From: Nitrospira sp.
GTDB lineage: Bacteria; Nitrospirota; Nitrospiria; Nitrospirales; Nitrospiraceae
Length of the DNA: 64,000 nt
Reading direction: 5' to 3'
NCBI GenBank assembly: GCA_015709715.1
Contig: CP054184.1
Location: 1,969,001-2,033,000, forward strand
Shown: in pieces, positions 1 to 64,000 of the stretch
Layout: every line of letters begins with the position of its first letter
Numbering within the stretch: position 1 is the first letter of the stretch
Made by a program: the position numbers and the translations under genes
Notes under the pieces: generated by a model
The model's input: only the letters and a program-made list of their open reading frames with translations
The model's database searches: none
Told to the model about the DNA's origin: nothing

Positions 1-55
1 GCACGGCGTCCACCCCATCCGCCGAAGTCCCGGACATCAACCCCACCACCTTCAT
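1..55 (-). CDS. anmK: Anhydro-N-acetylmuramic acid kinase, N-terminal fragment (cut by window edge)
   Basis: Only the first 18 codons lie in the window. They begin MKVVGLMSGTSADGVDAV, which matches the N-terminal phosphate-binding motif (GxMSGTSxDGVD) of AnmK. AnmK phosphorylates and opens anhydro-MurNAc during cell-wall recycling in the cytoplasm. A strong ribosome site (GGAAGGAG) lies just upstream of the ATG. The gene runs leftwards out of the window and is divergent from the metal-transporter operon. The call rests on this short but distinctive motif. Confidence 0.8.
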   Translation of the reverse strand, partial: MKVVGLMSGTSADGVDAV

Positions 56-172
56 TCGCGCTCCTTCCTATCGTCGACGAGTCTGCCGTCGTGACGCAAA
101 TCGTGCGCTACGCTAATGGAATCTTCCTCGATGGTCAAGCGACGGAGACACCTCGGATCATCATGCTGCGCG

Positions 173-201
173 TTGACATTAGAGAAACCGGGTGTTACCG
201 T
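173..201 (+). promoter_or_regulatory. Possible sigma-70 promoter of the metal ABC operon
   Basis: TTGACA at 173-178 is followed after 17 bases by TACCGT at 196-201, with a TG one base upstream of the -10 (extended -10 type). The -35 is perfect and the -10 is poor. Transcription would start almost at the ATG at 209, so the mRNA would be nearly leaderless. This fits the lack of an obvious ribosome site there. Weak candidate. Confidence 0.3.
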
Positions 202-208
202 CCGCCGG

Positions 209-1129
209 ATGTTTCGCCTGCTGTTGTTCAGCCTTACCCTCTTCGTGCCTATGCCGTTTTCGTGGCACGCCGCTGCCGAACCGGCCTTCGCCGCCGAGCC
301 GCTCAACATCGTCGTCACCCTGCCGGTGCTGAAGGATTGGGCTCAGCAGGTCGGCGGCCCTCACGTGCGGGTGACGTCGCTTATGACGGGCTATGAAAGT
401 GAACATACCTATTCACCCAAGCCAAGCGATTTGGTGGCGGTCCGAAAGGCGGCATTGCTGTTCGAGGTCGGCGCCGGGTTGGAAGTCTGGGTCTCCTCGC
501 TCGTGAAGAATGCGGGGAACGGCAAGCTGCAGGTGATCACGACTTCCCATGGGATCGAGTTGATTCAAGACCATCCCGAACCGGAGGCCATGGGGCATTC
601 GCACGACCACGCGATGGGAAATCCCCACATGTGGCTCGATCCAGAGGCGGCAACCACCATGGTCCGACATATCTCCGACGCCATGATCGCCGCTGATCCC
701 GCGCATGCGCAGGACTATCGGACGAACACCTCGAGTTATCTCGAATCCTTGAAGCGTGTCCAGCAGGAAACCTTCGAACGCCTCCGCCACGCGCCCAACC
801 GCAGTGTCGTCGTGCACCATCCAGCCTGGCCCTACTTTGCACGGCGCTACGAAATTCGCATTGCCGGGACCATTCTCGCACAGCCGGGAGGAGAACCCTC
901 GGCGCGGCACCTCCACCGACTGATCGAGACCATGAAGCGGGAACAGGTCCGCGTCGTCATTTCCGAGGTGCAGCTGAACCAGAAGGTTCCGCAGCTCCTT
1001 GCCAAGGAGACGGGAGCCCGCGTCGCCGTCCTGACCACCCTGCCCGGCGGTCTCCCGGGCACCGAGACCTACCTCGACATGCTCCGCTATAATGTGCTCC
1101 AATTGGCCCAAGCCCTTGAACGGACCTAA
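209..1129 (+). CDS. Metal ABC transporter substrate-binding protein (ZnuA/MntC-like)
   Basis: Periplasmic solute-binding protein of the cluster A-I type that delivers Zn2+ or Mn2+ to the permease encoded downstream. The 306-residue product starts with a signal peptide (MFRLLLFSLTLFVP...). Candidate metal ligands are the His in SEHTYSP near residue 66, the His in GNPHMWLDP, and the His pair in HHPAWPYFARRY. A His-rich loop (HSHDHAMGNPH) precedes the second motif, as in zinc binders. The frame is open further upstream, but the ATG at 209 places the signal peptide correctly. It is first in an operon with the ATPase and permease. Zn versus Mn cannot be decided here. Confidence 0.88.
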   Translation: MFRLLLFSLTLFVPMPFSWHAAAEPAFAAEPLNIVVTLPVLKDWAQQVGGPHVRVTSLMTGYESEHTYSPKPSDLVAVRKAALLFEVGAGLEVWVSSLVKNAGNGKLQVITTSHGIELIQDHPEPEAMGHSHDHAMGNPHMWLDPEAATTMVRHISDAMIAADPAHAQDYRTNTSSYLESLKRVQQETFERLRHAPNRSVVVHHPAWPYFARRYEIRIAGTILAQPGGEPSARHLHRLIETMKREQVRVVISEVQLNQKVPQLLAKETGARVAVLTTLPGGLPGTETYLDMLRYNVLQLAQALERT

Positions 1130-1185
1130 CGACCACACACCGACCGGCTCGCGACCGACAGCACCCTCAACCGACCGACGCTCGC

Positions 1186-1965
1186 ATGACTCAGCCCATT
1201 ATCCGCTTCGACCACGCCACCTTCGGCTTTCCCGGCGTCATTGCCCTGGAAGACCTGTCGCTCTCGATCCTCGAATCCGAATTCGTCGGCGTCATCGGTC
1301 CCAACGGGTCCGGCAAGACTACCTTGTGCCGCGCGGTCCTCGGGTTGATGGCACCGCTCAGCGGGAGTCTGCGCGTGCTCGACTGCGCCTGCGAGGAACT
1401 CCGTTGTCACCATCGTGCCTTGATCGGGTACTTGCCCCAAAAGGGTATGCTCGACCGCAATTTTCCCGTGACGGTGCTGGAGGCGGTGATGATGGGCCGC
1501 TACGGGGCATTGGGGCTGTTTCGCCGCCCGGGGCGCCGGGATCGCGAGATCGCGCGCGAAGCCCTCACACACGTCGGGATGGACCACCATCGCGACTCGG
1601 CGCTCGGCGCGCTCTCCGGCGGGCAACAGCAGCGTGTTTTCATCGCCCGCGCCCTGGCGCAACAACCGCGCATCCTTCTGTTGGATGAGCCGACCACCGG
1701 GCTGGACATCACGGCGCAGCATAGTGTTGTGGAATTGATCCAACAGCTCCATCATGAATTGCGGCTGACCATCCTGATGATCACGCACGACATCAACATG
1801 ATCCGGTCGCGCGTGGATCGGCTAGTGCTGCTGAAGACCAAATTGTTCGCCGCCGGCCCTCCCCAGGAGGTCCTGCAACCGGATATCCTCCGCCAGGTGT
1901 ACGGCAAGGAACTCGTCATCACCGATAAGGATTTCGTCATCGTCGAGGATTACCACCACCACTGA
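1186..1965 (+). CDS. Metal ABC transporter ATP-binding protein (ZnuC/MntB-like)
   Basis: Cytoplasmic ATPase that powers Zn/Mn import. The 259-residue protein has Walker A GPNGSGKTT near residue 38, the signature LSGGQQQR, Walker B ILLLDEPTTGLD and the switch His in MITHDIN. The C-terminus is His-rich (EDYHHH), common in metal transporter ATPases and possibly metal-responsive. It starts 56 bases after the binding-protein gene and ends 24 bases before the permease gene. Confidence 0.92.
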   Translation: MTQPIIRFDHATFGFPGVIALEDLSLSILESEFVGVIGPNGSGKTTLCRAVLGLMAPLSGSLRVLDCACEELRCHHRALIGYLPQKGMLDRNFPVTVLEAVMMGRYGALGLFRRPGRRDREIAREALTHVGMDHHRDSALGALSGGQQQRVFIARALAQQPRILLLDEPTTGLDITAQHSVVELIQQLHHELRLTILMITHDINMIRSRVDRLVLLKTKLFAAGPPQEVLQPDILRQVYGKELVITDKDFVIVEDYHHH

Positions 1966-1989
1966 CGCCGGTCGCCGCACAGCCAACCC

Positions 1990-2811
1990 ATGTTAGAGCT
2001 CCTGTCCTACGATTTCATGCAACGATCGCTCATCGCCGCCGCCCTGGTGGGATCGGTCTGTTCCGTCATCGGAGTGTTCGTCGTCCTGCGGGGCTTGGCC
2101 TTTGCCGGCGCCGGCACAGCCCATGCAGCCTTTGCCGGCGTCACCCTGGCCTACCTGCTTGGACTGCCGCCCTTGAGCCTCGCGATCGTGTTTGGTCTCG
2201 CCACCGTCTGGATGACCGGCTGGGTGGAAGAGAAAGGCCGCATGAAGCTGGATGTGTCCATCGGCATTCTCTATACCGCCACCATGGCGATGGCCATTCT
2301 GTTTCTGGGCTTGATGAAGACCTATAACCCTGAAGTGTACGGGTACCTGTTCGGCAGTGTCTTGTCGGTCACGACGGAAGAATTGCTGACCATCGGCGGG
2401 TTGAGCGTGGCGGTTCTCGGCACCATACTGCTGCTGTCGAAAGAACTCTACTTCATCGCCTTCGACCAAGACATGGCCGCCGCCTCAGGCGTCCCGGCCC
2501 GGCAGATTTTTTATCTCCTGCTGTCGCTGGTGGCGTTGACCGTAGTGATCTCGCTCAAAACCGTCGGCGCCATCTTGGTCTTTGCCATGATCCTGATCCC
2601 CGCCTCCACCGCCTACCAACTCACGCACAGCCTCACGCAGCTGACGCTTTATTCCGTATTGATCGGCACGTTCTGCGCCGTGGCCGGTGTTCTCCTCTCC
2701 TATGCGTTCGATTTACCGTCGGGGCCTTCGATCGTGCTCCTGGCGACCAGCCTGTTTTTCCTGGCGATCCTGTTCTCTCCGAAACGGCTCCATCGCATCC
2801 GCCCCCAGTAG
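1990..2811 (+). CDS. Metal ABC transporter permease (ZnuB/MntC family)
   Basis: Inner-membrane permease of the ABC-3 family, 273 residues, with about eight hydrophobic segments from MLELLSYDFMQRSLIAAALVG to the C-terminus. The GAGTAHAAFAGVTLAYLLG segment and the later SLKTVGAILVFAMILIPAST motif are typical of the family. It completes the three-gene binding protein, ATPase and permease operon. The next gene (GNAT) is convergent; no clear terminator is visible in the 55-base gap. Confidence 0.9.
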   Translation: MLELLSYDFMQRSLIAAALVGSVCSVIGVFVVLRGLAFAGAGTAHAAFAGVTLAYLLGLPPLSLAIVFGLATVWMTGWVEEKGRMKLDVSIGILYTATMAMAILFLGLMKTYNPEVYGYLFGSVLSVTTEELLTIGGLSVAVLGTILLLSKELYFIAFDQDMAAASGVPARQIFYLLLSLVALTVVISLKTVGAILVFAMILIPASTAYQLTHSLTQLTLYSVLIGTFCAVAGVLLSYAFDLPSGPSIVLLATSLFFLAILFSPKRLHRIRPQ

Positions 2812-2866
2812 CCTTCCGGTGAGAACAGGTCGCAAGGCCGATGTGTGAGCGGACGCGACGCAGAAG

Positions 2867-3307
2867 TTACTTTTGCGAGGCAGGTTTTTTTCTGGACCAG
2901 ACCATGCCGGTCTGCTCCTTGGAACTGAAACCGAGCCGTTCGTAAAAGCCAGGGCGGCGGGTGCAGAGCCAGAACAACTCCACCTGCTGCAATCGGGGAT
3001 GATCGAGAATCCGGCGCACGATTTGGGTTCCAACCTTTCGCCCCTGGTACTCACGATCGACGATCACATCCCAGATGGAGGCGCGGAAGACATAGTCGGT
3101 CAAGACGCGACCGAATCCCACCAAGCGCGGCCCATCCCAAGCTGAAATGATCACATCCGTCTGAGCCAACATGGTTCGCACCTGGTCAAGCTCACGCGTG
3201 TGGGCCCAGGGAGCTTGGTGATAGAGCCGAAGGAGCTGGGCAGCGTCGAAATCGTTGCGGTCTGAGAATGTGATCGCCTGTTGGCCGGTCTTGAGAGCGG
3301 GAGGCAT
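2867..3307 (-). CDS. GNAT-family N-acetyltransferase
   Basis: The 146-residue protein has the GNAT fold. VDREYQGRKVGTQIVRRIL is motif A, the acetyl-CoA pyrophosphate-binding loop (Q/RxxGxG/A type), and YERLGFSSKEQTGM is the C-terminal motif B (FYERLGF). Family members acetylate amines on small molecules or proteins; the substrate cannot be read from the sequence. It is a single gene, convergent with the metal permease gene and divergent from the zinc-ribbon gene at 3368. Confidence 0.85.
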   Translation of the reverse strand: MPPALKTGQQAITFSDRNDFDAAQLLRLYHQAPWAHTRELDQVRTMLAQTDVIISAWDGPRLVGFGRVLTDYVFRASIWDVIVDREYQGRKVGTQIVRRILDHPRLQQVELFWLCTRRPGFYERLGFSSKEQTGMVWSRKKPASQK

Positions 3308-3367
3308 CTTGTACTAAATTAACCCCTCCGATGTGGTGCGGGTGAACCGTAGTGTAAGGGGAAGACC

Positions 3368-3547
3368 ATGGGAACGCAAGTGCGAAGCTGCCCGAAGTGT
3401 TTTCAACTCATGTGGCTCAAGGAAGATCAGTACGAAGTCCTCGACGAAGAAACGGTTCGGACAAAATGCCCCCACTGCGGCGCGACGGTCCGATTTCGCC
3501 TGGTGACTGCCGGCGCCAACGCTGCCGGTCCCAAGATGGGACACTAG
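3368..3547 (+). CDS. Small zinc-ribbon protein (MJ0042-like)
   Basis: A 59-codon gene with a good ribosome site (AGGGGA, 6 bases before ATG). The product MGTQVRSCPKCFQLMWL... carries two knuckles, CPKC (residues 9-12) and CPHC (34-37), about 21 residues apart. It resembles the zinc-ribbon domains found at the start of bacterial regulatory proteins, but here it stands alone. After the second knuckle come only about 22 residues. Function unknown; zinc binding is inferred from the four cysteines. Confidence 0.75.
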   Translation: MGTQVRSCPKCFQLMWLKEDQYEVLDEETVRTKCPHCGATVRFRLVTAGANAAGPKMGH

Positions 3548-3548
3548 G

Positions 3549-3971
3549 TCACATCCCCCGTCCCGCCCCCTCCAACTCCGGTTGGCTGCCAGGCAAAATC
3601 TTGATGAGGGCGGTCCGGTACTCTCCCAAGCGTTGTTCTTCCGCCGGCGTCACCTTGATTTCTTTGTCTCGCTTCATTCGGTCTAAGTGGTCCAGCACCG
3701 CCAGCAGGGGTTGCACGGCCCCCAGGACATTGCCCGCCTCGAACGCCTCCAAAGACTCAATCACATACTCCTGGAGCCCCTTGAAGGGAGTGCGCCCGCT
3801 CTGTTCCCGGAACCGCGACAGGGCTTGTTCGAACAGGTCGACGGACTCCGGTTTCGGCTTAATGCCGGTGGGGACCACCGCAAGATGCACGACCGGCGGC
3901 AGTTTCGCGGCATACCCTTTAATCTGGGCGATGAACTCTCCCAACAGATCAAGCACAGTACTGGTTTGCAT
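3549..3971 (-). CDS. Conserved hypothetical protein, helical
   Basis: 140 residues from the ATG at 3971, chosen because a ribosome site (AGGAGAGG) precedes it; the open frame extends further but would overlap the RluD gene. It has no signal peptide or membrane segment. It looks helical and mildly charged (TVLDLLGEFIAQIKGYAAKL, EYVIESLEAFEAGN, EEQRLGEYRTALIKIL). I do not recognise a family. It lies 50 bases downstream of rluD on the same strand and may be co-transcribed. Confidence 0.6.
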   Translation of the reverse strand: MQTSTVLDLLGEFIAQIKGYAAKLPPVVHLAVVPTGIKPKPESVDLFEQALSRFREQSGRTPFKGLQEYVIESLEAFEAGNVLGAVQPLLAVLDHLDRMKRDKEIKVTPAEEQRLGEYRTALIKILPGSQPELEGAGRGM

Positions 3972-4021
3972 GGGTCCTCTCTCCTCTCTCCCTGAACGAT
4001 CGCGATCACTCACGGCGTGGA

Positions 4022-5020
4022 TCACCGCTTTCGCACTCCTGCGTCGTGTCCAACCTCTTCGGTCGTCGAGGCCGCGAGACAATTTCGCACCTGCTCCATG
4101 TCCGGCGGACAGGGCACATCGAACTGATGATAGGTGCCGCCGACCGGGTGCTGAAATCCAAGGGTCCTCGCATGCAACATCACTCGCGGCACCTCCATTC
4201 CGGCCACGGCCATGACCTTCGCGCCCCCGTACGTTCGGTCGCCCAGAATCGGATGGTCGATCGACGCCAAGTGAACGCGTAGCTGATGGGTTCTTCCCGT
4301 TCGAGGGAACAGCCGCACGTGCGACGCAATCTTGCCGAACCGCCGATCCACCTCATATTCGGTCGCCGAAGGCTTCGGCTTCGACGAGCGGGCCGAAAAT
4401 TTCTTGCGTTCCTTCGTGTCCCGCCCGATTGCCAACTCGATCACTCCATGCCCCTTCTTGGGCACACCCCAGATCAGTGCCTCATACACCCGTGTGATCG
4501 TGTGCAACTTGAATTGCGCTGCCAACGCACGATGGGCGTGATCGGTCTTGGCCACCACCATCACTCCCGAAGTTTCCTTGTCCAAACGATGCACCAGCCC
4601 GGGGCGCTCCGTGCCGCCGATCTGTGAGGGCGCACCCCCTGATGTCGCAAAGTGATGCAGCAAGGCGTTGACCAACGTTCCCGACCAATTCCCCGGCGCG
4701 GGATGTACGACTAAGCCGGCGGGCTTGTTGAGCACCAACAGCTCAGGATCCTCGTGCAGAATTTCAAAGGGGATTGCTTCGGGTTGGATATCCAGCAGCA
4801 CCGGCCTGGGCACTTCCAGCCGGATGACGTCGCCCGGTTTGATTTTCTGGCTTGCGCGCACGGTGCGACCGTTGACCAGAATGCGCCCTTCCTCGATCAG
4901 TCGCTGGAGGGCGGAGCGAGAAAATGTGGGGTCGCGATTGGCGAGGAATCTATCGATCCGCTTGGATGATTCTCCTGGCGTGATGACGAACTCAACCGGC
5001 GTCGTGGTGAACGGACTCAC
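4022..5020 (-). CDS. rluD: Ribosomal large-subunit pseudouridine synthase, RluD type
   Basis: Isomerises uridine to pseudouridine in 23S rRNA. The 332-residue protein has an N-terminal S4 RNA-binding domain (residues about 20-70, SRSALQRLIEEGRILVNGR). The RluA/RluD catalytic domain carries the HRLDKETSG motif at 144-152, with Asp147 as the expected nucleophile, and RTHQLRVHLA nearer the C-terminus. Length and domain order fit RluD. A second family member lies at 5893-6828, so the exact target of each is uncertain. Confidence 0.87.
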   Translation of the reverse strand: MSPFTTTPVEFVITPGESSKRIDRFLANRDPTFSRSALQRLIEEGRILVNGRTVRASQKIKPGDVIRLEVPRPVLLDIQPEAIPFEILHEDPELLVLNKPAGLVVHPAPGNWSGTLVNALLHHFATSGGAPSQIGGTERPGLVHRLDKETSGVMVVAKTDHAHRALAAQFKLHTITRVYEALIWGVPKKGHGVIELAIGRDTKERKKFSARSSKPKPSATEYEVDRRFGKIASHVRLFPRTGRTHQLRVHLASIDHPILGDRTYGGAKVMAVAGMEVPRVMLHARTLGFQHPVGGTYHQFDVPCPPDMEQVRNCLAASTTEEVGHDAGVRKR

Positions 5021-5378
5021 GTGGCAATGGCCTAGGTCTCAGCTGGTGACGAGCGGTAAGCTGCCATAGGGCGCAGGCAAAAACAAGGGACGCAGTTCTC
5101 AACATCTCCTCCACAATTCATCAACAGGATCCGATAGCGACGATGACCAGATTCATCTCTCACCGTAGCTGTCAGCCGTTGGTCATTCTTGTCAATGTTG
5201 GCGTCACAGTCCTACAGGCAACGATGACGGGAAGGATGGTGTTGTTGTGATCGCTCGACTTCAAGACTAAAAAATCAAACCCTTAGGGACAATCCAACTT
5301 TGCGGCACACAGGCACTCGAATTGCTTTCCTTTAACCAGCGTTTGGCATTTCACACTGTTCGAGTTTGCGACATCGGT
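5021..5378. other. Intergenic region between rluD and the PilZ gene
   Basis: About 360 bases without a convincing gene. It separates two divergent genes and holds the sigma-54-like promoter at 5311-5326. TCACAG (5204-5209) and TTGTGA (5245-5250) lie upstream of it and resemble half-sites of the palindrome found before flp at 60421. No tRNA or strong hairpin was seen. Confidence 0.6.
5311..5326 (+). promoter_or_regulatory. Sigma-54-type promoter candidate for the PilZ gene
   Basis: AGGCACTCGAATTGCT fits the -24/-12 consensus TGGCAC(G)-N4-TTGCW with GG and GC at the required spacing. It differs only at the first T and the G after GGCAC. The -12 element lies 52 bases before the ATG at 5379. This is among the best sigma-54-like matches I found in an intergenic region of the window. 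Confidence 0.55.
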
Positions 5379-5864
5379 ATGGCAGGAGACTTTATCCACA
5401 AAATCCTCAAGACGCTCTTGGGGAAAGCCTCTTCGCAGGCACCAGAGCAGAAGGTCACGATGACTCAGCAAATGGAAGCATTGTTGCCCAGTGCCGTCAG
5501 CGACCGCCGCATCGACGTCCGTTTTGCCGTCCGCACCCCATGCCATTACGAACTCGTCGAGGGCCCTGATTCCCGAACCGCCCTGGTTCGTGGCAAGGCC
5601 TATTCCCTCAACATCAGTGCCGAAGGAATTCTCCTGCTATTGGACCGCAAACCTGAACACCGGCAGCTCGTCGCGATTCACAATCCCGCGCTCCAACGAC
5701 AGCAGACGGTCCCCTTGTTCGAAGTGCGTTGGACCACCCAGCTTCCCGCCGGAGCGAGCCAGGAACGTTACTTGGCCGGCTGCCACCTGACCTTCGGCCG
5801 ATTCCCCTATTTTTTGCTTCAGCGCAATCACCTGGACCAAAATATTTCAGGGTTGTCCCTCTAA
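5379..5864 (+). CDS. PilZ-domain protein, probable c-di-GMP receptor
   Basis: The 161-residue protein has a PilZ-like domain: the arginines of SDRRIDVRFAVR (from residue 41) and NISAEG (78-83) correspond to the RxxxR and (D/N)xSxxG motifs that bind c-di-GMP. PilZ proteins typically control motility, pili or exopolysaccharide. Two starts are possible: the ATG at 5379, used here because it adds a plausible amphipathic N-terminus, or the ATG at 5460, which has the better ribosome site (AGAAGG). A sigma-54-type promoter precedes it. It sits alone between two convergent or divergent RluD-family genes. Confidence 0.75.
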   Translation: MAGDFIHKILKTLLGKASSQAPEQKVTMTQQMEALLPSAVSDRRIDVRFAVRTPCHYELVEGPDSRTALVRGKAYSLNISAEGILLLLDRKPEHRQLVAIHNPALQRQQTVPLFEVRWTTQLPAGASQERYLAGCHLTFGRFPYFLLQRNHLDQNISGLSL

Positions 5865-5892
5865 GCTCTTCTTCTCTCTGAACCGGGCCGCT

Positions 5893-6828
5893 TCAGCGGC
5901 CCTCGTTCGACGACCTGAGCGCCTGGCGCAGGATCTCAAAATCATCCGGGAGCGGCGCGACCACGGTGCAGGGCTCCCCATTGATCGGATGAGTGAATCG
6001 AATACTCGCCGCATGCAACATGACCCGCTCGGCGACGGCGGCTTCGCCCACCTTTGCTGTGCCGTCTCCATATACCCGATCACCGAGGATAGGATGGCCG
6101 AGTGCCTGGAGATGCGCCCTAATCTGATGGGTGCGCCCCGTGTGCGGACGCAACAGGAGATGAGCGGCCCTCGTTCCGAAGGCCTCAATCACGTGATAGT
6201 CTGTGATCGCCGGCTTGACGTGGTCCGCGTCGGAGGACGTTCGTCTCAGGTCGGTACGATCCTGTCCGAGCGGCAAATCGATTCGGCCTTCCGGCTGGGC
6301 TGGAAGGCCCTGCACGAAGGCGTGGTACATACGCTCTACCGTACGACACTCGATTTGATTCGCTAGGCGACGGTGCGCCTCAGCCGTTTTTGAAACCAGG
6401 AGAGCACCGGAAGTCTCCTTGTCCAACCGATGGATGATACCGGGCCTCCCTGCTCCGGACTTTCCTGCCCAGTAATCCAAGAGCGCGTTCATCAAGGTGT
6501 CCGACCAATGCCCCGGCCCAGGATGGACCACGACCCCAGCCGGCTTGTCTACCACCAGGCAGGCCTCGTCTTCGTAGAGGACCGCGAGCGCCATGGGCTT
6601 GCCATTGCGAGAGAGGGGGACGGCGGGCGGGCTATCGATGGAGATGCTGTCTCCTGGCCTGACCAGCCGAGCCGGCCTCGCGGGAGCGCCGTTCATGCGC
6701 ACGCGTCCGGTGGCAATCAGCCTTTGGATCGCCGCGCGCGACAGGTTGGGTTCGCGATGGACCAGAAACCGATCTAAGCGTTTGGGTTGTTCCCCGGCCG
6801 AGATGATAAATTCCGTCTCCACGAGCAA
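5893..6828 (-). CDS. Second RluD/RluA-family pseudouridine synthase
   Basis: 311 residues: S4 domain near the N-terminus (SRAAIQRLIATGRVRMNG), then the catalytic domain with HRLDKETSG at 133-141 (Asp136 the likely nucleophile) and GRTHQIRAHLQALGHP. It is clearly paralogous to the protein at 4022-5020, with the same domain order and a matching N-terminus (FIISAGEQPKRLDRFL versus FVITPGESSKRIDRFL). The pair probably arose by duplication and may modify different uridines. It converges with the PilZ gene. Confidence 0.85.
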   Translation of the reverse strand: MLVETEFIISAGEQPKRLDRFLVHREPNLSRAAIQRLIATGRVRMNGAPARPARLVRPGDSISIDSPPAVPLSRNGKPMALAVLYEDEACLVVDKPAGVVVHPGPGHWSDTLMNALLDYWAGKSGAGRPGIIHRLDKETSGALLVSKTAEAHRRLANQIECRTVERMYHAFVQGLPAQPEGRIDLPLGQDRTDLRRTSSDADHVKPAITDYHVIEAFGTRAAHLLLRPHTGRTHQIRAHLQALGHPILGDRVYGDGTAKVGEAAVAERVMLHAASIRFTHPINGEPCTVVAPLPDDFEILRQALRSSNEGR

Positions 6829-6877
6829 TTGCCCTCTAGGTTCGTAGCGCGCCGAGGCAGCTCCCCCGCTCGACAGA

Positions 6878-6906
6878 TTGCCTCTTCTTCAGAATCAGCC
6901 TATGCT
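6878..6906 (+). promoter_or_regulatory. Sigma-70 promoter candidate for the first cytochrome gene
   Basis: TTGCCT at 6878-6883 and TATGCT at 6901-6906 are separated by 17 bases. Each hexamer matches four of six consensus positions. The -10 lies about 45 bases before the ATG at 6951. Moderate to weak candidate. Confidence 0.35.
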
Positions 6907-6950
6907 GGAGGATCGGAGGCCGGCGACCTTTGCGACAAGGAGGTGTTGTC

Positions 6951-7523
6951 ATGTTGGGAAAATCCGTATTCCCCATGCTGTGCCTGCTCCTACCGGTGAT
7001 CTTCGCACAGGACGCGCAGGGGGATGATCTGCCCGGTATCCCCCCGGCAACGGTGGCAGATTATCTGCACGCCGTCATTGAAGCCGATCGTACGTTTTAC
7101 ACGATTCACGTCGTGGAACGGATGCAGAAAGAAGGAGCGGCCACAGCGGCTGAAACGTGGCGCAGAGACAAGACTACTCTGCCGCTTCCAGCCCAATTTC
7201 TTCAGGAGGCCAACCAGTTGGGGACGTTGACCGGCACTCAAATCCGTTATCGGTTAGTGAGCCTGTGGCCCATTAATCCGCAAAACGCACCGGCGTCAGA
7301 GCCCGAACGTATACGCTTGCAAACGGTTTCGCAACACCCTGAGCAGGCAGCAACCGGTATGGTTACCATCTCGGATCGGCCTTATTTCCAGGCAGTGTAT
7401 GCCGATCGGGCTGTGACCCAAGCCTGCATCGGTTGCCACAACGCTCACCCTCGCAGCCCTCGTCACGACTTCAAGATCGGCGATGTGCTCGGCGGACTAT
7501 TGATCGAAATTCCCCTGAAGTGA
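6951..7523 (+). CDS. Secreted mono-heme c-type cytochrome, DUF3365 (Tll0287-like) family
   Basis: 190 residues. The ATG at 6951 follows a strong ribosome site (AAGGAGGTG). A signal peptide (MLGKSVFPMLCLLLPVIF) precedes a helical sensor-like domain (ATVADYLHAVIEADRTFYTIHVVERM), and a single CIGCH heme motif lies at 159-163, followed by NAHPRSPRHDFKIGDVLGG. This arrangement fits the DUF3365 heme family. It probably acts in the periplasm as an electron carrier or small-ligand sensor; the role is unknown. A close paralogue lies at 7968. Confidence 0.82.
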   Translation: MLGKSVFPMLCLLLPVIFAQDAQGDDLPGIPPATVADYLHAVIEADRTFYTIHVVERMQKEGAATAAETWRRDKTTLPLPAQFLQEANQLGTLTGTQIRYRLVSLWPINPQNAPASEPERIRLQTVSQHPEQAATGMVTISDRPYFQAVYADRAVTQACIGCHNAHPRSPRHDFKIGDVLGGLLIEIPLK

Positions 7524-7967
7524 TCAGGCTCACAGCGGCAGGGATTCGTCGCCTCCCCGCGGCGTCGTGCGTCTGGATTCGGCTCTTCTTCATCGCTGCT
7601 CACACCGGCGCCCAGACAAGAGTCGATAGACAGCTCTGATCGTGCGGCGTATGATGAGACATCGTAAGGCCAGAGGGGCACACTGGCCTATCGGGTTAGG
7701 GGACTGGAGCTATGCCTTCGGTACCTTCCCACGTCCGGTGCTGCTGCCAGGAAGCCTCCGTCGGCACCTTACTCCTGCGCACTTCGTCCCTCTCCCGCTC
7801 AATCGTTCCTTACCTGCCAGCTGCTGATTTTCCGCGCAGGCTCGGGCATCGGGCTTCGAACGCGAATTCATTTCGCCAGCTCCACCATCCACCCCACGCC
7901 CATTCACTCACCCACAGGCACGGACTGATGGACCAGTCCACCTGTGCTCACAACCAGGAGGCATCAT
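7524..7967. other. Intergenic region between the two cytochrome genes
   Basis: About 440 bases with no convincing coding frame, no tRNA and no decayed third cytochrome copy visible. Its right end holds a two-step hairpin (7913-7946) just before the ribosome site of the second cytochrome gene, so that gene probably has its own leader and promoter. Confidence 0.6.
7913..7946 (+). promoter_or_regulatory. Hairpin in the leader of the second cytochrome gene
   Basis: CACAGG (7913-7918) pairs with CCTGTG (7941-7946), and inside it GGACT (7922-7926) pairs with AGTCC (7935-7939). The structure ends 10 bases before the AGGAGG ribosome site at 7956-7961. It has no T tract, so it is more likely a leader or mRNA-stability element than a terminator. 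Confidence 0.35.
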
Positions 7968-8564
7968 ATGACATCCTCCAACAAAGTGCTCTGGGGTACT
8001 GTCCTGCTCTGCGCGACATTGGGAGGTGCCAGCCTGTTGGCGCCCGATTCCAGTGGATCCGAGGGACCCTCCGGGACGCTGCCGATTGAGACCGTGGCGA
8101 ATTATCTCCATGCCATCATTGACGCAGACCGAGACGTCTACACGCGGCATGTCGTGGAACGGATGCAGGCGAAGGGCATCGTGGTCGCCTCAGAGAATTG
8201 GGAGCAAAAAAACACACTACCTCTGCCCGCCCAATTTCTCATGGAGTCCGGTCGTCACGTGGCGAAGAAAGGCATCGGCGTACAATATCGACTCATCAGT
8301 CTGTGGCCGATCAACAAACGCAATGCGGCTGCGACCGACCTGGAAAAGACCGGGCTGGGCGCCATTCTCACCCATCCGGATCGTCCACACACGGGCTTCA
8401 CCAAAAACGGTGAAACACGATATTTTCATGCCGTCTATGCCGACCTGGCAGCTACGCAAGCCTGCATCGGTTGCCACAATGCCCATCCCGATAGCCCCAA
8501 GCGAGACTTTAAGCTCAATGATGTCATGGGAGCCATCGTGATCACCATCCCGGTTGGTCAATAA
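7968..8564 (+). CDS. Secreted mono-heme c-type cytochrome, DUF3365 family (paralogue)
   Basis: 198 residues from the ATG at 7968, which has a perfect AGGAGG ribosome site. It has a signal peptide (KVLWGTVLLCATLGGASLL), the same YLHAIIDADRDVYTRHVVERMQ helix as its neighbour, and a CIGCH heme motif at 166-170 followed by NAHPDSPKRDFKLNDVMG. It is alignable over its whole length with the protein at 6951-7523, with a different middle loop. The two are separated by 444 bases, so separate regulation is likely. Confidence 0.82.
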   Translation: MTSSNKVLWGTVLLCATLGGASLLAPDSSGSEGPSGTLPIETVANYLHAIIDADRDVYTRHVVERMQAKGIVVASENWEQKNTLPLPAQFLMESGRHVAKKGIGVQYRLISLWPINKRNAAATDLEKTGLGAILTHPDRPHTGFTKNGETRYFHAVYADLAATQACIGCHNAHPDSPKRDFKLNDVMGAIVITIPVGQ

Positions 8565-8591
8565 TCGCTCCGGTTGACTCCTGCTTTCAAT

Positions 8592-8623
8592 GACCGGCAG
8601 GCCGCAACCGGAGCCTGCCGGTC
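8592..8623 (+). terminator. Hairpin after the second cytochrome gene
   Basis: A perfect 11-base inverted repeat, GACCGGCAGGC (8592-8602) and GCCTGCCGGTC (8613-8623), with a 10-base loop. It lies 28 bases after the cytochrome stop codon and upstream of the convergent atpC end. There is no T run, so it may act as a weak or bidirectional terminator or protect the 3' end. Confidence 0.45.
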
Positions 8624-8813
8624 GCCTGTGAAACCGGAAGACTGTATTCACTTGCCTGGCGGGATACCGCCGAACGATCTTTGCTGTCCGGTGTTTGGTT
8701 CGCCGCCTCTACTGCCTCGGCTGGAACGTGACATACGGGCGGATGCGTGAGCGATGGGAAGAAAAGACAAGGCGGTATATATACAGACCTATGAGAAACC
8801 TGAGAACAAGGCG

Positions 8814-9233
8814 TTAGCCATGCACCCGGCGGGCGCGATCGGCGATCTTCTTGCGCAGACGAGCCTTTTCGAGACTGATCTGAGCGTCCTTGACCTCTGA
8901 GGGAAGGCCGCCAGCCTGCAGGCGCTGTTCCGCCTTCTCGACCGCCTTCTGCGCACGGTCAACGTCGATATCCTCTGCCTTCTCGGCAATCTCCGCCATC
9001 ACCGTGACCCTAGCCGGAGTGACCTCGACATAGCCCCACAGGATCGACATGTAGCGCCAGGTTTCTTGCGTCTTATAGCGCAGCTCGCCGATGCGAAGCG
9101 TGGACAGAAAGTGACAATGCCCCGGCAAGACTCCGAAGTCCCCCTCGCTGCCGGGAGCGACCACCTCATCGACCTCCTGGCTCAGGAGCAACTTTTCCGG
9201 AGTGACGACTTCTAATAAAATCTTCCCAGCCAT
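8814..9233 (-). CDS. atpC: ATP synthase F1 epsilon subunit
   Basis: 139 residues. It has the N-terminal beta-sandwich (ILLEVVTPEKLLLSQEVDEVVAPGSEGDFGVLPGH) and the C-terminal two-helix segment (IDVDRAQKAVEKAEQRLQ) typical of epsilon. It couples gamma rotation to catalysis and inhibits ATP hydrolysis. It is last in the atpHAGDC cluster, 86 bases after atpD. Confidence 0.95.
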   Translation of the reverse strand: MAGKILLEVVTPEKLLLSQEVDEVVAPGSEGDFGVLPGHCHFLSTLRIGELRYKTQETWRYMSILWGYVEVTPARVTVMAEIAEKAEDIDVDRAQKAVEKAEQRLQAGGLPSEVKDAQISLEKARLRKKIADRARRVHG

Positions 9234-9319
9234 TGTCCTCTTCCTGACCTCTAACGAAAAGTCTGACAGGTGGGTTGCTCTGACGTGCGCTGGTCTGCGA
9301 GCACAAGAGCGTCCGCCTA

Positions 9320-11670
<2,351 letters not shown>

Positions 11671-11705
11671 AGGTTGCGGAAGTATCCTGTTCAGATTGGC
11701 GGCGG

Positions 11706-13223
11706 TTACTTCGCTCCGTATCCCATCTTCTGTTTGAAGGTGGTGATGATTTCCTTGAGTTTGCCGCCGAATTTGTCGTCAATCTTGCTGATCGACGCGA
11801 CCTCTTTCCGAATGTCTTGGTGGTTCTGCGCAATGTAGTGGAGCAGATCGGCCTCGAACTGCTGCACCTTGTCGACCGGCACATCATCCAAGAACCCATT
11901 GACACCGGCGTAAATCGACAACACCTGGTCGGCCACGGGCATGGGCTTGTACTGCCCCTGCTTCAGTAGTTCGACCATGCGGACACCCCGGGCCAACTGC
12001 ATCTGCGTGGCCTTGTCGAGCTCGCTGCCGAACTGGGCGAATGCTGCCATTTCACGATACTGGGCTAAATCGAGCCGCAACGTACCGGCGACCTGCTTCA
12101 TGGTCTTGATCTGAGCGGATCCGCCGACGCGGGACACGGACAACCCCACGTTGATGGCGGGACGAATGCCCGAATAGAACAGGTCGCTGCCGAGATAGAT
12201 CTGTCCGTCGGTGATGGAAATGACGTTGGTCGGAATATAGGCCGACACGTCACCGGCTTGCGTTTCAATGATCGGAAGCGCGGTCAAGCTGCCGCCGCCG
12301 AGCTTGTCACTGAGCTTCGCAGCCCGTTCCAACAAACGGGAGTGCAGATAGAACACGTCGCCAGGATAGGCTTCGCGGCCTGGCGGACGACGCAGAAGCA
12401 GCGAGAGTTGCCGGTAGGCCACAGCATGTTTCGACAGGTCGTCATAGACGATCAAGGCATGTTTGCCGTTATCACGGAAGTATTCGCCGATGGCGGCCCC
12501 GGCGAACGGAGCCAAGAACTGCATCGGGGCCGCGTCGCTGGCCGTGGCCGACACCACCATGCTGTATTCCATGGCGTGGTTTTCTTCGAGCGTCTTGACC
12601 ACGCGCGCCACCGTTGAGCGCTTCTGGCCGATGGCGACGTAAATACAAAATACGCCCAAGCCCTTCTGGTTGATGATCGTGTCGACGGCAATGGCGGTCT
12701 TGCCGGTCTGGCGATCACCGATGATCAACTCACGCTGCCCGCGGCCGATGGGGATCATGGCGTCAATGGCCTTGATGCCGGTCTGCAGGGGCTCGCGCAC
12801 GGATTGACGGGTATTGACGCCGGGGGCGACGACTTCGATACGGGATGAATGCGCCGAGGTGATCGGCCCCTTGCCGTCGATCGGCTGGCCGATGGCGTTC
12901 ACGACGCGTCCGACCAGGGCTTCGCCGACGGGAATTTCTGCAATGCGGCCCGTGCGCTTGACCGGATCGCCTTCCTTGATCCCGACGTCATCACCCATCA
13001 ATACGGCGCCGACATTGTCTTCTTCCAAGTTCAGGGCGATCCCGTAGAGTCCACCGGGAAATTCCAGCATCTCACCGGCCATGGCGCCATCGAGTCCGTA
13101 GACCTTGGCGATACCGTCTCCGACCTGAATGACCGAACCGGTCTGGCTGACGTCGACTTGCTGGTCGAAGCCCTTGATCTTCTCTTTAATAATGGAGCTG
13201 ATCTCTTCCGCCTTGATCTGCAT
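11706..13223 (-). CDS. atpA: ATP synthase F1 alpha subunit
   Basis: 505 residues, full length. Non-catalytic nucleotide-binding subunit with Walker [16 protein letters not shown], the [48 protein letters not shown] block and the [14 protein letters not shown] motif. It starts 2 bases after the atpH stop codon. Confidence 0.97.
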
Positions 13224-13225
13224 GT

Positions 13226-13762
13226 CTACTCCTTCGTCAACAAACGCTGCATGGCGCCGAGTCGGCCTCGTACCGTACTATCCACCACGGTGCTCTCCAA
13301 GCGGATATGGAGACCGGCGACATGTCCGGGATCTGCATGAAAAGTCACATCGACGTCACGCTTCAGGACGTCGCGAAGCCGGGCGGCAATCCGTTCCTGC
13401 TCCGCCATCGGCAAGGTGGTCGCGGATGAGACCGAAACCTGTTGGGTCCCTTTGGACTCGTCCACGAGCTTGGCGAAGGCCTCGGCAATATCCGGCAGAA
13501 ACCCCACCCGGTTCTTCTTCACTAATTGATCGAGAAACTTATGGCCGACAGGCGGGCAGCCGAGACGGCCGGCCAACTCTGTCAGGACACTGATCTTGCT
13601 GTCTTCAGAAAAGGCAGGCGAGGCCACGGCATGACGCAACGCCGCCGACTGCGCGAAGGCGTCACCCAGTCCTTGAAGCGCCGCTTTGGCCGATTCAACT
13701 GTGGTGGTATCAAGAAGATCGAACAAAGCTTTTGCGTATCGACGTGCGACGGCTGTCTTCAT
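13226..13762 (-). CDS. atpH: ATP synthase F1 delta subunit
   Basis: 178 residues, beginning [17 protein letters not shown], the family N-terminal motif. The C-terminal domain includes [36 protein letters not shown] and the final [11 protein letters not shown]. It links F1 to the peripheral stalk. It is the first gene of the cluster; no F0 genes (a, b, c) lie on either side, since upstream is mnmA. Confidence 0.94.
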
Positions 13763-13842
13763 CTCAGTGGGTGTCCGCTACGATAACCGTGTTTTGATCA
13801 AACAGGAAGCTTTCGTGCGGTGGGCACGACAAAAAGCGCGCA

Positions 13843-13872
13843 AAGTTAGCATTCAGACGCGGGTACTGTCAA
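13843..13872 (-). promoter_or_regulatory. atpH: Sigma-70 promoter candidate for the atp operon
   Basis: On the minus strand, TTGACA (13867-13872) is a perfect -35. After 18 bases comes TAACTT (13843-13848), preceded by TG one base upstream, an extended -10. It lies in the 132-base gap between mnmA and atpH, about 80 bases upstream of the atpH ATG. Confidence 0.5.
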
Positions 13873-13894
13873 GGAGGGAACGAGACGTGAGGCT

Positions 13895-14977
13895 TCAGCT
13901 GCGTTGAATGATCCCGCCCCCCAGCACTCGATCGCCGTCATAAAATACGGCAGACTGACCGGGACTCAAGGCGCGTTGCGGCTGATGGAACCGAATCCGT
14001 ACGCCGACTCCGGGTTCCGGTAGGAGTGTCGCTGCCGAAGGCGCGCTCGCATAACGAATTTTCACGTCCGCGTCGAAGCGCTCGTGACGCACACGCTCAT
14101 CCAACAGGCTGAGATCGCCGACCAGACATTCCGTTTGCACCAGCTGCTCTTCGGTGCAGAGCACCACCTGCCTGGACTCAGGAAGCACCTTTTGCACATA
14201 GAGTCGCTGTCCGGTCGCCACACCAAGCCCGCGGCGCTGACCTGGCGTGTAAAACGCGACCCCCTCATGTTGCCCGAGAGTTTGCCCGGCCGGGGTCACG
14301 AACGCTCCAGGCTGCCTGGTCTCGGGCCGCTCCTTCTCGAGAAAGGTGCGGTAATCTCCATGGCTCACGAAACAAATCTCTTGGCTTTCCTTCAGCTCAT
14401 CCACGGGCAGTCCCAGCGATTCCGCCTCTTGCCAGACCTCCGTCTTTTGCAAATGCCCGACCGGAAAGAGCAGACGAGGCAGCCAGGCTGGATTGACTCG
14501 ATAGAGAAAGTAGCTCTGATCTTTGCGCGGATCGAGCGCCCGGCGAAGGGACCACTGCCCGTCCGACCGGGTGAGGCGAGCGTAGTGCCCGGTCGCCACG
14601 AAGTCGATGCCCCACTCGCACGCCAATACGTAGAGCGCACGTAGCTTCACCCGCTCATTGCAGCGCACGCAGGGGTTCGGGGTCGTGCCGGCGGCATACC
14701 CGTTGACGAAATCGTCGATCACCCCTTGCCGGAAGGCCTCTCGCTGATCGACTACGTCGTACGGAATGTTCAGTCGCTGGGCCACGAAGCGGGCAATGCC
14801 GATCTTGCAGCAGCCGCGTTCCTCCCAGCGCTTGGATGCCGCCACCTCCTCATCCTCATGCTCCCACACCTGGAGCGTCACGCCCTGGACGGCGAAACCT
14901 TGGCGTACGAGCAAAGAGGCGGCGACGGAGCTATCGACTCCGCCGCTCATCCCTAGCAGCACACTTTGCCTATTCAT
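13895..14977 (-). CDS. mnmA: tRNA-specific 2-thiouridylase
   Basis: Thiolates U34 at C2 in tRNAs for Lys, Glu and Gln. The 360-residue protein starts at MNRQSVLLGMSGGVDSS, whose GMSGGVDSS is the PP-loop ATP-binding motif. The catalytic cysteines lie in TPNPCVRCN and ESQEICFV. The open frame extends 47 codons upstream, but that would overlap the bactofilin gene and lies outside the family start. It lies 31 bases after the bactofilin stop codon, at the end of the par/bactofilin gene run. Confidence 0.94.
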   Translation of the reverse strand: MNRQSVLLGMSGGVDSSVAASLLVRQGFAVQGVTLQVWEHEDEEVAASKRWEERGCCKIGIARFVAQRLNIPYDVVDQREAFRQGVIDDFVNGYAAGTTPNPCVRCNERVKLRALYVLACEWGIDFVATGHYARLTRSDGQWSLRRALDPRKDQSYFLYRVNPAWLPRLLFPVGHLQKTEVWQEAESLGLPVDELKESQEICFVSHGDYRTFLEKERPETRQPGAFVTPAGQTLGQHEGVAFYTPGQRRGLGVATGQRLYVQKVLPESRQVVLCTEEQLVQTECLVGDLSLLDERVRHERFDADVKIRYASAPSAATLLPEPGVGVRIRFHQPQRALSPGQSAVFYDGDRVLGGGIIQRS

Positions 14978-15008
14978 TTGGAGACACCACGGGCGTGAGG
15001 GCGGCCGG

Positions 15009-15464
15009 TCACGGTTCCTGCGTCTTGACCTTTCCGCGATGGGCGACGAGGTCATGTACCCCAGGGTCCTGCGGCGACACAAGGTCCGCCCCCTCATCCT
15101 CGACCCACTTCTCGGCACCCATGCTGCTCATGCCGTGGAAATGCGCCCCTTCCTCGATTGAAATGGCGGGACTGTGAATATCGCCGATCAGGATGCCCGG
15201 CTTCTGGATCTCCACCTTTTGTTGCGCGGTCACAGTTCCTTTCACTCGACCGCTGATGGAGACTGAACCGGCTGCGATCACCCCCTTGATGATGGCGCTC
15301 TCCCCGACGATGACCGCCCCACCGGTGTGAACCTCACCTTCCACCCGTCCATCGATACGCACCGTCCCATCGAATGTGACGATACCCTTGAAACTGGTGC
15401 CCTTGCCGAGAAAGGTAAACTTGTCATCTTCCGCGACGGCCTGCTTTTTCGTTTCACCCCACAT
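15009..15464 (-). CDS. Bactofilin (first of two)
   Basis: 151 residues from the ATG at 15464, which has an AAGGAGG ribosome site. The central bactofilin domain is a right-handed beta-helix of short repeats (GTSFKGIVTFDGTVRIDGRVEGEVHTGGAVIVGESAIIKGVI...), framed by polar tails. Bactofilins polymerise without nucleotides into filaments that scaffold cell-wall enzymes or chromosome-segregation proteins. Its place after parA, parB and a second bactofilin points to a role in chromosome positioning. Confidence 0.9.
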   Translation of the reverse strand: MWGETKKQAVAEDDKFTFLGKGTSFKGIVTFDGTVRIDGRVEGEVHTGGAVIVGESAIIKGVIAAGSVSISGRVKGTVTAQQKVEIQKPGILIGDIHSPAISIEEGAHFHGMSSMGAEKWVEDEGADLVSPQDPGVHDLVAHRGKVKTQEP

Positions 15465-15592
15465 CGGTGTCCTCCTTCGCACACCCAACAATACGGATTG
15501 GCCGGGGCGCGGGCTGAATGGAAACTCCCGGTGCTCCGACGCCCCTCAAGGCTCCAGGCATCGGCCTGCTCACTCATCCTGGAAAGGGAGGG

Positions 15593-16069
15593 CTAACTAC
15601 TGACCAATTTGACGCCCTGCCCACGGGTGCTGCCCTGTGGCTCGCGGGTCGCCGGCTGGCTCATCTCCAGGGACCCATTGAATACTACGCCCTCCTCCAT
15701 CGATATGAGGGGCGCCTTGACTCCGGCATTCACGACCGCCGGTGATCGCAACTTGACCTTTTCCCGCGCACTGATGTCACCGGTTATCTTCCCCTTACAG
15801 ACGACGGTACCCGCCGTGATCTTGGCCGTCAGCACGGCATCCTCGCCCACCAACAACACCCCCTCCGTGTGGATCTCTCCGTCCAGCGTCCCGTCGATAC
15901 GCACCGTGCCGTTATACGAAATTACGCCCTTGAAACTGACACCCTTGCCGACAAAGGCATTGATTTCTTCATTCCCCTCACGCGGGACCGTAGCTTCGAG
16001 ATTTTCCACTTCAGTTCCCTCACTTTGTACGGCCTGACGCTTTCCATCCTGCTTGTCCTTGATCCACAT
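15593..16069 (-). CDS. Bactofilin (second of two)
   Basis: 158 residues with the same beta-helix repeats (GVSFKGVISYNGTVRIDGTLDGEIHTEGVLLVGEDAVLTAKI) and longer polar tails at both ends. It is paralogous to the 15009-15464 product, with near-identical first repeats (FKGxxxxxGTVRIDG). It lies 143 bases after parB and 128 bases before the other bactofilin gene, on the same strand. The two may co-polymerise. Confidence 0.9.
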   Translation of the reverse strand: MWIKDKQDGKRQAVQSEGTEVENLEATVPREGNEEINAFVGKGVSFKGVISYNGTVRIDGTLDGEIHTEGVLLVGEDAVLTAKITAGTVVCKGKITGDISAREKVKLRSPAVVNAGVKAPLISMEEGVVFNGSLEMSQPATREPQGSTRGQGVKLVSS

Positions 16070-16212
16070 TCCACATCCCTCCCACGCGTTACAGCATCGT
16101 CTGGTTCAGACCGAGCAGCCTTCCCACTCAACCATGACACAAGCCGTTTCAGCCAGTAAAACGCGCCTATTCTACTCCTGCCACAAGGGGAAAATCTCCC
16201 CAGAAAACAGGA

Positions 16213-17061
16213 TCAGTTCAGTAATCGCTCCACGATGCCGTCCAGCTCCTCGGGCGAGAAGTAATGGATGACGATTTTGCCGCTCCGCCGCCCCCTCACG
16301 ACATCTACTCGCGTGCCCAGGCGCTTCTGCAGCCGCTCCTCGAGATCGCTCCGAAGCGGGGCACGGATCGGGCGCTTGCCGGCCTTCTTCGCCTCGGCAT
16401 GCTCCTGCACCAGCCGTTCAGCCTCACGAACGGACAATTGCTCCACGACGATCCGCTGCGCCAAACTAATTTGAGCTGCGGGCGTGGCCAAGCCGAGAAC
16501 GACCTTCGCATGCCCGGTCGAAAGCTGATCAGACTCGACCAGCTGCTGCACCTCCACGGGCAAGGTCACCAGCCGTAACATATTGGCTACGGAAGACCGT
16601 TCCCTGGCCACCTTTTGAGCGATGGCGTCTTGCGTGAGGCCGAATTCATTCAGCATCCGCTGGTAAGCCCTTGCCGTTTCCATCGGGTTGAGGTTATCCC
16701 GTTGGAGATTCTCCACCAGGGCCAAGACCATGGATTCTTGATCGGATACGTTGCGCACAAATGCAGGAATCTTCAGCATTCCCGCCATCTTAGCAGCTCT
16801 CAAACGGCGTTCTCCCGCAATCAGCTCATAGATGCCGTCCCCCTTGCGCCGCACCAAGATGGGCTGCAGGATCCCGTTCTGCTTCAACGAAGCCGTCAGT
16901 TCGGCCAATTCCACCTCAGAAAATTGCTGCCTTGGCTGAAAGCGGTTCGGCACGATCGAATCCAACCGCAGCTCCTGCACATCGCCACGTTCTGGATCCG
17001 CCACAGGTCTCCCTGTGGGCAATAGGGCATCCAGTCCTCTACCGAGGGCTTTTTTCTCCAT
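16213..17061 (-). CDS. parB: Chromosome-partitioning protein ParB
   Basis: 282 residues. The N-terminal ParB/Srx fold contains the CTP-binding GERRLRAAK motif, followed by a helix-turn-helix (LTQDAIAQKVARERSSVANMLRL) that binds parS and a C-terminal dimerisation segment. ParB loads at parS as a CTP-dependent sliding clamp and recruits SMC. The ATG at 17061 gives the standard start MEKKALGRGLDALL; a TTG three codons earlier is closer to the AAGGAG site. It overlaps the parA end by 23 bases. Confidence 0.95.
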   Translation of the reverse strand: MEKKALGRGLDALLPTGRPVADPERGDVQELRLDSIVPNRFQPRQQFSEVELAELTASLKQNGILQPILVRRKGDGIYELIAGERRLRAAKMAGMLKIPAFVRNVSDQESMVLALVENLQRDNLNPMETARAYQRMLNEFGLTQDAIAQKVARERSSVANMLRLVTLPVEVQQLVESDQLSTGHAKVVLGLATPAAQISLAQRIVVEQLSVREAERLVQEHAEAKKAGKRPIRAPLRSDLEERLQKRLGTRVDVVRGRRSGKIVIHYFSPEELDGIVERLLN

Positions 17062-17815
17062 GGACCACAAACTCCTTGGCTAATAAACGATAGGCCTGCG
17101 CGCCCGCCGAAGCCACGTTGTACAGCAACACCGGCCGGCCGTAACTAGGCGCTTCGGCGAGTGTCACGTTGCGAGGAATCATCGTCTGATAGACGGTGTC
17201 ACCGAAGTGCCCACGCACCTGCTCCACCACCTGACGAGCCAGCGAATTACGTGCGTCGTACATCGTGAGCACGATTCCTTCGATCTCTAGGTCTGGATTC
17301 AACGACTGCCGCAGACGCTGAATACTCTCCATCAGGCGACCTAGACCCTCCATCGCGTAATACTCACATTGAACGGGAATCAAGACCGAATGCGCTGCCA
17401 CCATTGCGTTAATCGTCAGCAGGCCGAGCGCCGGGGGACAATCCAAGAGAATCGTGTCATATCGGTCCTCCACTTCTCGCAAGGCGCTTTTCAACCGCTG
17501 TTCCCGGTCCTCCACACTGACGAGCTCTACCTCGGCACCTGCCAGATGCGAGTTCGCCGGCGCCAGGGCAAGTCCGTTTACACCCGTCGCCATCACGATC
17601 GATTCAAGGCTCTCCTTGTGGATCAACGCGTTATAGACCGTTCTTTCCAGGGACATGGGAACGATTCCCAACCCGCTGGTGGCGTTTCCTTGAGGATCGA
17701 TGTCCACCAATAAAACCGATGATCCTTCGATCGCCAATGCTGCGGCAAGGTTTACGGAAGTCGTTGTTTTGCCGACTCCGCCCTTTTGGTTCGCCACTGC
17801 GATAATACGCGCCAT
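17039..17815 (-). CDS. parA: Chromosome-partitioning ATPase ParA (Soj)
   Basis: 258 residues. Deviant Walker A KGGVGKTTTS at about 11-20, with the signature Lys of MinD/ParA ATPases, LVDIDPQGNATSGL, and Walker B TILLDCPPALGLLT. It binds DNA non-specifically as an ATP dimer and moves ParB-parS complexes. A parS site lies 40 bases upstream of its start codon, so ParB spreading could affect its expression. Confidence 0.95.
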   Translation of the reverse strand: MARIIAVANQKGGVGKTTTSVNLAAALAIEGSSVLLVDIDPQGNATSGLGIVPMSLERTVYNALIHKESLESIVMATGVNGLALAPANSHLAGAEVELVSVEDREQRLKSALREVEDRYDTILLDCPPALGLLTINAMVAAHSVLIPVQCEYYAMEGLGRLMESIQRLRQSLNPDLEIEGIVLTMYDARNSLARQVVEQVRGHFGDTVYQTMIPRNVTLAEAPSYGRPVLLYNVASAGAQAYRLLAKEFVVHGEKSPR

Positions 17816-17854
17816 GCCCTTCCTAGCTCCTCATAAAGAGTACGTTTAGTTCAT

Positions 17855-17870
17855 TGTTCCACGTGGAACA
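17855..17870. other. parS centromere-like site 1
   Basis: TGTTCCACGTGGAACA, a perfect 16-base palindrome matching the bacterial parS consensus TGTTTCACGTGAAACA except for the symmetric T/A to C/G change. It lies between parA and rsmG and is the predicted ParB loading site. Confidence 0.9.
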
Positions 17871-17875
17871 TCCGG

Positions 17876-18544
17876 TCAGCGACGAAGGCCTGGCCTTGCA
17901 AATATCGACAACACTCTATGACCATAGCCAGCAGGAAGCTCATACTCGACTTCTGAATCCAAAGCAAGGTCATTGAGCCTGAAATCGGCCTCAACCTTGG
18001 AGGATCGATACAAAATCACCTTTCCCCCATCTCTCAACAATGAGGATAAGGCATTTCCTGCATCATCTACCCTCAACGCCCTCACGACGATATAGTCAAA
18101 CTTCCTCTGCGGCTGCCTGTTCGCATACTCATCCAACTTGAATGAGCAGACCCTGACCGACGAAAGTCCGAGCAGGCCGATCACATAACGCAAAAATGCG
18201 CTCCGCTTTTCGCTTGGCTCAAGCAATTCGACTACCAGCTGAGGCAGGGCGAATTTGAGTGGCAAAGCCGGAAATCCTGCCCCAGACCCGACATCCAACA
18301 CACATTTCAATCCAGCATTTTCAATAACTTTCATGCCGGCGACAGAATCAACGAAGTGCTTGGCCGCGACTTCCTCCTCGCTCTCGATGGCTGTGAGATT
18401 GATGGCCCGATTCCACTCTCTGAGCGCATGATAGTACCGCTCGAAGAGGTCGAAAGAGGATTCAGGAATGGGAAGAAACAGCTCGTCAGAGAATCGTTTG
18501 AGGTGCTGCCGCAGTCGGCTTGATCGATGTTCCACGTGGAACAC
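17876..18544 (-). CDS. rsmG: 16S rRNA (guanine527-N7)-methyltransferase
   Basis: 222 residues. SAM-binding motif VLDVGSGAGFPALPLKFALP, preceded by the RsmG N-terminal helix region (SFDLFERYYHALREWNRAINLTAIES). It methylates G527 of 16S rRNA. The assigned start is a GTG at 18544 whose first codons (MFHVEH) are encoded by parS site 2. There is no good ribosome site there, so a GTG three codons later (18535) is also possible. It sits in the classic mnmG-rsmG-parA-parB order. Confidence 0.92.
   Translation of the reverse strand: MFHVEHRSSRLRQHLKRFSDELFLPIPESSFDLFERYYHALREWNRAINLTAIESEEEVAAKHFVDSVAGMKVIENAGLKCVLDVGSGAGFPALPLKFALPQLVVELLEPSEKRSAFLRYVIGLLGLSSVRVCSFKLDEYANRQPQRKFDYIVVRALRVDDAGNALSSLLRDGGKVILYRSSKVEADFRLNDLALDSEVEYELPAGYGHRVLSIFARPGLRR
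18528..18543. other. parS centromere-like site 2, overlapping the rsmG start
   Basis: A second copy of TGTTCCACGTGGAACA, identical to site 1 and about 670 bases away. It overlaps the first codons of rsmG, which read through the palindrome as F-H-V-E-H. Confidence 0.9.
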
Positions 18545-18567
18545 TTACGCGAAATGGGATGAATGGG

Positions 18568-20442
<1,875 letters not shown>

Positions 20443-20459
20443 CGCACCACCATGGAGCC

Positions 20460-21893
20460 TTACTTTCCGATGCAAAATTCCGCAAAGATGCGCTGAAGAA
20501 TCTCATCCGTCGTGATGACACCGGTGATCTCACCCAGCGCATCGGCGGCGATGCGGAGATCCATCGCGACTAATTCGCCGGCTCGTCCCTGTTTCACCGA
20601 TTGCGTCGCTTGCTCAATTCCCTCCAATGCCCGTTTCAGCGCATCGGCATGCCGCAAATTAGTGACCATGGCGCCCTCCGCGGATTCCAATCGATGCGGA
20701 GTCAGGATGTCGCGGACCCGCTCACGCAGGTGATCGAGCCCTGCCAGCTCTTTCGCAGAAATCTCCACTATTCCGGCGCAAGCAGGACAGGCGAACCGGA
20801 CCTCTTCCAGCGTAAGCCGTTGCGGCAAATCACGTTTGTTGACCACAAGCAACGCACCGAAGGCTTCAGGACTCGCCAGCACAGCGCGATCGTCGTCGGT
20901 CAGCAGCTCGGAGCCGTCAAGGAGAATGAGCGCGAGATCCGCATCCCCCCACGCCAGCCGGCTGCGCTTGATTCCTTCCGTTTCCACCGGGTCCTGCGTT
21001 GCGCGAATACCGGCGGTATCAACCAGACGAACTGGGATGCCGCCGATCTGCACGACCTCTTCCAGCAAGTCCCGAGTGGTGCCGGGAACCGGAGTGACAA
21101 TCGCGCGCTCCTGCCGGAGTAAGGCGTTCATCAGACTCGATTTCCCCACATTCGGGCGACCGACGATCGCAACCAGGGCCCCCTCACGGCAGATGCGCCC
21201 TTCTTCGCTCGAGCGCAGCAATCGCCCGAGCTGACTCGAAAGGTCTGTCAGCAGTTTGGTGAGGTCCGCAGGCAGCACAAAGGCGATGTCTTCGTCGGAA
21301 AAATCGAGGGCGGCCTCGACATGAGACAGGGCAACGACCAGAGCTGATCTCAGCTCCTCGATTTCGCGCGACAGAACTCCCCGGCGCTGAGCCTGAGCGA
21401 CGGCCAGGCTCCGAGCCGTTTTGGCACGGATGGTGTCCAAGACAGCCTCCGCCTGAGCCAGGTCGAGCCGACCGTTTAGAAAGGCCCGTTGCGTGAACTC
21501 CCCCGGTCGCGCCAAGCGGCAACCCGCGGCCAGCAGGGCTCTACAGATGTGGTCCAACACGACCATGCCTCCGTGACATTGCACTTCGACGACATCTTCC
21601 CCGGTAAAGGAATGGGGACCGCGCATCACCACCACTAAAGCCTCATCGATCACCTGGGAAACTCCGGTGGCTCCGCCCCGATCAGTCGGTGAAGACTCGC
21701 CCGATGGTACCACCACATCGGCCGAGACCAACCGGCGCACCGGAAGGGCATGAAGGGATTGTCTTGAACGGAGGCTGACCACGCGGGCGGCAAGGTCCAA
21801 CGCACCTGGCCCGCTGACACGAACCACGCCGATACCGCCCTCACCGGGAGGAGTGGCAATCGCACAGATCGTATCGTCCAGGACAGCAGGCAT
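20460..21893 (-). CDS. mnmE: tRNA modification GTPase MnmE
   Basis: 477 residues. N-terminal folate-binding domain ([23 protein letters not shown]), helical domain with an inserted G domain (G1 [10 protein letters not shown]3 DTAGI, G4 NKRDLP), and the invariant C-terminal CIGK motif. It partners MnmG in U34 modification. It starts 18 bases after the yidC stop. Confidence 0.96.
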
Positions 21894-21911
21894 GGGGAGC
21901 CTGTCGATAAA

Positions 21912-23645
21912 TTATTCGGCGGGAACGCGCCGCTTGCCGGCTTTCTGTTCTTTTGAATCGTCGGATGCGGCACCATCCCCCTCGGGGGCGGCGGCTTGCC
22001 ATTTGTTGGAGAACAGCCGTTCCGTGACCACTTGTTGGGTGATCGTGAGGACGTTGTTGGTCAACCAATACAGCACGAGGCCGGCAGGGAAATTGACGAA
22101 CAGAAAGGTCATGAACACCGGCAAGAACAGCATGATCTTCGCTTGCGCGGGATCCATGGTCGTCGGGGTGATCTTCTGCTGGATCACCATCGTCGCCCCC
22201 ATGATGATGGGCAGCACATAGTAGGGGTCTTGCACCGAGAGGTCCTTGATCCAGAGCAGAAAGGGGGCCTGCCGGAGATCAATGGTCATATAGAGGATAT
22301 TGAACAGTGCCACGAAGACCGGCATCTGAAGCACCATCGGCAGACAGCCGCCGACCGGGTTCACCTTGTGGTCCTTGTAGAGCTTGATCAACTCCTTATT
22401 CAGCCGGTCACGATCGTCTTTGAACTTGTTCTGCAGGGCCAGCACTTTGGGCTGAATCACCTGCATCTGTTTCATGGACTTATAACTTTTGTACTGCAAC
22501 GGAACGAACATCAACTTGATCATCATCGTGAGGAGGATGATCGTCACGCCATAGTTGTGCGTGAACTCATGGAGAAAACGAAGCACATAAAAAATGGGCT
22601 TGGCGACGGCCTTCACCAGCCCCCAACTACCAAATACGAACCAGCCGAAATCGATCGTATCCTCGAGCCCGACGTTCAGACGCTTGAGGGTGTCGTACTC
22701 CTTGGGGCCCGCATACAGTTGCATGGCCAGCACACTTCCCTCGGCGGGAGCGGGAAACCGAACACCGGCTGACACCAACTTGTCGCCCTCCTTTTTGGCC
22801 AGGGCGGACGACGCCTTCTGAGGCATCAACACGCTCAAGAAGTACTTGTCCTGAATGGCGGACCACTTCACATCACCCTTGCGTTCAGCCTCTCCCTCGG
22901 GAGTTTCTTTCAAGACCTTGTCATCGACCATCGACGCGGAGCCAAGGAGCCCGATAAATCCCTCCCCCCACTCGACGATCCCGAAATTCGTGCCAAGGGT
23001 GACATCGACAGGCGTATGAATCCCTGCAGTCCTAACCGCTACGTCCACGAGGTATCGATCGTAATGAAAAGTGAACTCTTTGACGACATCGACATGTGTT
23101 CGCGCGTCGTGGTAGCGGAAGGTCACATGCCCGACCGGATGGGCACTGTCGAGCTGCGCGATGTCTTGCGTCACCTGATACAGCGCATTGCCCAACTCGG
23201 CGGTCAAGGCCTGATCCCCCGTCACCAGGCTGAGGGGGCCTTTAAACTTCCCGCCGCTATAAACCAGCTGGACCGGCTGCCGGCCATTTTCCGGGGTAGT
23301 CGTATAGTGTTTCAACTCCCATGACTTTAGGACAGCCCCGCGATTGCTGAATTGGGCGCGGTATAACGCGGTCTCGACCACGATCGTCTGTTCGTCGGTC
23401 GCGCCGATGAAAGCCCTCTCGGTGGAGCTGGATCGACGAGCCTCAACGCGGCTCTCCTGAGGAGGGGGGCGCATTTCGGAAGGATCAGCCGTGGACGCCT
23501 GCTCTGCAGGAGCGTCACCACTGGGCGCCGTCGCCACCTGCACCGGCTCCGACGGGGGCAACAACCCCATGCCCTTGAGCAGAAAGTCATACCCGATGAT
23601 GACGATCAACGAGATGACGAGAAATACAACGACGCGTTTTTCCAT
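21912..23645 (-). CDS. yidC: Membrane protein insertase YidC
   Basis: 577 residues. N-terminal anchor MEKRVVVFLVISLIVIIGYDFLL, a large periplasmic beta-sandwich domain (about 100-350) as in Gram-negative YidC, then the conserved core with five membrane segments. The charged cytoplasmic loop LALQNKFKDDRDRLNKELIKLYKDHKVNPVGGCLPM is present. The C-terminus (EQKAGKRRVPAE) is basic. An upstream in-frame start would overlap yidD; the MEKR start matches the family. Confidence 0.95.
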   Translation of the reverse strand: MEKRVVVFLVISLIVIIGYDFLLKGMGLLPPSEPVQVATAPSGDAPAEQASTADPSEMRPPPQESRVEARRSSSTERAFIGATDEQTIVVETALYRAQFSNRGAVLKSWELKHYTTTPENGRQPVQLVYSGGKFKGPLSLVTGDQALTAELGNALYQVTQDIAQLDSAHPVGHVTFRYHDARTHVDVVKEFTFHYDRYLVDVAVRTAGIHTPVDVTLGTNFGIVEWGEGFIGLLGSASMVDDKVLKETPEGEAERKGDVKWSAIQDKYFLSVLMPQKASSALAKKEGDKLVSAGVRFPAPAEGSVLAMQLYAGPKEYDTLKRLNVGLEDTIDFGWFVFGSWGLVKAVAKPIFYVLRFLHEFTHNYGVTIILLTMMIKLMFVPLQYKSYKSMKQMQVIQPKVLALQNKFKDDRDRLNKELIKLYKDHKVNPVGGCLPMVLQMPVFVALFNILYMTIDLRQAPFLLWIKDLSVQDPYYVLPIIMGATMVIQQKITPTTMDPAQAKIMLFLPVFMTFLFVNFPAGLVLYWLTNNVLTITQQVVTERLFSNKWQAAAPEGDGAASDDSKEQKAGKRRVPAE

Positions 23646-23688
23646 GAACTTATGCTTGAAGCCTTGAGCGAGGAGTTCGAGCCACAGC

Positions 23689-23952
23689 TTACCGTACCGG
23701 ATCAATTCCGCCGGGATGAAACGGGTGGCATTTCAAGAGCCGGCGCCCTGCCATCGCAATGCCCTTCAGCACCCCATAGCGCCCAATTGCATCCTGTGCA
23801 TAGACCGAGCAGGTCGGATGAAACCGGCATGCAGGCGCTAACAGCGGCGACAAAACCAGACGATAGGCGGACAGCAGCAGCAGACAGAGCCTCCTTAGGA
23901 TGAGGGCTGCCCACGATGGACCAGCTGCTGTTTTTGCAACGTGCTCTGCCAT
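23689..23952 (-). CDS. yidD: Membrane protein insertion efficiency factor YidD
   Basis: 87 residues. It contains the family core [19 protein letters not shown] and [17 protein letters not shown] with three conserved cysteines, preceded by an amphipathic helix. It assists YidC-dependent insertion at the inner membrane. The start at 23952 overlaps the end of rnpA by 58 bases, as in many genomes. Confidence 0.9.
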
Positions 23953-24263
23953 GTGCTCCGCAGCTCTACAAAAGACTTGTTCAGGCATTCCCGTTTCGGA
24001 AACACGAGCAACCCATACCCCGGAACCAACGCCTCACGAACCGACCGCCCCAACTCTCGGAACAGGCGTTTGGCTCGGTTTCGACTCACTGCAGTCCCGA
24101 ATCGGCGCCCCACCACGATCCCGAGCATGGCCCCTTCCCAGGCCATCGGACAAAACTGCAGGTTGAAGGCACCGGTCGACACGCGCCGTCCATGTTGCTT
24201 GATATATTGGATATCTCGGCCACGCTTCAGAAAAAACGGCGCCTGTCCTTGCTCGACTGCCAT
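23895..24263 (-). CDS. rnpA: Ribonuclease P protein component
   Basis: 122 residues. The RNA-binding signature [13 protein letters not shown] is present, preceded by [15 protein letters not shown]. RnpA binds the RNase P RNA (not in this window) to process tRNA 5' ends. It lies between rpmH and yidD in the conserved block; the gap to rpmH is 192 bases, longer than usual. Confidence 0.9.
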
Positions 24264-24455
24264 GTATCACCCGCTTGGCTCCAAGCAAACCGGAGCAAGG
24301 ATTTGAGCCTCTGCCCAACACCCCACCTACCGGCTTGACCGTCGCCGCCCGCTCTCTAGCTGCGACTAGATCGGGCACGGAGAATCAAGCCGCTCCAAGC
24401 CCACTACGGCCTAGAATGCCGACCTACATGCGGATTAGCGAGCGGCAGGAGAAAG

Positions 24456-24593
24456 TCAGACGGTGAGACGGGCACGACCTTTGGCCCGGCGACGAGCGAG
24501 CACTTTCCGGCCATTCTTGGTGCTCATGCGTTTGCGGAACCCATGCTCGCGCTTGCGCTTCAGGTTTGACGGTTGCTTGAACGTAAAGGACAT
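24456..24593 (-). CDS. rpmH: 50S ribosomal protein L34
   Basis: 45 residues: [20 protein letters not shown]..., then the L34 core [22 protein letters not shown]. The ribosome site is GGGAGGGAG. It is the first gene of the rpmH-rnpA-yidD-yidC-mnmE-mnmG-rsmG-par block, driven by the consensus promoter at 24637-24665. Confidence 0.95.
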
Positions 24594-24961
24594 GGCACTC
24601 CCTCCCCCAGGAATCTGTCTTCGATGAAGAGGTCGCATTATAGGGGCGGGGCCGAAGGGTGTCAATCAAGCAGCCCACGACCGATCCTGAGGCGCTCTTG
24701 TCCTCCCCCGGCAAACATGCCACAGACTCGCGGCGACTCCCTTCTGGGGCAAGGGCACTAACTTCTTGTTGCGGATAGGAATTCCGACTCTAAACCCCAC
24801 CGAGGACGATACTGGCATCTACATTGCCTTCCTTATGGCGAGGGCTTCCGCGTAGGAACCTTCGGAGCCCGTGATCGACCAGAACGAGCAGGGCAGGCCG
24901 CAATGGCTCCCACCGCGCTGAAAGCGCGAAGAACTCGCTGGGTCGAAGTCCGTGCGATAGA
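24594..24961. other. Divergent intergenic region between rpmH and the LDT-like gene
   Basis: About 370 bases with no gene. The rpmH-proximal end carries the consensus sigma-70 promoter. No cluster of DnaA boxes and no dnaA gene is visible, although rpmH usually neighbours dnaA. Confidence 0.6.
24637..24665 (-). promoter_or_regulatory. rpmH: Consensus sigma-70 promoter of rpmH
   Basis: On the minus strand, TTGACA (24660-24665), a 17-base C-rich spacer and TATAAT (24637-24642): both hexamers are perfect. Transcription would start about 35 bases upstream of the rpmH ATG. It is the strongest sigma-70 promoter seen in the window. Confidence 0.85.
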
Positions 24962-26122
24962 ATGGCGACGATGACACACACTTGGTTTCAACTCAGCCGA
25001 CACCTCGCCGGGATTACACTTGCCCTCGCCATGGCCATTGGGCTGAGCGGGTGTATCGAAACGGTTCCGGATGAACTGGTGGAAGCCATCGAAAGCATCG
25101 ATCGAGATCTGGTCGGGCTCCGCGCGTCGGACGTCACTCCGGAAGCCTATTCCGGCTTCGTGCGCCAATGGATTGCGCTGAAAGCCAGGGTGCAGTCTGA
25201 GGAGAACATTGTTCGCTGGCCCTGGGAAGAAAATACCCTGGAGGCGGATCTAGAGGCTCTTCATGCCGAAGGCACGAAACTCGTGGCGACCGTCAACGCC
25301 CGTCTGCAGGCCCAACGCACCCTCGCCGAATCCAAACTGACACGCATTGAGCAACGCTTGCGTCTCCTCAATACGCGGGTCGGCGATATCGACAGCCGTA
25401 TGGTGTTGGGGGAGCATCCGGTCGAAACGGAATTGCTCTTGAAGCAAGCGCGACTGCTTCTCGAACAAGGGCAATTTGACCAGGCGATTCAGACTTCCGA
25501 GCGGGCAGGGAAAATTCTGCTCACCCAGACAGCCCTTCTAACGAACGAACTCGGCCGTTATGCCGACGATGATCTCATCGCCGCCTGGCGGGAATCCGCT
25601 CAACGAACCATCGAGTGGTCGCGTACTCATCGTGCCCAGGCCATCATCATCAGCAAGGCCGACCGAATCCTGACCCTCTACAAGAACGGGAAAAAGGTTC
25701 GGACCTATCCGATCCGCCTCGGCTCCAGAGGCATTCGCGCCAAACAACATTATGGTGATGGAGCGACACCTGAAGGCGAGTACCGCATCCACCGCAAACG
25801 CGGCTCAGGCCAAACGCCCTATTTCCGGGCGCTGATCCTGGACTATCCCAATGCCGAGGACCGCCGCCGTTTCGAGGAGGCTCAAAAGGCCGGTCTCCTG
25901 CCGAGAAGCCAGCACCTGCCCGGATTGATTCAAATCCACGGCATGGCGCAAGGCATCACGGATCAGCCGTTCGGCAGCATCCTTCTCGACAATCCCCAGA
26001 TTGCCGTCCTGTTCGATCAGGTGTCGGTCGGCACTCCGGTAACCATCGTCGGAGCACTGGAATCTCACAACTCTGTCTCGCTCGTCTTGGCCGACCTGGG
26101 AGACCAGGAAGAAGAGACCTGA
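24962..26122 (+). CDS. L,D-transpeptidase (YkuD)-like lipoprotein lacking the catalytic Cys
   Basis: 386 residues. A lipoprotein signal with lipobox ...IGLSGC places Cys31 at the mature N-terminus. Residues about 60-200 are a helical, tetratricopeptide-like or coiled region. A YkuD fold follows (from AIIISKADRILTLYKNGKKVRTYPI through ATPEGEYRIHRKR and IQIHGM to GTPVTIVG). In active enzymes the His-to-Cys motif reads like (S)HGC or DWTxGCIAxxN; here the aligned segment is DQPFGSILLDN, so Ser replaces Cys. It may be a non-catalytic peptidoglycan-binding protein. Start at 24962; an ATG three codons later is also possible. Confidence 0.8.
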   Translation: MATMTHTWFQLSRHLAGITLALAMAIGLSGCIETVPDELVEAIESIDRDLVGLRASDVTPEAYSGFVRQWIALKARVQSEENIVRWPWEENTLEADLEALHAEGTKLVATVNARLQAQRTLAESKLTRIEQRLRLLNTRVGDIDSRMVLGEHPVETELLLKQARLLLEQGQFDQAIQTSERAGKILLTQTALLTNELGRYADDDLIAAWRESAQRTIEWSRTHRAQAIIISKADRILTLYKNGKKVRTYPIRLGSRGIRAKQHYGDGATPEGEYRIHRKRGSGQTPYFRALILDYPNAEDRRRFEEAQKAGLLPRSQHLPGLIQIHGMAQGITDQPFGSILLDNPQIAVLFDQVSVGTPVTIVGALESHNSVSLVLADLGDQEEET

Positions 26123-26238
26123 CCCCCTGCACCGCTCCTCGCCCCCTGGCACGTTTGCCTTTTTATCTGCCCGAACCTAAGATACCGCACAGACGGAACG
26201 CGTCGCTTCACTCGTCCACCCACGGAGGACAGCGTCTT

Positions 26239-27939
26239 ATGCCCATTCGTCGCTCGCCCGCTTCCATCCTGACCCACGAAAACGTCTCTCGCACCCTGAA
26301 CGAATTGGCTACGGCCCACACCATCGAACGGATTTGGACGAGAGACCACACGCTCTGGCACCCCGATCCGACGGAAATCGACAATCGGCTGGGTTGGCTT
26401 ACGGTACTGGATCAAATGCGGGATGGGCTGACCGAGTTACGGGCATTCGCCCAAGCCGCCCGCGAAGCCCATACGAGCGACGTTGTCCTGCTGGGCATGG
26501 GAGGCAGCAGTCTCGGTCCGGAAGTGCTGCGCTGCACCTTCGGCTCGGCCCGAGGATATCCCAGGCTGTGGGTCCTGGATTCCACCGTACCCGGATGGGT
26601 GCGAGCGGTAACGAGCACGATTCAGCCAGCCCGAACGTTGTTTCTGGTGGCCAGCAAATCGGGCGGGACCGTCGAAGTGATGTCGCTCTTTGCGCATTTT
26701 TGGGAACTTGTCCAACGGACCAAAGGCAATCGCGGCGGCGCGCAGTTCGTCGCCATCACCGACCCTGGTACGGGCTTGGAAGCGCTGGCACAGCACAAGG
26801 GATTTTGGCGCACCTTCACCAATCCGCCTGACATCGGGGGACGCTATTCGGTCCTGTCCTATTTCGGCCTGGTACCGGCCGCTCTGTTGGGGATGGACGT
26901 GGGAAAACTCCTTGCACGCGCCGACGCCATGCGCGAGGCTTGCCGCCGCCGAACAGCCCCAGCCCAGGACAACCCCGGTGCCGCACTTGGCGCCGTGATG
27001 GGGGCCATGGCGAAAGCCGGGCGCGATAAGGTCACGCTTCTCACCTCCCCCGCACTCACCTCATTCGGCCTGTGGGTCGAGCAATTACTCGCAGAAAGCA
27101 CCGGCAAGCAGGGCACAGGATTGATTCCCGTTGCGGGAGAGCCGATCGCCCCTCACGGAGCATACGGCCATGACCGCCTCTTCCTGTATGTGCGGCTCAA
27201 GGGTGACCGTAACGGCTCGTTGGATCAGGCCACGGCCCGGCTTCAGGCCGCAGGCCACCCGGTCCTGCGCCTCGACATGAGCGACCGCTACGATCTGGGC
27301 GGGGAGTTTTTTCGCTGGGAGTTCGCCACCGCCGTCGCCGGCCACATTCTCGGCATTCAACCGTTCGATCAACCCAACGTGCAGGAGAGCAAGAACAACA
27401 CGGCCCAAGTTCTTCAGCAGGCAGAGAACAACGGCGCCCTTCCCTCGATCCCGGCTTCACCCCCCAAGGCCGCCCTCGCACAACTGCTTCAGCAGGCGGG
27501 CGGGAATCGATACCTGGCCCTGTTGGCCTACACGACACCCTCTGCGCAGGTGGAGGCCGCCTTGCGAGCCCTGCGCAAGGTCCTGGTCACCCGCTATCGG
27601 ATCGCGACCACAGCGGGTTATGGGCCTCGCTACCTCCATTCGACGGGACAACTCCACAAGGGTGGCCCCAACAGCGGCCTGTTTCTGGAGTTGGTCGACA
27701 GGATGAAACCTGACCTGCCGGTGCCAGGCCAGCCCTTTACCTTCGGCACGCTGGCACAAGCCCAAGCGATCGGAGACCTCCAATCGCTCCACGCCCATCA
27801 GCGATCCGCCCTCCGCGTCGCGCTCGGGCCCAAGCCGGCCGATACTATTCGCGCACTGAGCGCCTCACTCACGCTGCAGCGGGGAACCTCCAGGCCTGCG
27901 AAGAAACGGACCGCCTCTCGATCACGGCGTCGTCATTGA
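26239..27939 (+). CDS. pgi: Glucose-6-phosphate isomerase
   Basis: 566 residues. It has SIS-type sugar-isomerase domains, with GMGGSSLGPEVLRCTFG near the N-terminus, ASKSGGTVEVMSLFAHFW for phosphate binding, and conserved AEST and GPRYLHSTGQLHKGGPN blocks. It interconverts glucose-6-phosphate and fructose-6-phosphate. The SKSGGTVE form resembles the PGI domain of transaldolase-PGI fusions. The ATG at 26239 has a GGAGGAC ribosome site, so the earlier in-frame starts are rejected. One base separates it from pgl. Confidence 0.9.
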   Translation: MPIRRSPASILTHENVSRTLNELATAHTIERIWTRDHTLWHPDPTEIDNRLGWLTVLDQMRDGLTELRAFAQAAREAHTSDVVLLGMGGSSLGPEVLRCTFGSARGYPRLWVLDSTVPGWVRAVTSTIQPARTLFLVASKSGGTVEVMSLFAHFWELVQRTKGNRGGAQFVAITDPGTGLEALAQHKGFWRTFTNPPDIGGRYSVLSYFGLVPAALLGMDVGKLLARADAMREACRRRTAPAQDNPGAALGAVMGAMAKAGRDKVTLLTSPALTSFGLWVEQLLAESTGKQGTGLIPVAGEPIAPHGAYGHDRLFLYVRLKGDRNGSLDQATARLQAAGHPVLRLDMSDRYDLGGEFFRWEFATAVAGHILGIQPFDQPNVQESKNNTAQVLQQAENNGALPSIPASPPKAALAQLLQQAGGNRYLALLAYTTPSAQVEAALRALRKVLVTRYRIATTAGYGPRYLHSTGQLHKGGPNSGLFLELVDRMKPDLPVPGQPFTFGTLAQAQAIGDLQSLHAHQRSALRVALGPKPADTIRALSASLTLQRGTSRPAKKRTASRSRRRH

Positions 27940-27940
27940 C

Positions 27941-28723
27941 ATGCCAAGGTCCGCTGAAATTCACATCGTCGCCGGACCCCAGGAACTGGCGCAACAGGCC
28001 GCCGAGCGAGTGATTGCGGTAGGAACAGCCGCCATCGCCGCCCGAGGCCGATTTCTCATCGCGTTGTCCGGAGGCTCCACGCCGCGCAGCCTCTATACGA
28101 GGCTTGCCAGTCCGGACTGCGCCGACCGCTTGGATTGGAGTCGCGTGCAGGTGCTATTCGGCGATGAACGGGCCGTCCCACCCACCCATGCCGACAGCAA
28201 CTTCGCCATGGCCGACCAGACACTCTTCACCCCGCTCCGACTCGCTCCGGCACAGATCCATCGAATGCGCGGGGAAGATGAGCCCGAAGCCGCCGCTGCC
28301 CAGTACGAAAACACCTTACGCCGATTCACGGCTGGGGGTGGTGGAGCCTGGCCGATCCTCGATCTGGTTCTCCTGGGCATGGGTGAAGATGGCCACACGG
28401 CCTCGCTCTTCCCGAATGGCCCTGAGTTACACGAGCGAACGCGATGGGTGACGCCGAGTTACTCGCCCCAGGGCACGCGAACACGACTCACTCTGACGCT
28501 AGGTGTGATCAATCGGGCGAGTGTGGTACTGTTCCTGGTCGCCGGAGCAAACAAGGCGACGGTCGTGCGTCACCTGCTCGAGCCGCAGACCGATGATGCC
28601 GTCCGCTACCCTGCCGCGCTGGTTCAGCCGGTCGCGGGGCAGCTGGTCTGGTACCTGGACCAGGCGGCAGCGGCGAAGTTGACGCGGTCTCAGCAGACTT
28701 GTCATCCCGAGAGGACTAAATGA
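27941..28723 (+). CDS. pgl: 6-Phosphogluconolactonase
   Basis: 260 residues of the DevB/SOL family: LIALSGGSTPRSLYTRLA, VQVLFGDERAVPPTHADSNFAMADQTLF and LVLLGMGEDGHTASLFPNG are the hallmark blocks. It hydrolyses 6-phosphogluconolactone in the oxidative pentose-phosphate pathway. No zwf or gnd is in the window. The gene overlaps glk by four bases (ATGA), so translation is probably coupled. Confidence 0.92.
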   Translation: MPRSAEIHIVAGPQELAQQAAERVIAVGTAAIAARGRFLIALSGGSTPRSLYTRLASPDCADRLDWSRVQVLFGDERAVPPTHADSNFAMADQTLFTPLRLAPAQIHRMRGEDEPEAAAAQYENTLRRFTAGGGGAWPILDLVLLGMGEDGHTASLFPNGPELHERTRWVTPSYSPQGTRTRLTLTLGVINRASVVLFLVAGANKATVVRHLLEPQTDDAVRYPAALVQPVAGQLVWYLDQAAAAKLTRSQQTCHPERTK

Positions 28724-29799
28724 TTCTGGCAGGCGATATCGGAGGCACCAAAACTAACCTGGCGCTGTACGACTGGACCACGGAGCGCGCGGAACCGATC
28801 CTGGAAGACAGTTTTCACAGTCGCGACTACAAGTCGTTGGAAGACATCGTCGAGGAGTTCCTCAACAGCCCGCTGCCGACGGTGTCAGCCGAAGATCCGG
28901 GCGAGGCAACCGACCGGCCTGAGGCCGAGACCCCGGCGGCACCGGCTCTGGTTCCCCAGCCCATCCAACCGACCGCAGCCTGCTTCGGCGTGGCCGGGCC
29001 GGTCATCGACAACCGTTGCCGCACAACCAACCTGCCCTGGATCATCGACGGCGGCACCCTGTCCACGCGCTTCAACATCCCGCATGTCCGGCTCCTGAAT
29101 GACTTGGAAGCCACCGCCTACGGCCTGCCCTTCCTCCGCCTGGACGAACTCGTGGTCTTGAACGCAGGCACACCGCCACAAACCAAGCAGGCCCTGGCCC
29201 TGATTGCAGCCGGAACCGGGCTCGGAGAGAGCATTCTCTACTGGGACGGCACTCGCTATCGCCCGATGCCCTCAGAGGGCGGCCATACGGACTTTGCCCC
29301 GAACAGTGACAGCGAAATCGAGTTACTCCGGCATCTGCGGGGCAGCTACCTTCACGTTAGCTACGAACGTGTCGTGTCCGGTCCCGGCCTGCACGCCGTT
29401 TACGAGTATCTGCGCGACACGAAAAAGAACGAACCGACGTGGCTGGCCGAGAAAATCAAAGCCGGGAATCCCGCCGCTGAAATCGCCGAGGCCGGACTCA
29501 AGGGCCAGGCCGACATCGCCAAACAAGCCTTGGACCTGTTCGCGTCGATCTATGGGGCGGAAGCCGGAAACTTGGCGCTCAAGGGCTTGACATTGGACGG
29601 TGTCTTTGTGGCCGGTGGCATTGCGCCGAAGATCCTCCCCAAGCTGCAAGACGGGTCGTTCATGCGCGGCTTCACTAATAAGGGACGCTATAAACGTCTG
29701 ATGACCCAAATTCCAGTCAAGGTGGTCACGAACGACAAGACGGCGCTTCTTGGTGCCGCCTCCGTCGCCGCCCAGTTAATGGGATCCATGGCCCCATGA
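28720..29799 (+). CDS. glk: Glucokinase
   Basis: 359 residues. The ROK/Glk phosphate-1 loop LAGDIGGTKTNLALYDW is at the N-terminus, the catalytic segment LLNDLEATAYGLPFL has the expected Asp, and LIAAGTGLGES and VFVAGGIAPKILP form the rest of the ATP and sugar site. A Pro/Ala/Glu-rich stretch (about 52-86) is an extra linker compared with E. coli Glk. It phosphorylates glucose with ATP. Both ends overlap neighbouring genes by four bases. Confidence 0.9.
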   Translation: MILAGDIGGTKTNLALYDWTTERAEPILEDSFHSRDYKSLEDIVEEFLNSPLPTVSAEDPGEATDRPEAETPAAPALVPQPIQPTAACFGVAGPVIDNRCRTTNLPWIIDGGTLSTRFNIPHVRLLNDLEATAYGLPFLRLDELVVLNAGTPPQTKQALALIAAGTGLGESILYWDGTRYRPMPSEGGHTDFAPNSDSEIELLRHLRGSYLHVSYERVVSGPGLHAVYEYLRDTKKNEPTWLAEKIKAGNPAAEIAEAGLKGQADIAKQALDLFASIYGAEAGNLALKGLTLDGVFVAGGIAPKILPKLQDGSFMRGFTNKGRYKRLMTQIPVKVVTNDKTALLGAASVAAQLMGSMAP

Positions 29800-30497
29800 C
29801 GACGACATCGGCCCTCGACAGCCAAAAACGGCAGGCCGCCTTCAGGGCCGCCGAGTATGTGCAGGACGGCATGGTCGTCGGTTTGGGCACCGGCTCGACC
29901 GCCCGGTACCTCATTCTCGCGCTCGGGGAACGAGTCCGTGCCGGGCTCAGGATTCAGGCCGTCCCCACCTCCCACGACACGGCTGCGCTGGCGAAACAAT
30001 GCGGGATTCCGCTCATCGAATCGGATAATGCGTGGTCCCTGGACCTCGCCATCGACGGGGCGGACCAAGTCGATCCTCGATGGAATCTGGTCAAAGGCGG
30101 AGGCGGCGCATTGTTGAAAGAAAAGATCGTCGCCGCTGCGGCCACGCAGTTCATCGTGATGGTGGATCATACCAAGTTGGTGCCGTCCCTGGGTGGATCC
30201 TTTCCCCTTCCGATTGAAGTGGTCCCCTTCGGATGGGGCAGCACCGCCCGACATATGGAACGCATCTCGGGCGGACGGGCCATCCTGCGCGAACGGAACG
30301 GGACAGTCTTTCAGACTGAAGCCGGTCACGTGATCCTCGATCTCCACATTCCTCCCATCGAGGATCCCCGCTCGCTCGAAACGGACCTCAACCAAATTCC
30401 CGGCATCGTCGAAACGGGCCTCTTCATCGGACAAACCGGCATCCTCATCGTCGGCGATGCCCAGGGGGTCACCGTCACGCACGCGTCCGGTTCATGA
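29796..30497 (+). CDS. rpiA: Ribose-5-phosphate isomerase A
   Basis: 233 residues. VGLGTGSTARYLI (phosphate binding), LDLAIDGADQVDPRWNLVKGGGGALLKEKIVA (catalytic Asp and Glu region) and the FIVMVDHTKLVPSLGG motif are present. It interconverts ribose-5-phosphate and ribulose-5-phosphate. It overlaps glk and the aminopeptidase gene by four bases each. Confidence 0.94.
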   Translation: MTTTSALDSQKRQAAFRAAEYVQDGMVVGLGTGSTARYLILALGERVRAGLRIQAVPTSHDTAALAKQCGIPLIESDNAWSLDLAIDGADQVDPRWNLVKGGGGALLKEKIVAAAATQFIVMVDHTKLVPSLGGSFPLPIEVVPFGWGSTARHMERISGGRAILRERNGTVFQTEAGHVILDLHIPPIEDPRSLETDLNQIPGIVETGLFIGQTGILIVGDAQGVTVTHASGS

Positions 30498-33271
30498 GCC
30501 GTGACCGAGATGCCGCTCCGCTGACTCGCCGACAGACCATGCTGCTGGCCGCAGGATCCCTCACAGCCATCGCCGCCCGTTTGACATTCTCTTCGGGCGT
30601 AGCCGCATTGGGGCTCGTAGGTCCAGCCTGGAGTCGTCCGCACAGACCGGATATGCAGAAGCAGGTTCAACCCCACAGCAGGAGTGTCGCCGTGATGTCG
30701 CACGATCCCTATCGATTACCCGATCATGTCATCCCTTCTCACTATGATCTCCGACTCGAGCCGGACCTCTCCACCAGAACCTTCACCGGGCATGTCGTGA
30801 TCACGCTGGCGATCGCCGCGCCGACCTCGGAGATCGTTCTGAATGCGGTCGACCTGGAGGTCTCCGACGCCCTGTTGTCCGGAGAACGGGCGACGCCACG
30901 TGCAGGCGCCGTCCTGCTGGAGGAAGACCTGCAGCGCTGCCGCATTACTTTCTCCTCGTCGATTCCGGCCGGCGAATGGAAGCTACACCTGACCTTTCGC
31001 GGCACGCTCAACGATAAACTGCGCGGCTTCTATCACAGCACCTACAAGGATGCGGAGGGGAACTCGCAGCACGTGGCTGCGACTCAATTTGAAGCCACCG
31101 ACGCGAGACGGGCGTTCCCCTGCTGGGATGAGCCTCACTTCAAGGCGGTGTTCGCCATCACGCTGGCCATCGATCCGACGCTCACGGCCATCTCGAACTG
31201 TCGGATCGTGAATGACCGACAGGACGGAGGGAAACGGATCGTTCGCTTCGCGGAATCCATGAAGATGTCCACCTACTTGGTGGCCTTCATCGTCGGGCGC
31301 CTGGAGCCTACTGCCCCGATCATGGCAGGCAGCACACCGGTTCGCCTGTGGTCCGTCCCGGGGAAACAACCCTTGACTGCGTTCGGCCATGAAATCGCCG
31401 TATTCTCCTTGAACTTTCTCGCCGACTACTACGGGATTCCCTATCCGGGAGACAAACTAGATCTGATCGCAATTCCCGACTTCGCCTCGGGAGCCATGGA
31501 AAACCTCGGCGCGATTACGTTTCGTGAAACGGCCCTGCTTCTCGATCAGGACACGGCCACCCACGCAGAGAAAGGACGCGTAGCGGACGTGGTGGCCCAC
31601 GAAAATGCCCACATGTGGTTCGGCGATTTGGTGACGATGGCCTGGTGGAACGGGCTATGGCTGAACGAAGCCTTCGCCACTTTCATGGAAATGCTGGCGG
31701 TCGATGCCTGGAAACCGGAGTGGAAGCGGTGGACGGCCTTCGGCGTCTCCCGCGCCGCCGCCTTCTCGGTGGATGGGCTGTTGAGCACGAGACCGATCGA
31801 ATATCCGGTGCGGGCTCCGAAGGAGGCTGAAGCGATGTTCGACGTCCTCACGTATGAAAAGGGCGCCTCCGTTCTCCGCATGCTGGAGCAACACATCGGC
31901 CCGACCGTTTTCCGCGACGGCGTCAGGCGCTATCTGAAGACCCACGCTTATGGAAATGCCGAAACGACGGACCTATGGGTGGCACTGGGACAAGCGGCCA
32001 ACCAAGATGTGCCCGCGCTGATGAACGGATGGATCTTCTCGCCCGGTCATCCGTTGCTATCGCTCACGGTAGATCACGCCGGAACGCTGACCATCGCCCA
32101 GCGGCGCTTTACCTACACGCCGACCGATCCCGGCACCCCCGACGGACCAGCCACGCAGCTCTGGCAGATCCCGCTGCAACTGCGGGTCACGACCGGCCAG
32201 GGTACCACCACTCGGTCACTGTTGGTGAGCGGCCGCGACCACCGGGTGGTCCTCCCGCCGGACTGGACCTCGGTGCTGGCCAATGCCGACGGACATGGAT
32301 TCTACCGTGTCCGTTACGACTCCACACTGCTCGCCAAACTTCAACAGGTCGGGCTGCAGGAATTGGCCCCAGTCGAACGCTTTAACCTCTTGAACGACAC
32401 CTGGGCCTCCACCATTGCCGGTATGGTACCGCCCGCCGAGTACCTCACCCTGACGGAACACTTCCGCATCGAACAGGACCCGCACGTATGGGCGGTGCTC
32501 CTGGGCTCCTTCTCCACGATCAACCATCTCCTCAGCGAGGACGACCGTCCGCTGTTGGCGGCCCTGGTGCGCGACCGTGTCGGGCCGGCCTTCCAGTCCT
32601 TAGGGTGGACGGCTCGCGCGGGCGAATCTGACCTGGTGAAGGAACTGCGCGGCGATATCATCCGTGCGCTGGGGACCCTCGGCCGAGACCAAGTGGTGCA
32701 AGCGGAAGCGGCAACCGCCTACGACGCCTGGCGAGAACAGCGCCGGCAGATCGATCCGAATATCGTGCCGGCGTTGGTCTCTATTCTGGCCTTTACCGGC
32801 GACGCCGTGCGTTATGACGCATTCCTCGCTCGCTTTCACAAGGCCTCGACCCCTCAGGAGGAGCGGCGGTATCTGTTTTCTCTGGCAGCCTTCCGGGTGC
32901 CGGAGTTGCTGGAGCGAACCCTGGCCAAGACCTTGACGGAGGAGATCCGGACACAGGATGCCCCCTTCCTTGTCAGCACCCTGCTCCACAACGTCTATAT
33001 CCGCGAGAAGGCGTGGGCATTCGTCAAGGCCAATTGGGACCGCATGGATCGGCTCTTCCCCAAAAGCGGGCTACGGCGGATGTGCGGAGGCGTTGTCGGC
33101 CTCTCGACGCCAGAATTGGAGCGTGACGTGAAGGCCTTTTTCCGCGAGCGGAAGATCGATCTCGGCGGGAAGACACTGGAGCAGTACTTGGAACAATTGC
33201 ACATCGCGGTCACCTTCCGCGAGCGCGATCGCGGGCACATTCGGGAAGCTCTGGCGCAAGCCGTCCGCTGA
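30494..33271 (+). CDS. pepN: M1-family zinc aminopeptidase
   Basis: 925 residues. GAMENLGAITFRE (substrate N-terminus binding), HENAHMWFGD (zinc HExxH at 369-373) and the downstream Glu in NEAF define the family. The first 60 residues are extra: TRRQTMLLAAGSLTAIAARL resembles a Tat-type signal (RR then hydrophobic), though weakly. If the protein started at the Met at residue 68 it would be cytoplasmic like E. coli PepN. The ATG at 30494 overlaps rpiA (ATGA), so coupling favours it. It converges with the FtsX-like gene, 12 bases apart. Confidence 0.9.
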   Translation: MSRDRDAAPLTRRQTMLLAAGSLTAIAARLTFSSGVAALGLVGPAWSRPHRPDMQKQVQPHSRSVAVMSHDPYRLPDHVIPSHYDLRLEPDLSTRTFTGHVVITLAIAAPTSEIVLNAVDLEVSDALLSGERATPRAGAVLLEEDLQRCRITFSSSIPAGEWKLHLTFRGTLNDKLRGFYHSTYKDAEGNSQHVAATQFEATDARRAFPCWDEPHFKAVFAITLAIDPTLTAISNCRIVNDRQDGGKRIVRFAESMKMSTYLVAFIVGRLEPTAPIMAGSTPVRLWSVPGKQPLTAFGHEIAVFSLNFLADYYGIPYPGDKLDLIAIPDFASGAMENLGAITFRETALLLDQDTATHAEKGRVADVVAHENAHMWFGDLVTMAWWNGLWLNEAFATFMEMLAVDAWKPEWKRWTAFGVSRAAAFSVDGLLSTRPIEYPVRAPKEAEAMFDVLTYEKGASVLRMLEQHIGPTVFRDGVRRYLKTHAYGNAETTDLWVALGQAANQDVPALMNGWIFSPGHPLLSLTVDHAGTLTIAQRRFTYTPTDPGTPDGPATQLWQIPLQLRVTTGQGTTTRSLLVSGRDHRVVLPPDWTSVLANADGHGFYRVRYDSTLLAKLQQVGLQELAPVERFNLLNDTWASTIAGMVPPAEYLTLTEHFRIEQDPHVWAVLLGSFSTINHLLSEDDRPLLAALVRDRVGPAFQSLGWTARAGESDLVKELRGDIIRALGTLGRDQVVQAEAATAYDAWREQRRQIDPNIVPALVSILAFTGDAVRYDAFLARFHKASTPQEERRYLFSLAAFRVPELLERTLAKTLTEEIRTQDAPFLVSTLLHNVYIREKAWAFVKANWDRMDRLFPKSGLRRMCGGVVGLSTPELERDVKAFFRERKIDLGGKTLEQYLEQLHIAVTFRERDRGHIREALAQAVR

Positions 33272-33283
33272 CGGCGACAGCGC

Positions 33284-35950
33284 TTATTCCTGACGCAACA
33301 CAGCCAAGGGCGGATACCCGAGAATTCGAAAGGTACTCAGAAATCCTACGAGGAGGGCCAGGAGGACGGTGCACAGAAACCCGCCCGCGAGTAGGGTCGG
33401 CGCCAGGGTCCACGGCAATTCGAGGACATACCGAAGAATGACCCACGAAAATGCGCTGGCCAGCACCACGCCGATGGTGCCCGCCACGCACCCGAGCAAC
33501 GCGTACTCCGCCGCAAACGATCCGGCAATCACGGCGCGCGTGGCTCCCAACGCCTTCAAGATCACCGCATCGTAGAGGCGACGATACCGCGTCGCGGCAA
33601 GCGCCGCCGCCATTACCAGTGCGCCGGTCAACACGCAAAACAATGCCACCGCACGGATCGCCAGGGACAACCGATCCAGCACCCGCGCAAACGTCTCCAA
33701 CACATCGCCGATGTTGATGGCGGTCACATTCGGAAAGGCAGCCACCACCGCCGATTGCAAGGCAACCTCCTCTTGCGGAGGAACGCGCACCGTGGCCACG
33801 TAAGTCATCGGCGCTCCGTCCAAGGATCCGGGCGAAAGAATCATGTAAAAATTCGTGGAGAAGTTGCCCCACTCGACCTTGCGAATGCTGCTCACCTCGG
33901 CGCGAATCACCGTTCCCTGCACATTCAACTCCACCGTCTGGCCCACCTCGATGCCCAGATTCGTTGCGGCGTCTTCTTCCAGTGACACCTGCGGGTGCAT
34001 GAAGGGCTGCCCGGATTTCCACCAAGCGCCTTTGGTGATTGTGTTCCCTTTGGGAAGATCGCCTCCAAACGTCAGCACATATTCGCGGCTCAGGTACCAG
34101 TTCTTCCGTTTCTCCTCGCGCGACTGATTCGCAGGCTCCTCTTGGTCCGCCTCCTCAGTTTTGACCGGCCGGCCGTTGATGGCGTGGAGTCGAGAACGGA
34201 CCAGCGGCGTCAGTTGAGGGGGCAGGTCGCCCGTTCGCCGGTGAATGAGCGACGCAACCCCCGCGACCTGATCAGGTTGGATGTCGATAAAAAAGAAGGT
34301 CGGCGAGTCATCGGGGCGGTTGTCACCCACTTGCCGCACTAGCGCCTGCTCCAGAATGCCGATGGCCAGAATGATCATCACCCCGACGCCGATCGCAACC
34401 ATGACGCCCAAGGTGTGGCCCCCGGGACGCTGGATGTTTCCGAAGGCCTGCCGAACGGACAATAGCCTCGGACGAGGCAAGGCACGCATGGTCAGGAGCA
34501 ACCCCTTCGCGGCAAGGACAAGCGCCGTTACCGCGACCACCAGGCCTCCGAGAAAAAGCGATCCGATGGTCAAGGAGCCGGCCTGCCACACAGACAGGAC
34601 AGCCAACCCCAGCCCGATCCCGCCGACTGTCGCAGCTCGCAGAGGGTCAATGGCACCTCGATCGCGCAGCCGCCTCCACCAGGGCCCATCCCTGCGGCGC
34701 GAAGGATCGCTCCCGTGCTCGACCTCGCGTCTGAAGATCGCCGCGGGTTTGATCTCGCGAATCGACAGCAACGGCCAGAGGCTGAAGAGCAGCGTCGTCA
34801 ACACGCCCAGCCCCAACCCCTTGGCAAGGGGACCCAGTGCAGCGGAAGAAAGGGCGGAAGAAAATTCCACCTGCTGCAGCAGATCGGTGGCGAGAAGCGT
34901 CGCCATTGCCTGCGGCAGAACCTGCTGCAATGCCATCCCAACCCCGACACCCAAAAAGCTTCCCACAGCTCCGAGCCCCAGGGCTTGAGCGACATAGGCG
35001 CGCATGATGGTAGGGGTTTCCGCACCCAAGGTCTTTAAGATTGCAATCGACCGTAGTTTTTCGGCGATGAAGGCCTGCACGGACAGCGCCACACCGATGC
35101 CTCCGACAAAGAGCGCCGTCAGGCCCACGAGCCCCAGATAACGCGTCAGTTGATCGAGAAATTGTTTGAGTTGCGGCTGCGCATCCCGATAGGACGAAAC
35201 CCTGGCGGATTCAGACGCTAGTCTGCCACGCAGCTCATGCAGCAGCGGGGTCACGGCCATGGAAGGCGGCAGCTTCAGGAGGTGCCGCTCGCGCAGGCGG
35301 CTCCCCGGCTTCACGAGGTCGGCGGCTGCAAGCCCCTCTTGCGAAATCAAGACTCGCGGCCCCAGGCTAAACATGTTGGCCATGCGATCCGGTTCCGTGC
35401 GCACGAGCCCGGTGATCCGAAACGCGGCCTTGCCGATCTTGATCCTATCCCCAATCCTCAGGCCAAGACGAATCAGCAGGGCCTCCTGCACCACGGCCCC
35501 CAAGCACGGGTTCCAGCAGTCTGAAACGGTGGGGTGGAGGAGGTCCTGGAGCGGGAGCCCCGGTTCGATGCGTAGGGCACCATACAGGGGATAGCGCAAT
35601 TCGATGGCTTTCAGCTCGACCAACTGCGTCGCCTCCGTGGGCCCCGTGCCCTCCATCCGCGCTGCCATCGCCACCACTTCACTCACTCGTGTCGCCACCA
35701 CGCCCCTGGCGGCCAGTTCCTCCAGCACCTCCATTCCCTTCGGGCCGATCGGCCTCGTGAGACGGACTTCCAAGTCCCCGCCCAGCAATCCGCGCGATTC
35801 CTTGAGAACGGCCTGCTCGACATTCACCGAAAACAGCGACACCCCCACTACCGCACCGACGCCCAGGGCTATGCAGGCCAGAAAATAGAGGAAGTGCCGC
35901 CAGGATGAGCGGAGCTCACGCCAAGCCATGCTGACCCAGAAGGGCATCAT
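33284..35950 (-). CDS. ABC transporter permease, FtsX-type (YbbP-like)
   Basis: 888 residues. N-terminal membrane segment (FLYFLACIALGVGAVVGVSLF), a large periplasmic domain, then two blocks of FtsX-like membrane helices, followed by a third C-terminal block (ALFCVLTGALVMAAALAATRYRR... and LLALLVGFLSTFRIL). This duplicated layout matches YbbP. Its overlap with the ATPase gene (ATGA at 35947-35950) and the divergent tesA-like gene reproduce the ybbP-ybbA-tesA order. The substrate is unknown. Confidence 0.85.
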   Translation of the reverse strand: MMPFWVSMAWRELRSSWRHFLYFLACIALGVGAVVGVSLFSVNVEQAVLKESRGLLGGDLEVRLTRPIGPKGMEVLEELAARGVVATRVSEVVAMAARMEGTGPTEATQLVELKAIELRYPLYGALRIEPGLPLQDLLHPTVSDCWNPCLGAVVQEALLIRLGLRIGDRIKIGKAAFRITGLVRTEPDRMANMFSLGPRVLISQEGLAAADLVKPGSRLRERHLLKLPPSMAVTPLLHELRGRLASESARVSSYRDAQPQLKQFLDQLTRYLGLVGLTALFVGGIGVALSVQAFIAEKLRSIAILKTLGAETPTIMRAYVAQALGLGAVGSFLGVGVGMALQQVLPQAMATLLATDLLQQVEFSSALSSAALGPLAKGLGLGVLTTLLFSLWPLLSIREIKPAAIFRREVEHGSDPSRRRDGPWWRRLRDRGAIDPLRAATVGGIGLGLAVLSVWQAGSLTIGSLFLGGLVVAVTALVLAAKGLLLTMRALPRPRLLSVRQAFGNIQRPGGHTLGVMVAIGVGVMIILAIGILEQALVRQVGDNRPDDSPTFFFIDIQPDQVAGVASLIHRRTGDLPPQLTPLVRSRLHAINGRPVKTEEADQEEPANQSREEKRKNWYLSREYVLTFGGDLPKGNTITKGAWWKSGQPFMHPQVSLEEDAATNLGIEVGQTVELNVQGTVIRAEVSSIRKVEWGNFSTNFYMILSPGSLDGAPMTYVATVRVPPQEEVALQSAVVAAFPNVTAINIGDVLETFARVLDRLSLAIRAVALFCVLTGALVMAAALAATRYRRLYDAVILKALGATRAVIAGSFAAEYALLGCVAGTIGVVLASAFSWVILRYVLELPWTLAPTLLAGGFLCTVLLALLVGFLSTFRILGYPPLAVLRQE

Positions 35951-36651
35951 GACCCGAATTCGGACTCCCTGTGAGGGTGGGCGGTCAGTTGGTCGGACTC
36001 GATCCGGCCGTCTCGAAGCGTAATGACCCGTTCCATGGATGCCGCGACATCGTGGTCATGGGTGACCAGCACCAAGGTGGTCCCTGCGTCACGATGGAGT
36101 GCCATAATCAGATCCAGCACCTGTCGTCCGGTGGCGGAATCCAGATTTCCCGTCGGTTCATCGGCCAAGAGAATCGGCGGGCGACAGGCGAACGCCCGGG
36201 CCACCGCCACACGCTGCTGCTCCCCCCCCGAAAGCTGGACGGGGTAATGCGACAGACGATGGCCTAGCCCGACGGCTTGCAACAACTCTCCGGCCCGTTG
36301 GTGCGCATGGGGCTGCCCTGCCAATTCAAGCGGCACAGCCACGTTTTCCAGCGCCGTCAAGGTCGGGATGAGATGAAACGACTGAAAGATGTACCCCACA
36401 TTGGCCAAGCGCAGCCGCGCCGTCGCCTGCTCGCCGAGGGCGGTGACCTCGATACCATTCAGCCAAATACTGCCCGAGGACGGTCGATCCAGCCCTGCGA
36501 TGAGCCCCAAGAGGGTTGATTTTCCGCTACCCGACGGCCCGATGATGGCCACCGTTTGTTTGGCCGGAATGGCCAAAGAAATATCATCCAAAATCCTGAC
36601 GATGTGGCCGCCGGCGCTAAGTTGCATGGTGAGATGTTGAATGGTGATCAT
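35947..36651 (-). CDS. ABC transporter ATP-binding protein (LolD/YbbA-like)
   Basis: 234 residues. Walker [10 protein letters not shown], signature [16 protein letters not shown], Walker [18 protein letters not shown] and switch His in VTHDHD. It belongs to the MacB/LolD group and pairs with the FtsX-type permease encoded next. Its first coding bases are 59 bases from the divergent tesA-like gene. Confidence 0.9.
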
Positions 36652-36693
36652 GACGATGCGGATGGGATCGAGCCCCTTCGATCGATGTTTCGT

Positions 36694-36701
36694 ATTATAC
36701 T
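36694..36701. promoter_or_regulatory. Divergent promoter region with -10-like hexamers
   Basis: A perfect TATAAT lies on the minus strand (36694-36699), reading towards the ATPase gene, and an overlapping TATACT on the plus strand (36696-36701) lies 9 bases before the tesA-like ATG. No good -35 was found for either, so only the A/T-rich core is supported. Confidence 0.3.
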
Positions 36702-36710
36702 GTACGCACG

Positions 36711-37460
36711 ATGACTTCGTCGGTGGTTCTGCGGCTGCTCAAGCAATGGGGACTCGGCATGGTTGGGGCGATGGCCCTGATCGGAACGGCTGCGTGCGAT
36801 CAAGGCGCGCCGCCGGCACCGGTACACTCATCTTCAGAGCCGGTTCCGTCCGCCCACCCCGCCTCTGCAGATCCACGCCCGCGCATCGTCGCGTTCGGCG
36901 ACAGCCTGACGGCCGGGCTGGGAGTCCCTCCGGAACAGACCTACCCCTCACAGCTGCAAAGGGAGCTGGATTCGAGAGGGTACGGCTATGAGGTACTGAA
37001 CGCCGGGGTCAGCGGCGAGACTTCCGCGGGAGGCCTGCGCCGAGTCGGATGGGTCCTCGCAGGTAAACCGGCGTTGGTCATCCTGGAGCTAGGCGGGAAT
37101 GATGGGCTCCGTGGCTTGAGCCTCCGGGAAACGCGCACACACTTGAATGAGATCATTCGCAAATTCAAGGACGCGAAGGTCCCGGTGCTGCTGGCCGGCA
37201 TGAAACTCCCCCCCAATTACGGCGAGGACTATACATCGCACTTCGAACGGATGTACCAAGAACTGGCCTTAGCCCATGGCATTCCGTTCATTCCGTTTTT
37301 TCTTGAGGGTGTGGGGGGGGTGAAAGATCTCAATCAGGCCGATGGCATTCACCCCACGGGGAAGGGCTACCGCATCATCGCCGGCAATGTGCTCAAGAGC
37401 CTGCTCCCCATCCTTGAGATCTTGCAGGGAGAGTCACTGGGGCACAATAAGAAGGCGTGA
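36711..37460 (+). CDS. tesA: TesA-like GDSL esterase/lysophospholipase, lipoprotein
   Basis: 249 residues. Lipobox ...IGTAAC (Cys29) indicates lipidation. SGNH-hydrolase blocks: GDSLTAG (catalytic Ser), NAGVSGET, GGNDGLRG, and DGIHPTGKGYR (catalytic Asp and His). The family hydrolyses acyl esters in the periplasm. The reading frame contains a run of eight G at 37313-37320. It is divergent from the ABC ATPase gene, as in the tesA-ybbA arrangement. Confidence 0.85.
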   Translation: MTSSVVLRLLKQWGLGMVGAMALIGTAACDQGAPPAPVHSSSEPVPSAHPASADPRPRIVAFGDSLTAGLGVPPEQTYPSQLQRELDSRGYGYEVLNAGVSGETSAGGLRRVGWVLAGKPALVILELGGNDGLRGLSLRETRTHLNEIIRKFKDAKVPVLLAGMKLPPNYGEDYTSHFERMYQELALAHGIPFIPFFLEGVGGVKDLNQADGIHPTGKGYRIIAGNVLKSLLPILEILQGESLGHNKKA

Positions 37461-37527
37461 GACACCACTCCCACTCACAGGTGAGCCGTGACCCCTCACG
37501 CCAGAAATCCTTGATGGAGTACCGTGA

Positions 37528-37704
37528 TCAGCTCTTTTTGAAGAAGGTGTCGTAGACACCGAACGCCAGGATCAGAGCGATCAAGACGTAATAGAGAGCC
37601 GTGATGCCGCTGTAGTCGGGCGGTCCTTCGCCGACGTTGGCAAATGCGGTGGCTGCGTGAAAGGCGCCAAGCCCACCCAGAACCCCTGCCATCGACTTCT
37701 TCAT
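37528..37704 (-). CDS. Small exported membrane protein, hypothetical
   Basis: 58 residues from the ATG at 37704, which has an AAGGGGGGA ribosome site. MKKSMAGVLGGLGAFHAATAFA looks like a cleavable signal peptide. After a short polar stretch comes one membrane helix (ALYYVLIALILAFGVYDTFF) and a basic end (KKS). I do not recognise the family. It lies alone between the convergent tesA-like gene and the SWIM gene. Confidence 0.6.
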   Translation of the reverse strand: MKKSMAGVLGGLGAFHAATAFANVGEGPPDYSGITALYYVLIALILAFGVYDTFFKKS

Positions 37705-37808
37705 GATTTCCCCCCTTGTAGTCAAGGAATCGCAAAAGAGGCCGTATTGTACTGAAGGACCGGCGGAAGGCGCAAGGGGGTTTCTGCATCCGGAGAGGAT
37801 GAATCGGC

Positions 37809-38672
37809 TCAGGCCTTGCCGAGGGACTTGAGCAGAGCGGCGACATCGCGGCAGGTGTCGGCGACGCCCTCCAATCGTCGGCTCTTTTGCGCCAAGATCC
37901 CCGCGATTTCCTTGACTTCCCCGTCGAATGCCTCGATCCGCTTTGAAAGCTCATCCGACTTACCGACCGCCGCACGATACAACCCCACCTCACGCTGCAG
38001 GTCACGAGAGATCATCTGTAACGATTTTGCTTCTTGCACCGAAGCCTCAAGGTCCTGCGTCAGACGACCGACCAATGTCTCGCGATTGCGAAGCTCTGCG
38101 TCCAGTCCCACGCGAGCCCCCTCGCTCTGCTTTCGTCGCTCGTCCAAATCCCGAATCGCCTGGATCCAAGCAGACACCGCACCCGACTCCATAGCCGGCT
38201 GAGTGGGCAACGGACGCCCATGCTCCAAAGCCTCCACCGCTCGCTGCATCCAGTCCGTAAACTGAGTGACTTCGCTCAACTTCACATCCACTACCGGATG
38301 ACCGGCTGCCGCAGGCTCCGGGTCGGACCGAGGCGGTACAGGCCGACCCTTTGGCGCATTTTGGGCCTTGAACCAGCGTTGATATTCCAACAACGCCGCC
38401 ACGCCATGCCGACAAATCGGTTGTTCCGACAGGGTGCAGGAACACTTGGCTTCCAGATGGCCCTGGTGCAACCGGATGGTTTGCTCATAGAGGCCGGAGT
38501 TTCCCATCACCGCCGAGGTCAATTCCGTGTCGGAGGCATCGACCATCTGTACGCGCCGTTCAGCGTGATACTGCTTTCCGCGTTGAAAAGCCGTGGGTTC
38601 GACTACCGAGTTGATCATGGATGGTTCCAGCAAACTGAGACGATCGGCCGAGCAGGCGATTCTTCCCTTCAT
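37809..38672 (-). CDS. SWIM zinc-finger protein
   Basis: 287 residues from the ATG at 38672 (ribosome site AGGTGG). The segment AKCSCTLSEQPICRHGVAALL has the CxCxnCxH SWIM signature at Cys77, Cys79, Cys87 and His89. The second half (LDERRKQSEGARVGLDAEL..., VQEAKSLQMISRDLQREVGLY) is rich in heptads and likely coiled coil. SWIM domains bind DNA or protein; the function here is unknown. Confidence 0.7.
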   Translation of the reverse strand: MKGRIACSADRLSLLEPSMINSVVEPTAFQRGKQYHAERRVQMVDASDTELTSAVMGNSGLYEQTIRLHQGHLEAKCSCTLSEQPICRHGVAALLEYQRWFKAQNAPKGRPVPPRSDPEPAAAGHPVVDVKLSEVTQFTDWMQRAVEALEHGRPLPTQPAMESGAVSAWIQAIRDLDERRKQSEGARVGLDAELRNRETLVGRLTQDLEASVQEAKSLQMISRDLQREVGLYRAAVGKSDELSKRIEAFDGEVKEIAGILAQKSRRLEGVADTCRDVAALLKSLGKA

Positions 38673-38755
38673 CGTGCCACCTATAGAAAAAATAGGATTC
38701 GAAGACCCGATCAACATCGGCGGGACATCCGCCACCATTTCGAACTCTCACTCGT

Positions 38756-39730
38756 TCATCGGCATCGTCGAGGAGGTCCTTGAGCGCCCTGGGCGGTCAG
38801 CCAGACATAATCGGCAATGCCCTCCTCCATCATCTGCGACAACTCCGCCACCCGTTCAGGTTCATAGGTGGCCAGATACACCGTCACCTGCTTGTAGCCC
38901 TCACCACGGCGTCGTAGCACACGATTGGGTACCGGAAGCCCATACTGCACGTGTCCCCCTCCCGTGTAACTGACGACCGGCCCCTCCCCCCCGGGGCCGT
39001 CCTGACTGATACGGAGAAGCGCCGCCGCAACCGTTTTTGCCATTCCCTCATCCCTCACCATGGAGGCCTCGTACATGGTTTGATAGTCCTCGGGAGCGCC
39101 GCCGCCATGGCAGGCCTGAATTTGGGAAAGAACTCTAGCTCGATAATTGGGGTCATCGAGAATCGCCTCTCCCTCCATCCCCCACTGACGCCATTCCGCC
39201 CCTTGCTTGGCCTGGGGCAACCCCTGTTTCACCACCTGCCGAATCAAGGCTTTGGGGGGATTCATGGCGGCAACGGAAAGTCGGTGCTCCCGTGCAAACT
39301 GCACCAACAGTTCATAGTCCTCAAACGCCCCACCCCAATTTTGTTTCCAGAAGACGCGCTCAAGGAACTCTGACCGGGAACTGCAGGGCTTGGCGAGATA
39401 CTCTTCCAAGGCCGGCTGCCCATCCCAGGCAAACATCTCCATAGCCAAGATCGGTCGCCGCCCCTGGTCTACCAGCGATCGCAGCACCATTAATGCGGCC
39501 GCGACATGGAACTGGTTGTGATGTTCCTCCCCCAGATAAATCACGTCGTAGGTGCTGAGCCGACCCAACCAATTCTTCAATGAAACCGGCTGTCCCGTCC
39601 TCGCATCGAGTACCTGTCCTATCGTCCACCCGACCGACACCTTATCAGGCAGAGCGGCCGTCCGGTCCGTGGCCTGACACCCTGATATCACGAGACACAA
39701 CCAGATCAGGCCGACATAGCTTCGAGCCAT
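38756..39730 (-). CDS. ChaN-family lipoprotein (haem-binding uptake, Tiki superfamily)
   Basis: 324 residues. Lipobox CLVISGC (Cys18), then the family motifs DVIYLGEEHHNQFHVAAAL near the N-terminus and VVSYTGGGHVQYGLPVPNRV near the C-terminus, with AMEMFAWDGQPAL between. ChaN-type lipoproteins bind haem and are often tied to haem or iron uptake. No haem-transport gene is adjacent. It is divergent from the gene at 39897. Confidence 0.8.
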   Translation of the reverse strand: MARSYVGLIWLCLVISGCQATDRTAALPDKVSVGWTIGQVLDARTGQPVSLKNWLGRLSTYDVIYLGEEHHNQFHVAAALMVLRSLVDQGRRPILAMEMFAWDGQPALEEYLAKPCSSRSEFLERVFWKQNWGGAFEDYELLVQFAREHRLSVAAMNPPKALIRQVVKQGLPQAKQGAEWRQWGMEGEAILDDPNYRARVLSQIQACHGGGAPEDYQTMYEASMVRDEGMAKTVAAALLRISQDGPGGEGPVVSYTGGGHVQYGLPVPNRVLRRRGEGYKQVTVYLATYEPERVAELSQMMEEGIADYVWLTAQGAQGPPRRCR

Positions 39731-39896
39731 GCAACTGCTCCCGTTAAAATGACCCCATCAACCGAGCATTTATGCTTCGATTCCTAACACAGGGATCCTG
39801 TGGTCGCAAGGCGGACCTCATTGACTCCACGCCCCGCCGCCCGGTACTCTCCTTCGCATTTCAATCCCTTCACGCCCCTCTCGTATACCGGTACTC

Positions 39897-41246
39897 GTGA
39901 ACATCAACGACCCCATACAGCTGGACGCCGAACGACTCGCGGCCTTCCGAAAAGAGGTCACATCCCACCGGGCCGTCGACAGCCATGCCTGGGAAGCCTC
40001 CAGTCGTTTGGTCAAACCTGAAGAGTGGCCAAAGACACGAGAGAGCCTTTGTGAAGCCATCGAGCGTTCCACCCTCTCCCCAGACTTCAAACACCATCTC
40101 CTTGCGGCCCTGCCGGAGCCCGACTTCACGAGCCATCGGTCCGGGCAAGCGGAGACACTCAAGGAATTGACCGGACTCCCTCGGACCAAGGGCCTTCGCG
40201 CCCTGTGCCTTTTCTTTGGGCTCCGATCGCAGCAGCCTCTGAAATGGCCGGTTCCGTTGGTCACGGCAGCTGCAGTCGAAACATTCTTACGAACACAATC
40301 CAATCCCTACGACATTTTGACAGAGCAGGTTCCGGCCTCAGTCTTGGATCTGGGAGCAGGAGATCTCTCCTTCGCCGAGGAGCTGGCCACACTGTACGGT
40401 CCGCAACTTTCCACAGCGGGTCGACCGCTGATCCTGCATTGCGTCGACCGACTGGACCCCGCCTCGCAACTCGGCGGCCCGCTGCACGCTCCCCCCCTTC
40501 GGCTCAGCCGCCTCCGCAGCGCGCCGCACCTCCAATTTCGTTTTTACGGAAACCAGGACATGTGCGCCCTATCAGCGTTGGAGGAAGATGGACGCCTCGC
40601 GCAACGCTACCTCATCGTATCTTGTTGGGCGCCCGCGACGCCGACCTTCGCCTACGAACCCACGCGCCTGGCTCCCGCCGTGATCGCAGAAGAATTGCGG
40701 CGCACCAAGGGCGAGGCCCGCCTGGTGCGGCATGGGAAGGAGTCGGCGCTTGAGGTATTACACGCCGGCCGCAATCTTCTGTTTCCTCCGTGGAAGTTCG
40801 ACATCCGTGGACCGTTGGTACTCCTCCAGATCATGGCCATGCACGGAGCCCTCTGCGTTCTGGGGTCGGTCGACTCGCAAGTCTTCTGGGAACTCCTCGC
40901 TCAGCTGATCGACGACCCTCGTGTGAGGCCCGCCGATGTAGTCTTCTCGGATCACAATCTTCCCAAGATCTTCGGAGACACCTATACACGACTGTCGACG
41001 CTTCCTCTCGGCGCCTCCTGCGACCTCTCGGAAATCACCCCCCTGCGTCCGGTGATTCCCTCCGTGCTCCCGACAGCGACCGGCTCCGCACGACCGTATC
41101 GATTCCGACAGGTGTCGATCCGCCGAGGTGCGCTCTGGAGCGGAATGCCTGCGAGCAGCACGGCCCGACAATTTCAATCCATGACGGAGGAAACGCCGCC
41201 CTGGTTCCTCACGCTTGTCCCGGAAACCCTCGCTGCAGGAATTTGA
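39897..41246 (+). CDS. Unknown protein with methyltransferase-like motif
   Basis: 449 residues starting with a GTG. The segment VLDLGAGDLSFAEELATLYG matches class I SAM-binding motif I, followed after about 30 residues by ILHCVDRLDPASQ, which could be motif II. The C-terminal part has no motif I know. No catalytic signature for a specific substrate is visible. It is followed by the MoxR gene, which may or may not share the transcript. Confidence 0.6.
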   Translation: MNINDPIQLDAERLAAFRKEVTSHRAVDSHAWEASSRLVKPEEWPKTRESLCEAIERSTLSPDFKHHLLAALPEPDFTSHRSGQAETLKELTGLPRTKGLRALCLFFGLRSQQPLKWPVPLVTAAAVETFLRTQSNPYDILTEQVPASVLDLGAGDLSFAEELATLYGPQLSTAGRPLILHCVDRLDPASQLGGPLHAPPLRLSRLRSAPHLQFRFYGNQDMCALSALEEDGRLAQRYLIVSCWAPATPTFAYEPTRLAPAVIAEELRRTKGEARLVRHGKESALEVLHAGRNLLFPPWKFDIRGPLVLLQIMAMHGALCVLGSVDSQVFWELLAQLIDDPRVRPADVVFSDHNLPKIFGDTYTRLSTLPLGASCDLSEITPLRPVIPSVLPTATGSARPYRFRQVSIRRGALWSGMPASSTARQFQSMTEETPPWFLTLVPETLAAGI

Positions 41247-41369
41247 GCCCGAGTCATTACAGGGATCCCGCCCGAACTGCCCGATAAATTGACGGTCTTC
41301 GGACCCTTTGTTAGACTTCCGACAGACACACCCACGGTTCGATGCCGATCCGCGCTGCAGTCACCGAAC

Positions 41370-42311
41370 GTGAATTCGACACAATCGATCAAAGCCCTAC
41401 AGGACAATGTTGCACGAGTCATCAAGGGCAAGGCCCAGGTGATCGAACGGGCGGTCGTGTGCCTGTTGGCGCGCGGCCATCTCTTGATCGAAGACGTCCC
41501 CGGAGTGGGGAAAACGACCCTCGCCCATAGCCTTGCCCGTTCGCTCGACTGTTCCTTCAAACGCATTCAATTCACCAGCGACTTACTGCCCTCCGATATC
41601 GTCGGCATTTCGGTCTTCAACCGTCAGAAGCAGGCCTTCGAATTCATCCCCGGCCCGCTGTTTGCCAACATCGTCCTGGCCGATGAGATCAATCGCACGA
41701 CACCCAAGACGCAGAGCAGTCTCCTGGAGGCCATGAGCGAGGCCCAGATCTCGGTGGACAACCAAACCTATCCGCTTCGGCAACCGTTCATGGTCATCGC
41801 GACGCAGAACCCCGCCGAGTATCACGGGACCTATCCGCTCCCCGAATCCCAACTCGATCGATTCCTCATGCGTCTTCGCATCGGCTATCCCACCCCCGAC
41901 GAGGAAAAGAAGGTCTTGGATCGTCCGCAAGCCTTGCATCCCGCCGATGAAATCGAGCCCGTCCTCACAGCCCAACACATCCTGGATCTACAAGCCCAAA
42001 CCGAGAAGGTTGCGATGGAAGAAAGCTTGATGGACTACTTGCTCGCCATCGTCCTGGCCACTCGTCAACACAACCTGTTGTCACTCGGGGTCAGCACGAG
42101 AGGTACGCTCGCCTTGTCCAAAGCCGCGAAGGCCCTTGCCCTCGTTCGTGACCGGACCTATTGCCTTCCCGAGGACATTAAGGAATTGGCTCCGGCGGTC
42201 CTGGCTCATCGTGTCATGCCGAACCGATCCCCTGGCATGCGCACGACCGGCTTCGAGCATACGGAGCGGATCATCCAAGACATTCTCGATAGCGTTCCTG
42301 TCCCCCTATAG
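41370..42311 (+). CDS. MoxR-family AAA+ ATPase
   Basis: 313 residues from the GTG at 41370. The frame is also open from a TTG at 41289, but those 27 residues are not like the family. Walker A GVGKTT (45-50), Walker B ANIVLADEINRTTPKTQSSLLEAM, and the sensor 1 region VIATQNPAEYHGTYPLPESQLDRFLM. MoxR ATPases act as chaperones with the DUF58 and transglutaminase or VWA proteins encoded next to them, as here. Confidence 0.88.
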   Translation: MNSTQSIKALQDNVARVIKGKAQVIERAVVCLLARGHLLIEDVPGVGKTTLAHSLARSLDCSFKRIQFTSDLLPSDIVGISVFNRQKQAFEFIPGPLFANIVLADEINRTTPKTQSSLLEAMSEAQISVDNQTYPLRQPFMVIATQNPAEYHGTYPLPESQLDRFLMRLRIGYPTPDEEKKVLDRPQALHPADEIEPVLTAQHILDLQAQTEKVAMEESLMDYLLAIVLATRQHNLLSLGVSTRGTLALSKAAKALALVRDRTYCLPEDIKELAPAVLAHRVMPNRSPGMRTTGFEHTERIIQDILDSVPVPL

Positions 42312-42371
42312 AGACCTGACCACGGCTACGTCGCGCCACCCTGAATTCGTCGCGCGCTCCTCTCACCTGTC

Positions 42372-43499
42372 ATGTTGCACCGGAACCCTACATCCACTCA
42401 CCGACGTGTTCGATTGACCACTGAGGGCGCCAGATTCCTGCTCTTTACGCTGGCAGTCGGCACCGCGGCAGTGAATACAGGCAATAACCTCTTCTATCTC
42501 CTCCTAGCCATGATGCTCAGCCTGATCGTCGTATCCGGCCTCATCTCCGAATTGTGTGTGCGACGATTGGCGTTCAAGCGGCAGGCCCCGGAGTATTTCT
42601 TTGCCAACGAGCCAGGCACTGTGACACTACGCGTCACGAACCACAAAATGCGCATCCCAAGCTTCTCCTTGCACCTCCTGGAGGCCAGCGATCGCGAGCC
42701 GTACGATCATCGCCTGCGGATCCCCACCCTTGCCCCTCAGGCATCCGTCTCCATTTCATATCCGTGGCGCATCGGTCGGCGCGGCCAGTATCACCTCCGG
42801 GGGATTCAAGTCAGCACCTCCTTCCCTTTCAACCTGTTTGTGAAGCAGGCCTGGTACCCTTGCGACACCTCCATCCTGGTATGCCCACAACCCCTTCCTC
42901 TGCCTCCGATGCGTCTGGGCGCCTTGAGCAACTTGGGACACCACCATGTCGCGGCGCGGCGCGGGCAAGGCACGTCGCTCTATAACCTGCGGGAATTCCG
43001 CCCTGGTGACGATGCGCGCGCGATTCACTGGATGACCACAGCCAAAACATCGAAGCTGATGCTCAGAGAAACCGAATCGGAAGATCACCGTCAGGTCATT
43101 GTGGCCGTTTCGACCGTTGCGCCCGATGATGCCGACCCGGCGTTCGAACGCGCCCTGTCCATCGCCGCCTCACTCGTCTCCTTATTCCTCAGGGAGGGAT
43201 ACGAGGTCCACCTGCTGTTGGGTAACCAGCCGATTCATACCGCCGCAGGTCCTGACCAAAGTCTGTCTCTGTTCCATGCCTTGGCCCTCTGCGAACGGCA
43301 ACGCCCAGCCATGTGCGAGGTGATCTATCAGGCCATGGCCCACGCACTGGCCGCTTCAATGGAGGGAGTGACGATTGGGCTGACACCGTGGACGGATCCC
43401 GATGGGGCAGCAACACCCTTTTACAATCTCGATCACATGATTTCTCCGGAGAGCGACGAGGATCTGTTCAATGGCGCTGGATCAGGCATTCCGGCTTAG
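42372..43499 (+). CDS. DUF58-domain membrane protein
   Basis: 375 residues. Two membrane helices near the N-terminus (ARFLLFTLAVGTAAVNTGNNLFYLLLAMMLSLIVVSGL), a beta domain, and the DUF58 signature YNLREFRPGDDARAIHWMTTAKTSKLMLRETE. It lies between the moxR and transglutaminase genes, the usual partnership. It overlaps the next gene by 29 bases. Confidence 0.85.
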   Translation: MLHRNPTSTHRRVRLTTEGARFLLFTLAVGTAAVNTGNNLFYLLLAMMLSLIVVSGLISELCVRRLAFKRQAPEYFFANEPGTVTLRVTNHKMRIPSFSLHLLEASDREPYDHRLRIPTLAPQASVSISYPWRIGRRGQYHLRGIQVSTSFPFNLFVKQAWYPCDTSILVCPQPLPLPPMRLGALSNLGHHHVAARRGQGTSLYNLREFRPGDDARAIHWMTTAKTSKLMLRETESEDHRQVIVAVSTVAPDDADPAFERALSIAASLVSLFLREGYEVHLLLGNQPIHTAAGPDQSLSLFHALALCERQRPAMCEVIYQAMAHALAASMEGVTIGLTPWTDPDGAATPFYNLDHMISPESDEDLFNGAGSGIPA

Positions 43500-45693
43500 C
43501 TCAATCCTGCTGGCCGCCACCAGCTGTACGAACCTGGCCTTGGCGATTACCCTCCCGCCATGGCTGCTGGTCCTCGCCGGTCTGGCCTTTGCCGGCGCGC
43601 TCCTCCGACTTCATCCGAGAACCCATTCCGCCCGGCTATTATCTGCCTTGCGGTTTTCCGCACTCACGTGGAACTTCTTCCTGTTGTCGGCCTTTGCCGG
43701 ATTCTGGATAGACCTGCTCCTCATTTCACGGGACGTGTTGGCCGCCGGCATCCATTTCCTCCTGTTGCTGCTCGTGAACAAATTGTCCAATCTCGACCAT
43801 CGGCGGGACTTTCTTCATCTCTATGCCATCAGTCTCATCGCCCTCCTGGCATCGGCGGCCCTCACGACACAGATCTGGCATGCTCCGCTCTTTCTGGCCT
43901 ATCTGATGGCCGGAGTCTGGTCACTTTTGCTCTACCACCTGACGAAGGAACAGGAGGAGTGGACCGGTAACCCACCTGGGCACACTGACTCCGCACACTT
44001 ACCGCCTCCTCCGACTTCCTGCTCACGCCGATTCTTTTGGACAGCGAACGCGGTTGCCGGCCTAACGCTTCTTCTCACCCTATTATTTTTCTTTTCGATT
44101 CCCCGGCTCGGAGTCGGCCTGTTTCAGAACGACCACGAGGCGAGCCTGCGCACGACGGGTTTCTCCGATCAGGTCGATCTTGGCGTCATCGGTCCCGTCA
44201 AGCTGGATTCCAGTATCGTGATGCGAGTGGAATTACCGGACCGGACCGGCGAGGACGTGGTGCAGGCGCCGCTGTACCTCCGTGGAGTGGCTTACGATCA
44301 GTACAACGGCAAATCGTGGAGCAACACCCTCCCTCACCTCCGTCCGCTCACCGAAATCCCGCAAGGCGTATTCAGCGTTCGCTTACCCGGCACCAAGCTG
44401 CCCGCGCCGACGGGCCGCTTGAGACAAGACATCCTGCTCGAACCGCTTGACACCGCAGTCCTCTTCGGCGCTCCGTTCATAGTATCGGTCAAGGGGAACT
44501 TTCTCTCGGTGCAAGCGGATCTCATGGGATCCGTACAACTGCCGTTCCCCACGCACAGCCGCCTCCACTATACGGTCTATTCGGCGCCCACCACCCTAAT
44601 GGCGGCGGAGCAATCCCCCTCCGCCTTCGTGTACCCCGAATTCGTGCTGCGACATTATCTCCAGCTCCCGTCCATCAGTCCCAGCATTCACGAACTGGCC
44701 CGACGCATTACGCAGTCGTCCCCAAACATCGCGCAATCCATTCAGCGCATCCGAACACATCTCACGACCGGCTATCGCTACAGTCTGAACGTTCCCTCTC
44801 TACAATCCGACCATCCGCTCGAGGATTTTCTGTTCGCACGCAAAACGGGCTACTGCGAGCACTATGCAACCGCGATGGTCATTATGTTGCGCTCGGCAGG
44901 AATTCCTGCGAGGCTGGTGACCGGTTTTTTGGCCACAGAATGGAATGCCTTCGGCAGCTACTACACCGTTCGTCAGCGCGATGCGCACGCGTGGGTGGAG
45001 GTGTACTTCCCCCGTTCAGGCTGGATCACGATGGACCCCACGCCACCTGCTCCCGTACCGGACGAACGAGCCTGGTGGGAAACCGCAGGCAGTGTGGTGG
45101 ATTCAGCTCGGTTGAAGTGGGACCGCCTATTTGTCCATTACAGCGCCTACGATCAGCGCGCGGTGATCCAAGGCATTCGGGACGGTGGGGAGGCCATGCG
45201 GACCCGACTGTCGACGTCCGTCGCCGGCCTGCTGTCGACAGGGGTCACCGCGTTCACCGAATCACTCAAGGCGTTCGCCCGCGACCGCGTGGCGGAAACG
45301 GTCGTCGCGCTTCTCATCGTCCTCGTGGGCTTGACCTTCACATTGAAGTGGTGGATCAACCGAATGCCCGGAACGATCGGGAAACAAGATCCGCACTCCA
45401 GCCATCAACGCCAGGCCATCATCCTCTATACGAACATGGTCGATTGTTGTGCCCACCACGGCATCATGAGACAGGCCAGTACCACCCCCGGAGAGTTCCT
45501 TCGTCAAATTCAAGCGCAATGGGCCGAAGCCTGGCCTTCCGCTGATGCCCTCACGCAGATCTACACACGCGCCAGGTTTGGCCGTGCCCCCTTGACTCAA
45601 GACGACCTCTCAACCGCCCGCCGCTTGTTGCATACTCTACAAGCACAGCGGCACCCAGCCGCCCATGCAGCCTCAGACAGCCACCGTCGCTAA
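43471..45693 (+). CDS. TgpA-like membrane transglutaminase-fold protein
   Basis: 740 residues. Multiple membrane helices at the N-terminus (DUF3488-like), a periplasmic transglutaminase domain with the triad in RKTGYCEHYATAM (Cys), DAHAWVEVYF (His) and ITMDPTP (Asp), then a further helix near 610 (VALLIVLVGLTFTL) and a C-terminal cytoplasmic DUF4129-like tail. The enzyme class is inferred; the substrate is unknown. It ends the moxR-DUF58-tgpA operon. Confidence 0.88.
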   Translation: MALDQAFRLSSILLAATSCTNLALAITLPPWLLVLAGLAFAGALLRLHPRTHSARLLSALRFSALTWNFFLLSAFAGFWIDLLLISRDVLAAGIHFLLLLLVNKLSNLDHRRDFLHLYAISLIALLASAALTTQIWHAPLFLAYLMAGVWSLLLYHLTKEQEEWTGNPPGHTDSAHLPPPPTSCSRRFFWTANAVAGLTLLLTLLFFFSIPRLGVGLFQNDHEASLRTTGFSDQVDLGVIGPVKLDSSIVMRVELPDRTGEDVVQAPLYLRGVAYDQYNGKSWSNTLPHLRPLTEIPQGVFSVRLPGTKLPAPTGRLRQDILLEPLDTAVLFGAPFIVSVKGNFLSVQADLMGSVQLPFPTHSRLHYTVYSAPTTLMAAEQSPSAFVYPEFVLRHYLQLPSISPSIHELARRITQSSPNIAQSIQRIRTHLTTGYRYSLNVPSLQSDHPLEDFLFARKTGYCEHYATAMVIMLRSAGIPARLVTGFLATEWNAFGSYYTVRQRDAHAWVEVYFPRSGWITMDPTPPAPVPDERAWWETAGSVVDSARLKWDRLFVHYSAYDQRAVIQGIRDGGEAMRTRLSTSVAGLLSTGVTAFTESLKAFARDRVAETVVALLIVLVGLTFTLKWWINRMPGTIGKQDPHSSHQRQAIILYTNMVDCCAHHGIMRQASTTPGEFLRQIQAQWAEAWPSADALTQIYTRARFGRAPLTQDDLSTARRLLHTLQAQRHPAAHAASDSHRR

Positions 45694-45792
45694 CCGGCGC
45701 GCCCCTTCGTTGCCGAGAGAACAATCACGGAGGATCGGAGAAGCCTTGTGCCCGCAGGATCATCAGCCTCAATTCATCGACACCATCGTACG

Positions 45793-46746
45793 TCAAACGA
45801 CGGATCGCGCCACCCGCCGTTGCTCAGGTGCCCAGGCGAGGCTCTTCACGGCAAGCACCGGACATGGCGAGCGACGCAACACCGCTTCCGCGACACTGCC
45901 CCTCATGACATGCGAGATTCCACGCCGCCCGTGCGTCCCCATAATAATGAGGTCGCTTCCCAACGTGCGGGCATACTCCAGGATAGAATCGGACGGGATG
46001 CCACCGCGAATCGCAGTTCGAACAGAGACACCGGTCGACCGGATTGCGTCTACATATGGCATAAATTGCAGGTCGATGCGCCCGTCGAGTCGTCCCCGTG
46101 CTTCCGGTCGCACCGTTCCATCGTCTTCAAAGATCTGAGGCTCCAAGATATGCAACAGGGTCAAGGATGCGCCGAGGTCCATGGCCAGTTGGATTGCGCA
46201 CTCAAGCGCATCTATTGAGCAATCCGAAAAATCGATCGGAACGACGATCTGCCGGAATGTAGTCGGAGCATCCGTCTGGCGCGCCTCGAGCGCGTTCGGA
46301 GCCCTGATCGCCAGCACGGGACAGGGAGCCATGGTGATGACCCCTTCCGCGGTGCTTCCCAACAGAATGTGGTCAAGCCCAGTCCTTCCATGAGTACCCA
46401 TCACGATTACATCCGCGCAATTTTTCTCAGCGGCCTCACAAATCTGTATGCTCGGAATGCCGACTCGCTGATGAGCAGTCACGGAAACCGTCGGCGACGT
46501 GAGGCGTCGAACGGCCTCGGCCAAATGTTCGTCCGTTTCCTCATGAGCCTCAACCGCGACATAGACCCCTGGATAAAGTTCCAGGACATGAACGACATCG
46601 ATTGTAGCTCCATAGACCTTGCTGAGGAAGGTCAGCGGCTTTTCTGCATGATGGGCGCAGGGCGAAAAGTCGGTAGCAAACAAGATCCGTGAGATCCACG
46701 CACCGCCTGGTCCGCCTAGGAACTTGCTCCCTTGGCCTTGGCTCAT
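45793..46746 (-). CDS. Tandem universal stress protein (UspA x2)
   Basis: 317 residues from the ATG at 46746. Two UspA domains: the first with RILFATDFSPCAHHAEKP and GTHGRTGLDHILLGSTAEGVI, the second with QIVVPIDFSDCSIDALECA and GTHGRRGISHVMRGSVAEAVL. Both keep the G-x2-G-x9-G-(S/T) ATP-binding motif. The frame stays open for 139 codons upstream, but those residues are low-complexity and have no family match. It converges with the tgpA gene. Confidence 0.85.
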   Translation of the reverse strand: MSQGQGSKFLGGPGGAWISRILFATDFSPCAHHAEKPLTFLSKVYGATIDVVHVLELYPGVYVAVEAHEETDEHLAEAVRRLTSPTVSVTAHQRVGIPSIQICEAAEKNCADVIVMGTHGRTGLDHILLGSTAEGVITMAPCPVLAIRAPNALEARQTDAPTTFRQIVVPIDFSDCSIDALECAIQLAMDLGASLTLLHILEPQIFEDDGTVRPEARGRLDGRIDLQFMPYVDAIRSTGVSVRTAIRGGIPSDSILEYARTLGSDLIIMGTHGRRGISHVMRGSVAEAVLRRSPCPVLAVKSLAWAPEQRRVARSVV

Positions 46747-47549
46747 GTCGGCCTCATTCGCATTCCTGCGGCAACTAGGGATGGCTCCCTGCATGTCCCG
46801 GCTCGTTCCATGGAACATGAGACCCGCCGAGAATGCAAATACCGATCCGATGGATCGTCCCCAGAACGAAGGTCGGATGACCGCACAATTCCACATTGCG
46901 AAGCGCAGTCTCACTCGCCTCCGACCGCACGCTGAGCGATCCGCATGGTTTTGAACGGATCGCGGCGTGCGTAATTGCTCGCAGAGGCTGCGTGGAAGCG
47001 GACCGATCGTCGTCACTCTGTCCGATACCGACACAGCCCTACTGATCGCATTGGTCCAGCTCGCTTCGCGATAAGCCGGGTCCCCCCCTACGGTCTGACG
47101 AACACGCGGCCCCCGGGAACTCGGCGGCGCCTGTCGAAGCGACAAGTCCGTGCGAGAACGCACATCCTCGCTCTCTCGTGGGAGTTAGGACATTATGAGT
47201 AGCAACGTACCGCGAGGTCGATCTAGAGGTCGACCTTCTAGACAGAACAGATCGTCTATCTCTCCCAAACCTCCAACTTGCATTTCCCCCGTCTCTCAGG
47301 TCTAAAGCCAGCTCCAAACTTGACACTGGGGCAAATCCTGGCTTTGAGAACCAAGCTGTGTCCGTCCAGCCCTCAACAAGCAGCACCTTCGCCAATCTAC
47401 CAATCTGGTCGGCAACATTGGGCTTGGCAGTCTACGGATCGAGCCAAAGAGATTCTCAGGCAGGTCCAGGGATACTTCCTCTCACGGGAAATTCTCTTCA
47501 CTTTCAGACCGCTACACCACAAGCGAGTTGCCTCGCACCGCTTCGAGTT
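46747..47549. other. Gene-poor stretch upstream of the UspA gene
   Basis: About 800 bases with no convincing gene on either strand. Open frames exist but lack ribosome sites and family features. A near-palindrome, CTAGAGGTCGACCTTCTAG, lies at 47223-47241. A partial sigma-54-like site at 46834-46849 (minus strand) is too degenerate to call. No tRNA or IS signature was seen. Confidence 0.5.
47223..47241. repeat. Near-perfect 19-base palindrome in a gene-poor region
   Basis: CTAGAGGTCGACCTTCTAG reads almost the same on both strands, with a single mismatched pair around the GGTCGACC core. It stands in a stretch without genes. It may be an operator or chance. Confidence 0.35.
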
Positions 47550-47879
47550 TCAAGGGAGCGTCTCGCAATACTGCTCCAACTGAAGTGAAAAGACCAGAAA
47601 CTCGTCTCCGCCCTGGCGACGGTACTCTTCTTTCGACACACCTTCGCGGCGCTCTCTTCTGAATTGTTCACAAGCGCGCCGCTCTGCCCGTTTAATTGAC
47701 GGCTGCAGCTGAGCCTGCGCTTCAAGAGAACGGGCGGCCATACTTTCCTGCATTCGCTTCAAGGCGCGAAAGTGGTCGTACAGTTTTAGTTCATCCACTT
47801 CGACACGTGTCGATTCGCCCTCAGTCGAGTGAGCCACAGCCGGTAACATCAAGAGTATGCATAATCCCAGGATCATCAT
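47550..47879 (-). CDS. Small secreted protein of unknown function
   Basis: 109 residues: signal peptide MMILGLCILLMLPAVAHS, then a strongly charged helical domain (HFRALKRMQESMAARSLEAQAQL..., RAERRACEQFRRERREGVSKEEYRRQG). Two cysteines remain in the mature part. The ATG pair is preceded by AAGGGC. It lies 12 bases after the DUF362 gene on the same strand and is probably the last gene of the Tad transcript. Confidence 0.6.
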   Translation of the reverse strand: MMILGLCILLMLPAVAHSTEGESTRVEVDELKLYDHFRALKRMQESMAARSLEAQAQLQPSIKRAERRACEQFRRERREGVSKEEYRRQGGDEFLVFSLQLEQYCETLP

Positions 47880-47891
47880 GACGAGCCCTTG

Positions 47892-48917
47892 TTAGATGAG
47901 TCGTATCCCCCGCTGAGCCGGAATCGTCTCGATCAAGGTGAAATTCGTTCGAACAGAGGCAATAGCCTCCCCACGTTGTTCAATCGCGCTTTCAGCAATC
48001 GGCCCCAGCCAGTTATCAGCTCGTTCCAGGTAAGACACTCGATAGGGATCAATGCCCATGATACGACAACACGTTGCATCGACTGCAGCAGGATTTCGTC
48101 CCATCACGAGAACGGCAGCCTTCTTTGGATCCCCTGTGATGGGCCCATCCCCTTCCATTCCCACGATGCCATCGACAATGGCAAACTGCGGCTTCAACGT
48201 CGCATTGATATCCAAAATCGAGTTCTCTATCCCGGCATGATGCAACACATTCTTGGGCCACCCGTAGTAGATGCCAGGCATCACACCAAAGAGATTCTTC
48301 ATCGCTAGCGTAGCACCAGCCCAATGGTGTGTTTTCATCTTGGCGACGGAGACAATCCAATCCACTTCTTGGAAAAGAGATGGAAAGGTCAACGCCCGCA
48401 GTGAAGATTGGCGACCGGCATTCGGCAACTCATAGCCCGTGATGTAATTCAAGTCGTGAAACGCAATACGATCTTCCGTGAGCACATCTGCCAATCCGGA
48501 CTCTTCATAGACCGCCAACGTGTCGCGTCGATGGCCAGGGCCTTCGGCCACCATTACCGTGGTCGCGCCCAGCCGCAGAAAAGCCTCGATAGCTCCACGC
48601 AACACCAGAGGATGCGTATTGATGTGGGGAGCTGTTGAGGCGGTTTCGACAAGGTTTGGCTTCAGGAGAATGCGCTTCCCTCTCAACTCATCCGCAGTAA
48701 CACCCAACTCTCGAATACCTCTCGTAATGACCTCGGCGATATCCAGCTGGTAATGCGCGGCTCTGGCCACAAACACGTGCGCTCGTTGCGGCAAGCGGAA
48801 ATATCGTCTGGGGACGATGAGCGAACCAGCTCCCAACACCAGGCCAACTCCAGCCGCCATGAGGATATCACGACGTGTGAGCCCCCACTCTGATCTCGCT
48901 TTTGCATCTTTCGACAC
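47892..48917 (-). CDS. DUF362-domain protein with Tat-type signal
   Basis: 341 residues from the GTG at 48917, which has a GAGGG ribosome site 5 bases upstream and avoids overlap with the preceding gene. The N-terminus LTRRDILMAAGVGLVLGAG is a Tat-type signal. The DUF362 core includes KRILLKPNLVETASTAPHINTHPLVLRGAIEAFLRLGA, VSVAKMKTHHWAGATLAMKNLFG and IVDGIVGMEGDGPITGDPK. The biochemical role is unknown. It follows the toroid gene by 17 bases. Confidence 0.75.
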   Translation of the reverse strand: MSKDAKARSEWGLTRRDILMAAGVGLVLGAGSLIVPRRYFRLPQRAHVFVARAAHYQLDIAEVITRGIRELGVTADELRGKRILLKPNLVETASTAPHINTHPLVLRGAIEAFLRLGATTVMVAEGPGHRRDTLAVYEESGLADVLTEDRIAFHDLNYITGYELPNAGRQSSLRALTFPSLFQEVDWIVSVAKMKTHHWAGATLAMKNLFGVMPGIYYGWPKNVLHHAGIENSILDINATLKPQFAIVDGIVGMEGDGPITGDPKKAAVLVMGRNPAAVDATCCRIMGIDPYRVSYLERADNWLGPIAESAIEQRGEAIASVRTNFTLIETIPAQRGIRLI

Positions 48918-48934
48918 GAAATCCCTCAGTGTGT

Positions 48935-49852
48935 CTAGACCGGCGGTATAGAATCCGAATATGCCAACAGGGGGTGACGTACCGTTGACTCTCCGGCTAA
49001 GGCGCCCAAGAAAAGAAGGCACAACGCCGACGTTTCGTATTCCCCATAGCGTGGCTGCCTCGCCAGGCAGAGATCAACCAGAGCGATGCCGTTCGACGGG
49101 TACTGCGCCCAAGCTGCAAGGCCGAGCAAGGCCCATCCCAGTGATATGGGTGTGCGCAATCGAGCCACTTCGCCCTGAAGATACTCGAGGCTCCGTGACA
49201 CAACCGCCTGCTCCACTTGGCCCGCCAAGCTGGCCAAAGCAGATCCTGTACCCTCTGCATTCGGATGGAGTTCCTTGCCAAATATGAGCGTATTCCCCGA
49301 GTTCCATCCCCCATGAGGCAACTGACGGTCAATCAGCATTCGAACAGCCTCCTTTGCGCGCTCGTGCTGGGCATAGCCTGTCGCCCGCAGTGCCATCACG
49401 CCCATCGCAGTAGGCTCAACCCATGAATGTGTCTCCTCGATCCATGGCCATCCCTTCAGGGACGTATCATGCGCCCACGGGGCATCAGGCTTCGGAGAGA
49501 AGTGGTTACCAGTGGTGCCCAAGAGGAATTGGACGGCGCGACCTTGAGCGATTTCACTTGATGGAGAATTCTGCCAGGCAAGAATAGCAAGGGGGGTTGG
49601 CCAGTATGAGGCCGGATGCCGCCGACTCACCCAGACACGTCCGTCGGCGCCCTGCTCCAGTTTCAGACGCGCACGACCATGCTCGAGTGATTCATGGGGC
49701 TCCCCGGAGGCAGCCAGGGACAATATCGCCAGCGCCGTGGCGTCAACTCGAAACACTCCGTTGGGCCGATCCGCCAGTCCGCCATCCAACAGAGTCCGTT
49801 TTGAAAGAACCTCTCGAAGTAGGCGCTTCACCGCAACCCCCAACCACAGCAC
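48935..49852 (-). CDS. Alpha/alpha-toroid protein (prenyltransferase/squalene-oxidase repeat)
   Basis: 305 residues made of QW-like helical repeats: GVFRVDATALAILSLAASG, PLAILAWQNSPSSE, HSWVEPTAMGVMALRATG, QLPHGGWNSGN and ISLGWALLGLAAWA. The GGW motif is characteristic of the terpene-cyclase and prenyltransferase toroid. No catalytic DxDD or DCTAE is visible, so enzyme activity is uncertain. It starts 8 bases after the tadC stop and probably belongs to the Tad operon. A GTG at 49831 is an alternative start. Confidence 0.7.
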   Translation of the reverse strand: MLWLGVAVKRLLREVLSKRTLLDGGLADRPNGVFRVDATALAILSLAASGEPHESLEHGRARLKLEQGADGRVWVSRRHPASYWPTPLAILAWQNSPSSEIAQGRAVQFLLGTTGNHFSPKPDAPWAHDTSLKGWPWIEETHSWVEPTAMGVMALRATGYAQHERAKEAVRMLIDRQLPHGGWNSGNTLIFGKELHPNAEGTGSALASLAGQVEQAVVSRSLEYLQGEVARLRTPISLGWALLGLAAWAQYPSNGIALVDLCLARQPRYGEYETSALCLLFLGALAGESTVRHPLLAYSDSIPPV

Positions 49853-49860
49853 TTGCTGGG

Positions 49861-50817
49861 CTAATGCCCAGCAAGTGCGGGGAACAAGACCCTGACCATT
49901 CTGATGACGGCAGGACCAATGGTCACCACAAACATGCTCGGGAAGATGAAGAAAATCAGAGGCAACAAAAGCTTCACGGGCAATTTAGCCGCTAATTCCT
50001 CCGCCTTGAGCCTGCGCGTCGCCCTCATGGAGTCCGCGTGAACCCGAAGCGCTTGGCCGATGCTTGTCCCGAAGCGGTCTGTCTGCACAAGGAGCGCTAC
50101 AAGATTTTTTACTTCTTCAAGATCGGTACGGTAAGCAAGATTTCTGAGTGCCTCCTGTCGTTGCACACCAGTCCTCAACTCCAAGGCCAGCACATTCAGC
50201 TCCTCGCCCAAGACCGGATGCGTTTGCTTGACGTCTTCTCCGACGCGGGCAATCGCTTGATCCAACCCCAATCCCGCCTCCACGCATACCACCATCAAGT
50301 CTAACGCGTCAGGAATCGCCCGTAGCAATGCGTCCTGCCGATGAGCAATGGCCTGGGAGAGCCATATCGATGGAGCATAATAGGCACAGGTTGCAGCAAG
50401 CAGATAGAAAATAATCAAGTTAGTGGCCGTCGGGAATCCAAGCGCCTTGGCAGGAATCATCGCAACCATCGCCACCGCGAGCACAGCTAACAGCAACTTC
50501 GTACCCATGTAGAAGACCGGCGCTTTCGCTCCCCGATACCCGGCGGTTATCACACGACGCCTCATAGCCCGCATGTCATCCACGCTGGACGGCTGATTAA
50601 ACTTCGCGAACCATTCCAGCAACGCACGCACATGAGCGTGAACCTGCTCGGCAAATCCACCCGACACCCCACCGTCTGCCTCAACCGTCGTGTGCCCTTC
50701 CACTCGACGCCGCCAGGTCTGCAGCATCTCACGCGAATTGAGATACAGAAATAACGCCGCACCAGCCAACAGAATCACCAGGAAGGTAGACAATGCCGCG
50801 AATACAGGCAATTCCAT
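49861..50817 (-). CDS. tadC: Flp pilus assembly protein TadC
   Basis: 318 residues. Type II secretion F-like domain with membrane helices near 10-30, 100-150 and 290-310, and AIPDALDLMVVCVEAGLGLDQAIARVGEDV, a family signature. It forms the inner-membrane platform with TadB. Ten bases separate it from tadB. Confidence 0.92.
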   Translation of the reverse strand: MELPVFAALSTFLVILLAGAALFLYLNSREMLQTWRRRVEGHTTVEADGGVSGGFAEQVHAHVRALLEWFAKFNQPSSVDDMRAMRRRVITAGYRGAKAPVFYMGTKLLLAVLAVAMVAMIPAKALGFPTATNLIIFYLLAATCAYYAPSIWLSQAIAHRQDALLRAIPDALDLMVVCVEAGLGLDQAIARVGEDVKQTHPVLGEELNVLALELRTGVQRQEALRNLAYRTDLEEVKNLVALLVQTDRFGTSIGQALRVHADSMRATRRLKAEELAAKLPVKLLLPLIFFIFPSMFVVTIGPAVIRMVRVLFPALAGH

Positions 50818-50827
50818 GGGTTGCTCC

Positions 50828-51793
50828 TCAGACCTTGATCACCACCATCCGTTTCATCACAACCGCCCCTAGTACCATCATGATGCTGCCGGCCGTCGTA
50901 AGGGTTTGCCCCATAGGGTCTGAGAACAAGAGCCCCACATAGTCTGGGTTCAGTTTGTACAACAACAGACCGATCACAATCGGAAGCCCCAGAAGAATCA
51001 TGGCAGAGAACCGCCCCTCAGCAGACAACGCTCGAACCTTTAGTTGAAGTTCAAACCGTTTCCGTATCAACCCGGCCAGAGAGTCGATAATTTCAGCCAA
51101 GTTGCCACCGGTTTCCCGCTGCACCATAACCGAAGTGACAAAAAACCGCACATCGACGCTGTCAATCCGCTCGGTCATATTGGAAAGGGCTTGCGGAAGT
51201 GCCACCCCCATCGACACTTCACTGAACACATGCCGAAACTCTCGGCCAATAGGATCGGCCGCTTCATCCCCGACGATTTTCAATCCCACAGAAAACGCAT
51301 GCCCTGCTCGTAAGGCACGTGAAACCAATTCGAGCGCCTCCGGAAGCTGACGCTCGATCTCTGCCATCCTACGATTCTTCAACCAATAGAGATATGCCGC
51401 AGGACTCGAACCCAGTATGACCGCGCATAAAACAGCCGCCATGTTTGTCTGGTTTGTGATCAGCGCCAGCAACATCCCTCCAATGGCAAGAAGAGGAGAA
51501 GCCAGCACAAAGACTCCCAGCGGAAGTCGACAGTCCGCCCGCCGATGAAGCACCCGCAACGGCTGCAACTGCTTGGCTTTCAGAAGCAAGTCGTTCAACC
51601 ATGGAATATTGCTAAGAGACTCTTTTCGAACGATTTCGAATTGTTTCATTTCAACCGGCGCTGTCCAGGCTTGAAGCCGTTCGACTGCGCGATCACTGCC
51701 GCGAGGCATGAGGATCCGGTATGCCGAGTTACAGGCGAACATCAACAGCAGAATCGTCCCCAAAATTCCGAGGGCAATGAGTGCGTTCAGCAT
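50828..51793 (-). CDS. tadB: Flp pilus assembly protein TadB
   Basis: 321 residues. Membrane helices at the N-terminus ([21 protein letters not shown]), the T2SSF domain with [26 protein letters not shown] and [25 protein letters not shown], and two C-terminal helices. It partners TadC in the pilus platform. Its start overlaps the cpaF end by 7 bases. Confidence 0.93.
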
Positions 51794-53100
51794 TCGTACA
51801 CCTTTGATGGGTCAAAGAGGTCAGGCGACAACGCCACACCTTTGGCGGCTAACCGCTCGGCAAACTTGGGGCGCACACCAGTCGCCTTGAATCGACCTTT
51901 TACTTTGTGATTCCCATCCACACCAGTCTGCTGAAAGACAAAGATCTCCTGAAGGGTAATCAGGTCGCCCTCCATACCCACAACTTCCTGCAAACTGATC
52001 AATTTTCTCGTGCCGTCGGACAACCGAGCGATTTGGATGATGACATCCAGCGCGGATGAGACGTAATGCCGCATCGCCTTCGTTCCGAGGTTGAGCCCGG
52101 CCATGGACACGAGAGTCTCGATCCTCGTTAACGCGTCGCGGGCCGAATTCGCATGCACCGTCGTGAGGGATCCATCGTGCCCGGTGTTCATCGCTTGAAG
52201 CATGTCCAAGCTCTCCGCACCACGCACCTCACCCAAGATAATACGATCGGGACGCATTCGGAGGGCATTCTTGACGAGCTCACGCTGCGCAATTTCCCCT
52301 TTGCCCTCAATATTGGCCGGACGTGTTTCTAAGCGCACCACATGATCCTGGCGCAATTGCAACTCGGCGGCATCTTCGATCGTGACGATCCGCTCGTCAT
52401 TAGGGATGAAGCCAGACAACACATTCAGTAAGGTTGTCTTCCCAGACCCCGTTCCACCCGATATCAGAATATTCAATCTGGCCTGCACAATGGCCTTCAT
52501 GAGTTCTCCGATCTCCGGCGTCAGCGATCGCTTTTCAACCAGGTGATACAGCTGGAGCGGATCTTTGCTGAACTTTCTAATCGAAAGAGAGGGCCCGTCG
52601 ATGGCCAGGGGTGGGATGATTGCATTGACGCGTGACCCATCAGCGAGTCTGGCATCTACCATCGGTACCGACTCGTCGATGCGACGTCCGACGCGCGAGA
52701 CAATTTTCTCGATGATCTTTTTAAGATGCGCATCATCTTTAAACTGGATCGGCGTCAACTCCAATCGACCGAGTCGTTCGACGAACACCTGTTTGTGTCC
52801 ATTGACCAGAATATCGTTGACGGTATGATCCGCCAACAACGGTTCCAGGGGCCCCAGCCCGAGCACCTCGTGAAGGATATCCTGCGTGACCTGGGCCCGC
52901 TCCCGCTGATTGAGAGGCACCGACTCTTGCTGCAAAAGCTGCTCGATGAGCTTGGTCAGCTGCTCCACGACGGCCGCGTGCGACATCGCGCTGATAGCGT
53001 TCAAATCCAACATCTCAATGACGCGCTGATGAAGACGATCCTTCAACTCATGATGTTGAAACCCGGCTTCCGCACTGTTCATGGATTTCATCGTCAACAT
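51787..53100 (-). CDS. cpaF: Tad pilus ATPase CpaF/TadA
   Basis: 437 residues. Walker [10 protein letters not shown] (215-223), Walker [17 protein letters not shown], and the conserved [14 protein letters not shown]. An N-terminal helical domain carries the [18 protein letters not shown] segment. It hydrolyses ATP to drive pilin assembly and possibly retraction. The start is an ATG with a GAAGGAAGG ribosome site at slightly long spacing. Confidence 0.94.
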
Positions 53101-53151
53101 AATGTATGGCGCCTTCCTTCGAATTCGTTGAGAGCACTATTCTGCCTGCTA

Positions 53152-54375
53152 TCAGACAGCGGATGGTTTGCGCCCAGGTTCCAAGCCCAAGGTCGAGAAA
53201 CAACGGCCTAAGAATGAGGGCTTCTTCTCTGCCCCATTTCGAGGATCAGGCCGTCCGGCGTGCGAGGTGTCACCGATGAGAGACTCACTCCCTCGCAAAT
53301 ACCACTGACCTATGGACGACCGCGATGCCATAATGCTCAGAGGCTTGCCATGGTTGATTGCTTCGCTGGCTGTCCCATAATCATTCGGGATCAATCCAGC
53401 TATTGACATCCCCAAAAGGTCTTCGGTCTCACCCAAGAACTCCTTCTGGTCACTGACATAACGATTAACTACCACCCCCATCTTTCCCGGTGGGTAGCTC
53501 GCTGTGCGCAACACTTCTAGCAGCCGCTTGGTTCGGCGAATGGCGGGCAATGACAGTGTGGTCACGACGATGATCTGATCCGAACAATCCAATGCCTCCT
53601 TGACCGCCGGATCTAGCACATGTCCGCAATCGACGAGCACATGTCGATGCATGGCACGCAAGATACCGATCACCCGCATCGTGCTGCCAGGCATATGCAG
53701 CATTTCCTCAAAGCCTTCATAGCCCGAGGGGAGTAGCTGGAGACCGGACCCATGCGAGACCAACGTACTCTTGACGATTGTCTCATCCAACCTGGAAATA
53801 TCTTTTGAGAGATGTTTCAGCCCTTGCGTCGTGCGCAAATCCAAAAACATACCGAGATCTCCCCCGAGCAGATCGAGATCCATCAACGCGACAGGCTCCT
53901 GTTGGTTCATCTGCTGCACCGACATTGCCAGGTTTGTGGCCACAGTGCTCGTACCTACGCCCCCTCTCGCACCGATCACCGCGACCACCCTTCCGGACTG
54001 CCGATGCACATCGGACACTCGACAGGCGAAGCGCTCCTCAAAGCGTGTCAGTGCCGATTCAACCTCTTGGCGAGTCAAAGGCTGTGGCAAGAATTCCTTC
54101 ACCCCAACCCGGAAGGCCTCCAAAAGAACTTGTGGATCGGTCCGCGAGGCCGTTAGAAACACTTCAAGATTCGGCGATACGTTCAACAATTCACGAATAT
54201 GGGCGAATGTCTGTTGCGGGCGGAGTTCGTCCAATTCAAGCAGCAGCATGTCGGCAGCACCTGTGCACTGCCCCTTCGACACCAGGTAGTCGCGACGACG
54301 CGAGACAATCTCTTCAAACGTTTGCCGCGACGCGGCAGTTCGACAGTCGATCGACACTGCAATCAGTCGAGCCAT
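53152..54375 (-). CDS. cpaE: Tad pilus localisation ATPase CpaE/TadZ
   Basis: 407 residues. N-terminal receiver-like domain (ADMLLLELDELRP..., VFLTASRTDPQVLLEAFRVGVKEFLPQPL) without the usual phospho-Asp pattern, then a ParA/MinD ATPase domain with GARGGVGTSTVATNLA. TadZ proteins position the Tad machinery at the pole. It lies 30 bases after tadG. Confidence 0.88.
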   Translation of the reverse strand: MARLIAVSIDCRTAASRQTFEEIVSRRRDYLVSKGQCTGAADMLLLELDELRPQQTFAHIRELLNVSPNLEVFLTASRTDPQVLLEAFRVGVKEFLPQPLTRQEVESALTRFEERFACRVSDVHRQSGRVVAVIGARGGVGTSTVATNLAMSVQQMNQQEPVALMDLDLLGGDLGMFLDLRTTQGLKHLSKDISRLDETIVKSTLVSHGSGLQLLPSGYEGFEEMLHMPGSTMRVIGILRAMHRHVLVDCGHVLDPAVKEALDCSDQIIVVTTLSLPAIRRTKRLLEVLRTASYPPGKMGVVVNRYVSDQKEFLGETEDLLGMSIAGLIPNDYGTASEAINHGKPLSIMASRSSIGQWYLRGSESLIGDTSHAGRPDPRNGAEKKPSFLGRCFSTLGLEPGRKPSAV

Positions 54376-54405
54376 ACGAGATCTGCTCCTCTTTGAATAC
54401 GCAAC

Positions 54406-55515
54406 CTATTCAACCAGACCAGGTAACGTGGTGAAGACCCCGAACGACGGACCTCCCCCCACTCCCCCCCCCTGGAAGAGGGGACACGAGACATTCCCAG
54501 TAATCAGATGATTCGGCGGCCCCTGCACATTCGTGATGCGAATATTGGCATACCCGACGATCGGAATCGCGCCGCTCGGGCTACAGTCACCCCCTTGATA
54601 CACCGGCACCAAGGCGTCCCAATAACCTGTTCCGGCACTCCGAAGAATGAATAGGTTAGTGAGTGCATTCCACGTTGGGTTACTCAATGTTCCGTTCGTA
54701 AATTCTATGTGTGTCACGCCTGCCGTCGTGGGCGGCACCTGGTAACTTCCATCGATCATGCCATTGATGATAGTTCTCATCGCCATGTCATTGGAGGGAG
54801 TTTGCAGAAATGTCGTAAACCCGGCGCACGACTGTGGTGTGCCATTGCTGGGATACAATTGAATACTGTCCCCACAACCGAACTGGCTGAAGAACAACTC
54901 GGAAATAGCCACCGGCAGATCCAACGCACCCAACGGGGTGGAGCCGATGGCCGCTAACTCTGCCGTTGCGGCTGCACTCACATTCACACTCGACATACCG
55001 ACGACGTTGGCCAGGAACGTGCTGATCGGACCATTCGCGCTGCCGTCTCGGTGCGTGACGACTCTGACAGATCGAGGTTGGTTGGCCGTCGGCGTAAAAG
55101 TCCGCGTCGCGGAATTCCATAGCCCGATCTGCACGTCGGCCGCGTTCACAGATACACTGACCGCCGCCGCCTGATTCAACGCACTCGTCGCCTGAGCCGC
55201 AGCCACAATGGCAGCCTGATCTCCTCCCGTCAGCGTATAGTTCGCCATTTGATCGGGCGTCATTCCTTCATAGGCGATGCCCAACGCCCTGGCACCAGCC
55301 AATGCAGCAGCGTCTGCGGCATTTTGAAGCTCGTTTCGGGCCACGAGTGCATGACCAATATCGATAGCGGCAGCTCCCATCGCCAGCAACACTGTGAGCG
55401 TAACCGCTACCATGACTGCCGCCGCTCCACGCGAATTCTTGAGCGGCGCCATGATCTGGTTTGCGTACAGGCTGAGCATGGAGACATTCCTTTGTTGATG
55501 CAGTGTCTTATTCAT
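54406..55515 (-). CDS. tadG: Flp pilus-associated TadG-like pseudopilin
   Basis: 369 residues. The N-terminal membrane helix SRGAAAVMVAVTLTVLLAMGAAAIDIGHALVARNELQNAADAAALAGARAL is the TadG/Tad_N signature. The rest is a large periplasmic domain rich in Gly, Thr and Asn with a few Cys. A run of nine G (coding strand) lies near the 3' end, at 54464-54472. The start overlaps the tadE end by 8 bases. Confidence 0.85.
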   Translation of the reverse strand: MNKTLHQQRNVSMLSLYANQIMAPLKNSRGAAAVMVAVTLTVLLAMGAAAIDIGHALVARNELQNAADAAALAGARALGIAYEGMTPDQMANYTLTGGDQAAIVAAAQATSALNQAAAVSVSVNAADVQIGLWNSATRTFTPTANQPRSVRVVTHRDGSANGPISTFLANVVGMSSVNVSAAATAELAAIGSTPLGALDLPVAISELFFSQFGCGDSIQLYPSNGTPQSCAGFTTFLQTPSNDMAMRTIINGMIDGSYQVPPTTAGVTHIEFTNGTLSNPTWNALTNLFILRSAGTGYWDALVPVYQGGDCSPSGAIPIVGYANIRITNVQGPPNHLITGNVSCPLFQGGGVGGGPSFGVFTTLPGLVE

Positions 55516-55927
55516 GACGCATGGTCGTTGCCATCGTGATCGGCAAGGGGCTTGGCAAACCCAATAGGGTGGGGATATAGGGGATCAACCAGGAATAGTT
55601 ATAGGTTGCCGTGACCGTCAACGTCGCAGGGTTCGCGCCACCGGCCCCTGACACAGTAATGGTGACATCTGCCACGTTAATCCCTGTCCCGGCCAGGTAA
55701 TTTGTCGTGATCGTCGTGATATCGCCTGATGTCGGCTTGGGAGAAACCTGCACGATCCCCGCGCGTGCCCCCTCCCGGCTAGCGTTGGTCACGACCTCAC
55801 GTCCATACATGATCATGCCGAATTCGATAATGCTGAAGAGGATTGTCAGGAGCACTGGCAGTAGGAGGGCAAATTCCGCTGCCACTACGCCACGCTCATC
55901 CAGCTTTTGCATGAAATCCATCCTCAT
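55508..55927 (-). CDS. tadE: TadE-like minor pseudopilin
   Basis: 139 residues. DERGVVAAEFALLLPVLLTILFSIIEFGMIMYGREVVTNASREGARAGI is the TadE domain: a Glu in the pilin-type AEFALLLP motif, a hydrophobic helix and the conserved REGAR. It follows the lipoprotein gene by 6 bases. Confidence 0.88.
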   Translation of the reverse strand: MRMDFMQKLDERGVVAAEFALLLPVLLTILFSIIEFGMIMYGREVVTNASREGARAGIVQVSPKPTSGDITTITTNYLAGTGINVADVTITVSGAGGANPATLTVTATYNYSWLIPYIPTLLGLPSPLPITMATTMRHE

Positions 55928-55933
55928 CGTGGG

Positions 55934-56209
55934 CTACTTGGTTTGCACCCCGCTTGCCACGGCCGACCGAGTGAACTCCGCATCCGGCTTCTCAAAATTC
56001 TTCCGATACGCTTCCATCGCCGTGGCGCTCACCTTTCCATCCTGGCCCTCGACCGGATCGAGTTGCTCGCCGGCAGCGGGGTTCAAAACTTGCTGCGCTC
56101 GCATGTTTTGATAGGCCACACCCCAATTCGGACTGATCGTCGTGGGAGCGCAAGCTCCGACCGATACACCAACCACCATCCCCACCACCGTTCTGGTCAT
56201 CATGTTCAT
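55934..56209 (-). CDS. Small lipoprotein of the Tad locus
   Basis: 91 residues from the ATG at 56209 (ribosome site AAGGAG). The signal ends ...VGVSVGAC, so Cys20 would be lipidated. The mature part has PAAGEQLDPVEGQDGKVSATAMEAYRKNFEKP, resembling short lipoproteins encoded next to Tad secretins, which often act as pilotins or partners (CpaD/RcpB-like position). The family itself is not recognised. It sits between the secretin and tadE genes. Confidence 0.65.
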   Translation of the reverse strand: MNMMTRTVVGMVVGVSVGACAPTTISPNWGVAYQNMRAQQVLNPAAGEQLDPVEGQDGKVSATAMEAYRKNFEKPDAEFTRSAVASGVQTK

Positions 56210-56249
56210 TGAGATCTCCTTCCTCCAATCCATGTCATGCACGACTGAA

Positions 56250-57719
56250 TTATGGGACGATGTGTCCGAATTGTCCCTCCATGGCAGCCGCCCGTCCCAC
56301 GCGGTTAGAAAGCATTTCAGCGGCCGGCGATCGCTGCCCAGCCTTGCCACCAAATCCGCCCTTTTCAGAAAACCCCAACAGGTAGAACTCAAAGTCGTTT
56401 GGCTCCACATAGTAATCGGTCGGCAGCGTCTGTGCCGTCAGATCCAATGGTTTCACGAGGTGCGGGGTTACAATGATCACGAGTTCTGTTTCATTTTTCT
56501 GAAACGAACTGCTGCGGAACAATGCACCCAGAATAGGAATTTCACCCAGGAAGGGAACCTTCTTCACCGACTCACGAACATTGTCTCGCATCAGCCCACC
56601 GATGGCGAAACTTTGTCCGTCCGCCAGTTCAATGGTGGTTGCGGCCCGTCTCGTCGTAATAGCCGGCACAAGAAATCCTTGCAGGCGTAACGCATTCTGG
56701 AAGTCCAGCTCCGAAACCTCTGGCGCCACATTCAAACTGATATGCTTGCTATTCATGATGTTGGGGGTAAACACCAAGCCCACCCCGAATTTCTTGAATT
56801 GAACCGTCACCAATCCAAAGGCCTGAGGAACAGGAATGGGAAACTCGCCGCCGGCTAGAAAAGCCGCCTCCTGCCCATTCAAGGCGACGAGAGTGGGCTT
56901 CGCCAATACCTTGATGAGGTTTTCTTCCTTGAGTGCATCAACCAGCCCAGTCCATGAAATGCTGCCCGTATCGAACCCAAATACTCCTTGGATCGCCGAG
57001 GTCACCGCAGTGGTGACGGTAGCCGCGCCACCTCCTACGCCGGGATTTGTGAAGTTTGTCAGAGTCGTTAATCCGCCAAGGACCGAGACGCCGAACTCGT
57101 TCGGACCGATAGCACTGAAATTGACTCCCAGCCGCTTGATCAACTCTCGATTCATTTCAGCCACACGGACTTCAAGCATGACCTGTTGCACGCCACCGAC
57201 CTGCAATGCATTTACGACCTTTTTAGGGGCATACGCTTCCGCGATACTCATGGCCCTACCCAGGTTATTGGCATTCGAGGCCGTGCCGGAGAGGGTAATG
57301 TGATCGTGGCTAGAGGTGACCAGAATGCCCTTTTCTTCCGGCAACGCTTGGTGAAGGTTTTCCTTCAAGCGGGTCAAATCTGGACCAATGACCACGTCAT
57401 AGACACCCATCATCTTGTCGTTCTCGTTCCAAAGCGTCAGGTTTGTCACCCCTGTTGCCTTGCCCGTCACATAGATCTGAGTCGGAGACAATACCACGGT
57501 GTCCGCTACCTCCGGGTTCGCCAGGGAGGCCCGCTTGATTGCCGTAGGCAAGTCCAGTACCTTGGACTTGCCTAACGTCAACTCCAATTTATGAATCTCG
57601 CGCTGGTCCATCGAACCGCCCACTGGAGTGGCCACCACAGGTTCCTCAGCATATGTTGTCGGCGCCCCACACATCCCCAACAGCAATCCCACAGCTATGA
57701 CCGTGCCACGTTGTATCAT
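56250..57719 (-). CDS. cpaC: Tad pilus secretin CpaC/RcpA
   Basis: 489 residues from the ATG at 57719 (ribosome site GGAGGAC). Signal peptide, then the pilus-assembly N domain (LTLGKSKVLDLPTAIKRASLANPEVADTVVLSPTQIYVTGKATGVTNLTLW), a BON-like segment (HITLSGTASNANNLGRAMSIAEAYAPKKVVNAL), and a secretin domain (QVMLEVRVAEMNRELIKRLGVNFS..., VPFLGEIPILGALFRSSSFQKNETELVIIVTPHLV). It forms the outer-membrane pore. Confidence 0.92.
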   Translation of the reverse strand: MIQRGTVIAVGLLLGMCGAPTTYAEEPVVATPVGGSMDQREIHKLELTLGKSKVLDLPTAIKRASLANPEVADTVVLSPTQIYVTGKATGVTNLTLWNENDKMMGVYDVVIGPDLTRLKENLHQALPEEKGILVTSSHDHITLSGTASNANNLGRAMSIAEAYAPKKVVNALQVGGVQQVMLEVRVAEMNRELIKRLGVNFSAIGPNEFGVSVLGGLTTLTNFTNPGVGGGAATVTTAVTSAIQGVFGFDTGSISWTGLVDALKEENLIKVLAKPTLVALNGQEAAFLAGGEFPIPVPQAFGLVTVQFKKFGVGLVFTPNIMNSKHISLNVAPEVSELDFQNALRLQGFLVPAITTRRAATTIELADGQSFAIGGLMRDNVRESVKKVPFLGEIPILGALFRSSSFQKNETELVIIVTPHLVKPLDLTAQTLPTDYYVEPNDFEFYLLGFSEKGGFGGKAGQRSPAAEMLSNRVGRAAAMEGQFGHIVP

Positions 57720-57774
57720 TGAGATGGTCCTCCAGAATCGTTTCCACACTCAGTGCTCACTGCATTGATCACCT

Positions 57775-58401
57775 TCAGAACTTAACCGCATTCACGGCCG
57801 TCCCTTTAATCACTTCCACGGTAACCGTCTGCACGTCCGGTGCAGGGTTGCCGATGGGCTCTGGATATACCTTCAGAAAGTTGAGGACACGCTTTGGAGC
57901 GTACGCTTCGGCCACAGCCAATACTTGACTAAGTCGTGCTTCACTCGATACCGTGCCGGAAATCGCGACGTGGTCATGTGTTCCCTTCAGTCGAAGGTTA
58001 GTCTCATCAGGCAACAGCTCTCCGAGCTGTTGCGTCAATCGGGCCAGATCGATTCCGACGTCCAAGTCGAACACCGCGAGCACCTGGTCGTCCTTGCCCC
58101 ACAACGTCAGATTGGTAGTGCCATACCCTTTACCAGTGACATAGATCTGCTTCGGACTAAGGACGATGGCATCGGCAATTTGAGGATCGGCCAAGGAAGC
58201 GCGCTTGATCGCCACAGGCATATCCACCACCGTCGATTTCCCAACAACCAGCGCCACTTGCTGTGTATCCGGAACCTTCGCCGATTGATATATGCCTTCT
58301 GTCGCTGCTATGGCCACCTCCCCTGCCACCACAAGCCCGCCGATGACCAGCATCCTTACGAACCGAATGGCACCCGCATTATGCGAATTCGTCATCTTCA
58401 T
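57775..58401 (-). CDS. Secretin-N-domain protein (truncated CpaC paralogue) with CpaB-like tail
   Basis: 208 residues from the ATG at 58401 (ribosome site GGAGGCACGGTG). After a signal peptide it repeats the N-terminal half of the neighbouring secretin: LVVGKSTVVDMPVAIKRASLADPQIADAIVLSPKQIYVTGKGYGTTNLTLW, then the BON-like segment (HVAISGTVSSEARLSQVLAVAEAYAPKRVLNFL). No secretin pore domain follows. It ends TVEVIKGTAVNAVKF, matching the end of CpaB (IEVIKGDVRKELKF). It could be a ring or chaperone subunit that docks secretin and CpaB. Confidence 0.75.
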   Translation of the reverse strand: MKMTNSHNAGAIRFVRMLVIGGLVVAGEVAIAATEGIYQSAKVPDTQQVALVVGKSTVVDMPVAIKRASLADPQIADAIVLSPKQIYVTGKGYGTTNLTLWGKDDQVLAVFDLDVGIDLARLTQQLGELLPDETNLRLKGTHDHVAISGTVSSEARLSQVLAVAEAYAPKRVLNFLKVYPEPIGNPAPDVQTVTVEVIKGTAVNAVKF

Positions 58402-58420
58402 CACCGTGCCTCCATAAATC

Positions 58421-59251
58421 CTAAAACTTGAGTTCCTTTCGGACATCTCCCTTAATGACTTCTATTCGAATACTCCCATCGTCTTCGACTTTCGGTTTGG
58501 CGGACTGTTTCGGACGGAAGGAACTTAAGAGGGTCCCGACATTGGCGCCCTTCGTCAGTACATGCTCTTTGTTAAGCGGATTCCTCAGAGCCAGCCGTAG
58601 CCGTCCCTGGGTCGAAGCAAGCGCCAACTTTTCAGCTTCTTCCACATCAACTTCGACCGTAATGACCTGCACCTGCTTGGGCTCTTCGTCCTTGCCCTTT
58701 CGCTCCATCTGCGTTCCCGCGGCCAGCACCTTCACATTCTCCAAAATCATCTTTGAAATTGAATTCGCCTGCTTCCCACCGGGCGGCTCAATGGTCACCA
58801 TGACATCGACATGATCACCCGGCTTGATGAACCCGGCCACCCCGATAACATCATCAACCTTCACCGACATCGCCCGCTTGTGAGGATCAGTGACTGCCGC
58901 CACCCCTCCGCTCGTTGTGCCAATCGGCGCGAGTTTTGACTCCAGAACCAACTCGTTTCGTTTAAGGTCCACCAAAAGGACGCGATCCCTAATGACCTCT
59001 GCACTCGTAAAGTGTCCTTCCGGTACCGCGCCCGGTACAAATTCCATCAACTGCGTCATTTCTGGCGTCAGCTTGGTGCCCCACGACAAATCTGCATTGG
59101 CGACCAGCACGTGAACATTTGTGGTTATCGGAAGAGGCGCGGCCATTAAGCGGTTTTTTTCGTTCTGCAACCAGGTAAACACCAAGCCGCTGGTGATTAA
59201 TCCAAGCACCATCGCCATACCAAAAAATACCAAGGGCCGATACCGCTTCAT
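58421..59251 (-). CDS. cpaB: Flp pilus assembly protein CpaB/RcpC
   Basis: 276 residues. N-terminal membrane helix (FFGMAMVLGLITSGLVFTWL), SAF-like domain (VLVANADLSWGTKLTPEMTQLMEFV, VLLVDLKRNELVLESKL) and RcpC-type continuation (VDDVIGVAGFIKPGDHVDVMVTIE). It is thought to bind peptidoglycan and guide the secretin. It is the first gene after the prepilin peptidase gap, 101 bases, which holds a weak sigma-54-like site. Confidence 0.9.
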   Translation of the reverse strand: MKRYRPLVFFGMAMVLGLITSGLVFTWLQNEKNRLMAAPLPITTNVHVLVANADLSWGTKLTPEMTQLMEFVPGAVPEGHFTSAEVIRDRVLLVDLKRNELVLESKLAPIGTTSGGVAAVTDPHKRAMSVKVDDVIGVAGFIKPGDHVDVMVTIEPPGGKQANSISKMILENVKVLAAGTQMERKGKDEEPKQVQVITVEVDVEEAEKLALASTQGRLRLALRNPLNKEHVLTKGANVGTLLSSFRPKQSAKPKVEDDGSIRIEVIKGDVRKELKF

Positions 59252-59321
59252 CGTGCTCTCTCCTCTTCAAGCCGTAACATCTACGCCCATTCTTGCCTGG
59301 ACACCCACACGCAACCCTGCA

Positions 59322-59337
59322 TGCTTGAGTCTAGCCA
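59322..59337 (-). promoter_or_regulatory. cpaB: Possible sigma-54 promoter upstream of cpaB
   Basis: On the minus strand the site reads TGGCTAGACTCAAGCA. The GGC of the -24 and GCA of the -12 are correctly spaced (GG-N10-GC), but the -12 lacks TT. It lies about 70 bases upstream of the cpaB ATG. Weaker than the site before flp. Confidence 0.3.
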
Positions 59338-59352
59338 AATTCTCGGATAGGC

Positions 59353-59877
59353 CTACCCACCAAAAGGGCGAAACCCTAGGTGAAAAAGTAGGGTGCCGCC
59401 AGCAATCGCCAGCCCATACCGCAGGCGGAAGGGAAGCATGAGATCCAATGTCCACGCCTTGCCTCCGACCGAGACGGCTCCCTGCATGGCAGAAACAAGT
59501 TTTCGGCTCGCACCGACAACTCCCCACTGGTAGTACATGGCTCCCAAGGCATAAACGCCGCCAACCATTAGGGCCAGGACTCCGGAAACGACAGCACCGT
59601 ACGGGCCGATAAAGGCGCCGACGGCAGCCATCAGCTTCACATCACCCGCCCCGATGCTTCCGGATACATACAAGACCATGAAGAGAGCCCAACCTGCCCC
59701 AAGTCCTGTCAGGCTGAACATTAGCCCTTGTCCCCCACTAAACCAGGTATGCACGATCAGCGCGAATACCATCGCGGGGAAAGTCAAGGAATTCGGGATC
59801 CGAGAAGAGCGCAGGTCGGTCCACATGGCCGTGACCAGGACTCCTGTAAGTGCTGCGGCTACGATTTCCGCCATCAT
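59353..59877 (-). CDS. cpaA: Prepilin peptidase CpaA/TadV (A24 family)
   Basis: 174 residues starting MMAEIVAAALTGV (ATG at 59877). Polytopic; the two catalytic Asp lie in WTDLRSSRIPN and GAGDVKLMAAVGAF, the A24A peptidase motifs. It lacks the N-methylase domain, as usual for Tad peptidases. It cleaves the Flp pilin leader encoded next to it. Confidence 0.9.
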   Translation of the reverse strand: MMAEIVAAALTGVLVTAMWTDLRSSRIPNSLTFPAMVFALIVHTWFSGGQGLMFSLTGLGAGWALFMVLYVSGSIGAGDVKLMAAVGAFIGPYGAVVSGVLALMVGGVYALGAMYYQWGVVGASRKLVSAMQGAVSVGGKAWTLDLMLPFRLRYGLAIAGGTLLFHLGFRPFGG

Positions 59878-60013
59878 AGGATTCGCCCTTCCTGTACCAT
59901 CTGATTCATTAAGGAGAAGGGTGCCTTGGCCCGACATTCACCCCAAATCCTGTGCATCGCCCTTCAGCATCGGCCTCACATTGGTGTCCTTTTCCGAGAT
60001 GGAGCACCAACAC

Positions 60014-60041
60014 GGTTGGCCCGGCCATCGCCGGGCCAACC
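60014..60041 (-). terminator. Strong hairpin after the Flp pilin gene
   Basis: GGTTGGCCCGGC (60014-60025) and GCCGGGCCAACC (60030-60041) form a 12-bp perfect stem with a 4-base loop (CATC), 14 bases after the pilin stop codon. There is no T run. It lies between flp and cpaA, so it may reduce read-through or stabilise the pilin mRNA. Confidence 0.6.
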
Positions 60042-60055
60042 CTAGACTCTCCCAA

Positions 60056-60220
60056 TTAGCTAATAGCAGCAGTCGCGTTGTTCAGTGCGGTAATAATGGC
60101 GCCGCCAAGACCCGTCACCGCCGCGGCCATCAATACCGTAATCAATCCAACTAAGAGCGCATATTCCGCAGCCGACGCACCCTCTTCTTCCATCACAAAC
60201 CGACGAATCGCATTCATCAT
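60056..60220 (-). CDS. flp: Flp-type pilin
   Basis: 54 residues: MMNAIRRFVMEEEGASAAEYALLVGLITVLMAAAVTGLGG..., with the Flp cleavage site G|ASAAEY and the 20-residue hydrophobic stem. After processing by CpaA the mature pilin forms the pilus fibre. It is the only major pilin gene in the window. The upstream region carries a sigma-54 promoter candidate. Confidence 0.93.
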   Translation of the reverse strand: MMNAIRRFVMEEEGASAAEYALLVGLITVLMAAAVTGLGGAIITALNNATAAIS

Positions 60221-60391
60221 GGCTGTTTTTCCTTTCCTACGTGTTCCATGAATAGAAATGGTTCTATGGTCTTCTGTTCGTTCTGCGGCTCCGACTCTTC
60301 CGGCACGACCCATCGAACCAATCGGGAATTCCTCACCTCCTTCACCCGGGTGGTCGCCGCCAAATCTCGTCACCGCATGGACACAGGACAT

Positions 60392-60407
60392 TGCAATCAA
60401 TCCGCCA
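60392..60407 (-). promoter_or_regulatory. flp: Sigma-54 promoter candidate for flp
   Basis: On the minus strand TGGCGGATTGATTGCA: TGGC at -24 and TTGCA at -12 with correct spacing, so only positions 5-7 differ from the consensus. Transcription would give a leader of about 160 bases before the pilin ATG at 60220. A sigma-54 activator is encoded about 2 kb away. Confidence 0.55.
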
Positions 60408-60420
60408 ACCACACAGTCGC

Positions 60421-60436
60421 TCACAACTGCTTGTGA
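60421..60436. promoter_or_regulatory. Palindrome near the flp promoter
   Basis: TCACAA-CTGC-TTGTGA, a perfect 6-4-6 inverted repeat lying 14 bases upstream of the sigma-54 -24 element. A candidate binding site for an activator or repressor. Similar half-sites occur upstream of the PilZ gene. Function inferred. Confidence 0.35.
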
Positions 60437-60663
60437 TTCCGAACCATTCGTGGGCAATGCCTCTCAGTCTGCGGCATACAGGCCTCAGGCAACTGGTCGC
60501 ATTCCTCCCTTCCCCTGCGGCTCACTGACCGCATGTCAGGGTGTAACGGCCACACTGCCCATCTTCCGGAAGCAGAAATACTGATTTGTTTGACCATCCC
60601 GCACGCTTCACGTAATGCTGATCTAGTCTTGTTTCGTACATAGCCCGGCAGAAAGGGATCCGC

Positions 60664-61668
60664 ATGTTTACTTCAAAGCTAGGCAAGCTTCTGATCATTG
60701 TTGGGTTACTCGCACAAGCTTGTGTTGTGACGAGCTGCGCGGGCACAAAGGAACCACCAACTGGGCTCATTGACATGACGGAGTATCGGAAGGTGGTCGA
60801 CCAGCAGAAGAGCGAACAGGCTATGACGGCAGGGCAAGACTCATCAGGCCAAGAAATGACACCTGAAGAACACGAGCACGCAGGTGACATGGATATGCAA
60901 CACCGCAATTATCCTCTGGCCGGCCTTCACTACGACAAGGCACTACGGGGAGACCCGACACGAAACGGCGTACGCCTTAAACTTGGACACCTTTATTTGC
61001 AGCAAGGCATGTTTGAAGCCGCGCTGGCACAGTTCCAGAATTTACGGGCTCAAGATCCCAATTCGGCCGTAGCTCATCGAGGTATTGGATATGCCTTCCT
61101 CATGCAACACAAATGGCGGGATGCCGAGGAAGCCCTCACCAAGGCCATTATCCTGGCCCCCTCCGACTGGCTCTCACAGAACCTACTCGGTCTTACGTAT
61201 GACCAAGAGCAACGGTACAGCGAAGCCATTACCGCCTATAAAGCCGCATTGGCTTTAAACCCACGCGAACCAGGAGTGCTCAACAACCTCGGACTCGCCT
61301 ATGCCTTGAATGGCGATCATGATGCCGCGATCCATGCCTACGAGCAGGCAGTGGCAACCGGCGCTGCATCGCCCAAACTGCACAATAATCTGGGCATTGC
61401 CTATGCCCATCGCGGGCGGTACGCCGAAGCGCTGAGCGCTTTCAAAAAGGCAACCGATGAGCCTCACGCCTATAACAATCTCGGAGTTGTGCTCTTAAAC
61501 ATGGGGAACACAAGGCAAGCGGAATCCTGCTTCCAAAAGGCGATCGAACTGAACCCTCAGTTCTACGAAAAGGCCAGCGAAAACCTGCGCCGAGCACGGC
61601 AAATGCTCACGAATGCGGGCGAACAGCCGTCTGCGCCCAATATCCTAGCCCCCACATCATGCCCATAA
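60664..61668 (+). CDS. TPR lipoprotein, TadD-like
   Basis: 334 residues. Lipobox ...VVTSC (Cys25), then an acidic linker and about six TPR repeats (AGLHYDKALRGDPTRNGVRLKLGHLYLQQG, LAQFQNLRAQDPNSAVAHRGIGYAF..., NNLGLAYALNGDHDAAIHAYEQAV, HNNLGIAYAHRGRYAEALSAF). Tad loci commonly carry such a lipoprotein (TadD), thought to help the secretin reach the outer membrane. It is divergent from flp and convergent with the gene at 61672. Confidence 0.85.
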   Translation: MFTSKLGKLLIIVGLLAQACVVTSCAGTKEPPTGLIDMTEYRKVVDQQKSEQAMTAGQDSSGQEMTPEEHEHAGDMDMQHRNYPLAGLHYDKALRGDPTRNGVRLKLGHLYLQQGMFEAALAQFQNLRAQDPNSAVAHRGIGYAFLMQHKWRDAEEALTKAIILAPSDWLSQNLLGLTYDQEQRYSEAITAYKAALALNPREPGVLNNLGLAYALNGDHDAAIHAYEQAVATGAASPKLHNNLGIAYAHRGRYAEALSAFKKATDEPHAYNNLGVVLLNMGNTRQAESCFQKAIELNPQFYEKASENLRRARQMLTNAGEQPSAPNILAPTSCP

Positions 61669-61671
61669 ACA

Positions 61672-61959
61672 TCAGTGCGTAGACGACTGACCTTGGAGCA
61701 ACCGCCGGAGAAGAGATAGACACGCCTTGTTCAATCCATAGACAGTAACGGTCGAAGGGCTGGTCATAGACGTCAGCCATCCCCATTCCACCAAACCATC
61801 CAGTGTGCTCTGAACCTGTCTTGTACTGACCTCTACCCCTTCAGGTTGGAGCCACCATTTCTCTACCCCCACGACTGTATCCTTCGCATCCGGATGAGAG
61901 CAGAGGTATCCCAGGATAAGCCACGCCACAACATTGTTCTGCTCAGGTTGACCCAACAT
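61672..61959 (-). CDS. Small unknown protein, possible winged helix
   Basis: 95 residues from the ATG at 61959 (ribosome site AGGGG). VVAWLILGYLCSHPDAKDTVVGV and STRQVQSTLDGLVEWGWLTSM look like helices and the recognition segment of a winged helix, followed by TVYGLNKACLSLLRRLLQ. The family is not recognised. It lies 128 bases after the sigma-54 activator gene on the same strand and ends 3 bases from the TPR gene. Confidence 0.5.
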   Translation of the reverse strand: MLGQPEQNNVVAWLILGYLCSHPDAKDTVVGVEKWWLQPEGVEVSTRQVQSTLDGLVEWGWLTSMTSPSTVTVYGLNKACLSLLRRLLQGQSSTH

Positions 61960-62066
61960 GTTCACCCCTGACGTGTATAGGAGCAATATGAGTACCTGAT
62001 ACGTCTTCACCTTAAGTACACGCCGGTACGCCGATCTCAGTATCGGCGGACGCGAAGCGCGGCACT

Positions 62067-62081
62067 TCCCCCTCAGGGGGA
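62067..62081 (-). terminator. Short GC hairpin after the sigma-54 activator gene
   Basis: TCCCCC-TCA-GGGGGA, a perfect 6-bp stem with a 3-base loop, 6 bases beyond the activator stop codon. There is no T tract, so termination is uncertain. Confidence 0.3.
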
Positions 62082-62087
62082 CCAACC

Positions 62088-63098
62088 CTACGCGGCAGAA
62101 AACTCGCGCCGATCCAACCCATGCTTATGCAAGAGACGCTGAAAGGCTCGACGCTCTTTCTTGGCAACTCGAGCAGCCTGTGAAACGTTCCCATGATGTA
62201 CCGACAGCAGCTCACACAGATACGTCCGCTCGAATTCTTCGATCACTTTCATTTTCATCTTCTGAAAGCCGGACTCCTCAAAAACCTTTTCTCGTGCTAA
62301 CAAGATCATGGTCGGCCCCGCAGCCTCAGGTTGTCCGCCATCGGGCAAATCAAAGTCATGGGCCTGAAGTACATCCCCCGCGGCTATAACTACGGCACGT
62401 TGAACTACACCTTCCAACTCCCTCACATTTCCCGGCCAAGAGTATCCAAGCAGTGTTGCTTTGGCTGAAGCTCCCAATTCGAGATGTCCCCTACCGAATT
62501 CTTTCGCGTGAATCCTTAAAAAATGCGTTGCCAGTAGGAGAATGTCCTCTTTCCGGTCGCGCAAAGAAGGCACTTGTACTGCGAGCACATTCAGTCGGTG
62601 GAATAAGTCTTCTCTAAAGTGACGCTGTTCAACCAAGTGACGTAAATTCGTATTGCTGGCCGCTACGATTTTCACGTCCACCCGCTGAGTCCTGGTCGAG
62701 CCCACTGGCCGAAATTCTTGATCTTGCAACACCCTCAGAAGCTTGCTCTGGACCGTCAGGTTGAGAGAGTTGATTTCATCGAGAAACAACGTCCCGCCGT
62801 TGGCCGCTTGGAATAATCCGGCCTTCTCACTCGATGCACCGGTGAAGGCACCTTTGCTATGACCGAACAGCTCGCTTTCGATCAGATGATCCGGAAGAGC
62901 GGCACAATTGACGGGAACGAACGGATTCCCTCGTCGTTCACTCGTATAGTGGATGGCTCGTGCAAAGAGTTCTTTCCCTGTTCCCGTCTCTCCCGTTATC
63001 AACACTGTTGATTTGGCTACGCTCAGCATCGGGATCATGCCAGTTGCTTGCAGAAAACACTTGCTTGTTCCGATTAATGTTTTTTCCCAGCTGTGCAT
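62088..63098 (-). CDS. Sigma-54-dependent transcriptional activator without sensor domain
   Basis: 336 residues from the ATG at 63098 (ribosome site GGAGG). The AAA+ core has Walker A GETGTGKE (36-43), the GAFTGA loop (83-88) that contacts sigma-54, Walker B GGTLFLDEIN and the arginine-finger region REDLFHRLNVL. A Fis-type helix-turn-helix closes the protein (NVSQAARVAKKERRAFQRLLHKHGL). Only about 25 residues precede the core, so no receiver, PAS or GAF domain is present. An upstream frame exists but has no domain match. Likely controls the adjacent Tad genes. Confidence 0.85.
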   Translation of the reverse strand: MHSWEKTLIGTSKCFLQATGMIPMLSVAKSTVLITGETGTGKELFARAIHYTSERRGNPFVPVNCAALPDHLIESELFGHSKGAFTGASSEKAGLFQAANGGTLFLDEINSLNLTVQSKLLRVLQDQEFRPVGSTRTQRVDVKIVAASNTNLRHLVEQRHFREDLFHRLNVLAVQVPSLRDRKEDILLLATHFLRIHAKEFGRGHLELGASAKATLLGYSWPGNVRELEGVVQRAVVIAAGDVLQAHDFDLPDGGQPEAAGPTMILLAREKVFEESGFQKMKMKVIEEFERTYLCELLSVHHGNVSQAARVAKKERRAFQRLLHKHGLDRREFSAA

Positions 63099-63360
63099 AC
63101 CATGTCCTCCCGAGGTTTCTACAACATCTCCGAGGTCGTGACGACTGTCCGGGCTGGTATAGGGCTCCTGCTCCACCTTCACAAGGCCAGTGCACGGCAG
63201 GATAGGGTGCTGCCTCCACAATAGCTATCCGTCACTCGTAGGGATCTGGTCCGTCTGTTCGGGGGGATTGCAGCAATGCGCCTGACGACAGGACAATCCC
63301 TCACTTCGAACACACTCGCGCGGGGCTGGTCTGAGAGACTAGACGCCAGAAGGAGTCCTA

Positions 63361-64000
63361 ATGAGAGGGTATGAACGCACTACGATAGTTCTCTCTAGGT
63401 CGATGCTATGGCGAACGCTTGCCGTGGTAGGGCTCGCCACAACATGCTTCATTCTGATGCTCCCTGTAGCCATATCACCAGCGAGAGTGAGTGACGTGTC
63501 TGACTCGCCTATAGTCGCGACAGTTGGAAATCACTCGATTACACTGGTCGAAGCTGAACGGCAAGTGGCACTCGCACTTTACCAGCTTGATCAGCAACGC
63601 ACACAACTCCTCCTGTTTGCGGTGCAACAACTCATTGATTCAGAACTGTTGCAGGTTGAAGCAGCGCGGACGGGAAAATCCATAGAACAACTGTTAGGTA
63701 TTCCACGTAGCTCCATCGATGCGGGTCATTTCTCTCCTGCACCCACTCAAGCCCACGCATTCGACAATGCAAACGCGCTATCACAGCGACGGCAAGCCTT
63801 GCTGGCATCACTACGACGACAAACTTCGGTCCACCTGAGCCTTCCACGAATCACCGAGCCGGTGTTAGCTGTCTCTACCGATGATGATCCCTCGGTGGGC
63901 CCGGCGAGCGCACCGGTGACAATTGTTGAGTTTTCTGACTTTCAATGTCCGTTCTGCAAACAAAGTGCACAGGTAGTGAAGCAACTCCTCCGCACGTATG
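63361..64000 (+). CDS. SurA-like segment fused to DsbA-like thioredoxin fold (3' end outside window)
   Basis: 213 codons of an incomplete gene. Ribosome site AAGGAG before the ATG. Signal or anchor (LAVVGLATTCFILMLPVAI), then a SurA-N-like region (PIVATVGNHSITLVEAERQVALALYQLDQQRTQLLFAVQQLIDSELLQVEA), a linker, and the start of a DsbA-like domain (VTIVEFSDFQCPFCKQSAQVVKQLL; CPFC at 196-199). Proteins of this layout are usually periplasmic oxidoreductases or chaperones. The C-terminus is unseen. Confidence 0.75.
   Translation, partial: MRGYERTTIVLSRSMLWRTLAVVGLATTCFILMLPVAISPARVSDVSDSPIVATVGNHSITLVEAERQVALALYQLDQQRTQLLLFAVQQLIDSELLQVEAARTGKSIEQLLGIPRSSIDAGHFSPAPTQAHAFDNANALSQRRQALLASLRRQTSVHLSLPRITEPVLAVSTDDDPSVGPASAPVTIVEFSDFQCPFCKQSAQVVKQLLRTY

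Follow-up and report, generated by a model that had tools for sequence, protein, structure and literature searches.

A toroid protein and a Tat-signal DUF362 protein with a predicted LarA-like fold form a two-gene unit linked to the Tad pilus locus in Nitrospira and other bacteria

The LarA family comprises nickel-pincer nucleotide (NPN) racemases and epimerases (PF09861; structures 5huq, 6d6z, and 9eid). In LarA, K184 binds the NPN cofactor, H200 is a nickel ligand, and R75 contacts phosphate (PMC11770544), and H108 and H174 serve as an acid/base pair (PMC12611868). DUF362 proteins and the LarA family belong to a common Pfam clan, CL0471 (PMC11770544). About 15% of surveyed genomes make NPN without LarA, which implies that further NPN-binding proteins exist (PMC11796402). 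Two other described systems are close to the locus reported here: squalene-hopene cyclase, with the other class II terpene cyclases, and the accessory genes of Tad/Flp pili. Searching titles and abstracts of open-access journal papers, we found no paper that places DUF362 in a Tad context, and searches for Tad together with squalene, nickel, Nitrospira, or Planctomycetes returned no such module.

Here, we describe a pair of genes in a Tad locus of Nitrospira sp. The window, that is, the whole stretch of 64,000 nucleotides analyzed (contig CP054184.1, positions 1,969,001 to 2,033,000), comes from a genome assembled as one contig of 4.16 Mb. Given the matches of tadB and tadC to T2SSF, of tadA to T2SSE, and of CpaB to TIGR03177 in profile searches, the upstream genes were identified as a Tad locus (Table 1). 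As the sequence-only reading had described, tadC is followed on the same minus strand by genes for an alpha/alpha-toroid protein, a Tat-signal DUF362 protein, and a small secreted helical protein, with gaps of 8, 17, and 12 bases, respectively. The toroid open reading frame starts with GTG, and its real start may be a TTG or GTG a few codons further in. For DUF362, the longest open reading frame extends to 49022, overlapping the toroid gene; we placed the start at the GTG at 48917 because homologues favor it. A sequence scan of the interval from tadC to the small gene found no promoter-like and no minus-strand terminator-like sites, which is weak evidence, since the sole promoter match of the scan lies downstream and counts fall under those of shuffled controls.

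Table 1. Coordinates of the Tad locus and of the three genes that follow it, numbered within the window
Feature	Coordinates	Strand	Basis or remarks
Small secreted helical protein, 109 aa	47550..47879	-	Invariant C70 and C105; Tad neighbor outside the toroid-DUF362 unit
DUF362 (PF04015) protein, 341 aa	47892..48917	-	Twin-arginine signal (R15-R16); predicted LarA N-terminal-domain fold
Alpha/alpha-toroid protein, 305 aa	48935..49852	-	No signal peptide; squalene-hopene-cyclase-like predicted fold minus its catalytic motif
tadC (T2SSF)	49861..50817	-	Pfam
tadB (T2SSF)	50828..51793	-	Pfam
tadA/cpaF ATPase (T2SSE)	51787..53100	-	Pfam
tadZ/cpaE-like	53152..54375	-	
Remaining Tad locus: tadG/E-like, lipoprotein, secretin CpaC, secretin-N paralogue, CpaB, TadV, Flp	54406..60223	-	

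Two further features of the surroundings were observed. A secretin-N-like protein, seemingly a shortened CpaC paralogue, is encoded between cpaB and cpaC (57775-58446) and is kept in relatives. Genes for MoxR, DUF58, and a transglutaminase (TgpA) lie close to the Tad locus in the window (41289-45693), and such genes also adjoin the Tad locus of genome G075 (L051:15832-19500).

The arrangement was conserved among relatives. Among 118 genomes of the same family, nine others carried a strong toroid match, and in all nine of these Nitrospiraceae the toroid gene directly followed tadC; the conserved neighborhood that the sequence-only reading had proposed to look for was thus found. The order tadB-tadC-toroid-DUF362-small gene was retained in 8/8 of the other Nitrospiraceae genomes with a complete locus and, in the ninth, up to the contig end. 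DUF362 was the most conserved of the three genes, with 78 to 84% identity to the window protein in these relatives versus 49 to 70% for the toroid. A wider scan of named genomes yielded 109 toroid relatives, and the best 80 of the 109 were analyzed as loci. Most of these 80 loci come from metagenome-assembled genomes. They are spread over several phyla: Nitrospirota, Desulfobacterota, and Planctomycetota account for the bulk of them, and Myxococcales, Polyangiaceae, Verrucomicrobia, and Bacteroidales each appear as the label of one record. DUF362 was the next gene on the same strand in 78/80, the remaining two loci stopping at a contig edge; toroid and DUF362 were separated by 20 bp or less in 65 of the 78 and overlapped in 38. 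We conclude with high confidence that the toroid and DUF362 genes form one two-gene unit. Two of the records, L099 (JAOZQY010000156, labelled Bacteroidales) and L100 (JAQIBP010000041, labelled Deltaproteobacteria), have a near-identical DUF362 N terminus and gene order, so one of the bin labels may be wrong.

The pair's link to the Tad pilus locus is likewise well supported. At least two core Tad genes lay within 10 kb of the toroid in 50 of the best 80 loci, across several phyla, and clustering of the surrounding genes showed Tad genes to be the sole widely recurring neighbors; no other partner, biosynthesis genes included, was widespread beside the pair. The layout itself varied: the pair can follow tadC, diverge from flp/tadV, precede the Tad locus, or, in four planctomycete records (L126, L134, L138, and L140), sit between tadZ and tadA. 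For 32 further loci, most of which lacked Tad genes nearby, the genomes were checked, and TadA was detected in 28. In a sample of 295 Nitrospirota genomes, with TadA counted at E ≤ 1e-100, 34 were TadA positive and 16 toroid positive; all 16 toroid carriers fell within the 34 (Fisher p = 2e-17, uncorrected for phylogeny). The question of whether the pair occurs without Tad was answered in the same sample, with the toroid in 0/261 Tad-negative genomes. Sequence distances of TadA, DUF362, and the toroid correlated across 37 loci (r = 0.84 to 0.90), to which common species descent contributes.

The toroid was missing from 18 of the 34 Tad-positive Nitrospirota genomes. In addition, three toroid-DUF362 copies (L173, L175, and L182 in genomes G227, G274, and G299) have no Tad gene within 20 kb, with Tad encoded elsewhere in the genome; G227 and G274 each carry an additional copy that is Tad linked. 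The pair is therefore neither required for keeping Tad nor strictly bound to it. Set beside the Tad/Flp locus and its accessory genes, the pair is alike in being encoded in the locus, on the same strand, and co-inherited with it; it differs in that it occurs in about half of Tad-positive Nitrospirota, is dispensable in two relatives, and resembles no Tad component.

In these two relatives, G099 and G105, a related Tad locus (TadC 71% and 69% identical, respectively) and the small gene are retained without the toroid and DUF362. In the G099 scar, the toroid start abuts the last 24 codons of DUF362; G105 retains short pieces of the middle of the toroid and of a different DUF362 region. Because neither scar could have given rise to the other, the pair was deleted jointly, twice independently. 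From these joint deletions it follows that the toroid and DUF362 are one unit, that Tad survives without them, and that the small gene goes with Tad. Two cysteines of the small protein, C70 and C105, are invariant, and the protein has no Pfam match; among the toroid loci scanned, its gene was seen in none but close Nitrospira-type loci, one of which (L073:11781-12782) carries it in two tandem copies after DUF362. The earlier view that the three genes are not Tad core components is borne out by the toroid's presence in 16/34 Tad-positive Nitrospirota and by the retention of Tad in G099 and G105. Its suggestion of an accessory module stands for the toroid and DUF362; a three-gene module was rejected, given that the small gene behaves apart, being kept where the pair was deleted and confined to close Nitrospira-type loci.

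The same data bear on whether the pair merely hitch-hikes with Tad and works in an unrelated periplasmic metabolism. Second copies distant from Tad, and the dispensability of the pair where Tad persists, would fit such a passenger. However, a passenger would not be expected to recur next to Tad in different phyla and in varied arrangements, one of which places it between tadZ and tadA, or to be restricted to Tad carriers in Nitrospirota, and we regard hitch-hiking as improbable.

To the DUF362 protein, Pfam assigned PF04015 over domain positions 1 to 200 of 200 (E = 4.5e-48; 164 bits versus a cut-off of 24). The twin arginines R15 and R16 were present in 65/65 homologues, ahead of a stretch that is hydrophobic by hydropathy, and a few homologues have lipobox-like motifs. 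With moderate confidence, these sequence features suggest that DUF362 is exported. Maturation of redox proteins, one of the roles put forward earlier, is unsupported: the DUF362 type in the window lacks a conserved cysteine cluster in the 65-sequence alignment, and a role in Fe-S or ferredoxin chemistry was rejected on this ground.

The fold of DUF362 was assessed from an AlphaFold2 model (pLDDT 89.6). All 15 Foldseek matches at E ≤ 0.001 were LarA-like, and the model aligned to LarA with Z scores of 14.7 to 17.2 over 211 to 220 residues at 2.9 to 3.5 Å, versus 5.8 for the next unrelated fold. Assignment of the LarA N-terminal-domain fold to the modeled protein is thus well supported. The model aligns chiefly to the N-terminal region of LarA (roughly residues 34 to 300), with most alignments ending at LarA residues 294 to 301; most of the LarA C-terminal domain appears to be absent, and a length of 341 aa leaves little room for it. 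At the sequence level, PF04015 was the sole Pfam match, with none to Lar_N (PF09861); hhalign runs against four LarA sequences, local and global, gave no usable alignment and no sequence homology; and a PDB sequence search returned no relative. DUF362 therefore shares with LarA the N-terminal-domain fold but differs from it in lacking profile-level sequence similarity and, apparently, most of the C-terminal domain, and in having a Tat-type export signal and a pilus linkage.

Residue correspondences were sought by ungapped comparison of the DUF362 profile with LarA. Over all offsets against Lactiplantibacillus plantarum LarA, the best 24-mer placed H174 on H197 and K184 on K207 without gaps, scoring 33.2 against 20.1 ± 4.0 for shuffled sequences (maximum, 32.2). 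With a Nitrospira LarA, the H174/K184 region and the strand before H108 gave the top two windows, near null level. LarA H108 was paired by motif with H129, which follows the same type of strand, allowing a one-residue insertion; H200 lies at a three-residue offset from H226, and R75 has no clear partner. Conservation of the DUF362 residues was nearly complete (K207 and H226 in 65/65 homologues; H197 and H129 in 64/65). As the profile comparison was empty, we treat this residue mapping as a hypothesis. A second DUF362 protein in the same Nitrospira genome (L001; C1:3976719-3980312), 27% identical, has a Tat-like SRRELF start and directly follows a rhodanese-like gene; it lacks an H129 equivalent and retains the KTH...K and WH motifs.

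The Nitrospira genome appears equipped to supply NPN. LarC adjoins a LarB-like open reading frame, the latter identified by eye (L166; C1:1845417-1846547 and flank), and LarE scored 317 bits against a cut-off of 150. A profile search detected no Lar_N protein, hence no LarA, placing this genome in the same situation as the roughly 15% noted above. LarC was present in 175/180 DUF362-positive versus 70/115 other Nitrospirota genomes (odds ratio, 22.5; 295 genomes, uncorrected for phylogeny). Since LarC is common in the phylum (245/295 genomes), its presence in any one genome is weak evidence, and for the same reason its detection in 43/44 pair-carrying genomes of several phyla is uninformative alone. 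Five DUF362-positive genomes lack LarC; three are only 75 to 81% complete, and two (G125 and G203) are highly complete. The co-occurrence supports NPN dependence and is not proof of it, because LarC is common and lineage effects remain. Taken with the fold and the conserved residues, these data lead us to propose, with moderate confidence, that DUF362 carries an NPN cofactor.

An exported LarA-fold protein could instead lack NPN, bind another ligand (a metal or nucleotide), and serve the pilus base structurally or as a sensor, with the toroid as its chaperone. The missing sequence-level tie to LarA, the apparent absence of most of the C-terminal domain, and the two highly complete genomes without LarC are compatible with this alternative, but invariance of the lysine and histidine set expected for NPN and the strong co-occurrence with LarC argue against it. 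We consider it unlikely.

The toroid protein gave a single, sub-threshold Pfam match, to the squalene-hopene cyclase C-terminal domain (7.4e-5), and has no signal peptide. Its model (pLDDT 95.1) is closest in fold to squalene-hopene cyclase (Z = 26.3), with other toroids, many of them glycan active, close behind. Related repeat motifs add to the likeness to class II terpene cyclases. In contrast to squalene-hopene cyclase, the Tad-linked protein is a single toroid of about 300 aa, and DxDD, the catalytic motif by which class II cyclases are recognized, was found in 0/68 homologues. In the alignment of the same 68 sequences, no column exceeded 50% cysteine, so the zinc-binding cysteine of prenyltransferases is absent. 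Terpene cyclase and protein prenyltransferase chemistries were rejected on these two grounds, and the lipid modification offered by the sequence-only reading is left without support. The toroid's conserved polar and aromatic residues form a dense set (H128, D129, W135, W137, H142, W144, E146, R176, N184, and N187), suggestive of a working pocket or binding face.

This residue set, together with the nearest fold and the many glycan-active toroids close to it, could also mean that the toroid is itself a terpene- or glycan-acting enzyme whose lipid or sugar product is processed by periplasmic DUF362 and attached to the pilus. Such a role is countered by the missing DxDD motif and conserved cysteine and by the lack of any biosynthesis gene widely recurring beside the pair; we judge it unlikely.

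With confidence that falls a little short of even, we favor the hypothesis that the toroid and DUF362 constitute a Tad accessory module in which an exported, probably NPN-dependent enzyme, matured with the help of the toroid, has a periplasmic role connected with the pilus. The hypothesis builds directly on the linkage, co-inheritance, and co-loss of the pair, the Tat-type signal, the LarA fold, and the conserved histidines and lysine. DUF362 would fold in the cytoplasm and probably take up an NPN-type cofactor there, with Lys207 as the putative tether and His129, His197/198, and His226 providing nickel or catalytic contacts. The Tat system would then export the folded protein, which would become membrane anchored in the periplasm, perhaps as a lipoprotein in some species. 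There, it may carry out LarA-like hydride or proton chemistry on a pilus-connected substrate, either small or protein bound; this chemistry is an inference, and our confidence in the substrate is low. The toroid would remain cytoplasmic and most likely serve DUF362 before export, in maturation, proofreading, or substrate or cofactor handling, a role that we likewise propose with low confidence. Modification of the pilus by the module, raised in the sequence-only reading, is possible.

More broadly, and more tentatively, DUF362 proteins might be NPN clients in genomes that encode LarB, LarC, and LarE without LarA, with the Tad-linked branch being a nickel enzyme that is exported and, aided by a dedicated cytoplasmic toroid, modifies the pilus or the periplasm around it. 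Because the Nitrospira genome has LarC, LarE, and a LarB-like protein without LarA, and a DUF362 protein with the predicted LarA fold and a putatively matching lysine and histidine, the question of NPN clients can be tested on one protein. The pair may account for where a rare nickel cofactor is put to use in some bacteria, and it points to an undescribed enzymatic accessory, conserved across phyla, of a very widespread adhesion pilus.
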